Below are positions 1-64,000 of a stretch of DNA of 64,000 nucleotides, piece by piece. The notes under the pieces were generated by a model. The model saw only the letters and a program-made list of their open reading frames with translations, did not search any database and had not been told where the DNA came from. Location: the NCBI GenBank assembly GCA_017522225.1, contig JAFWZR010000026.1, positions 1-64,000 of the forward strand. Reading direction: 5' to 3'. The translations under genes were made by a program, and so were the position numbers. Position 1 is the stretch's first letter. Every line of letters starts with the position of its first letter. This stretch comes from Clostridia bacterium. GTDB taxonomy: Bacteria; Bacillota; Clostridia; Oscillospirales; Acutalibacteraceae.

Positions 1-2016
<2,016 letters not shown>

Positions 2017-2034
2017 GTTCTTTAAAAAAAGTAC

Positions 2035-2063
2035 TTGAATTTTGTTTCTGGATTTGATACAAT
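2035..2063 (+). promoter_or_regulatory. Putative internal promoter for tuf
   Basis: TTGAAT at 2035-2040 and TACAAT at 2058-2063 are 17 bp apart in the fusA-tuf gap. This would give extra tuf transcription beyond read-through from the str operon. Seen by eye only. Confidence 0.5.
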
Positions 2064-2119
2064 AAACTTATGCAGTATGCATTGAATAAAAATAATTAAC
2101 CAAAGGGAGGAAATTCCAA

Positions 2120-3322
2120 ATGGCAAAGGAAAGATTCGAAAGAAGTAAGCCGCACGTTAACATTGGTACAATCGGCCACGTTGACCACGGTAAGACAACA
2201 TTGACAGCTGCTATCACAAAGACACTCGCTATGAAGGGTGGCGCAGCATTCATCGACTACGCTAACATCGATAAGGCTCCGGAAGAGAGAGAGCGTGGTA
2301 TCACAATCAACACAGCACACGTTGAGTATGAGACAGAGACACGTCACTACGCTCACGTTGACTGCCCGGGCCATGCTGACTACATCAAGAACATGATCAC
2401 TGGTGCTGCTCAGATGGACGGTGCTATCCTCGTTATCGCTGCTACAGACGGCCCCATGGCTCAGACTAAGGAGCATCTCCTTCTTGCTCGTCAGGTTGGC
2501 GTTCCTTACATCATCGTATTCATGAACAAGTGCGACCAGGTTGACGACGAAGAGCTTCTTGAACTCGTTGAAATGGAAATCCGTGAGACACTCAGCGAGT
2601 ATGAGTTCCCCGGCGACGACACACCGATCATCAAGGGTTCAGCTCTTAAGGCTCTTGAGTATGCAGGTGGCGACACATCAGCTCCTGAGCTTGCACCTAT
2701 CTGGGAGCTCATGGACGCTGTTGACTCTTACATCCCCACACCGGATCGTAAGGCAGACCTTCCGTTCATCATGCCTGTTGAAGACGTTTTCACAATCACA
2801 GGTCGTGGTACTGTTGCTACAGGTAGAGTTGAGCGTGGTCAGCTCAAGCTTTCTGAGGAAGTTGAAATCGTTGGTCTTACAGAAGAGAAGAGAAAGACTG
2901 TTGTTACAGGTATCGAAATGTTCCGTAAGCTCCTCGATTATGCAGAGGCTGGTGACAACATCGGTGCTCTCCTTCGTGGTATCCAGAGAACAGACATCGA
3001 GCGTGGTCAGGTTCTTGCAAAGCCCGGCTCAATTCATCCGCACACAAAGTTTGCAGGCCAGGTTTACGTTCTTAATAAGGATGAAGGCGGCCGTCACACA
3101 CCGTTCTTCAACAACTATCGTCCTCAGTTCTACTTCAGAACAACAGACGTTACAGGCGTTATCAGCCTTCCTGAAGGTGTTGAAATGTGTATGCCTGGTG
3201 ACAACGTTACAATGAACGTTGAGCTCATCACTCCGATTGCTATCGAAGAAGGTCTTCGTTTCGCTATCCGTGAAGGTGGCCGTACAGTTGGTTCAGGCGT
3301 TGTTACAGCTATCAACGAATAA
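2120..3322 (+). CDS. tuf: Elongation factor Tu
   Basis: EF-Tu delivers aminoacyl-tRNA to the ribosomal A site as a GTP complex. The 400-residue product has the standard family length and all GTPase motifs: GHVDHGKTT (P-loop), DCPGHADY (switch II) and NKCD. Domains II and III follow to the usual C-terminus. The start is the ATG at 2120, 7-8 bases after a strong GGGAGG. It lies downstream of fusA with its own candidate promoter and ends at a clear terminator, so it is the last gene of this translation operon. Confidence 0.99.
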
Positions 3323-3340
3323 TTAACTTATTCAACTCAA

Positions 3341-3372
3341 GAGGTAAGTCGAAAGGCTTACCTCTTTTTTTC
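3341..3372 (+). terminator. Rho-independent terminator after tuf
   Basis: Inverted repeat GAGGTAAG (3341-3348) / CTTACCTC (3357-3364) with an 8-base loop, followed by a run of T. Confidence 0.9.
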
Positions 3373-3423
3373 TGCACAAAAACACGGATCTGTCTAAAAA
3401 TAAGCACAAAATATCTGAATGTT

Positions 3424-3453
3424 GTTGATTTGTATATTTCAGCGTGTTAGAAT
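3424..3453 (+). promoter_or_regulatory. Putative promoter of the glycosidase-like gene
   Basis: TTGATT at 3424-3429 and TAGAAT at 3448-3453, spacer 18 bp, about 30 bp upstream of the next ATG. Confidence 0.4.
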
Positions 3454-3485
3454 ATAACAAATTAAAAATAAGTTGAGGTATTGTT

Positions 3486-4706
3486 ATGAAGCTTATAGCA
3501 TTGTTGTTGACAATTATCACGCCGTTATTAACTATGATAACATGGAATCCTTTGGCTTTTCTTGATAAGGAAATTCCTGTAGCAGAGGAAAAGGTTGACG
3601 GATTTATGAAGGGTGTCTGCCACGCAGAGCCTCAGTACGATCTTCTTAATGATGCAGGTATCGAATGGTTCCGTGATGATATTCCGTTCCCTTATAACAG
3701 CGACGGTACAATTTCCATGAGTTATCTCAGATGGAAAAAGGAAGCTCTCGAATATGTCGAAAATGGTATTCGCATTTTTGGTATCACACCGTATCCCGAT
3801 GATTATATTGAGTATGGCCTCGATCCCAGAGATCCTGAAAACAGAGATGAAATTCAGGCGATTGCCCGTTTTTATATGAACGACCTGAGAGGTATTGTCG
3901 GTGCATTCCAGATCACTAATGAAATGGGTATTGACCGATTTACTCTTCCGCTGACTCTTGATGAGGCTGCTGATTTTATCGGTATGCAGCTTGAAGCAAT
4001 GTATCCGATTCGTGAGGATATTATTATCGGTTATAATCTCGGAGGTCTTTCTATTGCAACACTTCCGTTCAAGATGATGGAATATCACAAGTATTGCGAC
4101 TATGTCGGTGTTGATATGTATATGGGTTGCTTTGAACCTGTGCTTAAAACACCTGATCAGTTCATCACAATTCTTAACTTTGTCCGTAAGGTAACTCAGA
4201 AGCCCATTATCCTTTGTGAATTCGGTTATATCGGTCTCGGCGAACCTAAGACTGATGAAGAAAAAGCGGAAATCCTTAAGAGCTACGGCTTCAACAGTGA
4301 AAAGGAAGCAAGACAGAATATTGATGAATTCATAAACAATCTTCCGAAGGACCTTAAGGAAGAGATTATCGAGGACTACAGTGACAGAACTCCTGAGGAG
4401 AGAGCATCGCTTATCTTTGACGGTGAGTACAGCAATCATATCTACACAGAGCTTCAGGAGGGCTTCGGACTTTATAAGTATCCGCATACTCCGGAAGGTC
4501 AGGGTGAATTCTTCGAGTATCTTATCCCGAAAATCAGAAAGCTTGACTATCTGATCGGCTGCTTTGTTTACTGCTGGCAGGATAGCGGTGACTGTTATGT
4601 TTGCGGTCAGGTTGAATGTCCGGTTGAAACCAAGTGGGGACTTGTTGATTACGAGGGTAATCCGAAGCCTGCGTATTATGCTGTTAAAGAAGCATACGCT
4701 GATTAA
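3486..4706 (+). CDS. Membrane-anchored TIM-barrel glycosidase-like protein
   Basis: 406 residues. An N-terminal hydrophobic segment (about residues 2-27) without an obvious cleavage site suggests a signal anchor, placing the rest outside the cell. The body looks like a clan GH-A TIM barrel. An ITNE motif (Glu146) lies where the acid/base residue follows strand 4, and ILCEF (Glu245) lies where the nucleophile ends strand 7. A late tryptophan-containing segment (CFVYCWQDSGD) resembles strand 8 of such barrels. No specific GH family is assigned; GH5-, GH2- and GH79-like proteins are all possible, and the substrate cannot be told. It stands alone between two terminators. Confidence 0.6.
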   Translation: MKLIALLLTIITPLLTMITWNPLAFLDKEIPVAEEKVDGFMKGVCHAEPQYDLLNDAGIEWFRDDIPFPYNSDGTISMSYLRWKKEALEYVENGIRIFGITPYPDDYIEYGLDPRDPENRDEIQAIARFYMNDLRGIVGAFQITNEMGIDRFTLPLTLDEAADFIGMQLEAMYPIREDIIIGYNLGGLSIATLPFKMMEYHKYCDYVGVDMYMGCFEPVLKTPDQFITILNFVRKVTQKPIILCEFGYIGLGEPKTDEEKAEILKSYGFNSEKEARQNIDEFINNLPKDLKEEIIEDYSDRTPEERASLIFDGEYSNHIYTELQEGFGLYKYPHTPEGQGEFFEYLIPKIRKLDYLIGCFVYCWQDSGDCYVCGQVECPVETKWGLVDYEGNPKPAYYAVKEAYAD

Positions 4707-4718
4707 ATTGAATAAATT

Positions 4719-4752
4719 GCCTTGCAGGGTAATGCCTTGCAAGGCTTTTTTA
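4719..4752 (+). terminator. Terminator after the glycosidase-like gene
   Basis: GCCTTGCA (4719-4726) / TGCAAGGC (4738-4745), followed by a T-rich stretch. It insulates the lysis cassette that begins just downstream. Confidence 0.85.
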
Positions 4753-4765
4753 TTTAAAAATACTA

Positions 4766-4794
4766 TTGACAAACCGAACAAATGTTCGTACAAT
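4766..4794 (+). promoter_or_regulatory. Consensus sigma-A promoter of the lysis cassette
   Basis: Perfect -35 TTGACA (4766-4771) and near-perfect -10 TACAAT (4789-4794) with an ideal 17-bp spacer. The spacer is almost wholly occupied by a LexA operator, so the promoter should be strong but tightly repressed. Confidence 0.85.
4775..4788. promoter_or_regulatory. LexA (SOS/DinR) box inside the promoter spacer
   Basis: CGAACAAATGTTCG matches the Bacillus-type LexA consensus CGAACRNRYGTTYG at every position, with 6-bp perfect arms around AA. It lies between the -35 and -10 of the cassette promoter, where bound LexA would block RNA polymerase. This predicts induction by DNA damage through RecA-stimulated LexA cleavage. 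Site and position are read directly from sequence; regulation is inferred. Confidence 0.85.
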
Positions 4795-4802
4795 AATAAG
4801 TG

Positions 4803-4824
4803 AACTACCGATAAAGCGGTAGTT
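4803..4824 (+). promoter_or_regulatory. Leader hairpin of the lysis cassette mRNA
   Basis: Perfect 8-bp inverted repeat AACTACCG (4803-4810) / CGGTAGTT (4817-4824) with a 6-base loop, lying at the expected transcript 5' end. It could stabilise the mRNA or be an operator for the cassette's own HTH protein. No T-run follows, so it is not a terminator. Confidence 0.6.
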
Positions 4825-4856
4825 AAGGGAAGAAATCTCGGTGAAGGGAGGATAAA

Positions 4857-5510
4857 ATGAATACAATTTCTGATACAGTGATATCTGTTGAGGAGGCAAG
4901 AACAGCCCTACGGTGTATGCGTTTGTGCAATCTTGACGAATATGAGGCGCTGGAAAGTGTGGACAGCCTTGTCGAAAGAATACGCAGAATCAGTATGGCA
5001 AAGCTCGTTGAAAGCATTATTGAAACAAAGCTTACCGAAAACCAAAGAACAGTTGTGCAGTCGTTCTGGTTTTCAGAAAAAAACACATCACAGATAGCGC
5101 GTGAACTCGGAGTATCGCAATCAAATGTTTACCGTACACTCACACGAGCAAACGAAACAATCAAAGAATTACTGACACCGTTGGTAACTTATTTCAGCGA
5201 CCTGCCCGATGTGCAGGTTGCTCCTGTTATTTTCAGAGAAACGATGAAAACTTGTTCGGCAAGAGAAGGCGAGGCAGATACACTTTCTGCCGTGCTTACC
5301 AATATACGCCTGTCAAAAGCAGTAGCGCCTGAATGTGCAGCTCAGGCGATGTGCATTACTGTCAAAGAGCTCGTAAAAATCGAAAGCGGGAAGGTGAATC
5401 CTACTGTTGATTATATCCGACGCTTTTCACAGGCATTTAATGTCGAACTTAATTTTAGTATTGTAAATGGTAAAGGAAGATACGAATGGAAAGAAGTCTT
5501 ACAGATTTAA
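4857..5510 (+). CDS. Hybrid regulator: sigma-70 region-4-like HTH plus XRE-like HTH
   Basis: 217 residues, first gene of the lysis cassette. Residues about 59-106 (LTENQRTVV...TSQIARELGVSQSNVYRTL) look like a sigma-70 region 4 or sigma-like helix-turn-helix of the kind used by phage late-gene activators. Residues about 146-198 look like a Cro/C1-type HTH, with short spacing after a linker. No sigma region 2 is visible, so it is unlikely to be a complete sigma factor. Start ATG follows GGGAGG. The 3' end overlaps the next gene by 25 bp. A plausible role is amplification, timing or autoregulation of cassette expression after LexA release; this is inference. Confidence 0.7.
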   Translation: MNTISDTVISVEEARTALRCMRLCNLDEYEALESVDSLVERIRRISMAKLVESIIETKLTENQRTVVQSFWFSEKNTSQIARELGVSQSNVYRTLTRANETIKELLTPLVTYFSDLPDVQVAPVIFRETMKTCSAREGEADTLSAVLTNIRLSKAVAPECAAQAMCITVKELVKIESGKVNPTVDYIRRFSQAFNVELNFSIVNGKGRYEWKEVLQI

Positions 5511-5725
5511 GTGAAGAATACTTTAAGGCGGCAGAGGATATCGGCAGTCTTATCGAAAAATACAGAAAAAAGCTTCAGGAAGCTTATAAGGCAAGGGACT
5601 ACTTGCGTACATACGAAATCAAGCGTAAGCTTACAATCTTTTATGACCAGAAAAGAGATATTCTTGATACGGCATACACACTTAAAAACTATTATGAAAA
5701 AGACTGTGAGGTGATGTCAGCGTGA
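5486..5725 (+). CDS. Small predicted coiled-coil protein of the lysis cassette
   Basis: 79 residues, very rich in Lys, Glu and Tyr with heptad-like spacing (residues about 5-70), no membrane segment and no signal. I do not recognise a family. The ATG at 5486 lies 5-6 bases after AAGGAAG inside the preceding gene; the end overlaps the next start as GTGA. Strict translational coupling suggests it acts with the neighbouring regulator or lysis proteins. Confidence 0.65.
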   Translation: MERSLTDLSEEYFKAAEDIGSLIEKYRKKLQEAYKARDYLRTYEIKRKLTIFYDQKRDILDTAYTLKNYYEKDCEVMSA

Positions 5726-6084
5726 ATGATATCACCTTGCTTGTAACGGAGAATAAGCTTGAAATCATAAAAGACACCTATACAACAGGCGGAAGTGTTG
5801 ACTATGATACTTGTACATTTAACTTTGATACAGTGTGGAAGTATTTTTACAAAACCGCAGTTTTTATGCGTGAATCATCGGACGCTTACCGTGTTGAGCT
5901 TGTAGATAATTCTTGCAAAATACCGGCAGAATGTATGCGTACTGAGGGTATTCTCAAAATCGGACTTTACGGTGTAAACGAGGACGGAGTTGTTATAACA
6001 ACAAACTTTGTTACACACCGCATACACGAGGGTGTCGGTGAAGCAGGTTTATGGGTTGAAGAGGACTCTGCTTACAATGATTGA
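5722..6084 (+). CDS. Phage baseplate-upper-protein-like domain protein
   Basis: 120 residues. The pattern (N-terminal beta strands, VDYDTCTFNFD, WKYFYKTAVF, IPAECMRTEGILKIGLYGV, then a loop ending IHEGVGEAG) resembles the N-terminal domain of BppU-like tail or receptor-binding proteins of Firmicutes phages. In phages that domain is normally the start of a longer fibre protein; here it is the whole protein. The GTG start at 5722 is preceded by GAGGTGA and overlaps the previous stop by four bases. The family call is from motif memory, without a search. Confidence 0.55.
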   Translation: MNDITLLVTENKLEIIKDTYTTGGSVDYDTCTFNFDTVWKYFYKTAVFMRESSDAYRVELVDNSCKIPAECMRTEGILKIGLYGVNEDGVVITTNFVTHRIHEGVGEAGLWVEEDSAYND

Positions 6085-6241
6085 TATTGAAATGGAAATC
6101 TCGTCTCTTTTCCTTGCGCTTCGTCTGTCAAAGCAGGTTGAGGAAAACAGGGAAAGAGGCGAGGATGATTTTACACTGTTTAAGAATTTTGCGGCAATTT
6201 TAAGAGAATACGAAATCAGTAAAGGGAAGAGTAATAAATGA
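6077..6241 (+). CDS. 54-residue helical protein of the lysis cassette
   Basis: The ATG at 6077 overlaps the preceding gene by 8 bp and the ATGA junction at 6238-6241 couples it to the endolysin gene. The product is acidic and helical (LFLALRLSKQVEENRERGEDDF), with no membrane segment. A longer version starting further upstream would overlap the previous gene heavily and is unlikely. It resembles the short accessory ORFs found before phage lysis genes (XkdX-like position), but no family can be assigned. Confidence 0.55.
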   Translation: MIDIEMEISSLFLALRLSKQVEENRERGEDDFTLFKNFAAILREYEISKGKSNK

Positions 6242-6933
6242 GCAAAATATCAAATATAATTTTTAACGGAAAAAGCCATTACATAACCTCAAAGTATGGC
6301 AAACGTACCGTGCTCAACACCTCAGCAGGTGCAACACAGCCGTTCCATTACGGTACGGATTACGGTACGGGCGGAAAAAAGCTTGCACAATATTCAATTG
6401 AGGACGGTACCGTGCTTACTTGCGGTAAGGCAACGGATGGAGCGTTGTATGTCTGGGTAAAGTATCCGCGCATCAACAAAAAGATGCTTCACTACCATCT
6501 TGACAGCTATGCAGTCAAGGCAGGTCAGAAGGTAAAAAAAGGCACGCTTCTGGGCTACACGGGTAAAACAGGCAAGGCTACGGGTGTGCATCTGCACCTT
6601 GCGGTAAAGGATCTTACAACAGAAAAATACGAAGACCCCGAAAAGTTTGCGGCAACATATATCGAGCCGCCAATTTACAAAACAGGAACATATAAGGTTG
6701 CAGTAAATCTTCTGCGTGTCAGAAGCGACCCGTCCACCAAGCATATGTATAAGCGATTCAAAGCTCTCACGGCAAACGCTCAGGAGCAGATAAAGAGGCT
6801 TAACTCAGGAAGATCAGCCGACGGTCTTGTAAAAGGATGCGTGTGTACGGTGTCGGCTGTCAGTGAAAATTGGGGCAAGATTCCATCCGGATGGATATGC
6901 CTTGATTACTGCATACGGGCGGTGACGGCTTGA
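6238..6933 (+). CDS. Endolysin: M23 metallopeptidase with C-terminal SH3-like domain
   Basis: 231 residues. Residues about 15-135 form an M23 (LytM/lysostaphin-type) peptidase with the zinc ligand set HxxxD (His37, Asp41), the HYH motif (His85, His87) and HLH (His118, His120). It should cleave peptide cross-bridges of peptidoglycan. Residues about 150-231 look like a bacterial SH3 cell-wall-binding domain. There is no signal peptide, so export depends on a holin, as for phage endolysins. The ATG overlaps the previous stop as ATGA, and the stop overlaps the next TTG start. It is the catalytic core of the cassette. Confidence 0.85.
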   Translation: MSKISNIIFNGKSHYITSKYGKRTVLNTSAGATQPFHYGTDYGTGGKKLAQYSIEDGTVLTCGKATDGALYVWVKYPRINKKMLHYHLDSYAVKAGQKVKKGTLLGYTGKTGKATGVHLHLAVKDLTTEKYEDPEKFAATYIEPPIYKTGTYKVAVNLLRVRSDPSTKHMYKRFKALTANAQEQIKRLNSGRSADGLVKGCVCTVSAVSENWGKIPSGWICLDYCIRAVTA

Positions 6934-7151
6934 CAGACATCTTAACGGCACTTGTCGCCTTTGCCGGTACGCTTGTAGGTTCACTCGGCGGAATACTTGC
7001 GGCAAATAAGCTGACGGTTTACCGTATTGAACAGCTTGAACAGAAGGTTTCAAAGCACAACAATCTTGTTGAGCGTATGTTTCTTGTAGAAAGCTCAACA
7101 AAATCAGCACATCACAGAATAGACGAACTCAGGGAGGAGATAATAAAATGA
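6930..7151 (+). CDS. XhlA-like membrane protein, holin partner
   Basis: 73 residues starting at TTG (6930), overlapping the endolysin stop by four bases. One transmembrane segment (about residues 5-25, glycine-rich LVGSLGGILAANKL) is followed by a coiled-coil tail. Several Firmicutes phages have XhlA/hemolysin-type or similar small membrane proteins next to a holin and endolysin. It ends in an ATGA junction with the holin gene. The family match is tentative; position and topology fit well. Confidence 0.6.
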   Translation: MTDILTALVAFAGTLVGSLGGILAANKLTVYRIEQLEQKVSKHNNLVERMFLVESSTKSAHHRIDELREEIIK

Positions 7152-7396
7152 GAAGAATAAATCTGAAGGGCGTTTCGGTGCAGACATGGGTCAGAACAAT
7201 TGTCCTTGTTCTTGCACTCGTCAATCAGGCACTTGTAATGTTCGGTATCACCAAAACACAGATTGAGCTTGAACAGTGGACACAGTATGCATCATACATT
7301 TTTACGGTTGTAACAGCCGTCTGGTCGTGGTGGAAAAACAACAGCTTTACCGACAAGGCACAGGAAGCAGACATTATCATAAACCCACAAGGGTAG
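7148..7396 (+). CDS. Phi-LC3-type holin
   Basis: 82 residues with two membrane segments (about 12-32 and 45-65) joined by a short turn, then a charged tail, as in phi LC3/class II holins. The N-terminus (INLKGVSVQTWVRTIVLVLALVNQ) and the central LEQWTQYASYIFTVVTAVWSWW region fit that family well. It should form membrane lesions that release the signal-less M23 endolysin. A strong GGGAGGAG precedes the ATG, which overlaps the preceding stop. Last gene of the cassette, before a large hairpin. Confidence 0.8.
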   Translation: MRRINLKGVSVQTWVRTIVLVLALVNQALVMFGITKTQIELEQWTQYASYIFTVVTAVWSWWKNNSFTDKAQEADIIINPQG

Positions 7397-7414
7397 TTCA
7401 TCGTATAATGCAAA

Positions 7415-7444
7415 GACCTCCGTCCGATTATCCGGACGGAGGTC
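7415..7444. terminator. Bidirectional hairpin between holin and gpmI
   Basis: Perfect 12-bp GC-rich repeat GACCTCCGTCCG (7415-7426) / CGGACGGAGGTC (7433-7444) between convergent genes, with only short T-runs on either side. It likely ends both the lysis cassette and the glycolytic operon. Confidence 0.8.
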
Positions 7445-7465
7445 GCATTTTATAAGGTATGATTA

Positions 7466-8980
7466 TTATTTAATCATTGTTTCGCCTGTCATTTCCTTGG
7501 GCTGAGGAAGTCCGAGGATTGTAAGCATTGTCGGAGCAATGTCAGCGAGTCTGCCTGTTTCCTTAAGCTCACAGTCATAACCGACTACGCAGAATGGAAC
7601 GGGATTTGTTGAATGCGGTGTGAAGGGTTTTCCGTCGTCACCAATCATTCTGTCAGCGTTACCGTGGTCAGCTGTGATAAGCACTGCGCCACCCATTTCA
7701 AGTGTTGCATCGCAAACCTTACCAACGCACTCGTCAACAGCTTCAACAGCCTTGACAGCAGCATCCCATACGCCTGTATGGCCAACCATATCGCAGTTTG
7801 CGAAGTTGAGGATAACTGCATCGTACTTGCCTGACTTGATCTGCTCTACAACAGCGTCGCATACGGGGTAAGCACTCATTTCGGGCTGAAGATCAAAGGT
7901 CGGAACATCGGGGGACTGGATAAGAATTCTGTCCTCACCCTCAAATGTCTTCTCTTCACCGCCGTTGAAGAAAAAAGTAACGTGTGCGTACTTCTGTGTC
8001 TCGGCAATACGAAGCTGTGTCATACCCTTTGATGCAAGGTATTCGCCCATTGTCATTGTAAGCTCTTCGGGCGGGAATGCAACTGAAACGTTCGGCATTG
8101 TCTCGTCATACTGTGTCATACATACAAAGTTGAGCGGGAAGAAGCCGTTCTTTCTCTCAAAGCCGTCGAAAGCCTCATCAACAAATGTTCTTGTAATCTG
8201 TCTTGCACGGTCAGGACGGAAGTTGAAGAATACAACGCTGTCGTTTGCCTTGATTGTGCCTTCCTTATTAAGAACTGTCGGAACGATGAATTCGTCAGTA
8301 ACACCGTTTGCGTATGACTCTTCCATTGAAGCCTTACCGCATTCAGCCTGAATACCTTCACCGTAAACCATAGCAGCATAAGCCTTTTCTACTCTGTCCC
8401 ATGCGAAGTCACGGTCCATAGCGTAGTAACGGCCTGAGATTGTAGCAATTTCACCTACACCAAGTTCCTTTGTTTTGTTGTAAACATCCTGAACGAAGCC
8501 GACACCTGAAGTTACAGAAACGTCACGGCCATCCATAATGCAGTGAACGTAAACCTTGGTAAGACCTTCCTTTTTAGCCATTTCAAGAAGACCGAAAAGA
8601 TGCTCAATGTGGCTGTGAACACCGCCGTCTGAAAGAAGACCTACAAGATGAAGAGCAGAGTCATTTTTCTTGCAGTTTTCACAAGCATCCTTAAGTGCCT
8701 TGATATCAAAGAAATCGCCGTCAGTGATAGACTTTGAAATCTTAACAAGCATCTGATAAACAACACGGCCTGCACCGATATTTGTATGACCAACCTCACT
8801 GTTACCCATCTGACCGTCGGGAAGACCTACATCAAGGCCTGATGCACCGATGGTTGTGAACGGATTCTCGTTGAAGAGCTTTGTAAGATTGGGTGTGTTT
8901 GCGGCTTCAATAGCGTTACCCTTATCACCGGGGTTGATGCCGAAACCGTCCATAATGCATAAAACTACGGGTTTTTTCAT
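7466..8980 (-). CDS. gpmI: 2,3-bisphosphoglycerate-independent phosphoglycerate mutase
   Basis: Interconverts 3- and 2-phosphoglycerate in glycolysis and gluconeogenesis. 504 residues, standard length. The manganese-binding start CIMDGFG, the phosphoserine region QMGNSEVGH (Ser61) and the late metal motif TADHGNAD are all present. I place the start at the ATG at 8980, six bases after GGTGA, rather than at a TTG two codons upstream. Third gene of pgk-tpiA-gpmI, 57-64 bp after tpiA with a hairpin in that gap. Confidence 0.97.
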   Translation of the reverse strand: MKKPVVLCIMDGFGINPGDKGNAIEAANTPNLTKLFNENPFTTIGASGLDVGLPDGQMGNSEVGHTNIGAGRVVYQMLVKISKSITDGDFFDIKALKDACENCKKNDSALHLVGLLSDGGVHSHIEHLFGLLEMAKKEGLTKVYVHCIMDGRDVSVTSGVGFVQDVYNKTKELGVGEIATISGRYYAMDRDFAWDRVEKAYAAMVYGEGIQAECGKASMEESYANGVTDEFIVPTVLNKEGTIKANDSVVFFNFRPDRARQITRTFVDEAFDGFERKNGFFPLNFVCMTQYDETMPNVSVAFPPEELTMTMGEYLASKGMTQLRIAETQKYAHVTFFFNGGEEKTFEGEDRILIQSPDVPTFDLQPEMSAYPVCDAVVEQIKSGKYDAVILNFANCDMVGHTGVWDAAVKAVEAVDECVGKVCDATLEMGGAVLITADHGNADRMIGDDGKPFTPHSTNPVPFCVVGYDCELKETGRLADIAPTMLTILGLPQPKEMTGETMIK

Positions 8981-9000
8981 ATTCAATCACCATTCAAAAT

Positions 9001-9026
9001 TATGGGACGCTTTTACGCGTCCCATA
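9001..9026 (-). promoter_or_regulatory. Intra-operon hairpin between tpiA and gpmI
   Basis: Perfect 10-bp stem TATGGGACGC (9001-9010) / GCGTCCCATA (9017-9026). On the minus strand it is followed only by ATTTTG, so it is a weak terminator, RNase-processing or mRNA-stability element that could lower gpmI expression relative to pgk and tpiA. Confidence 0.65.
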
Positions 9027-9043
9027 GAGTTATTGTTTATTTC

Positions 9044-9811
9044 TTATTTGCTTGCTGCCTTAACGATAGCTGCAAAATCGGGAGCCTTGAGTGAAGCACC
9101 GCCGATAAGACCGCCGTCAACATCTTCCTTGCTGAGGAGCTCGTCAGCATTAGCAGCATTCATTGAACCGCCGTACTGAACAACAAACTTGTCAGCAGCT
9201 TCCTTGTCATAGAGCTCTTCGATAAGATCACGGATAGCCTTACAAACTTCTTCAGCCTGATCTGAAGTAGCTGTCTTGCCTGTACCGATAGCCCAAACGG
9301 GTTCGTAAGCAATGATGATTCTGTCAAGCTCTTCCTTAGAAACGCCTGCAAGAGCAATCTTAACCTGAGAGTTAACAACTTCCATTGTGATGTTCTGCTC
9401 TCTCTGCTCAAGGTATTCACCAACGCAGAGGATAACTGTCATACCGTTGTTAAGAGCAGCTCTTGTTCTGTCACGTACGGTAACATCTGTGTCACCGAAA
9501 TAAGTTCTTCTCTCAGAGTGACCTGTGATTACATAGTCAACACCGCAAGCCTTAAGCATTTCAGCAGAAACTTCGCCTGTGAATGCACCGCTTGCTGCCC
9601 AGTGGCAGTTTTCAGCACCGACTTTGATGTTTGAACCCTTTGTAGCCTCGAGAGCTGCGAAAAGGTCGATATAGGGAACACATACAACAACGTCACAATC
9701 AGCATCTGCTACGAGAGGCTTGATTTCGTTGATGAGTGCTGTTGTTTCAGCAGGTGTCTTGTTCATTTTCCAGTTACCTGCGATAACTGCTTTACGAAGT
9801 GATTTGTTCAT
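9044..9811 (-). CDS. tpiA: Triosephosphate isomerase
   Basis: Interconverts dihydroxyacetone phosphate and glyceraldehyde 3-phosphate. 255 residues. The catalytic lysine lies in GNWKMNK, the histidine in GHSERR, the catalytic glutamate and flexible loop in AYEPVWAIGTGKTA, and the phosphate-binding YGGSM is present. ATG at 9811 follows AAAGGA by ten bases. It sits 19 bp after pgk in the same operon. Confidence 0.98.
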   Translation of the reverse strand: MNKSLRKAVIAGNWKMNKTPAETTALINEIKPLVADADCDVVVCVPYIDLFAALEATKGSNIKVGAENCHWAASGAFTGEVSAEMLKACGVDYVITGHSERRTYFGDTDVTVRDRTRAALNNGMTVILCVGEYLEQREQNITMEVVNSQVKIALAGVSKEELDRIIIAYEPVWAIGTGKTATSDQAEEVCKAIRDLIEELYDKEAADKFVVQYGGSMNAANADELLSKEDVDGGLIGGASLKAPDFAAIVKAASK

Positions 9812-9830
9812 CTTTGTGACGTCCTTTCAA

Positions 9831-11021
9831 TTATTTGTTGTTAAGAGCAACGATGCCCGGAAGTTCTTTACCCTCAAGGAATTCAAGAGAAGCACCGCCA
9901 CCTGTTGAGATGTGAGACATCTTGTCAGCAAAGCCGAGCTTCTGAACAGCAGCAGCAGAGTCACCGCCGCCGATGATTGAGATAGCACCTGACTCAGCAA
10001 CTGCAGTAGCAACTGCGATTGTACCCTGAGCAAAGTTCTCCCACTCTGAAACGCCCATAGGTCCGTTCCAGATAACTGTACCGCTGCCCTTGATAGCGTT
10101 TGCGAAGAGCTCCTGTGTCTTAGGACCGATATCAAGACCCATCCAGCCGTCAGGAATGTCGTCGCTGTTTACGATCATAGCCTCAGTGTCGGGATCGTAT
10201 TCCTTACCTGCCTTGTTGTCAACAGGGATAAGGAAGTTAACGCCCTTAGCCTTAGCTGTTTCCATCATCTGCATTGCATCTTCAACACGGTCTGCCTCAA
10301 GAAGAGATGTACCGATGTTGTGGCCGAGAGCCTTCATAAATGTGTAAGCCATGCCGCCACCTACGATGATTGTGTCGCACTTGTCAAGAAGGTTTGTGAT
10401 AACACCGATCTTGTCAGAAACCTTAGCACCGCCGAGGATAGCAACGAGGGGACGCTTCGGGTTAGCGAGAGCACCGCCGATGAAGTTGATTTCCTTCTGG
10501 ATAAGGTAACCGCAAGCAGCGGGGATGTAATCTGCAACACCTGTTGTTGAGCTGTGAGCTCTGTGAGCTGAACCGAATGCATCGTTTACATAAAGGTCAG
10601 CAAGGTCTGCGAGTTTCTTTGAGAACTCGGGATCGTTCTTTGTTTCTTCCTTGTGGAAACGAACATTTTCGATAATCATAACATCGCCGTCGTTAAGTCC
10701 TGCAGCAAGAGCCTGTGCACTTTCGCCGACTACGTCTGTTGCCATCTTAACTTCTTTGCCGAGAAGCTCGGAAAGACGAACAGCAACGGGAGCGAGTGAA
10801 AACTCGGGCTTGAACTCACCCTTCGGTCTGCCGAGGTGAGAGCAGAGGATAACTTTTGCATTGTTGTCGATAAGATACTTGATTGTGGGGAGAGAAGCAA
10901 CAATTCTCTTGTCGCTTGTGATAACGCCGTCCTTAAGAGGTACATTGAAGTCGCAACGAACGAGAACTCGCTTACCGCTAACCTCAAGATCTTCAACGGT
11001 CATTTTGTTAAGTGCTTCCAT
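9831..11021 (-). CDS. pgk: Phosphoglycerate kinase
   Basis: Substrate-level phosphorylation of ADP from 1,3-bisphosphoglycerate. The N-terminal RCDFNVP motif, the hinge and the C-terminal nucleotide loop ([10 protein letters not shown]) are present; about 396 residues, standard length. An in-frame ATG also exists at 11030, but GAAAGG abuts it directly, so the ATG at 11021 with a nine-base spacing is the likelier start. First gene of pgk-tpiA-gpmI with its own promoter upstream. gapA is not in the window. Confidence 0.97.
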
Positions 11022-11069
11022 TGTTTTCATCCTTTCAATTTAAGCCGAAGCCAAATTTTTTCGTGTACT

Positions 11070-11098
11070 ATTTTATACTAAAAAAGGAAATTTTGCAA
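11070..11098 (-). promoter_or_regulatory. Putative promoter of the pgk-tpiA-gpmI operon
   Basis: On the minus strand: TTGCAA (11093-11098), 17-bp spacer, TAAAAT (11070-11075), about 50 bp upstream of pgk. Confidence 0.55.
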
Positions 11099-11165
11099 GT
11101 AAAATCATGTCAAAAAATTAACATTTATCAGTATATACATAATTTGGCTTAAAATCGTTTATTTA

Positions 11166-11181
11166 TGCACAATTTTGTGCA
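11166..11181. promoter_or_regulatory. Operator-like palindrome between divergent promoters
   Basis: TGCACAATTTTGTGCA is a perfect 16-bp palindrome midway between the pgk promoter and the protease promoter. No T-run or gene is attached, so a protein-binding site is plausible. Nothing else was recognised in this 270-bp gap. Confidence 0.4.
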
Positions 11182-11245
11182 AATATGAGCTTGGTTTTGT
11201 TACACAGATTTTATATAAGACAGTGGGGATAGAAAACGGTCTTTG

Positions 11246-11274
11246 TTGACTTGTGTTTACCGTGATGCTATAAT
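11246..11274 (+). promoter_or_regulatory. Promoter of the secreted protease gene
   Basis: TTGACT (11246-11251), 17-bp spacer, TATAAT (11269-11274), 35 bp upstream of the start codon. Confidence 0.75.
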
Positions 11275-11309
11275 AAAGTGAATCAAAGTATGTTTCGGGA
11301 GTGTGCAAT

Positions 11310-14198
11310 ATGAAAAAATGCTTAAGCTTTATTCTCTTCTTGTGCATGATGCTTTCAATTGTGAGCGTCACTTTTACTTTTGTATCGGCATCAGAGCTTG
11401 AATCAGTAAGCTCAACGGCTACCTGTGAAAAATCGGATGAGCCGTATTTTATCTATGCAAAGCAGGGGCCTGCGAGTGAATACGGATATGCGCCTGTAAT
11501 TTATTACGACAGTGAAGGTAATATCATTGAAGAAGATACCCGTCTTACGTTTGAAAAGGGTTTTCATACGATGAGCACAATATTACCGTCTGCATACGAT
11601 TCACGCAGCAATAATTATATAACATCCGTTAAAAATCAGGGTGCTTCAGGAAACTGTTGGGCTTTTGCGGCAACAAGTGCTCTTGAAACAAGCAGCATTG
11701 TCAACGGCTATACTCAGCTGAGCTCAACAGATTTCTCAGAGCCTCATCTTGCGTGGTTTGGTGTTAACACAAAAAGTTCAGACCCGAATGATCCGAACTG
11801 TGGAGAGGGCAGCACCGGTGATGCTTATGCTTCGGGCGGTCATGCCTATATGGTTCAGGCGGCACTTGCACGTTGGGCAGGTGTAGCAGACGGAAGAAAT
11901 GTGTCGTCTGATTATCCGACAAGTACATCACAGTTTTCTAAACTGCCAAAATACACTGATGCGGACAGATTTGACACCGGCTCAGGTGTTGTACTCAAGT
12001 CAATGGAGTGGTGCGACACGGTAGAGGATGTCAAACAGTGGATTATCGATAATGGTAGTATAACTGCATCTTATTATCATATGGAGTCTTCAAACTACAT
12101 AAAATACGGAAGCAATTATGTGGCATATTGCTACACTGCCGATGATGACCCCGGAACTAATCACGCAATTACCGTTGTAGGCTGGGATGATAATTATTCC
12201 GCAAGCAAGTTCAATACTAAAGCTAAACCCGAGGGTAACGGTGCATGGCTTTGTAAAAACAGCTGGGGCTCGTCCTGGGGAAGTGCCGGTGGTTATTTCT
12301 GGATTTCGTATTACGATAAGACTATCTCAAAATTCTGCGGTTATACCGTACAACCTGCTGATAAATACGAAAATAATTACACATATAATGCTGACTGGGA
12401 ATTTGAAATGCTCGGCAATTCATCAAAAGAAACAATCGCAAATGTTTTTAAAACGAAGTATAGAGAGCAGCTCTCCGCAGTATCAACCTGGACTTTAAAT
12501 GATGATGTTACGGTGAATGTGAAAATATATAAAAACGTTTCAGCGGATAATCCTGAAGACGGTGAGCTGATGCAGTCATTAACTGTTGAGTTACCCAGAA
12601 AAGGATACCATACAATAGATTTACCTCAAGCGGTGCTTCTTGAACACGGATGTGTATTTTCTGTTGTTCTTGAAATGTCAGTTCCTACTGGCAATGTGAA
12701 CATTCCGGTAGAAGGTGGTGATGAATGTACATCAACACAAGGACAGAGCTTTTTCCTTGATGGCAGGACTTGGTATCATACCGAAAACAATTATTTAAAC
12801 AGAGATTTGAACAATTTCTTTATTCAGGCTTTTACGGACACAGTCTGCACTCATCCCGAGAGAGAAACCGTAACAAAGGTTTATGATGATTGCTACAATC
12901 AGGGATACGAAAGAGTTATATGTACAGACTGTAATGATGTTATAAGCGAAATTCTGTTCCCGATGAAGGATCATACCTCGGGCGAATGGAAAATTATATC
13001 GGAAGCGAGCTGTACTAAGACAGGTCAGCAGGCAAGGGATTGTACAGTCTGCGGGTACAGAATCGAAACGCAGACAATACCGATGAAAGAGCATATTCCG
13101 GGTGAGTGGACAGTTGAAAGAGTTGAGAGCTGTACCATGACAGGTGTGCAAATCAAAAAATGTACGGTGTGTGATCAGCTTGTTGAAACTCAGTACATAC
13201 CTGCGGCCGGACACACTCCGGGAGATTGGGAGGTTAAAGTTGTTGCGAACTGCTGGAGAGAAGGCACTCTGGCAAAAACATGTACAATATGCGGTGTGAC
13301 GTTGGAATCACAAAAAACTCCTAAGCTTGATCATGATTATACATACAGTGTAGTCACAAGTCCTACCTGTAAGCAAAGCGGTGTCGGAAAATATACCTGT
13401 TCTATGTGCAACGGCGGATATCAGGTGAGTATTGATCCGACAGGTGTGCACACATATTCCGAGTGGGAGCTTGTGAAAGCACCGACCGCCGCAGAAGACG
13501 GCGAGAAAAGACACACCTGCATTTACTGTTCAGAGCCTGAAAACGAGCCCATTAAAGCAACAGGTTTTGATTTTAAATCGGGTGTGACGGTTGATTATAT
13601 TACAGGCATTATCAGCGGAATAAAAGCGGGTGAAGTATCACTCGAGCCGTATTTTGAACTTGCCGATGAAAAGTATTCGTGGTCGTATGAAAATTCGGGC
13701 AGACTCGGGACGGGCACAAAGGCATTTCTTATGAACGGTGAAGAAGTTATCGGTGAATATACAATTCTCCTTTACGGTGATGTAAGCGGTGACGGCTGGT
13801 ATGACGGCGAGGATGCGGTTATCGTAACTTGCCTGACAAAAAATATGTTTGGTCAAGACAGCTTTAATGAAGTTTATTATATGGCTGCGGACTGTAATCA
13901 TAACGGCTCAATAGATGTGACTGATGTAAAGCTGCTCAATGATGCGGGATTGTTACTCGCATCGGTTGACCAGTCTCAGACTGCAGAGGTGCTTTTTGAA
14001 ACCTCTTCGGACTACATTGCGTATATTGATATTATAGAGCAATCAGTTGAGCCCGGTAATGAAGCTCAGCAGGATCCGGAAGACGCTGTAAATGATACGG
14101 AAAAAGAGTCTGAAAATGCAGAAAATCCGTGGAGCATAATTGATATTTTAATCAGTTTTATCAAAGCTTTTATAAGTATATTTTTAAAGTTGTGGTAA
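11310..14198 (+). CDS. Secreted papain-like (C1) peptidase with Cys-ribbon repeats and dockerin
   Basis: About 962 residues from the ATG at 11310, eight bases after GGGAG; a GTG at 11301 overlaps that site and is less likely. A signal peptide occupies residues 1-28. The C1A peptidase domain (about 90-355) has the oxyanion Gln (KNQG), Cys116 (GNCWAFAA), His285 (NHAITVVGW) and Asn317 (KNSWGSSWG). A beta-rich domain follows. Residues about 515-745 hold four to five CxxC-type repeats (CTVCGYRIETQ, CTVCDQLVETQ, CTICGVTLESQ) resembling zinc-ribbon treble clefts. Next comes a dockerin (GDVSGDGWYDGEDAV and a second DxNxNGSIDVTD loop, about 820-885) and a hydrophobic or amphipathic C-terminus. It is probably docked at the cell surface by a cohesin. 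The substrate is unknown. Confidence 0.85.
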   Translation: MKKCLSFILFLCMMLSIVSVTFTFVSASELESVSSTATCEKSDEPYFIYAKQGPASEYGYAPVIYYDSEGNIIEEDTRLTFEKGFHTMSTILPSAYDSRSNNYITSVKNQGASGNCWAFAATSALETSSIVNGYTQLSSTDFSEPHLAWFGVNTKSSDPNDPNCGEGSTGDAYASGGHAYMVQAALARWAGVADGRNVSSDYPTSTSQFSKLPKYTDADRFDTGSGVVLKSMEWCDTVEDVKQWIIDNGSITASYYHMESSNYIKYGSNYVAYCYTADDDPGTNHAITVVGWDDNYSASKFNTKAKPEGNGAWLCKNSWGSSWGSAGGYFWISYYDKTISKFCGYTVQPADKYENNYTYNADWEFEMLGNSSKETIANVFKTKYREQLSAVSTWTLNDDVTVNVKIYKNVSADNPEDGELMQSLTVELPRKGYHTIDLPQAVLLEHGCVFSVVLEMSVPTGNVNIPVEGGDECTSTQGQSFFLDGRTWYHTENNYLNRDLNNFFIQAFTDTVCTHPERETVTKVYDDCYNQGYERVICTDCNDVISEILFPMKDHTSGEWKIISEASCTKTGQQARDCTVCGYRIETQTIPMKEHIPGEWTVERVESCTMTGVQIKKCTVCDQLVETQYIPAAGHTPGDWEVKVVANCWREGTLAKTCTICGVTLESQKTPKLDHDYTYSVVTSPTCKQSGVGKYTCSMCNGGYQVSIDPTGVHTYSEWELVKAPTAAEDGEKRHTCIYCSEPENEPIKATGFDFKSGVTVDYITGIISGIKAGEVSLEPYFELADEKYSWSYENSGRLGTGTKAFLMNGEEVIGEYTILLYGDVSGDGWYDGEDAVIVTCLTKNMFGQDSFNEVYYMAADCNHNGSIDVTDVKLLNDAGLLLASVDQSQTAEVLFETSSDYIAYIDIIEQSVEPGNEAQQDPEDAVNDTEKESENAENPWSIIDILISFIKAFISIFLKLW

Positions 14199-14212
14199 AA
14201 TAAAGCAGATAG

Positions 14213-14240
14213 GCTGCAGAACTGCGGTTCTGCGGCTTTT
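14213..14240 (+). terminator. Terminator after the protease gene
   Basis: GCTGCAGAAC (14213-14222) / GTTCTGCGGC (14227-14236), 10 bp with one G-U pair, then TTTT. Confidence 0.8.
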
Positions 14241-14266
14241 ACTGTCAAAAAAATAAGGATTTATTA

Positions 14267-14295
14267 TTGACAATAAAGTAACAAAGTAATATAAT
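14267..14295 (+). promoter_or_regulatory. Promoter of serC-serA
   Basis: TTGACA (14267-14272), 17-bp spacer, TATAAT (14290-14295): full consensus, 30 bp before serC. Confidence 0.9.
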
Positions 14296-14325
14296 GCTAG
14301 ACATACTTATTTGGAGGTAATACAA

Positions 14326-15408
14326 ATGGCAAGAGTTTATAATTTCTCAGCAGGTCCTTCAGCATTGCCTGAGTCAGTTCTCAGACAGGCAGCAGATGAG
14401 ATGCTTGATTATCAGGGCTGCGGTCATTCCGTAATGGAAATGTCTCACCGCTCAAAGGTTTTCCAGTCAATCATCGACGGTGCACGCGATCTTGTAAAGG
14501 AGCTTTACAATGTGCCCGATAACTACAAAATCCTTTTCGTTCAGGGCGGTGCTTCAACGCAGTTCGCAGCAATCCCCCTCAACTTCCTTAACAAGTCAGG
14601 TAAGGCAGACTACATCATCTCCGGCCGTTGGGCAAAGATGGCATATAAAGAGGCACAGAAGTACGGCGATGTTCAGATCGCAGCTTCTTCAGAGGATAAG
14701 ATGTTCTCATACATTCCCGAAACAACACGTGAGAGCTTCCGTCCCGATGCAGACTATGTTTACTACTGCATGAACAACACAATCTACGGTACAACATTCA
14801 AGTATATCCCCGACACAGGTGATATTCCTCTTGTTTGTGACGTTTCATCCTGCTTCTTCTCAGAGCCGCTTGATATTTCAAAGTTCGCAGTTGTTTACGG
14901 CGGTGCACAGAAGAATGTTGCTCCCGCAGGTCTTGTTATCGTTATCGTTCGTGAAGATCTTCTCGGTAATGCACGTGATTATACACCGACAATGCTTGAC
15001 TATAAGGTACAGGCAGATGCAGATTCTCTTTACAACACACCCCCGTGCTTCACAATTTATATGTGTAAGCTTGTTCTTGAGTGGATCAAGAGCTTCGGTG
15101 GTCTTGAGGAGATGAAGGCACATAACCTCAAAAAGGCAAACATCCTTTACGATTACCTTGACAACAGCAAAATGTTCAAGGGTACAGTTGTCAAAGAGGA
15201 CCGTTCACTTATGAACATCCCGTTCGTTACAGGCGATGCTGATCTTGATGCAAAGTTCATCAAGGAAGCAAGCGATGCAGGCTTCATCAACATCAAGGGC
15301 CATAAGACAGTCGGCGGTATGAGAGCTTCAACCTACAACGCAATGCCCATCGAGGGTGTTGAGGCACTCGTTGAGTTTATGAAGAAGTTTGAAGAGGCAA
15401 ATTCATAA
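14326..15408 (+). CDS. serC: Phosphoserine aminotransferase
   Basis: PLP enzyme converting 3-phosphohydroxypyruvate and glutamate to phosphoserine, second step of serine synthesis. 360 residues from the ATG at 14326, seven to eight bases after GGAGGT; an in-frame TTG at 14311 overlaps the ribosome binding site and is rejected. The start motif YNFSAGPSALP and the PLP lysine in GGAQKN fit the family. It is followed by serA in the same orientation. serB, a phosphatase, is not in the window. Confidence 0.97.
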   Translation: MARVYNFSAGPSALPESVLRQAADEMLDYQGCGHSVMEMSHRSKVFQSIIDGARDLVKELYNVPDNYKILFVQGGASTQFAAIPLNFLNKSGKADYIISGRWAKMAYKEAQKYGDVQIAASSEDKMFSYIPETTRESFRPDADYVYYCMNNTIYGTTFKYIPDTGDIPLVCDVSSCFFSEPLDISKFAVVYGGAQKNVAPAGLVIVIVREDLLGNARDYTPTMLDYKVQADADSLYNTPPCFTIYMCKLVLEWIKSFGGLEEMKAHNLKKANILYDYLDNSKMFKGTVVKEDRSLMNIPFVTGDADLDAKFIKEASDAGFINIKGHKTVGGMRASTYNAMPIEGVEALVEFMKKFEEANS

Positions 15409-15421
15409 TTGAATATCATTC

Positions 15422-15452
15422 CAATGTCATTAACTTCGAGTTAATGGCATTG
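15422..15452 (+). promoter_or_regulatory. Hairpin between serC and serA
   Basis: 14-base arms CAATGTCATTAACT (15422-15435) / AGTTAATGGCATTG (15439-15452) with one G-U pair and a 3-base loop. The tail GATTTTAAGGAG is a weak T-run leading straight into the serA ribosome binding site, so partial termination or mRNA processing is possible. Confidence 0.65.
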
Positions 15453-15471
15453 ATTTTAAGGAGAAATAACT

Positions 15472-16596
15472 ATGTATAACATTCTTACACTTAACAAAAT
15501 CGCAGCTTGCGGTACAGATAAGTTTGACAAAAATCTCTACGCTTACGGTGAGGATATCGCAAATCCGACTGCGATTATGGTTCGTTCTGCTTCAATGCAC
15601 GAAATGGAGCTCAGCCCCGAAACAATCGCAATCGCACGTGCAGGTGCAGGTACAAACAATATCCCTGTTGATGCTTGTGCTGAAAAGGGTGTTGTGGTAT
15701 TCAATACACCCGGTGCAAATGCAAACGCTGTTAAGGAGCTTGTAATCTGCGGTATGTTTATGGCTTCACGACGTGTTACAGCTGCACTTGATTGGTGCAA
15801 GACTCTCAAGGGTGAGGGTGACGCTGTAGGTAAGCTTGTTGAAAAAGGCAAGTCACAGTTTGCAGGTCCCGAAATTATGGGCAAGACTCTCGGTGTTATC
15901 GGTATGGGTGCAATCGGCTTCAAGGTAGCTCAGGCTGCAGAAGCACTCGGAATGAAGATTGTCGGCTATGACCCCTATATTTCAGAGGGCATCAAGTCTG
16001 CAATGTCTGCTGATATGGTTCTCGTTGACGACATCAACGAAATCTTCAAGCGGAGTGATTACATCACAATCCACGTTCCTCTCACAGACTCAACCAAAAA
16101 CACCGTAAACAAGGATACACTTGCACTTTGTAAGGACGGTGTCAGAATTCTTAACTTTGCTCGTGGTGGACTCGTTAACAACGATGACCTCAAGGCAGGT
16201 CTTGAAAGCGGCAAGGTTGCGGCTTATGTAACAGACTTCCCGTCAGACGATGTTATCGGTGTTGACGGAATCATCGCAATTCCTCACCTCGGTGCATCAA
16301 CACCCGAAAGTGAAGATAACTGCGCAATTATGGCTGCAGATGAGCTTATCGCTTACATCGAAAAAGGCGAAATCGTAAACTCCGTAAATATGCCTGCAAT
16401 GAAGCTTGAAGCAGTAAACGGAGCACGCACCTGTGTTATCCACAAGGCTGATGCTGCAGACGCAGTAAAGGCTGCACTCGGTAATGATGCTAAAACAGCA
16501 GTAAGAGGTGCTTATGCTTACACTGTGGCAGATACTGATGCACTTGCAGCGGTTGAAGCAATTGACGGTGTTATCAAAGCAAGAGTTATCAGATAA
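15472..16596 (+). CDS. serA: D-3-phosphoglycerate dehydrogenase
   Basis: Oxidises 3-phosphoglycerate with NAD+, first step of serine synthesis, fed by the glycolytic genes encoded just upstream. 374 residues, short for the family. The Rossmann motif GVIGMGAIG, the NFARGG motif and the catalytic HLGAST region are present. The C-terminal 60-70 residues form a compact ACT-like domain that may carry serine feedback regulation. It follows serC by 63 bp after a hairpin; ATG preceded by AAGGAG. Confidence 0.95.
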   Translation: MYNILTLNKIAACGTDKFDKNLYAYGEDIANPTAIMVRSASMHEMELSPETIAIARAGAGTNNIPVDACAEKGVVVFNTPGANANAVKELVICGMFMASRRVTAALDWCKTLKGEGDAVGKLVEKGKSQFAGPEIMGKTLGVIGMGAIGFKVAQAAEALGMKIVGYDPYISEGIKSAMSADMVLVDDINEIFKRSDYITIHVPLTDSTKNTVNKDTLALCKDGVRILNFARGGLVNNDDLKAGLESGKVAAYVTDFPSDDVIGVDGIIAIPHLGASTPESEDNCAIMAADELIAYIEKGEIVNSVNMPAMKLEAVNGARTCVIHKADAADAVKAALGNDAKTAVRGAYAYTVADTDALAAVEAIDGVIKARVIR

Positions 16597-16619
16597 GAAA
16601 AAATCGTTGAACACTTAAA

Positions 16620-16652
16620 GCAACGGTGGGAGTAATCTTACCTTTGCTTTTT
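16620..16652 (+). terminator. Terminator after serA
   Basis: Imperfect stem GCAA-C-GGT (16620-16627) / ACC-T-TTGC (16640-16647) with TTTTT following. Confidence 0.65.
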
Positions 16653-16712
16653 ATTATGCTGTAACAACAAAAAACAATCAGACTGCAGGTTAAATTTGGT
16701 AGTTATTATTCA

Positions 16713-16741
16713 TTGACAAAATTAAGTGATTATGTTATTCT
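16713..16741 (+). promoter_or_regulatory. Putative promoter of the dehydratase activase gene
   Basis: TTGACA (16713-16718), 17-bp spacer, TATTCT (16736-16741). It leaves an AT-rich leader of about 115 bases with no recognised structure. Confidence 0.6.
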
Positions 16742-16863
16742 ACTATAAATATTTTAAAATGGAAATATATTAGTATTTATACGAATTAGTTACTTATCGG
16801 AAAATACGCTATGTGTTCACAGAATTGTTTTACTTTTGCTTTTTAGCAGGGGAGGATATAAAA

Positions 16864-19800
16864 ATGAAGGAATACCGCGCAGGAATTGACGTTGGATCAA
16901 CAACCGTTAAGCTTGCAATTATTGACGAAAATAACAAGATTGTTTTTGGTGTCTACCGCCGTCATATGGCTCAGTGCCGTGAGGTGCTTGCGGAGCTTCT
17001 TAAGGAGGCTGTAGCAGAAACAGGCATCAAAAAACTTAAAATAAATATCACGGGCTCGGGTTCGATCAATCTTTCAAAATCACTCGAAATCCCGTTTGTA
17101 CAGGAGGTAGTTGCAGTTGCAACTGCCCTGAGATGCTATGCACCTCAGACTGATGTTGCTATTGAGCTTGGTGGCGAGGATGCCAAGATTATCTATTTCA
17201 GAGGTGGTCTTGACGAAAGAATGAACGGCGTTTGTGCAGGCGGCACAGGCTCTTTCATCGACCAGATGGCAGCACTTCTGCAGACCAATGCCGAAGGTCT
17301 TAATGAAGCAGCGAAGGACTACAAGCAGATTTATCCGATCGCAGCACGCTGCGGCGTTTTTGCAAAAACGGATATTCAGCCTCTTATCAACGAGGGTGCT
17401 ACAAAGGCTGACCTTGCTGCGTCTATTTTCCAGGCTGTGGTCAATCAGACAATTTCGGGCCTTGCCTGCGGTAAGCCGATCAAGGGCTGCGTTGCTTTCC
17501 TTGGCGGACCGTTACACTTTATGCCCGAGCTTAAAAATGCTTTTATCAGAACACTTAAGCTCACTGACGAAACAATTGCCGATCCCGAAAATTCACATCT
17601 TTTTGCTGCAGCTGGTGCTGCAATGACAGAAGGCGGAAGCGAGGTCGAGCTTGACGAATTGATCTCACGCTTTGATAAGGGTGTGGAGGTTTCGTTTGAA
17701 ATGCCCCGTCTTCCTGCACTTTTTGAAAGTGAAGACGAGTATAAAGAGTTTGTTGACAGACACGGTAAGGCAGTTGTACCAAGAGGTGACATTTCAAACT
17801 ATGAGGGGGATTGCTTCCTCGGAATTGACGCAGGCTCAACCACAACCAAAATGGTTCTTATCAGTAACGACGGTAAGCTTCTTTACTCCTTCTATTCAAG
17901 CAATGAAGGCAATCCCATAGAAACTGCAAAAAAGGCTATTGCAGAAATCTATAAAGAGCTTCCTCCGACTGCACGCATTGCGAGAAGCTGCTCAACAGGA
18001 TACGGTGAAGGACTTCTAAAAACAGCATTCAACCTCGACGAGGGTGAGGTTGAAACAATCGCACACTGTACAGCTGCGTCATTCTTTGACAAGGATGTTG
18101 ACTGCGTTCTTGATATCGGTGGTCAGGATATGAAATGTATCAAGCTGCGCGACGGTGCAGTTGATACGATTATGCTCAATGAGGCTTGCTCATCGGGTTG
18201 CGGATCTTTTATTGAAAACTTCGCAAACTCTCTCGGCTACACAGCTGCTGAGTTCAGTAAGCAGGCACTCTTTGCAAAAACTCCTGTTGACCTCGGTACA
18301 CGCTGTACTGTTTTTATGAACTCTAATGTTAAGCAGGCACAGAAGGAGGGTGCAGGTCTTCCCGATATTTCCTCAGGTCTGGCTTATTCTGTTATTAAAA
18401 ATGCACTTTACAAGGTTATAAAGCTTGCCGACAGTAAGGATCTCGGTGAACACATTGTTGTTCAGGGCGGTACCTTCCACAATCAGGCGGTTCTCCGTGC
18501 ATTTGAAAAGATTGCGGGAGTTAACGCAATCTGCCCTGATATTTCAGGCGTTATGGGTGCTTTCGGTGCAGCTCTTATTGCAAAGGATCGCTATCGCGGT
18601 CAGGCTACCGCAATGACAGATCTTGAAAGCATTCTTTCTCTTACATACAAGAGCACAACTACCCGTTGTAAGGGTTGCTCCAATAACTGTATGCTTACAA
18701 TCAACAGCTTCCCTGACGGTCGCCGTCACATTACAGGTAACCGTTGTGAAAAGGGCTCGGGTGAGCAGAATAAATCAAAAGCACCTAATATGGTTGAGTA
18801 TAAGCTTAACAGAATCTTTAACTATCCTAATCCCGAAAATGCTCCGAGAGGAACAATCGGTATTCCGCGCGTTCTCAATGTTTATGAGAATTTCCCGTTC
18901 TGGGCAACATTCTTCCATAAGCTCGGCTTCAGCGTTCAGGTATCTCCTCTTTCAGACAGAAAGATTTACGAGCTTGGTATGGAATCAATTCCGTCCGAAT
19001 CTGAATGTTATCCTGCAAAGCTTTCTCACGGTCACGTACAGTGGCTTATCGATAACGGTGTAAAAACAATTTTCCATCCCTGTATTTATTATGAGCGTCA
19101 GGAAACACCCGATGCACAGAATCACTACAACTGTCCGATTGTTGTTTCGTATGCCGAAAACCTCAAGAACAATGTTGAGGCTGTTGCAGAGGGCGAAGTA
19201 AAATATCTGCGTCCGTTTATGGCATTTACAAGTGAACAGATTCTTGCAGACCGTCTCGTAAAGCTCTGTAATAAGGAGTGGATGATCGGTGAGGATGAGG
19301 TCCGTGAGGCAGTACATGCAGCATGGATTGAGCAGATCAAGGCAAAGAACGATATCCGTGAAGAAGGACGCAGAGTTCTTGAAGAAATGGAAAAGAACAA
19401 CGGCTACGGTATTGTTCTTGCAGGAAGACCTTATCACATTGACCCGGAAATCAATCACGGTATTCCCGAGATGATTGCATCCTACGGCTTGTGTGTTCTT
19501 ACAGAGGACAGCCTTCCGATTAATTTCAACCCCGAAAGACCGATGCGTGTAAACGATCAGTGGGTGTACCACTCAAGACTTTACACTGCAGCAGAATTTG
19601 TATGTAAGCGTGACGACCTCGAGCTTATTCAGCTCAACTCCTTCGGCTGCGGTCTGGATGCAGTTACAACAGATCAGGTTCTCGAAATCCTCGAAAACAG
19701 CAATAAGCTTTATACAGTTCTTAAAATTGACGAGGTTAACAACCTCGGAGCGGCACGAATCAGACTACGCAGTCTGCTTGCTGCTATGAATCAGAGACAC

Positions 19801-21084
19801 GAAAGAAACGTAAAGCCCGAGCCTAAGCCTCTTAACTACCGCAGAGCAGAGTACACACAGGCAATGCACGATGAAAAGTATACACTCATCGTTCCGCAGT
19901 TCAGCCCGATTCATCTTGATATGGCAGAGCCTGTTCTTGCAAAGTATGGCTTTAACGTTGTAGTTCTCCGTAACGATAACCGTCAGGCTATCGACACCGG
20001 TCTTAAATTCGTTAACAACGACGCCTGCTTCCCGTCAATCACGGTTGTCGGTCAGATTATGGATGCCGTTCTTTCAGGTGAATATAATACCGACAAGCTT
20101 GCTATCATTATGACACAGACAGGTGGCTGCTGCCGTGCAAGTAACTATGTCGGATTCATCCGCCGTGCACTCGGCAGTGTCGGACTTGCTCACATTCCTG
20201 TTATTTCACTTAATGCAAACGGTATGGAGAAGAACGAAGGTTTTAAGATTCCCAAGAAGATGATTTGGGATGCTATCAAGCTTGTTATTTTCGGTGACCT
20301 GTTTATGCGTTGCCTTTACCGCGTACGTCCGTACGAAAAGGTTAAGGGCTCCGCAAACGAATTGCACGAAAAGCTTCGCAAATTGTGTGTGGATCATCTT
20401 ACAGGCGATGATAAAACATATTCTTACAATGACCTTTGTCAGAAGATTGTTGATGAGTTTGACAACCTTCCGATTCACGAAGATGTCAGAAAGTACCGTG
20501 TAGGTGTTGTCGGTGAAATCCTTGTTAAGTATATGCCTCTTGCAAACAATCACATAGTTGAGCTCCTTGAAAAAGAGGGCGCAGAGGCTGTTGTTCCGGA
20601 TCTCATTGACTTCTTTAACTATTATATTTTCAAAAACGATTACAAGCATCAGTATCTCGGCTCAAAATGGACCGCTTCTGCGATTGCGCACGTCGGTGTC
20701 AGAGCAATCAGAATTCTTAAGCGCCCTGCAATCAAGGCACTTGAAAACAGTAAGCGCTTTGAGGCTCCGATGAAAATTGAAGATGTTGCAGAGCTCGCAA
20801 AGCCCTTCCTTTCACTCGGTAATCAGTACGGTGAGGGCTGGTTCCTTGCAGGTGAGATGGCAGAATTGATTACAACGGGAACACCGAACATCGTCTGCAT
20901 TCAGCCGTTTGCATGTCTTCCGAACCATGTTGTGGGTAAGGGCGTTATCAAAGCGATGAAGAACACTTATCCAAATGCAAATATTGCGGCAGTTGACTAT
21001 GACCCGGGCGCATCTGAGGTTAATCAGGTCAACAGAATCAAGCTTCTTCTTTCAGCTGCGGACGAGATAGCAAAGAACAACTAA
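16864..21084 (+). CDS. Giant 2-hydroxyacyl-CoA dehydratase activase-related protein
   Basis: About 1406 residues from the ATG at 16864 (GGGGAGG upstream). Two BcrA/BadF/HgdC-type ASKHA ATPase domains lie in tandem: residues about 4-265 (IDVGSTTVKL, CAGGTGSFI) and about 317-590 (IDAGSTTTKM, CSSGCGSFIE). The second keeps the CxxxC arrangement near the expected FeS site, the first only one of the cysteines. A DUF2229-type segment (IGIPRVLNVYENFPF) and a long HgdB-like C-terminal part follow. Such multidomain proteins are known in Clostridia, but their reaction is not established. Probably an ATP-driven electron-injecting activator for a radical dehydratase or reductase. No dehydratase subunits sit next to it. 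Confidence 0.8.
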   Translation: MKEYRAGIDVGSTTVKLAIIDENNKIVFGVYRRHMAQCREVLAELLKEAVAETGIKKLKINITGSGSINLSKSLEIPFVQEVVAVATALRCYAPQTDVAIELGGEDAKIIYFRGGLDERMNGVCAGGTGSFIDQMAALLQTNAEGLNEAAKDYKQIYPIAARCGVFAKTDIQPLINEGATKADLAASIFQAVVNQTISGLACGKPIKGCVAFLGGPLHFMPELKNAFIRTLKLTDETIADPENSHLFAAAGAAMTEGGSEVELDELISRFDKGVEVSFEMPRLPALFESEDEYKEFVDRHGKAVVPRGDISNYEGDCFLGIDAGSTTTKMVLISNDGKLLYSFYSSNEGNPIETAKKAIAEIYKELPPTARIARSCSTGYGEGLLKTAFNLDEGEVETIAHCTAASFFDKDVDCVLDIGGQDMKCIKLRDGAVDTIMLNEACSSGCGSFIENFANSLGYTAAEFSKQALFAKTPVDLGTRCTVFMNSNVKQAQKEGAGLPDISSGLAYSVIKNALYKVIKLADSKDLGEHIVVQGGTFHNQAVLRAFEKIAGVNAICPDISGVMGAFGAALIAKDRYRGQATAMTDLESILSLTYKSTTTRCKGCSNNCMLTINSFPDGRRHITGNRCEKGSGEQNKSKAPNMVEYKLNRIFNYPNPENAPRGTIGIPRVLNVYENFPFWATFFHKLGFSVQVSPLSDRKIYELGMESIPSESECYPAKLSHGHVQWLIDNGVKTIFHPCIYYERQETPDAQNHYNCPIVVSYAENLKNNVEAVAEGEVKYLRPFMAFTSEQILADRLVKLCNKEWMIGEDEVREAVHAAWIEQIKAKNDIREEGRRVLEEMEKNNGYGIVLAGRPYHIDPEINHGIPEMIASYGLCVLTEDSLPINFNPERPMRVNDQWVYHSRLYTAAEFVCKRDDLELIQLNSFGCGLDAVTTDQVLEILENSNKLYTVLKIDEVNNLGAARIRLRSLLAAMNQRHERNVKPEPKPLNYRRAEYTQAMHDEKYTLIVPQFSPIHLDMAEPVLAKYGFNVVVLRNDNRQAIDTGLKFVNNDACFPSITVVGQIMDAVLSGEYNTDKLAIIMTQTGGCCRASNYVGFIRRALGSVGLAHIPVISLNANGMEKNEGFKIPKKMIWDAIKLVIFGDLFMRCLYRVRPYEKVKGSANELHEKLRKLCVDHLTGDDKTYSYNDLCQKIVDEFDNLPIHEDVRKYRVGVVGEILVKYMPLANNHIVELLEKEGAEAVVPDLIDFFNYYIFKNDYKHQYLGSKWTASAIAHVGVRAIRILKRPAIKALENSKRFEAPMKIEDVAELAKPFLSLGNQYGEGWFLAGEMAELITTGTPNIVCIQPFACLPNHVVGKGVIKAMKNTYPNANIAAVDYDPGASEVNQVNRIKLLLSAADEIAKNN

Positions 21085-21100
21085 AATTGAGGAGTATGAA

Positions 21101-21553
21101 ATGAACAATTTCGAACAGCTTATATCCAACTATACTTTCGTTTCGATTTTTTTAGCTTGGTTTCTGGCACAGTTTGCAAAAGGCATCCAGGGTATATTCA
21201 AAGAAAAATCCATAAAAGGCTTCCGCCGTGTTATTGCAAACGGAGGAATGCCCAGCTCACACGCTTCGAGTGTAAGTGCATTATGCACTGCAAGCGCTGT
21301 GATGTACGGATTTGCTTCATTTCAGTTTGCGATTTCATTTCTTTTTGCACTTATCGTTATGAACGATGCTTTTGGTGTAAGATATGAAACAGGCAAGCAT
21401 TCAAAGGTGCTCAAGCGTCTTATTGAAGAAGGCGAAGTAGAGCTTGATGTCAACCTCAAGGTTGCGGTCGGCCACACACCGCTTCAGGTTGTGATAGGTG
21501 CTGCACTCGGCATAACAGTTGCTCTGGTAATGCATTTCTTTGTATACAATTAA
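21101..21553 (+). CDS. Divergent PAP2-family (DUF212) membrane protein
   Basis: 150 residues with three or four hydrophobic segments. The motifs GGMPSSHAS, NDAFGVRYE and GHTPLQVVIGAALG are characteristic of the divergent PAP2/acid phosphatase-vanadium haloperoxidase-related family, suggesting phosphatase activity on a lipid-linked or small phosphate substrate at the membrane. It begins 16 bp after the activase gene with a GAGGAG site and may be co-transcribed, without obvious functional link. Confidence 0.85.
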   Translation: MNNFEQLISNYTFVSIFLAWFLAQFAKGIQGIFKEKSIKGFRRVIANGGMPSSHASSVSALCTASAVMYGFASFQFAISFLFALIVMNDAFGVRYETGKHSKVLKRLIEEGEVELDVNLKVAVGHTPLQVVIGAALGITVALVMHFFVYN

Positions 21554-21566
21554 AAGTCAAAACAAA

Positions 21567-21601
21567 AAGGCAACCGATTTCTCGGTTGCCTTGATTTTTT
21601 T
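21567..21601. terminator. Bidirectional terminator between PAP2-like gene and alcohol dehydrogenase
   Basis: AAGGCAACCGA (21567-21577) / TCGGTTGCCTT (21582-21592), 11 bp, with a T-run downstream on the plus strand and a T-rich tract on the minus strand, between convergent genes. Confidence 0.9.
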
Positions 21602-21610
21602 GCAGTTTAA

Positions 21611-22792
21611 TCAGAAATTAACTTCATCACCGTAGTAGATGCAGGTGAAGAGCTTCTTCATTGTTGCGGGATCAATAGTACGGGGGTTAGAACCTGTACA
21701 AGCGTCGCCGACTGCGTTTTCAGCAATAGCGTCGATCTTCTCGTTGAATTCTTCCTCGATGATACCAAACTCCTTGAGTGTGTTCGGAATACCCATATAG
21801 TTGTTAAGCTCAACGATTCTTGCACGGAGCTTGTCAACATACTCTTCTGTTGAATCCGCTGTGATACCGATTGACTTTGCGATGTCAGCATATCTCTCTG
21901 CTGCCTCTTCTACCTTTGAGTTATACTTGATAACATAGGGGAGATACATAGCATTTGCAAGACCGTGTGTGATGTGACCTGTTGAGAATACAGCGCCTGT
22001 CTTGTGTGCCATTGAGTGAACGATACCGAGAAGTGCGTTTGAGAAAGCCATACCTGCAAGGCACTGGCCGTAGTGCATCTCTTCTCTTGCTTCCATATCG
22101 CCGTCAAATGACTTTGTGAGCTTGCGGTCAACAATATCGATAGCTTTAAGAGCAAGGGGATCGGTGAATACTGTATGAAGAGTTGAAACATAAGCCTCAA
22201 TTGCGTGTGTAAGTGCGTCCATACCTGTGTGTGCTACAAGCTTCGGAGGCATTGTCTCTGCAAGAGCAGGGTCAACAATAGCAACATCAGGTGTGATGTT
22301 GAAGTCAGCAAGAGGATACTTGATACCCTTCTGATAGTCTGTGATAACAGAGAAAGCAGTAACTTCTGTAGCTGTACCTGATGTTGAGGGGATAGCGATG
22401 AATCTTGCTTTCTGACGAAGCTCGGGGAAGCTGAACGGTGTGATGAGCTGCTCAAATGTAACCTCGGGATATTCATAGAATGCCCACATAGCCTTTGCAG
22501 CATCGATCGGTGAACCTCCACCCATTGCAACGATAAGGTCAGGCTCAAATGCGCGCATAGCCTCTGCGCCCTTCATAACAGTCTCAACTGACGGGTCAGG
22601 CTCAACACCCTCAAAAAGCTGTGTCTCAATGCCGACCTCGTTAAGGTAAGCAACAACCTTGTCAACAAAGCCGAACTTCTTCATTGAGCCGCCGCCGAGA
22701 ACGATGATAGCCTTTTTGCCCTTGATTGTCTTAAGAGCCGCAAGAGCATCCTTGCCGTAGTAAAGGTCTCTGGGTAAAGTAAATCTGTACAT
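21611..22792 (-). CDS. Iron-containing (type III) alcohol dehydrogenase
   Basis: 393 residues. Cofactor motif GGGSPIDAAKAMW and the iron ligands in a DALTHAIEAY/HSMAHKTGAVF/HGLANA pattern identify a group III metal-dependent ADH, close to butanol or lactaldehyde/propanediol dehydrogenases. It probably reduces an aldehyde with NAD(P)H during fermentation to regenerate cofactor. Monocistronic: own promoter, own terminator. The exact substrate is not visible. Confidence 0.92.
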   Translation of the reverse strand: MYRFTLPRDLYYGKDALAALKTIKGKKAIIVLGGGSMKKFGFVDKVVAYLNEVGIETQLFEGVEPDPSVETVMKGAEAMRAFEPDLIVAMGGGSPIDAAKAMWAFYEYPEVTFEQLITPFSFPELRQKARFIAIPSTSGTATEVTAFSVITDYQKGIKYPLADFNITPDVAIVDPALAETMPPKLVAHTGMDALTHAIEAYVSTLHTVFTDPLALKAIDIVDRKLTKSFDGDMEAREEMHYGQCLAGMAFSNALLGIVHSMAHKTGAVFSTGHITHGLANAMYLPYVIKYNSKVEEAAERYADIAKSIGITADSTEEYVDKLRARIVELNNYMGIPNTLKEFGIIEEEFNEKIDAIAENAVGDACTGSNPRTIDPATMKKLFTCIYYGDEVNF

Positions 22793-22811
22793 TGGTTTAT
22801 CCTCCTGTTTG

Positions 22812-22832
22812 ACATCATCCGATAAATGATGT
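22812..22832 (-). promoter_or_regulatory. Inverted repeat in the alcohol dehydrogenase leader
   Basis: ACATCAT (22812-22818) / ATGATGT (22826-22832), perfect 7-bp arms between the promoter and the ribosome binding site; could be an operator or a leader hairpin. Confidence 0.4.
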
Positions 22833-22850
22833 TATTTTTTTAACAAATCA

Positions 22851-22879
22851 ATTATATCACTTCACTGCTGGTAATGCAA
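22851..22879 (-). promoter_or_regulatory. Promoter of the alcohol dehydrogenase gene
   Basis: Minus strand: TTGCAT (22874-22879), 17-bp spacer, TATAAT (22851-22856). Confidence 0.65.
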
Positions 22880-22965
22880 GTATAAAAGAATAAAAATATC
22901 ATATAGGAATGATAAGTCAGGCGAGGATAACTCTTGCTTTTATTATAAATTCTGCCGACAGCAGA

Positions 22966-23211
22966 TTATTTTTTACATATGATTTTTGCACACAGGGCAG
23001 ATACAATTGAAGCAAAAACCATATCTGCACCCAGAATACCTATAAGGTCAGTAACAAATGGCTTGCCTGCTTCGGGATGCCATACAAATGTTATTCCGTC
23101 ATCGGTTACATAGTGAAATACAAAATAGTTGATAATAAACACAATTACCGCAATTATCAGACAGACAATCGACAGTCTGTAAAGCCTTTTTCTTAAATTT
23201 TCAATATCCAT
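22966..23211 (-). CDS. Small membrane protein of unknown function
   Basis: 81 residues with two predicted transmembrane segments (about 13-33 and 55-77) and a basic N-terminus; no family recognised. The ATG at 23211 follows a good GGAGGT. It is monocistronic on the minus strand; a small TCTGC/GCAGA hairpin lies just after its stop. The roughly 280 bp between it and glpK holds the glpK promoter and no other recognised feature. Confidence 0.6.
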   Translation of the reverse strand: MDIENLRKRLYRLSIVCLIIAVIVFIINYFVFHYVTDDGITFVWHPEAGKPFVTDLIGILGADMVFASIVSALCAKIICKK

Positions 23212-23425
23212 TATTTTACCTCCGTATAGTACTTAATTAACTTTATCATACATTTAGCGGGATAAGAACAACATTTAGTATTAAAAGCGTTGCATTGTAT
23301 TAACAAAATTCAATTAAAGAACAATACTCGAATATAAAAACGGTATTCCAAAAATGCCGGACAGATATTAAGGGATAATCAGACTTATGTCTGTGCCGTT
23401 GCAACAAAATACGGTACAATCCGTG

Positions 23426-23454
23426 TTGACTTTTATATTTAAAAGGTATAAAAT
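23426..23454 (+). promoter_or_regulatory. Promoter of glpK
   Basis: TTGACT (23426-23431), 17-bp spacer, TAAAAT (23449-23454). Confidence 0.6.
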
Positions 23455-23490
23455 ATATACGTATGTATATAAGACAAGGAGGCTGAACCT

Positions 23491-24990
23491 ATGTATGTAT
23501 TGGCTCTTGATCAGGGTACAACAAGCTCCCGTGCTATAGTTTTCGATAAGCAGGGCAGAATAGTATCCAAAGCACAGAATGAATTTGACCAGATTTACCC
23601 CAAAACAGGATGGGTTGAACACAACCCGATGGATATCCTTTACAGTCAGCTCAAGGCTATCACATCTGTTATCAATTCGGGTGAGTTTGATGTCGGGAAA
23701 ATTGCCGGTATCGGTATTACCAATCAGCGTGAAACCACCATCATCTGGGATAAGGATACAGGTAAGCCCGTCTACAATGCAATCGTATGGCAGTGCCGCC
23801 GTACAGCCGACCTTTGCGAACAGCTCAAGGCTGACGGACTAGGTGATTATATCCGTGAGCATACGGGACTTCTTATTGATGCTTATTTCTCAGGTACAAA
23901 AATCAAGTGGATTCTTGACAATGTCCCCGGTGCACGTGCCGCAGCTGAAAGCGGTAAGCTTCTTTTTGGTACGGTTGAAACCTGGCTTATCTGGAATCTT
24001 ACGGGCGGTAAGGTTCACGTAACGGATTACTCCAACGCATCAAGAACAATGCTCTTTGATGTTGATAAGCTTGAGTGGGACGAGTATCTTTGCGAAAAGC
24101 TCGGCGTTCCGATGTGTATGCTTCCGACTCCCGTTGAATCAAGTGAGGTTTACGGTGAGGTTGCACCTAATATTCTCGGTCTTGAAGAGCTTGCAGGTAT
24201 TCCTATCTGCGGTGCAATCGGTGATCAGCCTGCAGCACTTTTCGGTCAGGCTTGCTTTAATCCGGGACAGGCTAAGAACACATACGGTACAGGCTGCTTC
24301 CTTCTTATGAATACAGGCGATAATCGTGTGGATTCAAAGCACAATCTTCTTACTGGTGTTGCCTGGAGTCTTAACGGCAAGACAACATATTCAATCGAGG
24401 GCAGTGCGTTTAACGCAGGCTCTGTTATCAAGTGGCTTCGTGATGAGCTTCATCTTATTGACCACGCAAGCAGATGTGACGAGCTTGCCGAGAGTGTACC
24501 CGATGCAAACGGAATGTATCTTGTTCCTGCCTTCACAGGACTCGGTGCTCCGTATTGGGATATGTATGCAAGAGGTACGATCGTTGGTCTTACACGCGGT
24601 GTAAACCGTGCTCATTTTGCACGAGCTGTTCTTGAAAGTATTGCCTTCCAGATGACAGATCTTCTTGAGGCAATGACCAAGGATTCACAGATCAACCTTT
24701 CAGAGCTCCGTGTTGACGGCGGTGCGAGTGTAAGCAACATTATGATGCAGATTCAGGCTAACCTCATCCGCACAATGGTTAACCGCCCGAAGACAGTTGA
24801 AACAACTGCACTCGGTGCTGCGTACCTTGCGGGACTTGCAGTCGGAATGTGGAAGAATCTTGATGAAATCGAGCGCAACCGTGAGGTTGAAAAGGTATTT
24901 ATCCCGAAGATGGAGCAGGCAGACAGAGACAAGCTTTACAGAGGCTGGCTCAGAGCTGTTGAACGCTCCAAGGGTTGGGAAGACGAATAA
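23491..24990 (+). CDS. glpK: Glycerol kinase
   Basis: ATP-dependent phosphorylation of glycerol to glycerol 3-phosphate. 499 residues, normal length. The N-terminal ALDQGTTSSR phosphate-binding loop, TNQRETT, CGAIGDQPAALFGQ and the C-terminal VDGGASVSN (FGGY signature region) are all present. AAGGAGG precedes the ATG. No glycerol facilitator or GlpD neighbour is present; two malate/lactate-type dehydrogenases follow in the same direction. Confidence 0.97.
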   Translation: MYVLALDQGTTSSRAIVFDKQGRIVSKAQNEFDQIYPKTGWVEHNPMDILYSQLKAITSVINSGEFDVGKIAGIGITNQRETTIIWDKDTGKPVYNAIVWQCRRTADLCEQLKADGLGDYIREHTGLLIDAYFSGTKIKWILDNVPGARAAAESGKLLFGTVETWLIWNLTGGKVHVTDYSNASRTMLFDVDKLEWDEYLCEKLGVPMCMLPTPVESSEVYGEVAPNILGLEELAGIPICGAIGDQPAALFGQACFNPGQAKNTYGTGCFLLMNTGDNRVDSKHNLLTGVAWSLNGKTTYSIEGSAFNAGSVIKWLRDELHLIDHASRCDELAESVPDANGMYLVPAFTGLGAPYWDMYARGTIVGLTRGVNRAHFARAVLESIAFQMTDLLEAMTKDSQINLSELRVDGGASVSNIMMQIQANLIRTMVNRPKTVETTALGAAYLAGLAVGMWKNLDEIERNREVEKVFIPKMEQADRDKLYRGWLRAVERSKGWEDE

Positions 24991-24997
24991 GTAAATA

Positions 24998-25012
24998 ACC
25001 CGTAAAACGGGT
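24998..25012 (+). promoter_or_regulatory. Small hairpin between glpK and the Ldh2-family gene
   Basis: ACCCGT (24998-25003) / ACGGGT (25007-25012) with no following T-run, so read-through is expected. Confidence 0.35.
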
Positions 25013-25057
25013 AGAATAACAGTATAATATTTTTGTTATTATAGGAGGTAATTTATT

Positions 25058-26167
25058 ATGCCAAAAGTAGTATGCGACTGGAAAACCCTGCACGACTTTA
25101 TGGTTGATGCATTCAAGGGTGTAGGTGTTCCCGCAGATGATTGCGAAATCGTTGTTGACGTCCTTCTCGAGTCAGACAGACGCGGTATCGAGTCACACGG
25201 TTGCAACCGTTTCAAGCCTGTATATATTGACAGAATCAATGCAGGTATTCAGCAACCCGTAACAAACTTTGAGATTATCAAGGAGACTCCGACAACTGCA
25301 GTTGTTGACGGTCACAACGGTATGGGCCAGGTTATCGGCCACAAGGCTATGAGCATGGCTATCGCAAAGGCTAAGGAATACGGTATGGGTATGGTTGTTG
25401 TCCGCAACTCCTGCCACTACGGTATTGCAGGCTATTATACAACAATGGCAACTAAGGCAGGCTGTATCGGTATGACAGGTACAAACGCTCGTCCTTCAGT
25501 TGCTCCGACACTCGGTGTTGAGGGTATGTTTGGTACAAACCCGTTCACAATCGGTGTTCCGACAGATGAAGATTTCGACTTTAACTTTGACTGTGCAACA
25601 TCAATCACACAGAACGGTAAGGTTGAGTATTACGAGAGAATCGGTGAAGATATTCACCCCGGTACTGTTATCGACACAGACGGTAATCCCGTTGAAGGCG
25701 ATGCAGGTGTAGCACTCAAGAAGATCCGTCAGGGCACAGCAGCTCTTACAACACTCGGCGGTATCGGTGAAGCACTCGGCGGATACAAGGGCTACGGCTT
25801 TGCTATGGCAGTTGAGTTCTTCTCATCAATCCTTCAGGACGGTGCTTACGGTAAGGACCTCGACGGTAAGGATGAAAACGGAAACATTCGTCCGTACCAC
25901 CTCGGTCACTACTTCATCGCTATTGATACAGATCACTTCCTCGGCGAAGAAATCGCACGTAAGAAGGCAGGCGACATCATCCGTTCTATCCGTGCTTCAA
26001 AGAAGATGCCCGGTGAAGAGCGTATCTACACAGCAGGTGAAAAAGAGTGGGACATCTGGCTCAGCCGTAAGGACAGCGGTGTGCCGATCAACGAATCCGT
26101 TCAGGCAGAAATGAACAAGGTTCGTGACGACCTCGGTCTCAGCTATGTTTTCCCGTGGGAGAAATAA
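25058..26167 (+). CDS. Malate/L-lactate (Ldh2/MDH2-family) dehydrogenase
   Basis: 369 residues of the Ldh2/YlbC/AllD family, a non-Rossmann NAD(P)-dependent 2-hydroxyacid dehydrogenase. Family hallmarks are the N-terminal LLESDRRGIESHGCNRF, the catalytic-histidine region VVRNSCHYGIAGYY and the NPFTIGVP motif. The substrate may be malate, lactate, ureidoglycolate or a sugar-derived 2-oxoacid; the malic enzyme gene 35 bp downstream makes malate the best guess. RBS GGAGGT six to seven bases before ATG. Confidence 0.88.
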   Translation: MPKVVCDWKTLHDFMVDAFKGVGVPADDCEIVVDVLLESDRRGIESHGCNRFKPVYIDRINAGIQQPVTNFEIIKETPTTAVVDGHNGMGQVIGHKAMSMAIAKAKEYGMGMVVVRNSCHYGIAGYYTTMATKAGCIGMTGTNARPSVAPTLGVEGMFGTNPFTIGVPTDEDFDFNFDCATSITQNGKVEYYERIGEDIHPGTVIDTDGNPVEGDAGVALKKIRQGTAALTTLGGIGEALGGYKGYGFAMAVEFFSSILQDGAYGKDLDGKDENGNIRPYHLGHYFIAIDTDHFLGEEIARKKAGDIIRSIRASKKMPGEERIYTAGEKEWDIWLSRKDSGVPINESVQAEMNKVRDDLGLSYVFPWEK

Positions 26168-26202
26168 GTCGGATATTTGATTGATTTGGAGGATAATATA
26201 TA

Positions 26203-27372
26203 ATGGATTACGCAAAAGAATCTCTTAAGCTCCACTACGAGTGGAACGGTAAGATTGAAGTAGTTGCAAGAGCAAAGGTTGATAACAAAGAGGCTCTTTC
26301 TCTTGCATATACACCGGGCGTTGCACAGCCCTGTCTTGAAATTCAGAAGGACATCAACAAGAGCTACGAGCTTACACGCCGTTCAAACCTCGTTGCTGTT
26401 ATCACAGACGGTTCAGCTGTTCTCGGCCTTGGCGACATCGGCCCTGAGGCAGGTATGCCTGTTATGGAAGGTAAGTGCGTTCTCTTCAAGGAATTCGGCG
26501 GAGTTGACGCTTTCCCTCTCTGCGTACGCACACAGGATGTTGATGAGTTTGTAAACACAGTTGCTCTTCTTTGCGGCAGCTTTGGTGGCATCAACCTTGA
26601 GGATATCGCAGCACCCCGTTGCTTCGAAATCGAAAGAAAGCTCAAGGAAAAGGCAGATATTCCCATCTTCCACGATGACCAGCACGGTACAGCGGTTATC
26701 TGCTGCGCAGCTCTTATCAACTCACTTAAAATCGTAGGCAAGAAGATTGAGGATTGTACAGCAGTATTCAACGGTGCAGGTGCAGCAGGTGTTGCAATTG
26801 CAAAGCTCTTCAAGGTAATGGGCGTTGGTGACATCATTATGTGTGACCGCAAGGGCGTTATCTGTGATGGTGACGATCTTGCTCCCGCAAAGCAGGAGAT
26901 TGCAGACTTCACAAACAAGAATCACGTACGTGGATCACTTGCAGATGCAATGAAGGGTGCAGATATCTTCATCGGCGTTTCAGCTCCGGGCGTTGTTACT
27001 CAGGATATGATCCGTTCAATGGCGAAGGATCCCATCGTTCTTGCGATGGCTAACCCTGTTCCCGAGATTATGCCCGACCTTGCTAAGGAAGCAGGCGCAG
27101 CAGTTGTCGGTACAGGCAGAAGTGACTTCCCGAATCAGGTTAACAATGTTCTTGCATTCCCCGGAATTTTCCGCGGTACTCTTGATGTCCGTGCAAGCGA
27201 TATCAACGAGGAAATGAAGATCGCAGCAGCTAAGGCTCTTGCAGCTCTTGTTTCAGACGAGGAGCTTAATCCTGATTATGTTATTCCCAAGGCATTCGAC
27301 TCGAGAGTCGGCGGTGCTGTTGCAGCAGCAGTTGCACAGGCGGCAAAGGATTCAGGCGTAGCACGTATCTGA
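26203..27372 (+). CDS. NAD(P)-dependent malic enzyme
   Basis: Oxidative decarboxylation of malate to pyruvate. 389 residues, the short bacterial form lacking the phosphotransacetylase domain. Motifs present: the tyrosine/lysine catalytic regions (LAYTPGVAQPC; GIN-LEDIAAP), metal-binding HDDQHGTA and the Rossmann loop FNGAGAAGVA. Together with the preceding Ldh2-family enzyme it could form a two-step 2-hydroxyacid/malate-pyruvate redox node. ATG preceded by GGAGG; ends at a strong terminator. Confidence 0.95.
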   Translation: MDYAKESLKLHYEWNGKIEVVARAKVDNKEALSLAYTPGVAQPCLEIQKDINKSYELTRRSNLVAVITDGSAVLGLGDIGPEAGMPVMEGKCVLFKEFGGVDAFPLCVRTQDVDEFVNTVALLCGSFGGINLEDIAAPRCFEIERKLKEKADIPIFHDDQHGTAVICCAALINSLKIVGKKIEDCTAVFNGAGAAGVAIAKLFKVMGVGDIIMCDRKGVICDGDDLAPAKQEIADFTNKNHVRGSLADAMKGADIFIGVSAPGVVTQDMIRSMAKDPIVLAMANPVPEIMPDLAKEAGAAVVGTGRSDFPNQVNNVLAFPGIFRGTLDVRASDINEEMKIAAAKALAALVSDEELNPDYVIPKAFDSRVGGAVAAAVAQAAKDSGVARI

Positions 27373-27386
27373 CATAAATGATTAAA

Positions 27387-27418
27387 AGCTTGGCAGTTTT
27401 TTCTGTCAGGCTTTTTTT
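27387..27418 (+). terminator. Terminator after the malic enzyme gene
   Basis: AGCTTGGCAG (27387-27396) / CTGTCAGGCT (27403-27412), 10 bp with G-U pairs, then TTTTTT. Confidence 0.85.
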
Positions 27419-27419
27419 G

Positions 27420-27465
27420 TATAAAAAGAAAGTCATCACAATCCGTAAAGATCTGTGATGACTTT
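27420..27465 (-). terminator. Terminator after the radical SAM gene
   Basis: AAAGTCATCACA (27429-27440) / TGTGATGACTTT (27454-27465), 12 bp; on the minus strand the stem is followed by a T-rich tract. Confidence 0.8.
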
Positions 27466-27468
27466 TAA

Positions 27469-28071
27469 CTATTTAATCCATTTTCTTATTCTGAGGGGGA
27501 TTCCCATTTTGTCTGCGATCGCTTTGCAGCCCTCAATCTCTTCTTCAGAAATCACATCAACTACCGTAAACTTCACATTCGGGATATACTTCTTGCAATC
27601 CTCGGCAAACTTAAGAAGTGACGGGAAGGCTTCCTCGCCGAACTTCGAGCGTGTAACACGCTGATAGCTTTCGCTGTCGGGAGCATTGAGGCTTATTGAA
27701 ATACTGTCAATCAATCCCTCAAGCAGGTGTGCTGTCGGCTTGCCGTTGATGAGGTCGCCGAGACCGTTAGAGTTGAGTCGGATTTTCAATCCGTGCTTTT
27801 CTTTAAGATGCTTTGCTGATTCAATAAGGTTATCGAGCGCCTGCATCGGCTCACCGTAACCGCAGAAAACAACCTCGTCGTATTCTGAAAAATCAAATCT
27901 GTCAATTTCCGCTTTAATCTCTTCAATTGTGGGATCCTTTTTGTGCCATAAGGTTTCAGCTGAGCCGAGACCGTCACCGTTGCTTCTTATGCAAAAAATA
28001 CAGGCACAAGGGCATTTATTTGTTATGTTAAGATACGCACTTCCTGCGTAAGTGTAAATTATATCTGCCAT
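27469..28071 (-). CDS. TatD-associated radical SAM protein
   Basis: 200 residues. The radical SAM cluster motif Cx3Cx2C is formed by Cys20, Cys24 and Cys27 within NKCPCACIFC; an extra Cys22 lies between them. A GGE-like motif follows (GYGEPMQA). The protein ends soon after the half-barrel, as in the short TatD-linked radical SAM family. Its gene is 20 bp after an ECF S-component gene, a pairing I recall as recurrent in Firmicutes. Reaction and substrate are unknown. GGAGGA precedes the ATG. Confidence 0.8.
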   Translation of the reverse strand: MADIIYTYAGSAYLNITNKCPCACIFCIRSNGDGLGSAETLWHKKDPTIEEIKAEIDRFDFSEYDEVVFCGYGEPMQALDNLIESAKHLKEKHGLKIRLNSNGLGDLINGKPTAHLLEGLIDSISISLNAPDSESYQRVTRSKFGEEAFPSLLKFAEDCKKYIPNVKFTVVDVISEEEIEGCKAIADKMGIPLRIRKWIK

Positions 28072-28091
28072 AGCTTTTCCTCCTGCGTCTG

Positions 28092-28652
28092 TTATATTTT
28101 ACCTTTAATATTTGTTTTGTCAAGAGCAATTGCTGACGGAATAAATATTAATATGCTTCCGATTGACTGAATAATGTTTCCCGGAATTGTATAAAGCGCT
28201 GCTGTCCAAGGGGCGGGGGAGAGTAAATATCTGAAAATCTCAGATGTGTCGCTTATGGATGCTACGGATATAAGAATGACTTCGGCAACATAATAGCCGA
28301 GCGTGGTAATAAGCACACAGATGGGAAGTGCGGCAATATTTCTGGTTGTCATAATTCTTTCGCCCTTACAGCTGAAGGGCAGAACCAACAGCATTTTTAT
28401 TATGAGCGTAGGTATTATATATAATGTATAGCCGCCGAATAAATCTGCAAACATACCGCCGAGACCTGAACACACCATCGCCAGCGGAGCAGGAAGAAGA
28501 GTGGCAGCAAGATATATTACTGCATCACCGAGATGAATATATCCGTTGTGTGCAGGTATTTTTACATAAAAGGTCAGCACTGTTATCAGTGCCGTAAGCA
28601 ATGATGCAAGAACAGTATGCTGAAGGATTTTTTGCTTTTTAACTCTGCTCAT
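28092..28652 (-). CDS. ECF transporter S component (TIGR04002-like)
   Basis: 186 residues from the ATG at 28652, four to five bases after GAGGT; an upstream in-frame ATG at 28706 lacks a ribosome binding site. Five to six membrane segments with ALLTALITVLTFYVKIP and YIHLGDAVIYLAATLLPAP near the N-terminus are typical of ECF substrate-binding subunits. It needs shared EcfA1A2T energising proteins encoded elsewhere. Co-transcription with the radical SAM gene suggests import of that enzyme's substrate or cofactor precursor, which cannot be named. Confidence 0.75.
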   Translation of the reverse strand: MSRVKKQKILQHTVLASLLTALITVLTFYVKIPAHNGYIHLGDAVIYLAATLLPAPLAMVCSGLGGMFADLFGGYTLYIIPTLIIKMLLVLPFSCKGERIMTTRNIAALPICVLITTLGYYVAEVILISVASISDTSEIFRYLLSPAPWTAALYTIPGNIIQSIGSILIFIPSAIALDKTNIKGKI

Positions 28653-29010
28653 AAAAACCTCACAAAACCAAAAGAATGTATAAATAAGGTATTTTTCCTT
28701 ATTCAAAAAATAAATAATTTAAGAATAAAAAAACAAGTTGTGGTCATTTTTTACAAAAATTTTACCACGTTTTTGTACTGTCTGCAACACCGACCAAACC
28801 CGTTTTTAAAAATTCGTTTAATTTGCTGAAAACCTACCAAAACTTATTGAATTTTTCATATCTTTTTTATTAAAAATCTATTTACAAATTGGATTTAATT
28901 TGATAATATTACTATAAGCCAAAGTGTATTAGTGGGGCTTGTGTGAGCTATCGGGTCACACTAATCCGCTTACAAGTTTTACTTGGCAACAAAAATGGAG
29001 GTGTTTTTAG
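28653..29010 (+). promoter_or_regulatory. Gene-free stretch with promoter and structured leader of the 1215-residue protein gene
   Basis: TTTACA (28881-28886) and TAATAT (28904-28909), 17-bp spacer, form a candidate promoter. The leader (28920-29000) contains ATTAGTG (28928-28934) complementary to CACTAAT (28959-28965). Competing with it is GTGTGA (28941-28946) complementary to TCACAC (28956-28961); both use bases 28959-28961. CTTGT/ACAAG (28938-28942 / 28972-28976) is a third option. This resembles a switchable 5' UTR but matches no riboswitch I know. The remainder is AT-rich with no gene. Confidence 0.45.
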
Positions 29011-32000
29011 ATGAAACAATCTAAAAAGCTGTTGTGCGTATTGCTTTCAATGCTTATGATGTTCTCAGCATTGGCAGTTGGTGCAAGTGCGTACAAATTC
29101 AACTACGAGAGACCGGCAGGTTATGACACTAACTACAAGCCGTATTTCTCAAACGAGCAGTCTGCTTCTGCTATGCTTGATTTCCTTGATGACGAAGTTT
29201 TTGCAGGCATGGATGTTAACGAAGAGATTGTTGGTATTGAGATTAGAATTTACTCTCTCGACTCACTTTTTGACTCAGTTAACAACATCACATCCAGCGC
29301 ACTTTACGGTGTTGCTACAATCCTTGACCTTGGTGATATTGAGGCTTGTGACTGGTCTATTCCGAAGAACGAGAATTTCCGCCGTCGCTCAGCATCTATG
29401 AGTGACCTTGAATTCTTTGCAAAGTTCCTTCAGTTCATTCAGGTTAATGCAGACCCGCTTTATAAGCTCATCGGTAACGACCTTGACCTTGGTCTTATCG
29501 GTAACTTTGTTGACCTCGGCGAAATGATTCCGATGCTTAATGACCTTCACGGTTTCCTTACATACACTATCTATAATCTTCTTATAGATCCTGAAATGCT
29601 TGAGGAAAACTATGACAAGGCTAACTCTAACATTGACCAGATCATCAACGATTTCCTTGCAAACCGTTGTATCAAGTTCATCGGTGACTTGCTTGCAGAC
29701 GCTGAAACAGGTGAGAATCCTCTTGCCGACTTCCTCGGTCTTGCAACAAACGAAGACGGTACACTCAGAGATATGATGGGTCTTGTTCAGCTTTGTCCGT
29801 CACTTACAGCTGACGAAGTTGACATCACAAAGGCATCAATCTATGACTTCTGCAGAAATATCTTCGTTGCTCTTATCGACGACGTTGTTATTCCTTTCGC
29901 AGGTCAGCTTATTGTTGACCTTCTTGAGATTCCTCTTGACGACCCGACAGCTGAGGAAATGTCATACGTTGATATGGTTATCAACCTTTTTGTTACATAT
30001 GAAACAGTTGGTCTTCCTGAGGATGCATCAGCTGCAGAGGTTATGGAAGCATTCCTCAGAATGGTAGGCTGCCCGAACCCTGAAAACCCGAACAACCTCG
30101 ATAAGATTAACTATGGTATCGAGTATGTTCTTAAGGAAGGTATCACAAGCTATATCTACCTTCAGGATGACGGCATCGGCGGCGAATACCTCACAGTTGC
30201 TCCTGACCTTATGGCTCAGCTCGGCGATCTCCTTAAGGGTGTTCTTCCGATTCTCCCGACTCTTCTTTCAGACTTCCCTGTTATTTCAGAAGAAGATACA
30301 GCATACCTTGAGACTGCAACAGAAGAGCAGGTATTTGCTTTTGCAGTTCAGATGATTCTTGATGCATTTGTTGACGGCTTCTATTTCCCGCACAACTGTA
30401 ACTCAATCAAGGAGCTTGCTACATACACACTTGTAAACATCGCTGCTGAAGTTATTCCTTCAGTTGACTTTGAAGCAAAGATTGAATCAGGCGAGCTTAT
30501 TCCTGACTCAATGCAGTGTCTTGACGTTGCAGCGGCAGTTCTCAGATATTACATCGTTGGTCAGATGGGTTACAAGCCCGGCAACACAGTAGCATCTTAT
30601 GAGGCTCTTCTTGACAACCTTACACCGACATTTGACGAGCTTCTTAACGCTGTTTTCGATCAGCTCCTCGGTCAGTACGCAGTTCTCTTTGACCTCTATC
30701 CTGATGATTCATACAAGACACCGGCAAATATGAACAGCCCGTGGTATAAGCTCTATATGACAGTTGGTCAGGTTCTTCCTCTTACAAACATCTTCTACGG
30801 TGTTGAGGACAGCCAGTACGGTATGGAAAACCTTTTCGTTGACAGCATCATCGGTAATATCCTTAACTTTGATATCAACGGTCTTCTCCGTATCATCGGC
30901 CGCCGCGGCGATTCAGAGCTTAACAAGCCTCTCAGCCATGCACTTGTTAACCTTGTCGCACGTGTTCTTAACGGTCTCTTCCGTCTTCCGGGTGAAAAGG
31001 TTTCAGAGCCGTATCTCAACAATAACGACTATCAGCTCAACCTTATCGTTCCTTACGCTTACACAACACTTGATGAGCTTCTCATCGAAAGAAATACAAC
31101 AGACACAGGTGCCCAGTATCCTGCAAGATACAATAGCAATGCTGCTCTTAACGGCACTGGTCTTCAGAGAACAGCTTATATGCTTCTCCACAGCATCACA
31201 GAGATCACAGGACCCGGAACACTTGCAGGTGAGTCACTTGACCTTCTTGCAACACTTATCGGTATCCTCGATCTTGATCAGTTCGATTACATCAAGGTTA
31301 TGTACGAAGATAACCATCCCGCAGGTGAATCCTTCACAATCAAGCAGCTCAGAGAGCTCCACAACGAGCTTAAGCTTCCTGATAACGAGGGTATTAAGTA
31401 CTACGATGAAAGCTATGGGTACTTTGATCAGGTTGACTTCGAGCCGTGGGCATACAACAGATTCAAGGATGTAGTTGAGTCTGTAGGCGATATGATCTAC
31501 AACTACGATATGGCAGACGAAGAACCTGAAAACTACACAGCTCCGACTCGTGCAGAAATCACGTATGCTTACTACGAGCTTCTCCACACACATCAGGATA
31601 TTCTTATGTATTATCCGACAACTGCTAACAACTATCAGTTGAATAAGATTTACCAGAAGGCTATCGACGCTAACTACACTAACTTTGATGCAGAAGGCAA
31701 TCAGCTTTACACAAACCGTTCTTGGGACGCTTACGAAAAGGCATTTGACTTTGCAACTAAGGTTATGGAAGAGTATGCTGTTTACGAGGAAAACGGAACA
31801 CTCGGTGACTACATGCAGTCAAAGGTAAATATGGCTCGTGCACAGCTTCGTGACGCTGTTTACGGACTTAAGCCCAACAAGGGTGACGCTGACTATTCAG
31901 AGCTTGTTGCTCAGATTAACCGTCTCGGTGACCTTTCTGACCCGATGCTCTTCACAGATGAATCAGTTCAGAAGGTTGTTGACAACTTCATTAAGGCAGT

Positions 32001-32658
32001 TGATTTCAACGCTGAGATCAAGTACGATATCGACAGCCAGATCATTGTTGACGGTGTTGCTGATGCACTCCGTGAAGCAATCGACGGCCTCGAGCCCATC
32101 GCAACAATCAGCTTCTACGATCCGTCTCTTCAGTTCGTAGATAACGAGTTCAAGTATCTCTTCGGTTTCGAAGAAGGCTTCTACAATGATGAAGAAAGAG
32201 AAATGTGGGGCGACGACTTCTATTTCTACTTCTCAATCTACTATGGTGCACCTACATTTGGTGATACACTTATCTTCACACCGACAGAAAACGGTAACGG
32301 TACAGGTTCTAAGATTGATATCGCATCTGACCCCGAGGGTGATGGCGTTTACGAAATCGATACACCGTACACACTTATCCTCTTCGGTGACGTTAACGGT
32401 GACAGCTTTGTTGACGGACAGGACGCAGTTGTTATGAGAACTTATGCAGCTTCAATGCTTCGCGTAAGAAACGCAACTAAGCATATCGGCTTTGCAGGTG
32501 ACCTTAACTACGACGGTTCAATCGGTGTTTCTGATGCTAAGATTGCTGAAAATGCAGGTCTTAAGAAGGAAGCTGTAGATCAGGCTCCTGAGGTTTACCA
32601 GAACAAAGAAATCTCATTCTACGATTTGGTTAACACAACAAGAGCACTCGCAGAATAA
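29011..32658 (+). CDS. 1215-residue secreted protein with C-terminal dockerin
   Basis: Signal peptide at residues 1-27 (ending VGASA), then about 1000 residues without a recognised domain: helical segments rich in Leu, Asp and Asn. Residues about 850-1030 contain two FIVAR-like helical units. A dockerin-type pair of calcium loops lies near the C-terminus (GDVNGDSFVDGQDAV, about 1130; then GDLNYDGSIGVSDA, about 1170). No catalytic motif was seen. GGAGGTG precedes the ATG. Codon use resembles highly expressed genes such as tuf. Probably a surface or extracellular structural protein held by a cohesin. Confidence 0.75.
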   Translation: MKQSKKLLCVLLSMLMMFSALAVGASAYKFNYERPAGYDTNYKPYFSNEQSASAMLDFLDDEVFAGMDVNEEIVGIEIRIYSLDSLFDSVNNITSSALYGVATILDLGDIEACDWSIPKNENFRRRSASMSDLEFFAKFLQFIQVNADPLYKLIGNDLDLGLIGNFVDLGEMIPMLNDLHGFLTYTIYNLLIDPEMLEENYDKANSNIDQIINDFLANRCIKFIGDLLADAETGENPLADFLGLATNEDGTLRDMMGLVQLCPSLTADEVDITKASIYDFCRNIFVALIDDVVIPFAGQLIVDLLEIPLDDPTAEEMSYVDMVINLFVTYETVGLPEDASAAEVMEAFLRMVGCPNPENPNNLDKINYGIEYVLKEGITSYIYLQDDGIGGEYLTVAPDLMAQLGDLLKGVLPILPTLLSDFPVISEEDTAYLETATEEQVFAFAVQMILDAFVDGFYFPHNCNSIKELATYTLVNIAAEVIPSVDFEAKIESGELIPDSMQCLDVAAAVLRYYIVGQMGYKPGNTVASYEALLDNLTPTFDELLNAVFDQLLGQYAVLFDLYPDDSYKTPANMNSPWYKLYMTVGQVLPLTNIFYGVEDSQYGMENLFVDSIIGNILNFDINGLLRIIGRRGDSELNKPLSHALVNLVARVLNGLFRLPGEKVSEPYLNNNDYQLNLIVPYAYTTLDELLIERNTTDTGAQYPARYNSNAALNGTGLQRTAYMLLHSITEITGPGTLAGESLDLLATLIGILDLDQFDYIKVMYEDNHPAGESFTIKQLRELHNELKLPDNEGIKYYDESYGYFDQVDFEPWAYNRFKDVVESVGDMIYNYDMADEEPENYTAPTRAEITYAYYELLHTHQDILMYYPTTANNYQLNKIYQKAIDANYTNFDAEGNQLYTNRSWDAYEKAFDFATKVMEEYAVYEENGTLGDYMQSKVNMARAQLRDAVYGLKPNKGDADYSELVAQINRLGDLSDPMLFTDESVQKVVDNFIKAVDFNAEIKYDIDSQIIVDGVADALREAIDGLEPIATISFYDPSLQFVDNEFKYLFGFEEGFYNDEEREMWGDDFYFYFSIYYGAPTFGDTLIFTPTENGNGTGSKIDIASDPEGDGVYEIDTPYTLILFGDVNGDSFVDGQDAVVMRTYAASMLRVRNATKHIGFAGDLNYDGSIGVSDAKIAENAGLKKEAVDQAPEVYQNKEISFYDLVNTTRALAE

Positions 32659-32669
32659 TTTTTAAACTT

Positions 32670-32706
32670 CAGGCGGTACGCAAGTACCGCCTGTTTCTTT
32701 TTTTTG
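32670..32706 (+). terminator. Terminator after the 1215-residue protein gene
   Basis: CAGGCGGTAC (32670-32679) / GTACCGCCTG (32684-32693), perfect 10 bp with GCAA tetraloop, then a T-run. Confidence 0.95.
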
Positions 32707-32758
32707 CCCCACGACTCTATTGCGTAACAGTATTTAAGAATATTTCAATTCAATAAAG

Positions 32759-32787
32759 TTGACTTGAGGTTTTTGTTATGATAGAAT
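32759..32787 (+). promoter_or_regulatory. Putative promoter of the giant FIVAR-repeat gene
   Basis: TTGACT (32759-32764), 17-bp spacer, TAGAAT (32782-32787). Confidence 0.5.
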
Positions 32788-32837
32788 AAATCTGTATAAA
32801 TATATCTTTTTATCGTACAAAATTTGGTGGTGGTAAA

Positions 32838-35800
32838 ATGAAATTAATCAAAAAGGTTATCAGTTTCATACTTGCAGCAGCACTTGTGCTTACAGCGCTG
32901 CCTTTTACCTTTACGGGTTTTGGTATCGTTGCGTCTGCTTCAGTACCTGCCGATTCGACTCTTGATATTGACAGACCTGCAGCGAATGTTACGGTAACAG
33001 AAGTGACACGAGTAGCCTATGCTTCTAACTCAATGAAGCAGCCTGCGGGCAGTAACTCTGTTATCGTCAGAGCGACTCCGTCAGGTGTTCCTATGCTGAA
33101 CGGTTATTTCACTTCGATTGCGTATGCAGGTGAAACCCCTGTTTCTACACAGGTATCTTTTACACCGGGCGTTGAGCTTACATCTGAGCCGACAATCAGC
33201 TGTAGTAATACCACTGTTATTATGAGTGATGCCTACTATTCTAACGGAACATATACGTGGTATGTTTTAAGCGGCACAGCAACAGTCGGAACAACTCTGT
33301 TTTTTACAGTTACATATACACACACATCTGTCAATGCAGTTACAGGTAAAAGCTATACCAATACTTACAATACCTATGGAGCATCATATGTAGAAGCGAT
33401 TATATCTCCTGCAGGCTTGTACTCTACGAAGAGAACTTACGAAGATTTTGTTTTAGGTCAGAGTACAAAGAACCGTTCTTATGTTTCTTCATATATCCTT
33501 GGTGCAAACACCTACGGTGCTCTTTACAATAACGGTGTAGGTGAGGGTAGTGCTTACTTTGAAAGTCAAGGTTCTGCTCCCGGGTGGACTACCGAATATG
33601 GTATGATGCACTATTCTGACGGACACAGCGCAAGCCGTGATTTTAACATCGGTTATGAAGCAGACGATAACAGACCTATTTCTTACATCTATTATGACAG
33701 AAGTCTTCATTCTTCTTTGTCTGATCTTAATCTCCGTATTGTTACCGCCAACCTCGGCGAAGCAGAAAACTCAAATGAAAGAGTTTCGGTTTACCACCAC
33801 GCATCATATATTCAGTCAGGCATCGTCAGAACCTTCAGCTCTTCTGAGGATGACGGTAATCCTACAAACAATTCAATTGCGGCTTCTGAACTGGGTCTTA
33901 CATCGTTCAGTGATTCAATCAGCGGACCCGGTGCAAGCTTCCTTCTTTACTTCACAGGCTCAGGTCCCAGTGGCACGGTCGGGACTCAAAACTATACCGT
34001 TGCGGTCCGTTACCGTACACCTGCGGGTTGGAGTGAGGTTTATGTAGGTCACTCTCATTCTCTCAGCGTTACAACATACGACAAGGGTGCTTTGCGTACT
34101 CTTGTTGAAAGAATTCAGAGTACTGACCCCACCGTAATGACAACCGATGTTCCTGCAGGCGGATTCAAGGGTTACAACCCGCAGTCGTGGTATTATTCTG
34201 CAGGCTGGGAAGCATTCTCAAATGCATACAACTCAGCTAAAGCCTGTCTTGCAAGACCGAACCCGACTCAGGCAGAAATTGATGATAAATGTTCAGCATT
34301 GCAGCAAGCATACGATGCACTTGAGATGCGTGTTGCAGACTACTCAATAGCGAATGCTTATTACAATCAGGCACTTGCAAAGAATAAGAATAACTATACT
34401 CTCGCTTCATGGGCAAAGGTGCAGAATATTCTTGATAATTATGTTTCAAACTACAGCATTATTTATCAGCCTGCAGTTGATAAGCTTGCAGCTGACCTTA
34501 AAAACGCTCTTGATACGCTTCAGGAAGCAAATGCAGATTACTCTGTGTTCAACCAACATCTCACCACTATAAACAACCTTATTCGTAAGGCGGAAACGAA
34601 TTACGGCCTCCCTCCCGAAAAAGCATACAATAACTGGTCAGGTCTTGTTTCAGCACTTACCAAGTCGGGCTGTGTTTATGACGAGCTTGACGGCTATGTT
34701 GTTGCCGAACCTCTTCTTATCAGTCAGCAGCCGACGGTTGATGGTTATGTTATTGTTCTCGAAAGAGCTATCAACGCACTTTCACTTGCTTCGGCAAACT
34801 ATACAGAGTCAGGTAAAGCTGAGTCTGCATACAAGCTCATTAACCTCAATCATGTTGTAAGCGACTGTGCAACCGAGCTTACCGCTGCTTATAATGCGCT
34901 TGTTGAATTGCACGGCAAAGATCTTTCTTATCAGTCAAAGATTTATGAGGCAACAGCCAAGCTCAACGACCTTCTTTCAAAGATTCAGTATAAGCCCGCA
35001 GACACAACTGCCGCAGTCAATATCCTTGCTGTCGCAAATTCACTTGACAGATCAATGTACGAGGATATGACCGCTGTTGATAATGCGATCGCAAACCTTG
35101 AATCAAAGATGAACCTTGATATCAGATATCAGAACGATATCAACCGTGCGGTATCGGCACTGCAGTCGGCTATCGATAACCTCGGCAAAAATGCGGCAGA
35201 TTACACATCGGTTGACGATGCCATTGCTGCCGTACAGGAACGCGAAGAGCTTATCCGCATAACCTATGCCGACACTTATGGCTTTACAGCTGATGTGTTT
35301 TATTCAAACTGGTCAAAGGTTGTAGCCGCTATGGATAATGTTGTCCGCGGTCTGGACCTTACTCAGCAGACAACGGTTGACGGATATGCAACTGCAATTC
35401 TGAACGCACTCAATACTCTTACCGAGAACACTGCAGATTACTCAAGAGTTAATGAGCTTCAGGATGAAGCGTACACAATCGTTTCAACAGGCGAAGCTCT
35501 TTATACGGCAAAGAGTCTGGATAATCTTACATCGGTTTATGTCAATGTGGTTCAGAATAAGCCGATCAGTGAGCAGGCAACGGTTGACGGCTATGCTCAG
35601 AGCATTCAGACAGCTATTGACGAGCTTGAGTATCTTCCTGCTGATTATAAGGGTGTCAATGAGCAGCTCGCTCTGGCACAGGCTGAACTTGATAAGGACG
35701 AGGCTTATGCACTTGCTCATCCGGGTTATACATACTATACTTCAGATTCTGTTTCAGCTCTTAATGTTGCAATTGTATCTGTTGTTGACGGACTGGATAT

Positions 35801-38573
35801 CAGATATCAGTCAGATGTTGACTCCTATGCTGCAGCAATCAAGACAGCTATATCAGAACTTGAATGTGCACCTGCTGATTATACGCAGGTTGACCTCAAG
35901 CTTCTTGAGATTCCGTCAGATCTTACACCTTACACAACTCTTTCAGTTGCAACACTTAATGTAACTGTCAACAGCATTAACCGTACACTTACTGCCGACA
36001 AGCAGGCGACGGTTGACCGTTACATAACCTCGATCGACAATGCTGTCAATAACCTTAAATACAAGTCGGGTGATTACAGTGCTGTAACGGCTGCAATCAA
36101 CAAGGTGCCGAAGGATTCTTCAGTTTATACCGAGGACAGCTGGAATTACCTGCAGGATCAGATTAATACAGTTGTCTACGGCCTTGATATAACTCATCAG
36201 GACGAGATCGATACATACGCGCTCGCAATTGAAGAGGCTATCGAGTTCCTTCGCTATAAGACAGCTGACTATTCAGCTGTTAACGAAGCAATTGAGAATG
36301 CTAATACTGAAATCAATAAGGGTATATATACCGAAGTCAGCGTTAAACTTGTTCAGGAAGCAATCGATGCCGTAGAAAGAGATTATCCGATTAACCGTCA
36401 GGCAGAGGTTGACGCATTTGCGACTGCAATCAACACTGCAGTTTTAAAGCTTGTCAAGAAGACTGCTGACTACACTCAGGTAAACGATGCAATTGCAGCA
36501 GCAAATGCTGAAATTGCAAAGGGATACTATTCAGACGACAGCGTCGCAAAGCTTCAGGAAGCAATTGATGCAGTTGTTGAAGGATACCCATGCGACCGCC
36601 AGAATGAGGTTGATGTTTTTGCGGCAGCAATTATTGATGCTACACAGAAGCTTGAAATCGTCTATGCTGACTATACCGATGTTGATGATGCGATTTACTA
36701 CGCTAAACTCGAGATTGAAAGCGGTCTTTACACAGACGAAACTGTAGAAAAGGTTCAGCAGGCAATTGATGCGGTAAAACGCGATTATCCTATTACCCGT
36801 CAGGAAGAGGTATATGATTTCGCTATCGCAATCGACGATGCAGTAAGTGAGCTTCGTTACAAGCCTGCAGATTATACTGCGGTTGACGAAGCAATTGAAC
36901 TTGCGAATATTGAACTTGCAAAGGATATTTATACTGACAGCAGTATACTTGCACTCCGCAAGGCAGTTAATTCCGTAATAAGAGGCTACAACATCCTTAA
37001 TCAGTCAACGGTTGACGGTTACGCAACTGCAATCTATGCCGCAATGGATAAGCTTCAGGTAAAGGGTGCTGACTACTCCGCAGTCAATGACGCAATCACA
37101 GCTGCAAACGAAAAAATCAATACAGGCTGGTATACTGATGATTCAGTCGAATCACTTCAGGAGGTAATTGCAACTGTTGAATATAATCTCCCGATAGGAA
37201 GACAGGATGAGGTTGATGCTTATGCGCAGGCTATTATCGAAGCGACAGGTAAGCTCATACTCAAGCCGGCTGACTACGAGTATGTTGAACTCACACTTGA
37301 AACTGCTGAATATGAAATCAGCAAGGGAATCTATACTGCTTACAGTATTGAGTATCTTCGCAGTGTGATGGGTTCCGTTGTTTACGGCTACACAATCGAC
37401 CGACAGGATGAGGTTGATGCATTTGTTACGGATATTCAGTCTGCAATCAGCAGTCTCGAATTACTTCCGCCCGACTTCAGCAGACTTGAAGATGCAATAG
37501 ACGAAGCGTGGGCAGAAATCAACAAGGGTATTTACACTGCTGACAGTGTACAAAGCCTTAAGAATGCAATCGAAATCGCTGAAGATGCAATGCAATCAGG
37601 CCGCCTTACAATCAACGATCAGTCTTATGTTGATTCGCTCACATACGCAGTTGAAGGTGAGACAGAAAGCCTTGTTCTCAGAGATGCAGACTACACTGTT
37701 GTAGCAAATGCAATCACATCTGCAAACGAAAAAATAAATACAGGCTGGTATACTGATGATTCGGTTGCTCTTCTTCAGGCAGAGATTGACAAGGTTGTAT
37801 ACGGACTTGACATCACACATCAGTCAGAGGTACAGCAATTCGCAGATAATATAGTTAAACTTACCAATGAACTGGCGTTAAAATTAGCAGATTATACAGA
37901 ACTTCAAAAAATTCTGGATTTGCTTGACAATTCTTCCTCAGAGATTTATACTAATACATATAAAAACTTTAATGAGGTAATGTCTCTCATTAGTTCTTAT
38001 AGAGAGAATACTGTCTCACAGAATATGTCACTTACCATCGATAAACAGTCTCAGGTTGACGAGATGGCAGTAACTCTTCAGGGCTACATTGATATGCTCG
38101 AACCTGAGGAGGTTTTGACTGAAAGCTTTGAGCTTGCAGGCACGGCAGCATTCAAGACAGTACAGGGTAAGACATACATCATCGGTGTCAAAGAAAAGCT
38201 TACAACGACAGTATTCAAGAAGTCATATATTTCATATGAGAACGTAACAGTTGATGTTGTAGCATCAGCGGGCCGATATGTAGGCACAGGTTCGGTTGTA
38301 ACAGTAACCTCGGATCTTACGGGTGAAGTGATTGCAACATATGAGGTTGTACTTTTCGGTGATATCAACGGTGACGCACTTATCAATAACTCTGACTCAG
38401 TTGCATTGTTCCACACACTCGCAGGTGTAGCAGCACCTCTTGCAGATGCATATAAGGTAGCAGCAAACCTCGAAGGAACAAGACCGGTAATCAATAAGAA
38501 CGACAGATCATATCTTGATCAGGTTCTTGTCGGTAAAATGTCAATCGATCAGAGCACAGGTGCGGTTGGTTAA
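32838..38573 (+). CDS. Giant FIVAR-repeat secreted protein with C-terminal dockerin-like domain
   Basis: 1911 residues. Signal peptide about 1-36, then a beta-rich N-terminal region (about 37-420). About 18 helical repeats of 60-75 residues follow (about 490-1750), each opening with ADY(T/S)xV and containing a xQxxVDxxAxxIxxAxxxL segment: the FIVAR-type pattern found in surface adhesins. The C-terminal part (about 1760-1910) has a beta domain and a dockerin-like loop (GDINGDALINNSDSV); its second loop is degenerate. No enzyme motif is present. GGTGG precedes the ATG. Repeats 9-17 are the most alike, suggesting recent expansion. Probably an extended adhesin or scaffold spacer at the cell surface. 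Confidence 0.8.
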   Translation: MKLIKKVISFILAAALVLTALPFTFTGFGIVASASVPADSTLDIDRPAANVTVTEVTRVAYASNSMKQPAGSNSVIVRATPSGVPMLNGYFTSIAYAGETPVSTQVSFTPGVELTSEPTISCSNTTVIMSDAYYSNGTYTWYVLSGTATVGTTLFFTVTYTHTSVNAVTGKSYTNTYNTYGASYVEAIISPAGLYSTKRTYEDFVLGQSTKNRSYVSSYILGANTYGALYNNGVGEGSAYFESQGSAPGWTTEYGMMHYSDGHSASRDFNIGYEADDNRPISYIYYDRSLHSSLSDLNLRIVTANLGEAENSNERVSVYHHASYIQSGIVRTFSSSEDDGNPTNNSIAASELGLTSFSDSISGPGASFLLYFTGSGPSGTVGTQNYTVAVRYRTPAGWSEVYVGHSHSLSVTTYDKGALRTLVERIQSTDPTVMTTDVPAGGFKGYNPQSWYYSAGWEAFSNAYNSAKACLARPNPTQAEIDDKCSALQQAYDALEMRVADYSIANAYYNQALAKNKNNYTLASWAKVQNILDNYVSNYSIIYQPAVDKLAADLKNALDTLQEANADYSVFNQHLTTINNLIRKAETNYGLPPEKAYNNWSGLVSALTKSGCVYDELDGYVVAEPLLISQQPTVDGYVIVLERAINALSLASANYTESGKAESAYKLINLNHVVSDCATELTAAYNALVELHGKDLSYQSKIYEATAKLNDLLSKIQYKPADTTAAVNILAVANSLDRSMYEDMTAVDNAIANLESKMNLDIRYQNDINRAVSALQSAIDNLGKNAADYTSVDDAIAAVQEREELIRITYADTYGFTADVFYSNWSKVVAAMDNVVRGLDLTQQTTVDGYATAILNALNTLTENTADYSRVNELQDEAYTIVSTGEALYTAKSLDNLTSVYVNVVQNKPISEQATVDGYAQSIQTAIDELEYLPADYKGVNEQLALAQAELDKDEAYALAHPGYTYYTSDSVSALNVAIVSVVDGLDIRYQSDVDSYAAAIKTAISELECAPADYTQVDLKLLEIPSDLTPYTTLSVATLNVTVNSINRTLTADKQATVDRYITSIDNAVNNLKYKSGDYSAVTAAINKVPKDSSVYTEDSWNYLQDQINTVVYGLDITHQDEIDTYALAIEEAIEFLRYKTADYSAVNEAIENANTEINKGIYTEVSVKLVQEAIDAVERDYPINRQAEVDAFATAINTAVLKLVKKTADYTQVNDAIAAANAEIAKGYYSDDSVAKLQEAIDAVVEGYPCDRQNEVDVFAAAIIDATQKLEIVYADYTDVDDAIYYAKLEIESGLYTDETVEKVQQAIDAVKRDYPITRQEEVYDFAIAIDDAVSELRYKPADYTAVDEAIELANIELAKDIYTDSSILALRKAVNSVIRGYNILNQSTVDGYATAIYAAMDKLQVKGADYSAVNDAITAANEKINTGWYTDDSVESLQEVIATVEYNLPIGRQDEVDAYAQAIIEATGKLILKPADYEYVELTLETAEYEISKGIYTAYSIEYLRSVMGSVVYGYTIDRQDEVDAFVTDIQSAISSLELLPPDFSRLEDAIDEAWAEINKGIYTADSVQSLKNAIEIAEDAMQSGRLTINDQSYVDSLTYAVEGETESLVLRDADYTVVANAITSANEKINTGWYTDDSVALLQAEIDKVVYGLDITHQSEVQQFADNIVKLTNELALKLADYTELQKILDLLDNSSSEIYTNTYKNFNEVMSLISSYRENTVSQNMSLTIDKQSQVDEMAVTLQGYIDMLEPEEVLTESFELAGTAAFKTVQGKTYIIGVKEKLTTTVFKKSYISYENVTVDVVASAGRYVGTGSVVTVTSDLTGEVIATYEVVLFGDINGDALINNSDSVALFHTLAGVAAPLADAYKVAANLEGTRPVINKNDRSYLDQVLVGKMSIDQSTGAVG
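37092..37762 (+). repeat. Near-identical 53-bp segments within the FIVAR array
   Basis: Bases 37092-37144 and 37710-37762 agree at 51 of 53 positions, including third codon positions, while intervening repeats have diverged. This indicates recent duplication or gene conversion between repeats 14 and 17. Confidence 0.85.
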
Positions 38574-38628
38574 TTAACGGCTTTAATCCATTTAATGGAT
38601 AAAGATATATTTTTTAGGAGGAAATATT

Positions 38629-40338
38629 ATGGCAAAGAAACTTTTATGTGTTGTTCTTTCCGTTGCAATGCTTCTCGGTACATTTGCTATCGTAGCATCA
38701 GCTGGCGATTGCTATCCGTACACAGCTGAAGAAGTAGAAGCAGAGATGGCTGAAAAGCTTTGGGAAGAAGAGTATGACGCAGACGTTGATTACAAGGATT
38801 TAATCAACAGAAAGTGGCTCACAGGTATTAAGGAAATGGGTAAGTATGATTCTGTTATGCCTGCAACAGCTGCTTCCGCAGAGGTAATTGAGCAGAACAT
38901 TCAGTTCTGGGACGATGAGATTATTGAGGCTTATTACAGCGCTTCAACAAACGAAGAGTTCTGGACACTCTATAACAAGATGAATACTCCTCTTGTTGTT
39001 GAGTATGACTGCGAGTGGTGTGGTCTTGAGTACGATATTCTCTACGATTGGGCTTACGAGTACAAGGCAGAAGAAAAAGCAACTGTTGATCTTGAAATCG
39101 TAGCTGACAAAGAGTATGCAAAGGCTGGCGACACAATCACAGTTGATGTTTATGCTACATCAAACTTCTACACACTTGACATCACCGGTGGTATCTTCTA
39201 TGACAAGCAGTATCTTGAGCCTGTTTCAGTAGCTTTCGATACAACTGCTATCCCGACATGGAAAGAGACACTTGTTCAGCTCGATGGTTTCGTAACAGCA
39301 GCAGCTGGTGACCTTAGAGAGAACTACTGGCCTGATGAGATGTGCAATGAAGAAGATCTTGCAAAGTACGGTTTTTCTTACTTCGAAGCTGTAGGTAATA
39401 CAGATCTCGGCGTTGGTAACTATGTATCAGGTCTTAAGCTTCAGGGTGAGCGTTTGTTCACAGCTACATACACAGTTAAGGAAGATGTTCCCGAAGGAAC
39501 AGAGCTTAAGTTCTTCCTTCCCACAGACGTAACATTGTCAATTGAAGAGATTCTTGTCAGCGAAATGGAAGACAAGTCAGCACTCTGGATTTTACGTCGT
39601 GTTGTATATCCTGACTCAACAGCTGATTTAGAAGGCATTACAACAGATAACCACTTCTGCTATGGTCAGACAGTTACAGCTAACACAGAAATCGTTACAA
39701 TCGGTGAAGAGCCCGCTCCTGCAGTTAAGGGTGAAATCGTAAATGTTAACGTAGCTGACACATATATCGGTGACACAGCAGTTGTTGGCATTGAAGTAAC
39801 AGGTTCACCTGACCTTCTTCGTGTTACATCTGGTGACGGCTATCAGGTATTCACACGTGACGATGCTGACATCACAGCAACAGAGAACGGTGAGAATTGG
39901 GTAATCGAGCTCCTCGTAGCTGAAGAAGAAGTTGCATGCACAGTATTTGCTGACTACGGCGATCTTGGTGTAACAGATGGTACAGATTTTGTACTCGTTG
40001 GTCTTGTAAAGCAGGATCTCGGCGTTTACTCAATCGAAATTCCTGATATGTATCCGAACGCTCAGAACGGTGGTATTATCACAGCTGGTAAGCACCAGGT
40101 TATCATCAAGACAAGTGTTGACGTAACTAAGGTTCAGTTCTATGATGAATCAGACGGAACAACATACACTTATCCGATGGCAACAACTGAGTATGAGGAC
40201 ATCGATGGCGAGCGCGTATGGAAGATCAACCATGCATTTGGTCCTTTCGGCACACGTTCACTTGTTGTAAGAACACGTTCAGCAACAACATTCTTTGCTG
40301 CAACTGACGCAACACTTGATGCAACTGTTGTTTACTAA
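38629..40338 (+). CDS. Secreted protein with cohesin-like domain
   Basis: 569 residues. Signal peptide 1-25, an acidic helical region (26-140), then a beta-sandwich segment at about 147-310. It opens VDLEIVADKEYAKAGDTITV, continues with a GGIFYDKQYL strand and ends LFTATYTVKEDVPEGT. This is the pattern of cohesin-type domains (AGDTVTV, YDP, GxxxFxV). A second beta domain (about 365-450) and a third (about 460-569) follow. No dockerin, sorting signal or membrane anchor is visible. GGAGG precedes ATG. It directly follows two dockerin-bearing giants, so it may bind them, but the cohesin call needs a profile search. Confidence 0.55.
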   Translation: MAKKLLCVVLSVAMLLGTFAIVASAGDCYPYTAEEVEAEMAEKLWEEEYDADVDYKDLINRKWLTGIKEMGKYDSVMPATAASAEVIEQNIQFWDDEIIEAYYSASTNEEFWTLYNKMNTPLVVEYDCEWCGLEYDILYDWAYEYKAEEKATVDLEIVADKEYAKAGDTITVDVYATSNFYTLDITGGIFYDKQYLEPVSVAFDTTAIPTWKETLVQLDGFVTAAAGDLRENYWPDEMCNEEDLAKYGFSYFEAVGNTDLGVGNYVSGLKLQGERLFTATYTVKEDVPEGTELKFFLPTDVTLSIEEILVSEMEDKSALWILRRVVYPDSTADLEGITTDNHFCYGQTVTANTEIVTIGEEPAPAVKGEIVNVNVADTYIGDTAVVGIEVTGSPDLLRVTSGDGYQVFTRDDADITATENGENWVIELLVAEEEVACTVFADYGDLGVTDGTDFVLVGLVKQDLGVYSIEIPDMYPNAQNGGIITAGKHQVIIKTSVDVTKVQFYDESDGTTYTYPMATTEYEDIDGERVWKINHAFGPFGTRSLVVRTRSATTFFAATDATLDATVVY

Positions 40339-40380
40339 TATTGATTATTAAGCATTAGAATTGCATAATATTTTTTCTTG

Positions 40381-40412
40381 GCCCCGTGGAAACACGGGGC
40401 TTTGATTTTTTT
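40381..40412 (+). terminator. Terminator after the cohesin-like gene
   Basis: GCCCCGTG (40381-40388) / CACGGGGC (40393-40400) with GAAA tetraloop, then TTTGATTTTTTT. Confidence 0.93.
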
Positions 40413-40420
40413 GCGGGTAG

Positions 40421-40449
40421 TTGACAAAGGCACCTCTTTATGCTATCAT
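40421..40449 (+). promoter_or_regulatory. Promoter of the ABC-F/hexosaminidase pair
   Basis: TTGACA (40421-40426), 17-bp spacer, TATCAT (40444-40449), leaving a leader of about 120 bases. Confidence 0.7.
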
Positions 40450-40576
40450 TTCTCAGGATTTATTGACAATGGTAATCACTATAATTTGGCAGGCAATCTC
40501 AGGTTGTCTGCCGAATTTAAGTTTAAGGATTATATCTTGCATTGTCACCAACTTCATATAAGTAAGGAGAAATAAA

Positions 40577-42169
40577 TTGATCAGCACATCGAATATCAGC
40601 CTCCAGTACGGTGGCAGAGAACTTTTTAAAGGCGCAGATTTAAAATTTACAAACGGCAACTGTTACGGCCTTATCGGTGCAAACGGAGCAGGTAAGTCAA
40701 CTTTTCTTAAAATCCTTTCAGGTGAAATTGAGCCGAATAAAGGCGAGGTTTTTATCACTCCGGGCGAAAGAATGTCTGTTCTTCGTCAGGATCACTTTGC
40801 CTTTGACGAATACGATGTAATCCGCACGGTATTGATGGGCAATCCTAAGCTTTGCGAGATTATGGACGAAAAAGAAGCACTCTATATGAAAGAGGATTTT
40901 TCCGAGGAAGACGGAATCCGTGTTAGTGAGCTTGAGGAAGAGTTTGCAGAAATGGGTGGCTGGAGTGCAGAAAGTGATGCCGAAATTCTTCTCAACGGTC
41001 TTGGTGTTACAAACGAATTCCACTACTCGATGATGAGTGAGCTTGACAACGAGGTCAAGGTTAAGGTGCTTCTTGCACAGGCTCTTTTCGGCAATCCCGA
41101 TATTCTTCTTATGGACGAGCCTACAAACCATCTTGATATTGATGCAATCGCATGGCTTGAGGAATTCCTTATAGAGCTTGACAGCACAGTTATCGTTGTT
41201 TCGCATGACCGTCACTTCCTTAACAAGGTTTGCACACATATTGTTGATATCGACTTTGGTAAGATTGCCATGTATGTCGGCAACTACGATTTCTGGTACG
41301 ATTACACACAGATCGCTCAGCGTCAGCTTCGTGAACAGAACAAGAAAGCTGAGCAGAAGATGAAGGAATTGCAGGAGTTTATTGCACGATTCAGTGCTAA
41401 TGCCTCCAAGTCAAAGCAGGCAACAAGCCGTAAAAAGCTTCTTGATAATCTTGTTATTGAGGATATGCCTGTTTCCTCCCGCCGTTTCCCGTTCGTATCA
41501 TTCAAACCTGACCGTGAGGTCGGTAACGAGCTTCTCACCGTTACGGGACTCAGCAAAACAATCGGTGACCGCAAGGTGCTCGACAATGTAAGCTTCACAA
41601 TCAAGCCTGACGATAAGGTTGCTTTTGTAGGTACCGACTCACTTGCAAAAACAACTCTTTTCCAGATTCTTATGGGTGAAATTGAGCCTGATGAGGGTAC
41701 CTTCAAATGGGGTGTAACAACATCGCAGGCATATTTCCCGTCGGATAACTCAGCATTTTTTGACGGCTGCGAGGACAGCCTTATTGACTGGCTCCGCCGT
41801 TATTCAGATCTTATTTTCGAAACTGATGTACGCGGCTGGCTCGGCAGAATGATGTTCTCGGGAGAAGAAGCTACCAAGCAGGCAAAGGTTCTTTCCGGTG
41901 GTGAAAGAGTACGCTGTATGCTTTGTAAGATGATGCTTTCAGGTGCTAATGTCCTTATCTTTGATGAGCCGACAAACCACCTCGACCTTGAATCAATTGC
42001 TTCACTTAACGAGGGTATTATCAAATTCCCCGAGACTGTACTTTTTACTTCTCACGACCATCAGTTTGTTGAAACAATCGCAAACAGAATTATTGATGTA
42101 ACACCCGGCAGCTTCTACGATAAAGAAATCACATACGATGAGTATCTTAATGAATTAAAGGGCGAGTAA
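40577..42169 (+). CDS. ABC-F family ATPase
   Basis: 530 residues, two ABC domains and no membrane segment, the layout of ribosome-binding ABC-F proteins. Domain 1 has an intact Walker A (GANGAGKST) and Walker B (LLMDEPTNHLD), but its signature reads SELDNEVKV instead of LSGGE. Domain 2 has a degenerate Walker A (GTDSLAKTT, Ala for the last Gly), an intact LSGGERVR and IFDEPTNHLD. As composite sites pair Walker A of one domain with the signature of the other, one site is canonical and one altered. I recall similar sequences in YkpA/YbiT-like proteins. TTG start at 40577 after AAGGAG. Roles may include translation-factor activity or antibiotic protection. Confidence 0.88.
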   Translation: MISTSNISLQYGGRELFKGADLKFTNGNCYGLIGANGAGKSTFLKILSGEIEPNKGEVFITPGERMSVLRQDHFAFDEYDVIRTVLMGNPKLCEIMDEKEALYMKEDFSEEDGIRVSELEEEFAEMGGWSAESDAEILLNGLGVTNEFHYSMMSELDNEVKVKVLLAQALFGNPDILLMDEPTNHLDIDAIAWLEEFLIELDSTVIVVSHDRHFLNKVCTHIVDIDFGKIAMYVGNYDFWYDYTQIAQRQLREQNKKAEQKMKELQEFIARFSANASKSKQATSRKKLLDNLVIEDMPVSSRRFPFVSFKPDREVGNELLTVTGLSKTIGDRKVLDNVSFTIKPDDKVAFVGTDSLAKTTLFQILMGEIEPDEGTFKWGVTTSQAYFPSDNSAFFDGCEDSLIDWLRRYSDLIFETDVRGWLGRMMFSGEEATKQAKVLSGGERVRCMLCKMMLSGANVLIFDEPTNHLDLESIASLNEGIIKFPETVLFTSHDHQFVETIANRIIDVTPGSFYDKEITYDEYLNELKGE

Positions 42170-42170
42170 T

Positions 42171-43727
42171 ATGAAATATTCGATCATTCCGAAACCCGTG
42201 CGCTATGATGTTAAAGAAAATGAAACCGTAACGGTTTCCGACCGCACCGCAGTAACCTGTGTGCGTGAATTTTTAAGCGTGGGCGATGAGCTTTCACGAT
42301 ACCTTCACACGCGTTCGGATGCAGATGAAAACGAAATAATCATATCAAAGGCAAAAAGCATTGCCGCGGAGGGTTATGCCATTTACACCGAAAACGGTAA
42401 TATTCAGATCAAAGCCTCTACAGCACGCGGAGCGTATTATGCATTTGTTACCTTGAAATGGATTCTTATGCAGGTCAAGCGTGTTGACGGTAAAAAGACG
42501 ATTACAGGTTTTCTTATTGAGGATAAGCCAGGTTACCGTCACCGCGGTATGATGCTTGATGAATGCCGTCACTTTTTCGGCAAGGATACGGTGAAAAAAC
42601 TGCTCGACAATATGGCGCTTTTAAAGCTCAATGTCTTTCATTGGCATCTTGCTGATGATCAGGGCTACCGTATCGAATCCAAGGCTTTTCCGCAGCTTAA
42701 TGAGATTGCCTCGAAGCGCCGTTACGATAACTTTGCAAAGCGCAATCAGACTGATTCACAGCCCGAATACGGACCGTTTTACTATACCCACGATGAAATT
42801 CGTGAAATCGTAAAGTATGCCGCAGACCGTCATATAAGCGTTATTCCTGAGATTGATATTCCGGGTCACACAACTGCAATGATAGCTGCATATCCGGAGC
42901 TTTCGTGCGACGGTGTGCGTCCTGAGGTTGAATGCTCGGGCGGTATAAAGCCTTCGATTCTCTGTGCAGGCAAGCAAAGCACATTTGATTATCTCAACAC
43001 TCTTTTTGACGAAATCTGTCCGCTGTTCCCGTCTCCTTATTTCCACATCGGCGGTGACGAGACAAGATACGGCAAATGGAAAACATGTCCTGATTGTCAG
43101 GCTGCAATAAAGATGTATGAGCTTAAAAATGAGAAGCATCTGCAGATGCATTTTATGGGCAGAATAAACGAAATGCTTAAATCACGCGGTAAAAAGTGCA
43201 TTGCGTGGAATGACTGTCTGGGTGATGAGCTTGATAAGGATATAGTCTGCCATTACTGGACATTCCGGAATGCTTCAACAGTGAGGCAACAGGCAAAAAA
43301 GCGTGAGGTTATTCTTTCACCGATGCTTTCGTTTTATTTCAATTACGGTTACGGTGCAATCCCTCTTAAAAAGACCTACAAGTTTAATGAGAAGTCAAAG
43401 GGCTTCCGTAAAAAGGGTGTGCGCGTAAGGGGAATAGAGGCTGAGCTTTGGACGGAATGGATTGATTGTCCCGAGGCGGTTGAATACAGCATTTATCCGC
43501 GACTTTCCGCACTTTCCGAGGTAGCATGGACAACGCTAGAAAAACGCAATTTCAAGGATTTTTCACAGAGACAGAAGTTCTATAAGCTTTACCTTGAAAG
43601 CAATGGTATCAATTATTACCGGCTTGACGGCAAAACCCGTCGCAGGCTCATAGCGCTGTACAGCCACGGCAAGGACGGCAAAGAGTTCAGACGTAACGAA
43701 AAGTTCAAGCAGTCCCAAAAGAAATAA
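42171..43727 (+). CDS. GH20 beta-N-acetylhexosaminidase, cytoplasmic
   Basis: 518 residues with no signal peptide. An N-terminal GH20b-like domain (about 1-120) precedes the barrel, which starts GYRHRGMMLDECRHFF. The WHLADDQGYR motif and the catalytic Asp296-Glu297 pair (HIGGDETRYGKW) define substrate-assisted hexosaminidases. It should release terminal GlcNAc or GalNAc from imported oligosaccharides such as host glycans or peptidoglycan fragments. The start lies one base after the ABC-F stop, so the two are translationally linked. No glycan transporter is nearby. Confidence 0.93.
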   Translation: MKYSIIPKPVRYDVKENETVTVSDRTAVTCVREFLSVGDELSRYLHTRSDADENEIIISKAKSIAAEGYAIYTENGNIQIKASTARGAYYAFVTLKWILMQVKRVDGKKTITGFLIEDKPGYRHRGMMLDECRHFFGKDTVKKLLDNMALLKLNVFHWHLADDQGYRIESKAFPQLNEIASKRRYDNFAKRNQTDSQPEYGPFYYTHDEIREIVKYAADRHISVIPEIDIPGHTTAMIAAYPELSCDGVRPEVECSGGIKPSILCAGKQSTFDYLNTLFDEICPLFPSPYFHIGGDETRYGKWKTCPDCQAAIKMYELKNEKHLQMHFMGRINEMLKSRGKKCIAWNDCLGDELDKDIVCHYWTFRNASTVRQQAKKREVILSPMLSFYFNYGYGAIPLKKTYKFNEKSKGFRKKGVRVRGIEAELWTEWIDCPEAVEYSIYPRLSALSEVAWTTLEKRNFKDFSQRQKFYKLYLESNGINYYRLDGKTRRRLIALYSHGKDGKEFRRNEKFKQSQKK

Positions 43728-43756
43728 AAATAATTCAAAAATATCCCTTTTTGCTA

Positions 43757-43786
43757 TTGACAAGAACAGATAACCTATGTTAAAAT
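43757..43786 (+). promoter_or_regulatory. Promoter of the tRNA cluster
   Basis: TTGACA (43757-43762), 18-bp spacer, TAAAAT (43781-43786), 20 bp upstream of the first tRNA. Confidence 0.7.
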
Positions 43787-43806
43787 ACATCACGTTGCAG
43801 AAACAC

Positions 43807-43880
43807 GCGGGTGTAGTTTAGTGGTAGAATTCTAGCCTTCCAAGCTAGTCGTGTGGGTTCGATTCCCATCACCCGCTCCA
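43807..43880 (+). tRNA. tRNA-Gly (anticodon TCC)
   Basis: 74 nt cloverleaf with acceptor GCGGGTG/CACCCGC, anticodon loop CTTCCAA, T-arm GGGTTCGATTC, and encoded CCA. Confidence 0.95.
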
Positions 43881-43922
43881 GATTCCCCTAAACCTCTGCA
43901 ATAGCAAAAAGGGGCTAAATAT

Positions 43923-43999
<77 letters not shown>

Positions 44000-44002
44000 T
44001 AT

Positions 44003-44080
44003 GGTGGGTATAGCTTAGTTGGTTAAAGCGCCAGTTTGTGGCACTGGAGACCGTCGGTTCGAATCCGACTATCCACCCCA
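44003..44080 (+). tRNA. tRNA-His (anticodon GTG)
   Basis: 78 nt with the encoded extra G(-1) typical of tRNA-His pairing with C73. Acceptor GTGGGTA/TATCCAC, anticodon loop TTGTGGC, encoded CCA. Confidence 0.95.
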
Positions 44081-44085
44081 ATTAA

Positions 44086-44122
44086 AAATCTGCAAGAAGT
44101 CCATTCTTGCAGATTTATTTTT
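44086..44122 (+). terminator. Terminator-like hairpin between tRNA-His and tRNA-Gln
   Basis: AAATCTGCAAGAA (44086-44098) / TTCTTGCAGATTT (44104-44116), 13 bp, then ATTTTT. It may end the Gly-Arg-His transcript or act as a processing site. Confidence 0.7.
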
Positions 44123-44134
44123 AAAATAGAATAA

Positions 44135-44209
44135 TGGGGTGTCGTCAAGCGGTAAGACACAGCACTTTGACTGCTGCATTCGCTGGTTCGAATCCAGCCA
44201 TCCCAGCCA
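44135..44209 (+). tRNA. tRNA-Gln (anticodon TTG)
   Basis: 75 nt; acceptor TGGGGTG/CATCCCA with one G-U pair, anticodon loop CTTTGAC in CAGCA/TGCTG, T-loop TTCGAAT, discriminator G and encoded CCA. Confidence 0.95.
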
Positions 44210-44210
44210 G

Positions 44211-44242
44211 AAAAAAGCACTTGCAAACGCAAGTGCTTTTTT
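44211..44242 (+). terminator. Terminator after tRNA-Gln
   Basis: AAAAAAGCACTTGC (44211-44224) / GCAAGTGCTTTTTT (44229-44242), 14 bp with the T-run built into the stem. Confidence 0.9.
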
Positions 44243-44246
44243 CAAC

Positions 44247-44408
44247 TAAATCCGTCCTTACGTACGGAATAAATCCCACGATGTGGGATGAAATCACTTT
44301 CGTGATTAAATCCGACTTCGTCGGAAGAGCGGACGGATTTAATTTCATCTGCGAAGCAGATTTCATCCGAAACTTGTTTCGGATTTCATCGGTAGTGAAA
44401 CGAACGAT
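44247..44408. repeat. Multi-hairpin intergenic element
   Basis: An 11-bp outer stem, TAAATCCGTCC (44247-44257) / GGACGGATTTA (44331-44341), encloses three perfect hairpins: ATCCCAC/GTGGGAT (44273-44289), AATCAC/GTGATT (44292-44307), TCCGAC/GTCGGA (44311-44325). Two more follow outside: ATCTGC/GCAGAT (44347-44361) and ATCCGAAAC/GTTTCGGAT (44365-44384). A weak ATCG/CGAT pair lies at 44388-44408. Linkers alternate AAAT and TTTCAT. No coding potential is credible. It looks like a dispersed structured intergenic repeat of Ruminococcaceae type, but dispersal cannot be shown from one copy. Confidence 0.7.
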
Positions 44409-44487
44409 TTCATTAGAATAATCAGTTTTTGAGAAATATATTGCAAAAGTACTTCACAGAGTATGTTCGTCATTTTGACCGGTTAAC

Positions 44488-44529
44488 ACAAATAAAATCC
44501 GTTCTCGTAAGAGAGCGGATTTTATTTGT
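44488..44529. repeat. Long stem-loop upstream of the DUF6054 gene
   Basis: ACAAATAAAATCCG (44488-44501) / CGGATTTTATTTGT (44516-44529), 14 bp perfect, topped by a TCTC-GTAA-GAGA inner stem. Possibly a terminator or part of the adjacent hairpin element. The rest of 44243-44700 is AT-rich, with a promoter at its end. Confidence 0.7.
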
Positions 44530-44642
44530 ATTATTCATTTTTCAATATTCATAATTAGTTATTCATTCCTGCAAATGGATTTTAATGAATTATGAAAAAT
44601 GATGCTGTTTTGCTGATACCTCCATATTGTTTTTGCTGATAT

Positions 44643-44671
44643 TTGTATTTTTACAACGCTTATGATATAAT
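44643..44671 (+). promoter_or_regulatory. Promoter of the DUF6054-to-macrodomain operon
   Basis: TTGTAT (44643-44648), 17-bp spacer, TATAAT (44666-44671). Confidence 0.6.
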
Positions 44672-44700
44672 AAATTAAAAATAAAAGAGGTGAAAACAAA

Positions 44701-45027
44701 ATGGCAAAGCTGGAACAAACTATTAACGGTGATTTTGAACAGCTGCTTAACAAAATTGAGCAAGGAATACTCGGCGGTAATGTGTCAGCATCACTTGAGG
44801 ACTCAAGTGATTTCTGTGATGGGGAATCCAGATGCAGTGTGCGTGTGTTTGAACGATACAGCTACGCAGGTAACAACCGTGTCAGTATGAACGTTACGAT
44901 GTTTCAGAACGCAGACGGTCCGATTCATCTTTCGGCGATAACCTCAGGCGGAAGCCAGGCGATGTTTTTCAAAATCAACACATTGGGTGAAGAAACTTTT
45001 CTCGATAAACTCAGAGAAATGTTATAA
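44701..45027 (+). CDS. DUF6054 family protein
   Basis: 108 residues, no signal or membrane segment. The pattern NGDFEQLLNKI, GNVSASLEDSSDF, VRVFERYSYAGNNRVS and ITSGGSQAMFFKINTLGEETFL matches my memory of the DUF6054 family, small cytosolic alpha-beta proteins of unknown function in Clostridia. GAGGTG precedes the ATG. The next gene follows by 40 bp in the same direction. Confidence 0.75.
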   Translation: MAKLEQTINGDFEQLLNKIEQGILGGNVSASLEDSSDFCDGESRCSVRVFERYSYAGNNRVSMNVTMFQNADGPIHLSAITSGGSQAMFFKINTLGEETFLDKLREML

Positions 45028-45067
45028 CACCCTATAGTTCATAATTATTATTTCGCAGAGGCTCATT

Positions 45068-45796
45068 ATGAAAAAAATTCACAAATTCCTGTTAATCCTT
45101 ATATCAATCTCAATTCTCTGTTGTGCGGCTGTCGGAATCTATGCTTCGGACTATTACCGTGCAGATGCGATTGCTGTTTCTGCAGGTGCTTCAGCCGATG
45201 GTGTCAGCGTTATCCACGACACAGACGGAGAAGCTGTGTTTATGCCGCAAAATCCCGAGTGTGGACTTATCTTCTATCCGGGCGGAAAGGTCGAATACAA
45301 GGCTTACGCACCGCTTATGAAGGCTTTGGCTGAAGAGGGCGTACTGTGTGTTGTAACCGAAATGCCGCTGAATCTTGCTGTGCTTGATGTTGATGCGGCA
45401 GACGGCATAGCAGAGAGATATCCCGACATAAAATCGTGGTTCATCGGCGGACATTCGCTAGGCGGTTCGATGGCAGCGTCATATGCGCTCGATCACGCAG
45501 ATGCGCTTGACGGACTCGTACTTCTGGCCTCGTATTCAACTGCCGATCTGAGCGTGACCGACCTCAGAGTTATCTCGGTTTACGGCAGTAATGACGGTGT
45601 GCTTAATATGGAAAAGTACGAAGAGTACAAATCTAATCTGCCTGAGAATACGGTCGAAACTGTCATTGACGGCGGATGTCACGCGTATTTCGGAAGCTAC
45701 GGTGCGCAGGAGGGTGACGGCACGCCTACGATTACGGCGGACAGACAAATCGCACAGACTGTCACCGCCCTCAAAGAGTTTATAAAAGGAGAGTAA
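45068..45796 (+). CDS. Membrane-anchored alpha/beta hydrolase
   Basis: 242 residues. N-terminal signal anchor (about 7-27), then an alpha/beta hydrolase fold with the nucleophile elbow GHSLGG, a late acidic residue (GSNDGVLN) and a catalytic-type histidine (GGCHAYFG). An [12 protein letters not shown] oxyanion-region motif fits the dienelactone-hydrolase-like family with an extracytoplasmic domain. It ends two bases before the macrodomain gene, so the two are probably translated together. Confidence 0.85.
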
Positions 45797-45798
45797 CA

Positions 45799-46794
45799 AT
45801 GCCTTTTCAGATTATAAGACAAGACATAACCCGTGTTGAGTGTGATGCAATTGTCAATGCAGCCAACAAAACGCTTCTTGGCGGTGGCGGAGTTGATGGT
45901 GCTATTCACAAGGCGGCAGGGGAAATGCTTCTTGAGGAATGCAGAACACTCGGAGGGTGTGATGTCGGTCAGGCGAAGATAACGGGAGGGTACAATCTGC
46001 CTGCAAAATATGTTATACATACTGTCGGTCCCGTTTGGCGCGGCGGTTTTTTCCGTGAAAAAGAAAAGCTTGAATCGTGTTACCGTGAGTCATTGAAGCT
46101 TGCAAAAGCAAACGGATGTGAGTCGGTTGCATTTCCTTTGATTTCAGCAGGATCGTACGGTTATCCGAAGGATAAGGCACTCAAGGTTGCAGTGGATACC
46201 ATTGCAGATTTTCTTTTTGAAAATGATATGACAGTCTACCTTGTTGTGTTTGACAAAAATGTCTACGAAATCTCATCCAGGCTTTTTGCTGAAATAAAAG
46301 AATACATTGACAACAACTATGTTGATGAGCACGCGCTGTTAAGACGCACACGCTATCTGAATGCAGGCATACAAAGCGTTGACGCTTGTATGCCGACGAT
46401 GTGTGACTGTGCGTCGATGCCGATGTCAGAGCTTGACAATGAGCTTAAAAACCTTGACGAGAGCTTTTCACAGATGCTTCTTCGCAAGATTGACGAAAAA
46501 GGAATTACCGATGCCGAGTGCTACAAAAAGGCAAATATCGACCGAAAGCTTTTCTCTAAAATCCGTAACGATATCAATTATAAGCCTAAAAAGTCAACAG
46601 CGATCGCTTTTGCCGTTTCACTTGAATTAAGCCTTGACGAAACTGAGGATTTACTGCGAAAGGCAGGCTATGCCCTTTCACACAGTAATAAGTTCGATGT
46701 GATTATCGAGTATTTTATCAAGAAAAAGAATTATAACATCTATGAAATCAACGAGACTCTGTTTGCATTTGATCTGAGCTTGTTGGGTAATTAA
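45799..46794 (+). CDS. Macrodomain protein with C-terminal HTH-like extension
   Basis: 331 residues. Residues about 1-165 are an ADP-ribose-binding macrodomain of the YmdB/MacroD type: [22 protein letters not shown], the [15 protein letters not shown] strand and [12 protein letters not shown]. It is predicted to hydrolyse O-acetyl-ADP-ribose or remove mono-ADP-ribose. After a linker with clustered Cys and Met (about 200-215), residues about 225-320 form a helical domain like an XRE-related HTH ([26 protein letters not shown]). The fusion could couple ADP-ribose sensing to DNA or protein binding. AAGGAG precedes the ATG. Confidence 0.88.
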
Positions 46795-46835
46795 AATGTC
46801 GCTTCACAAGCGACCATACAAAGCTTCATATCCTC

Positions 46836-46841
46836 TATAAT
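46836..46841 (+). promoter_or_regulatory. Candidate -10 element for the vWA gene
   Basis: TATAAT lies in the 5' arm of the following hairpin. No good -35 stands 16-18 bp upstream, so confidence is low. Confidence 0.3.
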
Positions 46842-46883
46842 GTGATTGTAAGGTGAGAAACCAAACAATCACATTATTTTTTT
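46837..46883 (+). terminator. Perfect inverted repeat with T-run before the vWA gene
   Basis: ATAATGTGATTGT (46837-46849) / ACAATCACATTAT (46865-46877), 13 bp, followed by TTTTTT that runs directly into the GGAGG of the vWA gene. It can be a terminator for the macrodomain operon, an attenuator or an operator. Confidence 0.75.
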
Positions 46884-46896
46884 GGAGGAATTTATT

Positions 46897-47544
46897 ATGA
46901 AAAACAACATTACGGAATTGGTATTCATTCTTGACAGAAGCGGTTCAATGGCAGGACTCGAGTCGGACACAATCGGCGGCTTTAATGCGATGATTGAAAA
47001 GCAGAAGAAGCTTGACGGCGAGTGCTATGTTTCAACTGTCCTTTTTGATGACCGAATTGAGGTGCTGCACGACAGAAAAAAGCTCTCTTCAATTGAGAAA
47101 ATGACGGACAAGGATTATACCGTCAGAGGCTGTACGGCACTCATTGATGCAATCGGCTCATCTATCCGTCACATTGCCAATATTCACAAGTACGCCCGTC
47201 CCGAGGATGTACCGCAGAATACGATGTTTGTTATCACAACTGACGGAATGGAGAATGCAAGTCACCGTTACTCCGCCGATGATGTAAGACGAATGATTAA
47301 AAAGGAAAAAGAAGAGTACGGCTGGGAGTTTATTTTTATCGGTGCTAACATAGACGCGGTTGAAACTGCAGGTAACCTTGGTATAGACAGTGACAGAGCA
47401 GTCGATTACCGTGCTGACAGCAAGGGTACAAAGGTACTGTATTCGGCTGTATCGGATGCCGTGTGCAATATGCGTGAGTGCAGACCGATGAATAACAATT
47501 GGCGCGAGAAGCTCGACGAGGACTTTAACAACAGAGGTAAATAA
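46897..47544 (+). CDS. Cytoplasmic von Willebrand A-domain protein
   Basis: 215 residues from the ATG at 46897, six to seven bases after GGAGG; a TTG at 46882 overlaps that site and is rejected. A single vWA domain with the MIDAS motif DRSGSM, the later Thr (RGCTALIDAIG) and TTDGMENAS. No signal or membrane segment. It resembles TerY-like stand-alone vWA proteins that act as metal-dependent assembly factors. Its partner is unknown; the neighbouring macrodomain gene lies across a hairpin. Confidence 0.85.
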   Translation: MKNNITELVFILDRSGSMAGLESDTIGGFNAMIEKQKKLDGECYVSTVLFDDRIEVLHDRKKLSSIEKMTDKDYTVRGCTALIDAIGSSIRHIANIHKYARPEDVPQNTMFVITTDGMENASHRYSADDVRRMIKKEKEEYGWEFIFIGANIDAVETAGNLGIDSDRAVDYRADSKGTKVLYSAVSDAVCNMRECRPMNNNWREKLDEDFNNRGK

Positions 47545-47582
47545 TAACAAAAGCCGAAGCAAACGCTTCGGCTTTTGTTATT
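47543..47582. terminator. Bidirectional terminator between vWA gene and rqcH
   Basis: 18-base perfect arms, AATAACAAAAGCCGAAGC (47543-47560) and its complement (47565-47582), loop AAAC. The stop codons of both convergent genes lie in or at the edge of the hairpin. Confidence 0.92.
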
Positions 47583-49326
47583 TAACTTCCATTTTTTCGA
47601 TTCTTTCTCTCTCGGGTGTAACATTTACCGAATAATAAACGTGGTAAATAACCTTGCCCGGAGGGGCACCCTGAGGCTTCTTGAGGTGCCTGACATAAGT
47701 ATAATCAACGGGCACAAGCTTTGCGTCCCTTGCCTTGCTGTGGTAAGCAGCAATCTCCGCTGCTTCAACAATTGCATTGTCACTTATTTCCTGACCGTCA
47801 CTTACAATAATAACGTGTGAGCCGGGGAACTTCTGCGTGTGAAGCCACATATCGTTCTTCTGCGCAGTTTTAAGAGAGAGCTTGTCATTCTGCATATTGT
47901 TTCTGCCGACAAGCACACGGAAGCCGTCAGTTGTTCTGTATTCCATCGGCGGCAGAAGCTTTTGCTGTTTTGTGTTATTTTTACGCTTGAATCTCATAAA
48001 ACCGCTGACAACAAGCTCGTTTCTGATTTCCTCTATTTCAGCCTGCGTGCTTGCACGGTCAAGTGCATCGGCAACAGTCTCTAGGTATTGCAGGTCGTTC
48101 TGTCCCTGCTCGATCAGCTCGGTAAGCATTGTTTCTGCAGTCTTTGCTTTACGGTAATCCTTGAAATACTTCTGTGCATTCTGTGCAGGCGATTTTGAAG
48201 GATCAGCCTTGATGCGGAGGATTTTATTCTCGTCATAGTAGTTTTCAAGGTCATAATAAACTGCGCCTTTTTCGAGCCTGTAAAGATTTGCGTTGATAAG
48301 CTCGGCACTGATTCTGAGCAGCTCGCGGTCTGCACATTGCCTGAGTTCTGCCTGCTGAAGGCTTATTTTTTTTGAAATTCTCGCAATTGCAGAATTCAGA
48401 AACTTGACAAGATCCTGCGCCTTCTGTCGTGTTCTGTCAAGTCTGTCACACTCGTAATAGAACTCATCAAGCAAATCTGAAAAGCTTGATTTTTCCTCTG
48501 AGGTATACAAAAGACCGTATTGCCTGATAGGCATAAAGGAAAAGTCAACGGGCTTGCCTGTTTCGTCCTTGAGCATAAACGGAACACCGATACCATCCGT
48601 TACAGTTTTTCTCAGGTTATCAATAGCCTGTGCCAACAGATCGAAGGATTTATCGCTTACCTCGTCAACAAAAAGCTCACTGTCTTCACCTGCAAGCTCA
48701 CGGCTTGTCAGAGGTGATACGCCCTGCAGAGTGCAAAGAATTGCAGAAGAGAGAGTTTTTGTCGGATAAGACTTGATCTGTGCAATTATATTCTCTGTTG
48801 AATGCAGTGTTATGTTCAGCTTATTCTGCGGTGGGGGAGACGTATAGCTGAAGCCCGGCAGAAGTTGTCTTACGGTTGACTGACTCAGATCAACACGCTT
48901 GAGTGCATCAACAATTTTTCCGTCTGAGTCAAAGAGAATGATGTTGCTGTGCTTTGCCATAATCTCGATGGAAAGCGTAAGCTTTACTCTGTCACCGATT
49001 TCGTTTGCAGCATCAAAGTCAATATAAAGAACTCGGTCAAGCTCGGACTGTCTAACATCAATCAATGCAGCGTTCACAAGCCTTTTTCGCATCAGCATAC
49101 AGAACATCGGCGGGGTTGCAGGGTTCTCGGGTGCGTGCGAAGTGAAATGAATTCTCGGACTGTTTGCACGGACGCTCAGTAAAAGCTTTTTTGCACCGCC
49201 TTTACCGCGCAGATGGATAACCAGCTCCTCGCGGGAGGGCTGGTGTATTTTTTCAACACGGCTGAACTGTGCGCCGTCAAGTATTTCTTTTTTTGCGAGA
49301 CTTAAAAGTATACCGTCAAGTGCCAT
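47578..49326 (-). CDS. rqcH: RqcH / NFACT-family ribosome quality control protein
   Basis: 582 residues. The N-terminal NFACT-N domain (MALDGILLSLAKKE), a central coiled coil (about 290-440) and the C-terminal NFACT-R domain (WLHTQKFPGSHVII) are in family order; the length is normal. RqcH binds 50S subunits carrying stalled peptidyl-tRNA and adds C-terminal alanine tails for proteolysis. Often annotated as fibronectin-binding protein. Two bases separate it from the preceding nif3-like gene; last gene of the operon. Confidence 0.93.
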   Translation of the reverse strand: MALDGILLSLAKKEILDGAQFSRVEKIHQPSREELVIHLRGKGGAKKLLLSVRANSPRIHFTSHAPENPATPPMFCMLMRKRLVNAALIDVRQSELDRVLYIDFDAANEIGDRVKLTLSIEIMAKHSNIILFDSDGKIVDALKRVDLSQSTVRQLLPGFSYTSPPPQNKLNITLHSTENIIAQIKSYPTKTLSSAILCTLQGVSPLTSRELAGEDSELFVDEVSDKSFDLLAQAIDNLRKTVTDGIGVPFMLKDETGKPVDFSFMPIRQYGLLYTSEEKSSFSDLLDEFYYECDRLDRTRQKAQDLVKFLNSAIARISKKISLQQAELRQCADRELLRISAELINANLYRLEKGAVYYDLENYYDENKILRIKADPSKSPAQNAQKYFKDYRKAKTAETMLTELIEQGQNDLQYLETVADALDRASTQAEIEEIRNELVVSGFMRFKRKNNTKQQKLLPPMEYRTTDGFRVLVGRNNMQNDKLSLKTAQKNDMWLHTQKFPGSHVIIVSDGQEISDNAIVEAAEIAAYHSKARDAKLVPVDYTYVRHLKKPQGAPPGKVIYHVYYSVNVTPERERIEKMEVK

Positions 49327-49328
49327 AA

Positions 49329-50066
49329 TTACTCCGTAAACTGAACAGGATTTTCCTGTCTTAGATCAATAATTTCTATATCCGTAAACTGCTCCTGAAG
49401 CTTTTTAACAAGAACGGGAACAACGGGGAATTCTGTTTCAAAATGACCTGCCGCAATAAGGGTAATGCCTGAGCTGATTGCATCAAGGAAGTCATTGTGC
49501 TTTGCATCGCCTGTGATAAAAGCGTCGATTTCACCTGCTTCGGACATAAGCGAAGCACCTCCGCCCGTACAGATTGCAACCTTGTGTATGGCTTTGCCGC
49601 CGTCTGCAAAACGAACCTTGGTATCGAGAACTTTTGCAATGTGTGAAGCAAGGCTTTCAGCAGTGGTTTCATCAATGTCTGCATAACGCAGAATCGGATT
49701 CTCACCCTTGTATGATTTGAAGCCGAGCAATTCAGCAAGAGTATCGTTAGTACCGCCGTCAGCAATGTCAAGCGGTGTGTGCATACAGATTGCGCTGATT
49801 GAATTTGCTGCAAGCTCAAACGGCACACTGCCTTTGACAAACCTTTTCATTGAAGAAAAAATAACGGGGTGATGGCTTACTATAAGATCTGCACCGATTT
49901 CCTTGGCCTTCGCTGCAGCCTTTTCGTCAATGTCAAGAACAACGGCAACACGCTTTACGGGAGCATTCATATCGCCTACAAGCATACCGCTGTTGTCCCA
50001 ATCCTCCTGGGTTTCTACGGGGGATACGGTATTGAGATAATTATAAATATCTTTAACTCTTACCAT
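49329..50066 (-). CDS. Nif3-like dinuclear metal center protein
   Basis: 245 residues, the short form without the inserted PII-like domain. Metal-binding motifs include VSHHPVIF, CMHTPLDIADGGTND and the C-terminal AAGHFETE. Family members form hexamers and are often annotated as GTP cyclohydrolase I type 2, but a general function is not settled. The start overlaps the trmK end by 7 bp, the common trmK-nif3 pairing in Firmicutes. Confidence 0.92.
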   Translation of the reverse strand: MVRVKDIYNYLNTVSPVETQEDWDNSGMLVGDMNAPVKRVAVVLDIDEKAAAKAKEIGADLIVSHHPVIFSSMKRFVKGSVPFELAANSISAICMHTPLDIADGGTNDTLAELLGFKSYKGENPILRYADIDETTAESLASHIAKVLDTKVRFADGGKAIHKVAICTGGGASLMSEAGEIDAFITGDAKHNDFLDAISSGITLIAAGHFETEFPVVPVLVKKLQEQFTDIEIIDLRQENPVQFTE

Positions 50067-50737
50067 TTCTTCACCTCATCCAGTATGTATTGTAACGATT
50101 TGATTTCTTCGTTTTCGGGATCGATTTTCATCAAGGCTGAATGTCTTACTGATACACGGTGGAGCTTTTTCTGACAAAAGGCATCCGAAGCGTCATCCTT
50201 GCGGTAAAAAAAGTCACCGAACATATCTTCAATAGGGTCGTGCTCTGTTGTCTTGCCTGTAAAAACAGCGGACATACAGATATACGGCTTTTTGTCATCA
50301 ATACAGCTTGACTGCTCGATAATTTCAAAACCGTTTGACCACAGCCATCTTCTGACAACCTCGTCGTGAGACTGTGGCTGAAGAATAAGCTTGTATTTTT
50401 CATCTTTAATCCACGGTGCATCTTCAAGAATTTCGGAGATAAGTATGCCGCCCATACCTGCGATAACAATGTCATCCACCTCATCGGGCATAACATTACG
50501 AAGTCCATTGGAACGCAACAACTTCACCTTGTCGGCAATGCCGTAATGGTCAACAGTTGCCTGAGCGTTATCCAATGGACCCTTTCTCAAGTCTGCGGCG
50601 ATGGCAAAAGGAATAGTGCCATCGAGTAAAAGGGCAGCCGGAAGGTAAGCATGATCCGTGCCGATATCGGCAATACGCGAATCCTGTCTGACCATCTCAG
50701 CCGCCATAGTCAGTCTTGGTTTAAGTTCGACTCTCAT
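50060..50737 (-). CDS. trmK: tRNA (adenine-22-N1)-methyltransferase
   Basis: 225 residues. The N-terminal Rossmann methyltransferase has the SAM motif ADIGTDHAYLP and the catalytic-region motif VIAGMGGILI, followed by a helical C-terminal domain. TrmK makes m1A22 in tRNAs of Firmicutes. The start overlaps the DUF1858 gene stop by four bases; the end overlaps the nif3-like gene by 7 bp. Confidence 0.93.
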   Translation of the reverse strand: MRVELKPRLTMAAEMVRQDSRIADIGTDHAYLPAALLLDGTIPFAIAADLRKGPLDNAQATVDHYGIADKVKLLRSNGLRNVMPDEVDDIVIAGMGGILISEILEDAPWIKDEKYKLILQPQSHDEVVRRWLWSNGFEIIEQSSCIDDKKPYICMSAVFTGKTTEHDPIEDMFGDFFYRKDDASDAFCQKKLHRVSVRHSALMKIDPENEEIKSLQYILDEVKKW

Positions 50738-50937
50738 TTACTTGCGAGATATGCGTTAATGTCAGCAACAAGCTCTTCAACGTCAACACCGTGTACCTGA
50801 CAAGCCATCTCAAGAGTTTCGCCTCTTGCGGAAGGACAGCCGAGACAGTGCATACCCATATTAAGGAAGAACTGTGCGGTACCTACATCAGCGTCAAGAA
50901 TATCACCGATAAGCATATCTTTTGTTACTTCTGTCAT
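50734..50937 (-). CDS. DUF1858 small redox-like protein
   Basis: 67 residues from the ATG at 50937, six to seven bases after GGAGG; a start nine codons further upstream would run through that site. The CLGCPSARGETLEMACQVHG segment carries the CxxC and downstream Cys typical of DUF1858 proteins, suggesting redox or metal binding. First gene of the DUF1858-trmK-nif3-rqcH operon and coupled to trmK by ATGA. Confidence 0.88.
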   Translation of the reverse strand: MTEVTKDMLIGDILDADVGTAQFFLNMGMHCLGCPSARGETLEMACQVHGVDVEELVADINAYLASK

Positions 50938-50968
50938 AATAAAACCTCCGAAAATAAGATACACTTAT

Positions 50969-50996
50969 ATTATACACATTTCTGCAGTTTTTTCAA
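50969..50996 (-). promoter_or_regulatory. Promoter of the DUF1858-trmK-nif3-rqcH operon
   Basis: Minus strand: TTGAAA (50991-50996), 16-bp spacer, TATAAT (50969-50974). Confidence 0.6.
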
Positions 50997-51013
50997 GTGA
51001 TATAAAATTTTAC

Positions 51014-51042
51014 TTTTCAAAATGCAATAAAGATGGTATAAT
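51014..51042 (+). promoter_or_regulatory. Promoter of ispE
   Basis: TTTTCA (51014-51019), 17-bp spacer, TATAAT (51037-51042), 34 bp upstream of the ATG. Confidence 0.5.
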
Positions 51043-51075
51043 ACTTGCGATGAAAAATAAATGTGAGGTATCACA

Positions 51076-51948
51076 ATGAAAGTTACTTATGATGCGGCGG
51101 CAAAAATCAACCTTATGCTGGATATTCTTGCCCGTCTCGAAAACGGATATCACAGTCTCTTTATGCTTATGCAGTCCGTTGACCTTTACGACACTGTAAC
51201 AGTTGAAACGGATAACAGCGGAGCAATCACCATCACCTCTGACGAGGAAGGTATACCGTGCGACAAACGAAATATAGCATACAAGGCGGCTGAGGCTTTC
51301 TTCAATGCAACGGGTGTGCAGAACACCGGTATTAAGATTCATCTGCAGAAGCGTATTCCTTTTGAAGCGGGAATGGCGGGAGGCAGTGCTGACGGAGCAT
51401 CGGTTATTGCCGCACTTAATGATATTTATAAAACAGAGCTTACGGACGCTGAGCTTTGCCGTATCGGACTCAGGGTCGGTGCCGATGTACCGTTCTGCCT
51501 CAAGGGAGGCACATGTCTGGCGCAGAATGTTGGTGAAATTCTGTCACCGTTACCCGATCTTGATGAGTGTTATATTGTGCTTGCAAAACCCGAGAGGGGA
51601 GTTTCCACAAAGGAGGCTTTTGCAGCATTTGACACCGCAACCAATATCCGCCACCTTGATACCTGTGCGATGCTTTATGCGGCATCTCAGGGTGACCTTT
51701 ATGAAATATGTAAGCATACGAAAAATGTTTTTGAACAGCTTATCGAAGTGCCCGAGCGTGTGCCTATCAAATCAACGCTCAACCGACACGGTGCAATTGC
51801 TGCTTGCATGAGCGGAAGCGGTCCGACAGTTTACGGTATTTTTGACGATGAGTCAAAGGCACAGTCTGCGGCATCAGCTCTCAGGTCTTTGGTTAAAAAC
51901 ATCTACATCACAAAACCTGTCAGAAGCGGACTGGTCAGAAAAGATTAA
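51076..51948 (+). CDS. ispE: 4-diphosphocytidyl-2-C-methyl-D-erythritol kinase
   Basis: GHMP kinase of the non-mevalonate (MEP) isoprenoid pathway. 290 residues. The substrate motif KINLMLDIL...NGYHSL, the ATP loop FEAGMAGGSADGAS (Met where Leu or Gly is common) and the C-terminal SGSGPTVYG are present. GAGGT precedes the ATG. Monocistronic, divergent from the trmK operon. Confidence 0.96.
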   Translation: MKVTYDAAAKINLMLDILARLENGYHSLFMLMQSVDLYDTVTVETDNSGAITITSDEEGIPCDKRNIAYKAAEAFFNATGVQNTGIKIHLQKRIPFEAGMAGGSADGASVIAALNDIYKTELTDAELCRIGLRVGADVPFCLKGGTCLAQNVGEILSPLPDLDECYIVLAKPERGVSTKEAFAAFDTATNIRHLDTCAMLYAASQGDLYEICKHTKNVFEQLIEVPERVPIKSTLNRHGAIAACMSGSGPTVYGIFDDESKAQSAASALRSLVKNIYITKPVRSGLVRKD

Positions 51949-51976
51949 TCAGAATCAAAAACAAAACTTAAAAAAC

Positions 51977-52001
51977 AGGCTCGGGCGTTCAGCCCGAGCC
52001 T
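51977..52001. terminator. Bidirectional terminator between ispE and a DUF4474 gene
   Basis: AGGCTCGGGC (51977-51986) / GCCCGAGCCT (51992-52001), 10 bp GC-rich, between convergent genes. Confidence 0.88.
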
Positions 52002-52016
52002 TTACTGTTTATTTGA

Positions 52017-53030
52017 TTACTGCCAGATAAATGTTACTGAATTCTTCATATAGTTGATGTGGTAATTCTTACCCTTTTCAAACTTATACGGTCTGGATGT
52101 GAATGTTGCGTTATGCTCAATCTTGTCAACCTCTTCAAGTCCCTTGACAAAAGCTGTCATCATTTCTGAATCCGGGAAGTAGAGTGTTGCATCAAGCTTA
52201 ACCTCCTGAGTAGCGGCAGGTGTTGAACCCCAGTCTGCAAGAGCACCGGGAACGAAGCCTGTGAGCCACCATGAGTACTGTGTTCCTCGTGAGAAGAGGA
52301 GAGAGTTATTTCTGAAAAGGCTCATGCTCATCTTGATAAGCATATCATCGTCAGCGCACTTGAAGTAGTTAACGCCGTTTTCATCAATAAGTTCATCCTC
52401 AAAGTCACGGTAGTAAAGACCGATTTCAGCACCGATAAGAACCCAGCCGTACTGACCCTTCCAAAGCTGAACCATCCACTCTTTGTTGTCGTACTCAAAG
52501 AAAATTCTTGAGGTATCGAACCAACAAACGATCATGGGAGCGGCAACGTCGTAGATGAATGTATAGCCGAATGTTCTCTGCCATGCGTTACTTGAAGCGT
52601 AGAAAACGCCTTCTCTTGCGTCATAAGAGAAACCGAGAAGACCTGAACCGTCAGGGTTTGTAACCTTGCCTGTTGCGGGGTCGTACCAGAAACCGCCTAT
52701 AATTTCAACGCGTCCTGATTCAACGGGTGAGCCGGCGGGGAAGCTTGTGATCTTGCCAACAGCGTAATGAAGGATGTAAAGTGCATCAGTTGAGTTAATC
52801 TTACCGTTACCGTCAACGTCAGCAGCCTTCTTTTCTGCAGCAGTAAGAGTTTCCTGACCTGTGCAGTATCTTACAATGATAAGTGAGTCGAAAGAGTTGA
52901 TTGCGGCGTCGCTGTTTGCGTCACCGATTGTATTGTCAGCAGCAGCTGTTGTAACAGCAAACATTGCAAAGGTACCTGCTACAATACACAGAGAAAGAAT
53001 TACTGAAATAATAGATTTTGCCAATTTCAT
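52017..53030 (-). CDS. Secreted DUF4474 protein with N-terminal dockerin
   Basis: 337 residues. Signal peptide 1-31. The dockerin is at the N-terminus (about 34-95) with two calcium-loop repeats, GDANSDAAINSFDSL and ADVDGNGKINSTDAL. A DUF4474 domain follows (about 115-300): YDAREGVFYASSNAWQRTFGY and EWMVQLWKGQYGWV. Its function is unknown. The gene is 25 bp after another dockerin gene on the same strand and probably shares its transcript. GGAGGAT precedes the ATG. Confidence 0.85.
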   Translation of the reverse strand: MKLAKSIISVILSLCIVAGTFAMFAVTTAAADNTIGDANSDAAINSFDSLIIVRYCTGQETLTAAEKKAADVDGNGKINSTDALYILHYAVGKITSFPAGSPVESGRVEIIGGFWYDPATGKVTNPDGSGLLGFSYDAREGVFYASSNAWQRTFGYTFIYDVAAPMIVCWFDTSRIFFEYDNKEWMVQLWKGQYGWVLIGAEIGLYYRDFEDELIDENGVNYFKCADDDMLIKMSMSLFRNNSLLFSRGTQYSWWLTGFVPGALADWGSTPAATQEVKLDATLYFPDSEMMTAFVKGLEEVDKIEHNATFTSRPYKFEKGKNYHINYMKNSVTFIWQ

Positions 53031-53055
53031 CTTGATATCCTCCTGACAGTTTTAA

Positions 53056-53922
53056 TTAGAATGTTAATCTTTTTCCGACAACAAACTGAAGTATGGTTAA
53101 AGCATCAGTAGAGTCTACATTGCCTTCCTTGGTTACATCAGCTTGTGCTAACTGAGCATTGTTAAGTGTGAGCTTACTTACCGAATACTGAAGAATCATA
53201 AGTGCGTCGCCCGAGTCTACCTTTTTGTCATTGTTAACATCACCAAGAATACTTGCGCCCTTGGCAAGGAAGATTACGGGGAAGGGAGCACGCTTACCTG
53301 CGAATGTTGCATAAAGTACTGCGTGACCCGGTTCAAGATAATCAATATCCTGTGAAACAGCCCAACCGATCAGCTTGTTTTCGGGGTAAGAAATCTGCTT
53401 TACAGTTCCGTCCTTGTAAAAAACCTTCAGTCTGATACCGGTCATATCAAACTCGGTAAACTCAACATCTCCGATACCGCTCATTTTCCAATCAGTACCT
53501 TCGTGAAGAAGAGTTTTCTTGGGGGGAGTTAAAACGATGATACTGTCAGCCTCGATAAGCTTGATTGTAACCGAAGCATAAACCTTTGAGCCGAAGCTGT
53601 CGCAGAAAATGTGCATTGTGTTGTCACCTGCAACCCATGAACCGGATGCCGGCTTGGAATACATGTTCGGCCAGGCGCCGGAAGCATCATATTCAACCGT
53701 CTTACCTTTGTAAGAAAGAGATGTGCCTGAAAGGTCAACACCGCCGATAAAAGAAATTTTACCGGACTTGTCGTATGACCAGTCAATTCCCTGATAGAAT
53801 GTTGTTTTCGGAGACTTGACTACGGTAACATCGGCAGCGAAAGCGGCGACACTTACCGCGGAAAATGCGAGGAGTAAAGCTAACATCAGCGAAACTAAAC
53901 TTCTGAGTGTTATTTTCTTCAT
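53056..53922 (-). CDS. Secreted Ig-like protein with C-terminal dockerin
   Basis: 288 residues. Signal peptide 1-29. Two similar beta domains of about 90 residues (VKSPKTTFYQGIDWSYDKSG and TPPKKTLLHEGTDWKMSGIG) look like bacterial Ig-like folds. The C-terminal dockerin (about 225-285) has GDVNNDKKVDSGDAL and ADVTKEGNVDSTDAL. No catalytic residues are visible. First gene of a two-gene operon with the DUF4474 dockerin protein. GGAGGATCC precedes the ATG. Confidence 0.8.
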   Translation of the reverse strand: MKKITLRSLVSLMLALLLAFSAVSVAAFAADVTVVKSPKTTFYQGIDWSYDKSGKISFIGGVDLSGTSLSYKGKTVEYDASGAWPNMYSKPASGSWVAGDNTMHIFCDSFGSKVYASVTIKLIEADSIIVLTPPKKTLLHEGTDWKMSGIGDVEFTEFDMTGIRLKVFYKDGTVKQISYPENKLIGWAVSQDIDYLEPGHAVLYATFAGKRAPFPVIFLAKGASILGDVNNDKKVDSGDALMILQYSVSKLTLNNAQLAQADVTKEGNVDSTDALTILQFVVGKRLTF

Positions 53923-53961
53923 CGTAGGATCCTCCTTATGAAGATATTTATATTCTTATGT

Positions 53962-53990
53962 ATTATACATTATAAATGCTTGCGTGTCAA
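53962..53990 (-). promoter_or_regulatory. Promoter of the minus-strand dockerin operon
   Basis: Minus strand: TTGACA (53985-53990), 17-bp spacer, TATAAT (53962-53967): full consensus. Confidence 0.85.
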
Positions 53991-54036
53991 TCTATGATTA
54001 CATATAACACACAGTTGATTTTGTAAAAACTTTCTG

Positions 54037-54065
54037 TTGACAAGATGTTGATATTGATATATAAT
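54037..54065 (+). promoter_or_regulatory. Promoter of the plus-strand dockerin gene
   Basis: TTGACA (54037-54042), 17-bp spacer, TATAAT (54060-54065): full consensus, diverging from the minus-strand promoter about 50 bp away. Confidence 0.85.
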
Positions 54066-54074
54066 GTTGACGAA

Positions 54075-54119
54075 TATAATGCACAAACTGTGGGATTGCG
54101 TGCCTGCTAGTGCATTATA
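54075..54119 (+). promoter_or_regulatory. Leader inverted repeat of the dockerin gene
   Basis: TATAATGCAC (54075-54084) / GTGCATTATA (54110-54119), perfect 10 bp with a 25-base loop, between the promoter and the ribosome binding site. Leader hairpin or operator; no T-run. Confidence 0.55.
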
Positions 54120-54140
54120 GAATATGAAAGGACTGGTAGA

Positions 54141-55133
54141 ATGAAGAAAACTTCGTTCAGGGTTCTGTCTCTGGTGCTATCCCTTGTGATTGCATTCAGC
54201 TGCGTTGTCTGCGCATCTGCCTTTGAGGGCAGATACGGTGACACTGACGGCAAAGGAGTTGTAGACTCCACGGATGCTCTTGCAATTCTTCTCCACTCGG
54301 TTGGGAAGAAGCCGCTTACAGGTGACGCCTTAATCAGAGCCGATGTCAACGCCGACACTTATGTCAACTCGTCGGATGCACTTGAAGTTCTTTTGTTTAC
54401 TGTCGGTAGGGTAGATAAGTTCAAGGCTGAAACGACAGCTCCTCCGGAAGCACCGGAAAAGGAAATTCTTGGGCTTTATACCGATGCAGTGGACAAGATG
54501 TACGAGATTGTTCCGTTTTACAGATTGAAGAATGTTGTCGAAACTGTTGATGTCAGCACTTCAGGAGATATTGAACTCGATGCCGAGATGCAAGCAAGTC
54601 TTAAAGAACAGATGCAGGAAAAATCTGTCAACAAATCTGTATATCCTTTGGGTTCAAATGGTGCAAGGTTAAATCTTCCGAGGCAGTTTTCTGTAGACGA
54701 TGCTGCAAAGTTTGAAAGTGTTGACTATGAATTGCTTGAAACCGGTGAATATAAGCTTGTTATCCGTTTTAAAGATGAAATTAATCCTACAAAAGAAGGT
54801 TTGATTATTAAGGCTTTCGGTTTGCCGGATGAGGAAGAATTCAAATCATCACTTCAAAACGAGTTTGCTGATTTATCTGCAAGCCTGGGCGGTCTGGCAA
54901 CAATTTCCGCCGGTGATGTTAAGTATGAAAATGCTTCAGTAACTTGTGTATGGAATCCTGAAACAAATGAAGTTGTTTCTTATGAAACTGTTTGTGATAT
55001 GTCTGTTAGTGTAAAATTTTCGGTTAAGGTTGAAATCTTTTTTGTACCTGTTGAAAAAACACTCAACATTAATATGGTAACCCGTACAACAAACAGTTAC
55101 ACAGATTTCCGATACACGGAAGAAACAGTTTAA
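54141..55133 (+). CDS. Secreted protein with N-terminal dockerin and unknown C-terminal domain
   Basis: 330 residues. Signal peptide 1-28 (ending CASA), then a dockerin (about 31-95) with GDTDGKGVVDSTDAL and ADVNADTYVNSSDAL. A Pro/Thr linker joins it to an alpha-beta domain of about 220 residues with many Glu/Lys strands and no recognised motif; the repeating ETVDVSTSG and SYETVCDMSVSVKF pattern resembles lipoprotein-like fold domains. AAAGGA lies upstream of the ATG. It diverges from the other two dockerin genes. Confidence 0.75.
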   Translation: MKKTSFRVLSLVLSLVIAFSCVVCASAFEGRYGDTDGKGVVDSTDALAILLHSVGKKPLTGDALIRADVNADTYVNSSDALEVLLFTVGRVDKFKAETTAPPEAPEKEILGLYTDAVDKMYEIVPFYRLKNVVETVDVSTSGDIELDAEMQASLKEQMQEKSVNKSVYPLGSNGARLNLPRQFSVDDAAKFESVDYELLETGEYKLVIRFKDEINPTKEGLIIKAFGLPDEEEFKSSLQNEFADLSASLGGLATISAGDVKYENASVTCVWNPETNEVVSYETVCDMSVSVKFSVKVEIFFVPVEKTLNINMVTRTTNSYTDFRYTEETV

Positions 55134-55230
55134 TTTATTCTAGTTTTAGCTCGTCGGCGTTTTCGCCTAAAATGACCGATGTCTAAATATATGTGCTTTG
55201 ACACAAATATAATAAGGAGATGGTTATACG

Positions 55231-56174
55231 ATGAACAAAATTGCTAAGATTCTTTCAGCTGTTATCGCAGTTGTATGGCTCTTTCAATGATCACTTTCGC
55301 TTTTGCTGCAGACAAAGCTGTTGTATCTCTTAACCTCGTTAGCGAAGATGCAAACACAGTTACTCTTTCTGTAGTTCTTGAAGAAGGCGATAAAATCGGT
55401 GCTCTTGAAGTAGAGGTAGTTGCTAAGTCAGCAAATATCGGTGCTTTGACAGCTATTGATGTTGAAAAGAGCAACTTTGATCTTTCATACGGCAATCCCG
55501 ACAACGGCAAGCTTGCTGTAAACTCAATTAACGGTGTTGATGGTGTTACAGCAGTTGCTAAGTACACCTTTGCTAAGGTTGCGTCTGATGATGTAAGTGT
55601 TGAAGATTTCAGCATTATCATTAACAACTGTGCAGGTGTCAGAGGTGAAGAAGGTGCAGATCTCGAAAAAGTTGAGTGTTCAGTAGTTAATAAGCTTCCT
55701 GAGAAGGTTACAACAACTGAGTCAACAACTGAGTCTACAACTGAGTCTACAACTGAGTCAACGACTGAGTCAACAACTGAGTCTACAACTGAGTCTACAA
55801 CTGAGTCAACAACTGAGTCTACAACTGAGTCTACAACTGAGACTTCAACAGAAGCATCAACAGAGGCTTCAACAGAGGCTTCAACAGAAGCTTCAACAGA
55901 AGCTTCAACAGAAGCTTCAACAGAGGCTTCAACAGAGGCTTCAACAGAGGCTTCAACAGAGGCTTCAACAGAGGCTTCAACAGAGGAAAAGACAGAAGCT
56001 CCTTCAGAGGAGAAGACAGATGTACCTGCAGCTGACGACAAGACTGAAGCTCCGGCAACAGGCGACGTTGTTAACCCTGACACAGGCGACAGCGCAACAG
56101 CTACAGCAGCTATCCTTTCTCTTCTCGCAGTAAGCGGTGCAGCTATCGTTGCACTTCGTAAGAAGGAAGACTAA
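55231..56174 (+). pseudogene. Cell-wall-anchored cohesin-like protein, frameshifted in its signal peptide
   Basis: The ATG at 55231, after AAGGAGATGG, begins MNKIAKILSAVIAV, a typical signal-peptide start, but this frame stops at 55288-55290. The mature frame opens at 55275 (MALSMITFAFAADK) with no ribosome binding site and is missing one base relative to the first frame near 55274. Restoring it gives a complete signal peptide. Then come a cohesin-like beta domain (about 135 residues, VSLNLVSEDANTVTLSVV ... SIIINNCAG), a TTES/STEA repeat linker and a sorting signal: NPDTGD, hydrophobic segment, RKKED tail. It is either a sequencing error, a real null or phase state, or reinitiation coupling. 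It is likely the wall anchor for nearby dockerin proteins. Confidence 0.65.
55709..55985 (+). repeat. 12-bp tandem repeats encoding TTES and STEA units
   Basis: Ten near-perfect copies of a 12-base TTES unit plus one TTET, then eleven copies of a 12-base STEA unit. Within each block the copies differ only at synonymous third positions. The linker is expected to vary in length between strains and may be O-glycosylated. Confidence 0.9.
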
Positions 56175-56188
56175 TTTCTTGCTCACAG

Positions 56189-56210
56189 GAGGATTATCCG
56201 GATAATCCTC
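56189..56210 (+). terminator. Hairpin after the cohesin-like gene
   Basis: GAGGATTATC (56189-56198) / GATAATCCTC (56201-56210), perfect 10 bp, with little T-run; first of three hairpins in this gap. Confidence 0.55.
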
Positions 56211-56235
56211 TTATGATACCAAACTTTTAACGCCC

Positions 56236-56281
56236 CCACACAGACCTATGGGCGTATGGTCTGTGTGGTTTTTCTTTTTAT
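56236..56281 (+). terminator. Strong terminator
   Basis: CCACACAGACC (56236-56246) / GGTCTGTGTGG (56258-56268), perfect 11 bp, followed by TTTTTCTTTTT. Confidence 0.92.
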
Positions 56282-56298
56282 AATAAGATATCTATGAC

Positions 56299-56332
56299 AA
56301 ACGGTGGGTTTCCCACCGTTTTTGCTTTTTAT
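56299..56332 (+). terminator. Second strong terminator
   Basis: AAACGGTGGG (56299-56308) / CCCACCGTTT (56312-56321), then TTGCTTTTT. Tandem terminators separate the surface cluster from the ABC exporter. Confidence 0.85.
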
Positions 56333-56355
56333 AAACTGATAAATTTTTCCCTGTC

Positions 56356-56384
56356 TTGCAATATGTAATATTTTGTTGTATAAT
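56356..56384 (+). promoter_or_regulatory. Promoter of the ABC exporter operon
   Basis: TTGCAA (56356-56361), 17-bp spacer, TATAAT (56379-56384). Confidence 0.7.
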
Positions 56385-56422
56385 GACAATCGGATATATA
56401 TGAATTAAGAAAGCGGTGCAGT

Positions 56423-57124
56423 ATGAGTTACATTGAATTTGCAGGCGTTTCAAAAATTTATAAAGTGGGTGACACGGAAATCCACGCTCTGTCAGATGTG
56501 AGCTTCACAATCGAGCAGGGTGAAATCTGTGTTGTTGTAGGCCCGAGCGGTGCAGGTAAAACTACACTTCTCAATGTGCTTGGCGGTATGGATTCCTGCA
56601 CTCACGGTCAGATTGCCGTTGATGACAGAATTATTACCGATTTCAGAAAGCGCAGTCTTATGCATTACAGACGCGACGATGTCGGCTTTATTTTCCAGTC
56701 ATATAATCTTGTGCCTAATCTCACTGCACTTGAAAATCTTGAGCTTGTGGCCAACCTGAGCAACAAGGCTGTGGACTGTATGGAGCTTATGCGCCTGGTC
56801 GGTCTTGAAAGAAGAGCACATCTTTTTCCATCACAGCTTTCGGGCGGTGAACAGCAGCGCGTAGCCATTGCCCGCGCACTTGTCAAAAAGCCGAAGGTAC
56901 TTCTTTGCGACGAGCCAACGGGTGCTCTCGACTATGAAACGGGTATTCAGATTCTCAAGCTCATCAAACGCGCAAGCGAAATTATGAATATGACCGTGCT
57001 CATTATTACTCACAATAACGCAATCTCTCCGATTGCTGACAGAGTAATCTCAATGAAAAGCGGAAAAATAAGCAGAATTGAAATCAACGACACACCGATG
57101 CCTGTTGAAAGGATTGAATGGTAA
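56423..57124 (+). CDS. ABC transporter ATPase (MacB/LolD type)
   Basis: 233 residues. Walker [11 protein letters not shown]-loop [18 protein letters not shown], signature [15 protein letters not shown], Walker [13 protein letters not shown] and the H-loop THNN are all intact. The sequence belongs to the group pairing with FtsX/MacB-type permeases. Its stop is directly abutted by the ATG of the permease gene. Confidence 0.95.
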
Positions 57125-60100
57125 ATGAAGAAAACCCTTTTTAAGGAAACTCTTCGCAGCATATCCGCCAACAGACTCAGGTTCTTGTCGATAATCGTAA
57201 TTGTTGCACTGGGAATCGGATTTTTTGTCGGTATAAAATCCTCCTCACCTGCAATGGGTTATTCTGCGAATGAGTATTTCAGAATCAACAATCTGCTTGA
57301 TGTCAGGGTGACGTCAAGAATTGCTTTTTCTGAAGATGATATTAACAAAATTGAAAATCTCGATAAGGTCGATTATGTTGTCCGTTCACGGTTTGTTGAC
57401 GCTGTTGTCAGTGTCGGCAGCTCGTCTGTTGTCAGCTCCAACGGTACACAGTTTATCTGCCGTATCAGTCCGGTCGATGTCGACGCTGCAAAGAACTTTA
57501 CCGAAACCGGTGAGGCGGATGACAGTTATGTTAACCGACTTATTCTTAAGGACGGCAGATTCCCCGAAAATTCGGGTGAATGTGTAATCGATGCCAATGT
57601 TATCAAAAGCTATGAAGAAATTGAAATCGGCTCTGTGCTCAATCTCGATGGCGGTGATGCAAGTATAACTGACTCACTTGCGACAGAAAAGCTCACAATC
57701 GTCGGTACGGTTGATTCTCCGATGTATATCTCAGCCGAAAGAGGCACAACTCAGGTCGGCTCAGGCGCATTGACCTGCTTTGCTTTTGTCGGCAAGGATG
57801 ATTTTACAACAAAAGACATCAACGAGCTTTTTGTGAAAATCAAATACGATGATATTTATGATAAGTTTTCTGATGAATACAAAGAGATTGTCACAAATCT
57901 CGGCCGTCAGATTGAGGAAATGTCTTCAGGCATAATTGACTCAAAGCTTTCAGAATTAAAAGTAGAGTATTCTGATAAAATCTCAGCAAAGAAAGCTGAA
58001 ATTGAAGAATACAACAAGTCAAGTGCTGAATCACTGGTCGAAAAGGAAAAAGAAATTACAGATTTCAAGGCTTATGTAGATGGTGAAGACGAAATTTTAA
58101 AGCAGCAGAAGGATAAAATTGACAAGGAGAAATCTTCTTACAAGACTTCACTTGATACGCTTAACAGTCAGTTCGGTACTCTGGATGCGACTTATCAGGC
58201 AAATGTCAAGGATTATGAAAGCCGGAGTTCAGAAATCAAAGGCTATTCAGAGCTTAAAAATCTTTATGATGACCTTAATGCAAAGCACACTGCAGACAAA
58301 GATCGGCTTGAAAAGCTTGAGGCTGCAAAGACTGACGCGCAGACAGAATATGACAGCAAAAAGGATGCTTTGGATACCGCAAACGATAATGTGACTTATT
58401 ACGAGAAGCGTATTGCAAATCTTACTGCGGATATAGATAAGCTCAAGGACGAAATTGCATCATTCGAGCTTGAAAGACAGAAGCTGCAGAGCTCAGTCAA
58501 TACTCTTCAAAAAGAGATAGATAAACTTGAAGAGCGTGTCAATGTACTTGAGGCTAAGCGTGACGAAGGATCACTAACCTTGTTTGAGCTGAACGAACTC
58601 AGGGAATCGACTAAATCACTTTCGAGCAAGAGGGGAGAAGTTTCTTCTTCAAATTCAAGAATCAGTGAAATAACATCACTTATAACCAAAAACGAGAATT
58701 CAATTTCATCAAAACAGAACGAACGCTCAGATGCAAGCTCATCCCTTTCAACAGCAAAGGATTCCGTAACTATTGCAAATGCGGATTTTACGGCGGCATC
58801 AACAGCACTCAATTCTGCAAAGTCCAGCTATGAATCCTTCAAGTCGTCCTATGATGCAGACGGTGCAACTCTTGATAAATATACTGCATCAATGAATCAG
58901 CTGACATCGGGACAGGGTAAGCTCAGCGAGCTTGCAAAGACCATCGAAGAGCAGAAAGCAGAGCTTGAAGAGCTTAAAAAGAATATCACCGAAACACAGA
59001 TTAAATATACTCTTGCTGACAGAAACGGCTCGCTTAGTATTCAGAAGGCACAGTTTGATCTTGAAAATGCCAAGGCACGTTATCACACAATCGATAATGA
59101 GCTTACGGAGCTCAAGTCAAAAATTGAGCAGAAGAAAACAAATCTTAACGGTGACCTTAAGCGACTTCAGAATACGCTGAAAAATATCGACAGCATAACG
59201 TGGATTGCGACCCCGCAGAACAAGCTTACAGGTCATTCGGCTTTTGAGTCGAGTATGGAGAATATTCTTTCAATGTCGAATATTTTCCCCGTTATATTCC
59301 TTATAACGGCAATGATAGCGTGCTTTGTCATCATGATGAAGAATGTCGAGGAGCAAAGAGGCTCAATCGGTCTGCTCAAGGCATTTGGCTATTCCGATTT
59401 TGTGATAATCAGCAAATACGGATTATATGCCGTTATTGCGTGGCTGGGCGGAGCTTTCTTTGGCGGAATTTTCGGAACCTGCATTGTTCCGAGCGCTGTC
59501 TACTCGATTTTTGATATCATTTACACCGTACCCAATGTCGGTGCAGTATTCAATTTTAAATATGTATTTTTAGGCTTGGGAATATCCTTGCTTACAACAT
59601 TTGCGGCAACACTTATGGCTGTTGTGCGTGAGTTACAAATGCACCCTGCAGCACTTATGAGGCCTAAGATGATCGGCTACAACCGTCGTTCACTTCTTGA
59701 ACGTATGCCTGATTTCTGGGATGCGCTGCCGTACGGTCTTGTGATTCTTATCAGAACTGTCATCAGAAGCCGTAAGCGTGTTATTGTCGGCTCAGTAGCA
59801 ATTGCCTGCTGTACCGCGCTTATTCTTTCGGCGTTCGGTCTTTTCAATTCCGTTACCGATGTTTCAAATTCACAGTACGGTGACGGCGGTATATTTAATT
59901 ACGACGTTCAGTTTATTCTCAATGCACAGCAGAATCCGTCAGACTCGGCAGTGCTTAATAAGCTCAGAGATGATAAGCTTGTAACATCAGCAATGCTTAT
60001 TTCAAACAAGTCTATGTCAGCATCAGGCGAGCTTGACCGTTCCGATGCTGAAAGTGTTCATGTTGTTGTTCCGTCAGAGATGGCTAACATAACAAGCTTT

Positions 60101-60880
60101 ATCAATCTCAATGTGATTCAGGGCTCGACGGATCTCAGTCAGGGCGGCGCAGTGATTACGCAGAAGCTTTCGCAGAATCTTGATGCTGAGCCGGGCGACG
60201 TAATATATTTCACCGATGCGGATGAGATTGTTCATCCTGTTGAGGTGATCGGTGTTGTAAAGAATTATATCGGACACTATGCTTATATTTCACCCGAATC
60301 ATATGAGGATTCCTTCCTCAATGAGCCTGAATACAAGTACCTTCTGTGTACGGTAAAAGACTATATGGATGACGAAGAGATTGCATCCTTCTCATCTGAG
60401 TACCTCAAGACGGAAGATGTTTCGGGTGTTGCAACGGCAGAGACGATGTCAGCCTCGGCAGACAATGCGATAAAACAGGTTATCGTGCTTGTTCTTCTGT
60501 TTGTTCTTTCTGCGTGTCTGCTTGCGATGATTGTGTTATACACCACATCAAATGTCAACATCAGTGAGCGTACGCATGAGATAGCCAACATCAAGGTTAT
60601 CGGCTTCAGTGACGGTGAGGTTTTGCTTTACGTTATCAGGGAAAATCTTGTTTCAACCGTTATGGGTATTCTGACGGGACTTGTTTTCGGCATATTCCTT
60701 CATAACGCACTTGTAAATCTTATTGCGGTTGAAAACATTATGTACGGTACAAGCATTGCGTGGTGGAGCTTTATCGTCTCAGCTCTTATTATTATTGGTG
60801 TTGCCATGCTGGCGGCATTGCCGATTCTCTTTAAGATAAACAAGGTCGATATGGCACAGGAGCTTAAATCAATTGAATAG
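57125..60880 (+). CDS. FtsX/MacB-type ABC permease with large extracellular coiled coil
   Basis: 1251 residues. One N-terminal membrane segment (about 18-40) is followed by a large extracytoplasmic region holding a MacB_PCD-like part (about 45-255) and a coiled coil of more than 400 residues (about 259-682). A first FtsX core has three membrane segments (about 718-838). A second module has a segment at about 890, an extracellular domain and three segments near the C-terminus (about 1118-1245). Substrate unknown. By analogy with FtsEX and MacB, such pumps transmit force across the membrane to act on wall enzymes or exported peptides. The start abuts the ATPase stop. Confidence 0.88.
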   Translation: MKKTLFKETLRSISANRLRFLSIIVIVALGIGFFVGIKSSSPAMGYSANEYFRINNLLDVRVTSRIAFSEDDINKIENLDKVDYVVRSRFVDAVVSVGSSSVVSSNGTQFICRISPVDVDAAKNFTETGEADDSYVNRLILKDGRFPENSGECVIDANVIKSYEEIEIGSVLNLDGGDASITDSLATEKLTIVGTVDSPMYISAERGTTQVGSGALTCFAFVGKDDFTTKDINELFVKIKYDDIYDKFSDEYKEIVTNLGRQIEEMSSGIIDSKLSELKVEYSDKISAKKAEIEEYNKSSAESLVEKEKEITDFKAYVDGEDEILKQQKDKIDKEKSSYKTSLDTLNSQFGTLDATYQANVKDYESRSSEIKGYSELKNLYDDLNAKHTADKDRLEKLEAAKTDAQTEYDSKKDALDTANDNVTYYEKRIANLTADIDKLKDEIASFELERQKLQSSVNTLQKEIDKLEERVNVLEAKRDEGSLTLFELNELRESTKSLSSKRGEVSSSNSRISEITSLITKNENSISSKQNERSDASSSLSTAKDSVTIANADFTAASTALNSAKSSYESFKSSYDADGATLDKYTASMNQLTSGQGKLSELAKTIEEQKAELEELKKNITETQIKYTLADRNGSLSIQKAQFDLENAKARYHTIDNELTELKSKIEQKKTNLNGDLKRLQNTLKNIDSITWIATPQNKLTGHSAFESSMENILSMSNIFPVIFLITAMIACFVIMMKNVEEQRGSIGLLKAFGYSDFVIISKYGLYAVIAWLGGAFFGGIFGTCIVPSAVYSIFDIIYTVPNVGAVFNFKYVFLGLGISLLTTFAATLMAVVRELQMHPAALMRPKMIGYNRRSLLERMPDFWDALPYGLVILIRTVIRSRKRVIVGSVAIACCTALILSAFGLFNSVTDVSNSQYGDGGIFNYDVQFILNAQQNPSDSAVLNKLRDDKLVTSAMLISNKSMSASGELDRSDAESVHVVVPSEMANITSFINLNVIQGSTDLSQGGAVITQKLSQNLDAEPGDVIYFTDADEIVHPVEVIGVVKNYIGHYAYISPESYEDSFLNEPEYKYLLCTVKDYMDDEEIASFSSEYLKTEDVSGVATAETMSASADNAIKQVIVLVLLFVLSACLLAMIVLYTTSNVNISERTHEIANIKVIGFSDGEVLLYVIRENLVSTVMGILTGLVFGIFLHNALVNLIAVENIMYGTSIAWWSFIVSALIIIGVAMLAALPILFKINKVDMAQELKSIE

Positions 60881-60888
60881 CATTTCTT

Positions 60889-60922
60889 CAATCCTCGTCT
60901 TCGGACGGGGATTGATTTTTAA
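60889..60922 (+). terminator. Terminator after the ABC permease gene
   Basis: CAATCCTCGTC (60889-60899) / GACGGGGATTG (60904-60914) with TTCG tetraloop and one G-U pair, then ATTTTTAATT. Confidence 0.85.
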
Positions 60923-60956
60923 TTGTTAAAATACTTTTAATTCCTGCCTTTTTATG

Positions 60957-60985
60957 TTGCAAAAATTTACGAAATAATGTATAAT
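60957..60985 (+). promoter_or_regulatory. Promoter of miaB
   Basis: TTGCAA (60957-60962), 17-bp spacer, TATAAT (60980-60985). The -10 overlaps an upstream in-frame ATG, which argues against that ATG as the start. Confidence 0.7.
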
Positions 60986-61021
60986 AAACCGATTATAAGA
61001 TTAGAAGGGGAGGTGTCGCCC

Positions 61022-62452
61022 GTGAACAGCAAAAAACCGTCCGAAAGTTACTTTGTTTCACCTGATGAGCTTGTAAAACAGCAGGAATATTCAGCGCTTG
61101 TCAGCTCTGTTCTTTCGGTGCGTTTTGATAAGCAGCCGCTTGCGTTTGTACACACTTACGGCTGTCAGGGAAATGTATCTGACGGTGAGCGGATCAAAGG
61201 AATTCTTGCACAGTCAGGCTACGGCTTTACGGAAAATATTGAAGAGGCAGACCTCATTCTTTATAACACCTGTGCCATCCGTGAGCATGCTGAGGACAGA
61301 ATTTACGGTAATGTCGGAGCTATTAAAAAGCTTAAAAAGAGCAATCCGAATCTCATCATTGCACTTTGCGGATGTATGATGCAGCAGCAGAGAGTTGTTG
61401 ATAAAATCAGAAAAAGCTATCCGTTTGTAAACCTCGTTTTCGGTACACATGTTATTCATAAGGTGCCGGAGCTTCTTTACAAGGTTCTCTGCACGGGTAA
61501 GCGTGTATTTTCGTGTGACGACAGTGACGGTGTGATTGCCGAGCCACTGCCCGTAAGGCGTGACGGAACGGTCAAGGGCTGGCTTCCGATTATGTACGGC
61601 TGCAACAATTTCTGCAGCTACTGTATCGTGCCTTATGTCAGAGGCAGAGAGCGAAGCAGAAGACCTGAGGATGTTATCGCAGAGGCAAAGGAGCTTATCG
61701 CTCAGGGCTGTAAGGATATAACACTGCTCGGTCAGAATGTAAACTCTTACGGCAAAAGCCTTGAGACTGATATCAACTTCTCACAGCTTTTACAGCAGAT
61801 AAACGATCTTGAGGGTGACTTTATTATCCGCTTTATGACCTCTCATCCCAAGGATTGCACAAAGGAATTGCTTGACACGATGGCAAGATGCGAAAAGGTT
61901 GCAAAGCACCTGCACCTGCCGTTCCAGAGCGGTAACAACCGTGTGCTTAAGGAGATGAACAGAGGCTACACAAGAGAGCAGTACCTTGAGCTTGCAGAAT
62001 ATGCGCGTAAGGTTATGCCGGGGCTTTCGATGACAAGTGACGTTATTGTTGGCTTCCCGGGTGAAACTTACGAGGAATTCAAGGATACACTCACCCTTAT
62101 AGATGAGGTTAAATTCACATCACTGTACACCTTCATTTTTTCTTCCCGACCGGGTACAAAGGCAGCATCAATGCCCGATCCCGTTTCTCGCGAGGAAAAG
62201 GGTGTGTGGTTCAGGGAGCTGACAGACCTGCAGGAAAAAATTGCAGGTGAGCGCACCGCAAAGATGAAGGATGAAACCTATACCGTGCTTTGCGAAGGCT
62301 ACGCAAAAGACGGAATACTCAACGGCAGAACACAGGGCAACATAATGATAGAATTCCCCGAGACTGAGGGAAAGGATGTTCTCGGTAAATTCTGCAAGGT
62401 AAAGGTTACCGAGCCTCTTACCTGGATAGTACGCGGCGAGCTTGCCGAATAA
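61022..62452 (+). CDS. miaB: tRNA-2-methylthio-N6-dimethylallyladenosine synthase
   Basis: Radical SAM methylthiotransferase that modifies A37 of tRNAs reading UNN codons. 476 residues from the GTG at 61022, eight bases after GGGGAGG; the in-frame ATG at 60977 overlies the promoter. The N-terminal auxiliary-cluster region has HTYGCQGN (Gly replaces the usual Met), NTCAIRE and LCGCM. The radical SAM motif is CNNFCSYC. A TRAM domain ends the protein. The miaB-ylbF-mutS order is conserved in Firmicutes. Confidence 0.96.
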   Translation: MNSKKPSESYFVSPDELVKQQEYSALVSSVLSVRFDKQPLAFVHTYGCQGNVSDGERIKGILAQSGYGFTENIEEADLILYNTCAIREHAEDRIYGNVGAIKKLKKSNPNLIIALCGCMMQQQRVVDKIRKSYPFVNLVFGTHVIHKVPELLYKVLCTGKRVFSCDDSDGVIAEPLPVRRDGTVKGWLPIMYGCNNFCSYCIVPYVRGRERSRRPEDVIAEAKELIAQGCKDITLLGQNVNSYGKSLETDINFSQLLQQINDLEGDFIIRFMTSHPKDCTKELLDTMARCEKVAKHLHLPFQSGNNRVLKEMNRGYTREQYLELAEYARKVMPGLSMTSDVIVGFPGETYEEFKDTLTLIDEVKFTSLYTFIFSSRPGTKAASMPDPVSREEKGVWFRELTDLQEKIAGERTAKMKDETYTVLCEGYAKDGILNGRTQGNIMIEFPETEGKDVLGKFCKVKVTEPLTWIVRGELAE

Positions 62453-62503
62453 CTTTGTATAACTTTTAATTTGTTATAAATTTATTTTAAGGAGATTTTT
62501 AAA

Positions 62504-62920
62504 ATGGACGTAATTGAAATCACAAGACAGCTTGGTGCAGCGATTCAGCAGGACGAGCGTTACCTCGCATTCCACGAGGCAAGAAGGGTAAACGAGGCTG
62601 ATACAGACCTTAACGACCTTATCAACAAAATCCAGCTCATCCATATGTCTTACCAGCACGAGGCTGCAAAGGATGATGCAAACGAAGAGAAGCTTCAGGC
62701 TTATGACAAGGAGTTTTCAGAGGTTTATGCAGCAGTAATGGCTAACGAAAACATGCAGAAGTACGAAGCAGCAAGAAAGGCTGTTGACGAGATGATGAAC
62801 TATCTTACACAGATTCTTGCAATGTGTGTTCAGGGTGAGGATCCTGCAACATGTGACCCTGCAGCTCATGAGCATCAGTGCTCAGGCGAGTGCAGCTCAT
62901 GCGGTGGCGGCTGTCACTGA
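62504..62920 (+). CDS. YlbF/YmcA-family protein with Cys-rich tail
   Basis: 138 residues. Residues 1-110 form the helical YlbF/YmcA fold. The final 28 residues carry six cysteines and four histidines (CDPAAHEHQCSGECSSCGGGCH region), suggesting metal or FeS binding. In Bacillus, YlbF, YmcA and YaaT form the Y-complex that directs RNase Y, with FeS clusters bound by conserved cysteines; the tail may serve that role. AAGGAG precedes the ATG; it lies 51 bp after miaB. Confidence 0.88.
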   Translation: MDVIEITRQLGAAIQQDERYLAFHEARRVNEADTDLNDLINKIQLIHMSYQHEAAKDDANEEKLQAYDKEFSEVYAAVMANENMQKYEAARKAVDEMMNYLTQILAMCVQGEDPATCDPAAHEHQCSGECSSCGGGCH

Positions 62921-62957
62921 TTTTAAAGAAGTAAAAACTATTTTGAGGTGAAAACAG

Positions 62958-64000
62958 ATGGCAGAAATGACGCCGATGATGAGGCAGTATCTTGAGATAA
63001 AAAAGAACTATCAGGATACGATTCTTATGTTCCGCCTGGGCGATTTCTATGAGATGTTCTTCGAGGACGCAAAAACCGCTTCCCGCGAGCTTGAGCTTGT
63101 CTTGACGGGCAGAGACTGCGGTCAGGAGGAGCGTGCACCGATGTGCGGCGTACCGTTCCACAGCGTCGATTCTTATATTGCCCGACTTGTTTCACGCGGC
63201 TATAAGGTTGCCATCTGTGAACAAACCGAAGACCCTGCTACGGCAAAGGGAATTGTCAAGCGCGATGTTATCCGCATTCTTACACCGGGTACCGTTATCG
63301 AAAGCAGTATGCTTGACGAAGCAAAAAACAATTTCCTTTGTTCTGTCTGGCTGAACGGTACATCGGCAGGTGTATGCTTTGCCGATGTGTCAACGGGTGA
63401 ACTCAATCTTACACAGATTAACGAGAAAAATCCGTCAAACAAAATTGTCAACGAAATCGGCAGATTTATGCCGACAGAAATCCGTTACAACGCTCAGGTT
63501 CTGAAAAGTGACAAAATCCGTGACTTTATCCGCAACCGCGTTGAATGCACTGCGGACGCAATCGACGAGTCACTTATGACCGTTGATTACAGCCGTCAGG
63601 TGATAACTCAGCATTTCAAAAAGAGTCTTATCGAGCTTGGCATTGAGGGTAATGACGAGGCTGTCTGTGCACTGGGTGCTACAATCGACTACCTCACACA
63701 GGTGCAGAAATCGGGACTCGACAATATCAGCAGTATTGATTTTTACTCTGATAACCAGTTTATGAAGCTTGATTTTTCGTCAAGGCGAAATCTTGAGCTT
63801 ACCGAAACCATGCGCAACAGAGAGCGCAGAGGCACACTTCTCTGGGTGCTTGATAAAACAAAGACAGCACCCGGTAAGCGTCTTATCAGAAGCTGGCTTG
63901 AGCAGCCGCTTCTCAATATTGCAAAAATCAGCAAAAGACACAACGCAGTCGAAGAGCTGTGTTCAGATTCACTCCTTCTTGAAGAGGAAATTGAAAACAT
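62958..64000 (+). CDS. mutS: DNA mismatch repair protein MutS, 3'-truncated by the window edge
   Basis: The first 347 residues of MutS from the ATG at 62958, after GAGGTG; the frame is open to the window end. The N-terminal domain carries the mismatch-wedging FYEMF motif (within FRLGDFYEMFFEDA), then VCGVPFHS-like and GYKVAICEQTEDP segments, the connector domain and the start of the lever domain (TMRNRERRGTLL). It recognises base mismatches and small loops and recruits MutL. Position after miaB-ylbF is as in other Firmicutes. Confidence 0.97.
   Translation, partial: MAEMTPMMRQYLEIKKNYQDTILMFRLGDFYEMFFEDAKTASRELELVLTGRDCGQEERAPMCGVPFHSVDSYIARLVSRGYKVAICEQTEDPATAKGIVKRDVIRILTPGTVIESSMLDEAKNNFLCSVWLNGTSAGVCFADVSTGELNLTQINEKNPSNKIVNEIGRFMPTEIRYNAQVLKSDKIRDFIRNRVECTADAIDESLMTVDYSRQVITQHFKKSLIELGIEGNDEAVCALGATIDYLTQVQKSGLDNISSIDFYSDNQFMKLDFSSRRNLELTETMRNRERRGTLLWVLDKTKTAPGKRLIRSWLEQPLLNIAKISKRHNAVEELCSDSLLLEEEIEN

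Follow-up and report, generated by a model that had tools for sequence, protein, structure and literature searches.

Organization of the putative lysis locus

The window, that is the whole 64-kb stretch of DNA analysed here, belongs to a 1.576-Mb MAG that is 69% complete (G000); nine of 12 named relatives, MAGs classed as Clostridia, Ruminococcaceae or Oscillospiraceae, come from the gut of cattle, goat, deer or horse. Seven ORFs (A to G) occupy positions 4857-7396 on the 3' side of a promoter, with intrinsic terminators on both sides (Table 1). Given the strong terminator upstream and the hairpin downstream, the region from 4766 to 7444 looks like a closed transcription unit. Its upstream neighbours are elongation-factor-type genes and a gene for a 406-aa protein, while gpmI- and tpiA-type genes follow downstream on the opposite strand (all named by eye). 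Elsewhere in the window, positions 11301-14198 encode a peptidase of the papain family (C1), 965 aa long, that includes a lectin-like domain.

Table 1. Features of the cassette and of other loci near LexA-type boxes; positions without a locus prefix refer to the window.
Feature	Position	Strand	Basis or remark
Intrinsic terminator at the end of the upstream gene 3486-4706	4719..4745	+	12-pair stem and T-run; fold 4705-4757, z-score -5.4
Sigma-A type promoter TTGACA-17-TACAAT	4766..4794	+	Sequence and promoter scan
Predicted LexA box CGAACAAATGTTCG within the promoter spacer	4775..4788	+	Pattern, matrix, conservation in relatives
Leader; place of the dyad AATAGnTGTnCTATT in 12 relatives, degenerate here	4795..4824	+	8-bp hairpin at 4803-4824
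A, 217-aa regulator with sigma-70 region-4-like HTH and XRE HTH_3	4857..5510	+	Pfam over cut-off; PDB profile matches
B, 79-aa protein, charged, probably helical (by eye)	5486..5725	+	After A in 16/16 relatives' cassettes
C stump, N-terminal phage-type domain (phrog_19695), 120 aa	5722..6084	+	Comparison with the relatives' full-length protein
D, 54-aa ORF overlapping C, no family	6077..6241	+	tblastn matches at 62-72% identity in 6/16 relatives, plus one weak match
E, 231-aa M23 endopeptidase endolysin	6238..6933	+	PF01551, 8.1e-14; no signal peptide seen by eye
F, 73-aa protein, phage family phrog_1863	6930..7151	+	3.8e-18; by eye, a hydrophobic segment at the N-terminus followed by a charged helix
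G, 82-aa SPP1-type holin	7148..7396	+	PF04688, 2.8e-28; TIGR01592 over cut-off
Bidirectional terminator-like hairpin closing the cassette, before minus-strand gpmI	7415..7444	.	Fold 7400-7460, z-score -6.8
Barnase/barstar loci near LexA-type boxes	L171:7071-7946; L172:8573-9217
Large boxed proteins	L169:10222-12630; L170:9495-11972; L168:1725-3401

An earlier note on this DNA had described a seven-gene cassette, and seven ORFs are indeed present, but one of them, C, is an internally deleted stump. The putative regulator A matches only region-4 sigma models; no sigma region 2 was found in it by Pfam, and by the same models it is not a complete alternative sigma factor with regions 2 and 4. Its NCBIfam matches, to sigma70-ECF and to ArpU, a phage packaging/lysis regulator, both fall below cut-off. 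Protein B has no confident family in Pfam, the phage families or NCBIfam. The cassette encodes a holin (PF04688/TIGR01592) and a muralytic enzyme (PF01551) in one predicted operon, the single operon for E and G being deduced from gene spacing and the terminators. In E, residues H37, D41, H118 and H120, which we take to be catalytic, are invariant in all 16 sequences aligned. PADLOC returned DNA-binding-type matches for A and for the S24 repressor described below, and no match among the six other proteins given.

The state of C differs among genomes. In the window, an in-frame deletion of about 540 aa joins residue ~117 to the last residues of the protein and preserves the overlap with D, while in 13 relatives full-length C is an uninterrupted ORF of ~615-660 aa with an M14 carboxypeptidase-type domain; the frame is broken in G005, cut by a contig end in G006, and G016 has a short ORF. 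The stump and the full protein have phrog_19695 in common, and the missing part is phrog_4722, a zinc carboxypeptidase; a protein of this type is a tail protein in phage StB20, encoded in the tail module upstream of the XkdX and holin genes. In an alignment of C that omits G005 (broken frame) and G006 (cut), only L041-L044 have, by eye, a full or almost full set of M14 zinc-ligand places, and the remaining relatives show changes there, which suggests that the domain probably serves more for binding than for cleavage. The N-terminal domain of C gave nothing below E 1.6 against the PDB, and our impression is of a BppU-like fold.

A predicted LexA box within the cassette promoter

The promoter consists of TTGACA (4766-4771), a 17-nt spacer (4772-4788) and TACAAT (4789-4794), matching 11 of 12 consensus positions, as its -10 hexamer is TACAAT and not TATAAT. 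The earlier note had placed CGAACAAATGTTCG within this spacer, ahead of the seven ORFs, and both the sequence and the promoter scan show that placement to be exact. It is a position at which RNA polymerase would be blocked, as expected for a gene of the LexA regulon. The arms of CGAACAAATGTTCG are perfect and its centre, AAAT, is not palindromic; it is the sole match to CGAACNNNNGTTCG with no mismatch in the 64-kb window. With a LexA matrix derived from 13 SOS sites of relatives, themselves chosen by the strict pattern, the site scores 23.9 versus 14.0 for the next best place in 64 kb. Of 60 random 64-kb sequences from a first-order Markov model, one had an equally good site, and the sequence by itself is not beyond chance, being roughly a 2% event per window. 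What removes chance as an explanation is the placement in the spacer together with a distance to TTGACA that is the same in 16 of 17 cassettes (see below). The pattern RAACANNTGTTY occurs nine times in the 1.576-Mb, 69% complete genome of the window, and in this incomplete genome only the lexA and cassette sites are intergenic and just 5' of a gene. The remaining seven lie within ORFs, in one case (L057) right where the ORF begins. A CGAACCGCAGTTCG site at G000:C1:70219 was set aside because it is located within an ORF.

To read the site as a LexA box, as the earlier note had done, presupposes a lexA gene in the same genome. This gene was found at G000:C11:131585-132163 (192 bits, over cut-off) with its own box, CAAACAAATGTTTG, and the A-G bond, Ser and Lys of the protein are visible by eye. 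All 18 genus genomes have lexA, with CAAACAAATGTTTG upstream in each. Moreover, among 51 box loci examined, sites of the cassette form precede DNA polymerase IV-type genes (five), other Y-family polymerase genes (two) and uvrB (one); these loci are a subset of the sites, 17 given directly by the search and 34 selected from its hits without the lexA sites and the majority of those at cassettes or with an AATT or ATAT centre, and many of the 51 lie within ORFs or without a nearby gene start. One gene each of polymerase IV, other Y-family polymerase and uvrB was confirmed by family models. The presence of this form at such genes points to a real LexA box type, and the reading of the cassette site as a LexA box is supported at the sequence level by the presence of lexA, by the retention of the box in orthologs and by a form common to SOS genes.

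The comparison with recA, proposed together with that of lexA, proved uninformative. The motif was found upstream of none of the 17 recA genes of the relatives (L107-L123), which makes recA no useful comparator, and recA was not found in the 69% complete genome of the window; the lexA half of the comparison held. In this respect the genus is unlike C. difficile, the recA of which is described as a LexA target (PMC4234289). In five genomes (L086, L128, L141, L143, L155) the gene behind a LexA-type box encodes a protein of ~90 aa whose N-terminal segment is hydrophobic. The one example tested had no match in Pfam or NCBIfam, and as a guess it might be a division inhibitor of the YneA/SulA type.

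Conservation and inheritance of the cassette

An ortholog of A, nearly full length and 34-70% identical, is present in 16 of the 17 other genus genomes, the exception being G017. Conservation of the box upstream of orthologous cassettes, on which the earlier reading hinged, was borne out: TTGACA and the box stand at one fixed offset in 16 of the 17 genus cassettes, that of the window included, and the box is absent from the G006 cassette. Of the 16 boxed cassettes, 15 have TAnAAT after 17 nt and G003 has CAAAAT. A LexA box also lies upstream in three of five more distant members of the family. The order A-B-C-E-F-G is kept in 15 of 16 relatives, with C as a short ORF in G016, and the cassette of the 16th, G006, is cut by a contig end. 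In seven relatives tblastn identified the same housekeeping genes at the flanks as in the window (one contig stopping just after the holin gene), and in eight others the flanking genes are, by eye, non-phage genes; no virion structural genes were seen next to the cassette among the neighbours in the window or in these two sets of relatives.

In six pairs drawn from eight genomes, dN/dS was 0.02-0.19, where finite, for A, B, the N-terminus of C, E, F and G, values to be read with caution as dS was often near or above 1, or saturated; the comparison genes gave 0.03-0.06 (gpmI) and 0.03-0.08 (the 406-aa neighbour). Four Mantel tests, on 17, 15, 16 and 14 genomes, showed the distances of A and E to track those of LexA and RecA, with r 0.83-0.92 and 0 of 2000 permutations in every test. 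The conserved promoter and box, gene order and flanks, the low dN/dS and the distances that follow LexA and RecA argue that the cassette is a vertically inherited functional unit and not recent prophage debris.

The same data bear on the possibility that the locus is the end of a decaying prophage, with the box as a functionless relic. Such an origin would fit the phage relatives of the lysin, the holin and F, as well as the fate of the M14 part of C: the window has lost it by deletion, G016 is without it, the frame is disrupted in G005, and the zinc-ligand places are changed in many relatives (by eye). However, A, B, the C N-terminus, E, F and G all have low dN/dS, the promoter and box are kept in 16 of 17 cassettes, and the catalytic residues of the lysin are invariant in 16 of 16 sequences, which makes decay very unlikely.

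At the family level the regulator occurs in varied company. In G032, an A-type regulator, an amidase_3 and F- and G-like genes lie behind a LexA box, while G023 has the regulator before a GH25 enzyme, LysM and holin without a strict box. In G031 it precedes an NlpC/P60 enzyme and stands beside an S24 repressor, likewise without a strict box. G020 and G026 have a boxed A with no lysis genes nearby and no TTGACA before the box, G020 also having a B-like ORF. These last two cases suggest that A may serve more than the lysis operon.

A probable second repressor and an accompanying dyad

In 12 relatives a second LexA/CI-like protein is encoded beside the cassette, divergently from A (83-97 bits in the lexA search). 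The protein of one relative, when put through Pfam, proved to be HTH_3 plus Peptidase_S24, and by eye an A-G cleavage site, a Ser and a Lys can be recognised. The same 12 relatives have a dyad, AATAGnTGTnCTATT, 18 nt past the start of the box core and over the predicted start site. Genome-wide, AATAGNTGTNCTATT is found in exactly the 12 of 18 genomes that have the S24 repressor, once in each apart from G010, which has a second dyad, situated within the last part of an ORF and close before another one; as a control, the pattern in reverse matched four times in the 18 genomes. In G000, G013, G014 and G009 neither the dyad nor a second LexA-type match was found, and the gap from A to the neighbouring gene is only about 140-200 bp. 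All four of these genomes have the box as CGAACAAATGTTCG, versus none of the 12 relatives with the S24 repressor. Two genomes are uninformative in this comparison: G006 has neither box nor dyad, its S24-type protein being encoded on a separate contig, and G017 lacks the cassette.

A tree of LexA and RecA, in which G000 and G011 were placed by LexA alone, puts the four repressor-less genomes on one side of a branch of low support (46), and the E tree needs two changes to account for them. The absence of repressor and dyad thus represents one or two events, and their joint absence is a suggestive, unreplicated association. The ancestral control was probably double, by LexA and a dedicated S24 repressor, in which case control by LexA only would be the derived state of the group to which the window belongs. 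Outside the genus, G031 has a similar dyad after TTGACA (by eye) and its S24 repressor next to A, and no LexA box was found there. The leaders of G000 and G013 form hairpins of similar size and unrelated sequence, both of -10.9 kcal/mol; the leader fold of G016, which keeps the dyad, is also -10.9, and those of G014 and G009 are weaker.

The presence of a second repressor raises the question of whether the box might be the operator of this protein, or of another regulator, and go unused by LexA. The cassette box, being GAACAAATGTTC-like, does differ from the AAACAAATGTTT at lexA. Yet among the genes read, those for polymerase IV, other Y-polymerases and UvrB have the GAACAWWTGTTY form; where the S24 repressor is missing, in four genomes, the box and its perfect arms are retained; and the dyad that accompanies the repressor is a different one. 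An operator unused by LexA is therefore highly improbable, the least probable of the explanations considered here.

Phage relatives and tail genes

No structural genes were seen adjoining the cassette in the flanks examined, which argues against a prophage or tailocin locus. In a search for these two families in the incomplete genomes of the genus, the tape measure PF10145 was found in three of 18, that of the window included, and the sheath PF04984 reached cut-off in none of the 18. In the window's genome the tape-measure gene (PF10145, 3.6e-47) lies on an 8.4-kb contig, G000:C16 (L259), together with a sheath match below cut-off; other ORFs of this contig look, by eye, like contractile tail genes. 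The cassette might then be the lysis module, acting in trans, of a tailocin or prophage encoded elsewhere in the genome, a proposal that draws on this contig and on the tail-type nature of C in the relatives (phrog_4722; StB20 tail module). It is set against the distribution of the genes, with PF10145 in three and PF04984 in none of 18 genomes (two tail families, incomplete genomes) versus A in 17 of 18, and against the lack of any RAACANNTGTTY site on the tail-gene contig. Tail genes of other families could have escaped this search. We regard a service of this kind to a distant particle as unlikely.

Searches of viral sequences, being limited by pattern or similarity, cannot prove absence. 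With an 11-row alignment of regulator A no relative appeared among 36 pattern stretches, and with the G031 regulator none among three, while lysin E had 14 relatives among 33 stretches; beyond matches to the HTH parts, these scans gave no relative of A. In INPHARED, nine records match A in part, none covering more than 43%, one record matches E in part, and 37 and 29 records match the M14 part of C and the holin, respectively. An order-wide search with the regulator alignment matched at least 284 of 297 genomes and was uninformative; among the matches listed, none outside the locus of the window spans more than about half of the model (the HTH domains). The literature search found no LexA-boxed free-standing lysis cassette in Clostridia, and one could still be in print.

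Other boxed genes and candidate released proteins

A second gene in the genus has a LexA box in its promoter spacer. It encodes a protein of ~455 aa beside manA in 11 of 18 genus genomes (L073, L074, L079, L071, L133, L135, L153, L160, L262, L263, L264), and in all 11 its promoter, TTGACA-18-TATAAT, has the same LexA box at the offset seen in the cassette. The protein has phrog_19695 in common with C and a BspA-type LRR match below the Pfam cut-off; two further genomes, that of the window among them, match it at the N-terminus only, and the match in the window's genome is its own C. No signal peptide is visible by eye in the ~455-aa protein or in the relatives' C. A GTG-TGCTAT element often follows and, by eye, resembles the cassette dyad without matching it.

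Further genes stand near LexA-type boxes (Table 1). A barnase-like RNase/barstar pair lies 119 bp from such a box in G013 (Pfam) and a barnase/barstar-type pair 219 bp from one in G002 (by eye). Large proteins with LexA-type boxes 110-330 bp upstream are encoded in G012, G004 and G006, that of G012 with a beta-helix match just below the Pfam cut-off; they are possibly further SOS-controlled fibre-like proteins. It is plausible that lysis would release fibre-type or toxic proteins; programmed death, DNA release or phage exclusion may be its purpose instead.

Such proteins would also fit a holin-mediated secretion of fibre-type proteins of the TcdE/UviB kind, in which most of the population is spared. 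Fibre-like genes without a signal peptide visible by eye occur in the relatives' operon and elsewhere behind a boxed promoter, and non-lytic secretion through holins is discussed in the literature (PMC9527704). The same operon, however, encodes an endolysin with intact catalytic residues, which would be superfluous for non-lytic export, and we consider this route improbable.

A putative SOS-triggered self-lysis operon and its relation to known systems

The interpretation that we favour, and consider likely, is that the cassette is a domesticated, phage-derived, SOS-triggered self-lysis operon of a genus of gut Clostridia, held by LexA. LexA bound between the -35 and -10 elements would keep the operon off; upon DNA damage RecA would trigger the self-cleavage of LexA, and the near-consensus promoter, once free, would transcribe A-B-C-D-E-F-G. 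The SPP1-type holin G, perhaps with F, would then open the membrane, whereby the signal-less M23 endolysin E would reach the wall and lyse the cell. Where an HTH-S24 repressor, probably self-cleaving too, is encoded next to the operon (12 of 16 relatives), it would occupy an operator over the start site and make this a double SOS lock, of which the group of the window would have lost the repressor and operator and kept the box with perfect arms. The anatomy of the sequence, its conservation, the purifying selection, the matching absence of repressor and dyad and the lack of phage genes in the examined flanks are seen directly; from these we infer binding by LexA and the S24 repressor, induction and lysis. 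The purpose of the lysis, be it the release of fibre-type proteins or of other contents, would be a step further removed. Beyond what the earlier note had described, the analysis mainly adds the second repressor with its dyad and the lack of both in the group of the window, as well as the truncation of a tail-type gene and another gene with a LexA box in its promoter spacer.

A more tentative reading, possible if doubtful, is that of a particle-less SOS-triggered lytic release, in which the damaged cell bursts out tail-fibre-like or toxic proteins and then lyses. LexA, with its box between TTGACA and the -10 hexamer, would here control unusually strong promoters of both the lysis operon and unlinked genes for proteins with a phage-type N-terminal domain. 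The proteins in question are C of the relatives' cassettes and the ~455-aa LRR protein encoded beside manA in 11 of 18 genomes, and the barnase/barstar-type pairs of two genomes lie near such boxes. In function this would resemble a tailocin that has no tail, with its genes scattered over the chromosome and vertically inherited, and the second repressor would be a safety lock that one group discarded.

As for the self-lysis operon itself, the view of the earlier note that damage control of a free-standing lysis module is little established has to be qualified, since a precedent exists in the alpRABCDE genes of P. aeruginosa (PMC7969949). These chromosomal, likely prophage-derived genes bring about self-lysis or programmed death upon DNA damage; they are described as encoding a repressor that cleaves itself, a positive regulator and lysis proteins, one of them a putative holin (PMC7969949). 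By working principle this is the closest system, and its three-part layout recurs in those relatives that have the S24 repressor. The present cassette differs from alp, so far as the latter is described, in the host LexA box within the cassette promoter itself, in the M23 endolysin and SPP1 holin and in the clostridial host. In addition, the window, G013, G014 and G009 are without a dedicated autocleaving repressor (the S24 type being present in 12 relatives), and A, by family models a sigma-region-4/XRE protein, is likened to AlpA by role alone. On account of these last two differences, the cassette of the window is not filed as a member of Alp.

Other systems share single traits with the cassette. 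In phage GIL01 of Bacillus thuringiensis, host LexA and a second protein hold the promoters of the lytic genes, which are damage-induced (PMC6182141). The combination of LexA and a second factor on lytic promoters recalls the present case, but GIL01 is a complete temperate phage, and its gp7 acts in complex with LexA according to the account given (PMC6182141), whereas the second repressor here seemingly acts on its own operator. The tail-to-lysis segment of Staphylococcus phage StB20 has a Zn-carboxypeptidase tail protein, small ORFs and a holin in similar order; the cassette, by contrast, is without adjoining tail, head or packaging genes and has the regulator A and a LexA-boxed promoter. 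Group A colicins have lysis genes and group B colicins are described as released by a prophage lysis module elsewhere, both being SOS-driven proteins that need a lysis function to exit the cell (PMC6240691). In the cassette, unlike in the colicin systems, lysis would rely on a chromosomal holin and endolysin, and the fibre-like proteins are known from genes alone. The genes uviA/uviB and tcdR/tcdE resemble the cassette in that a sigma-related regulator lies near a holin. UviB and TcdE are holins tied to protein release. Their regulators UviA, of a C. perfringens plasmid bacteriocin, and TcdR are described as sigma factors (PMC4885068), whereas A is without sigma region 2 by Pfam and the cassette has an endolysin.

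If the interpretation as a self-lysis operon is true, damage-induced chromosomal self-lysis, characterised in P. aeruginosa (alp), would also occur in gut Clostridia of an uncultured clade. LexA and, in most relatives, a second and probably self-cleaving repressor would share one promoter, and the absence of repressor and dyad combined with perfect box arms would constitute a natural experiment on the handover of a prophage-type switch to the SOS system of the host. Should DNA-damaging drugs trigger the cassette, treatment would not just arrest these bacteria but cause them to lyse.
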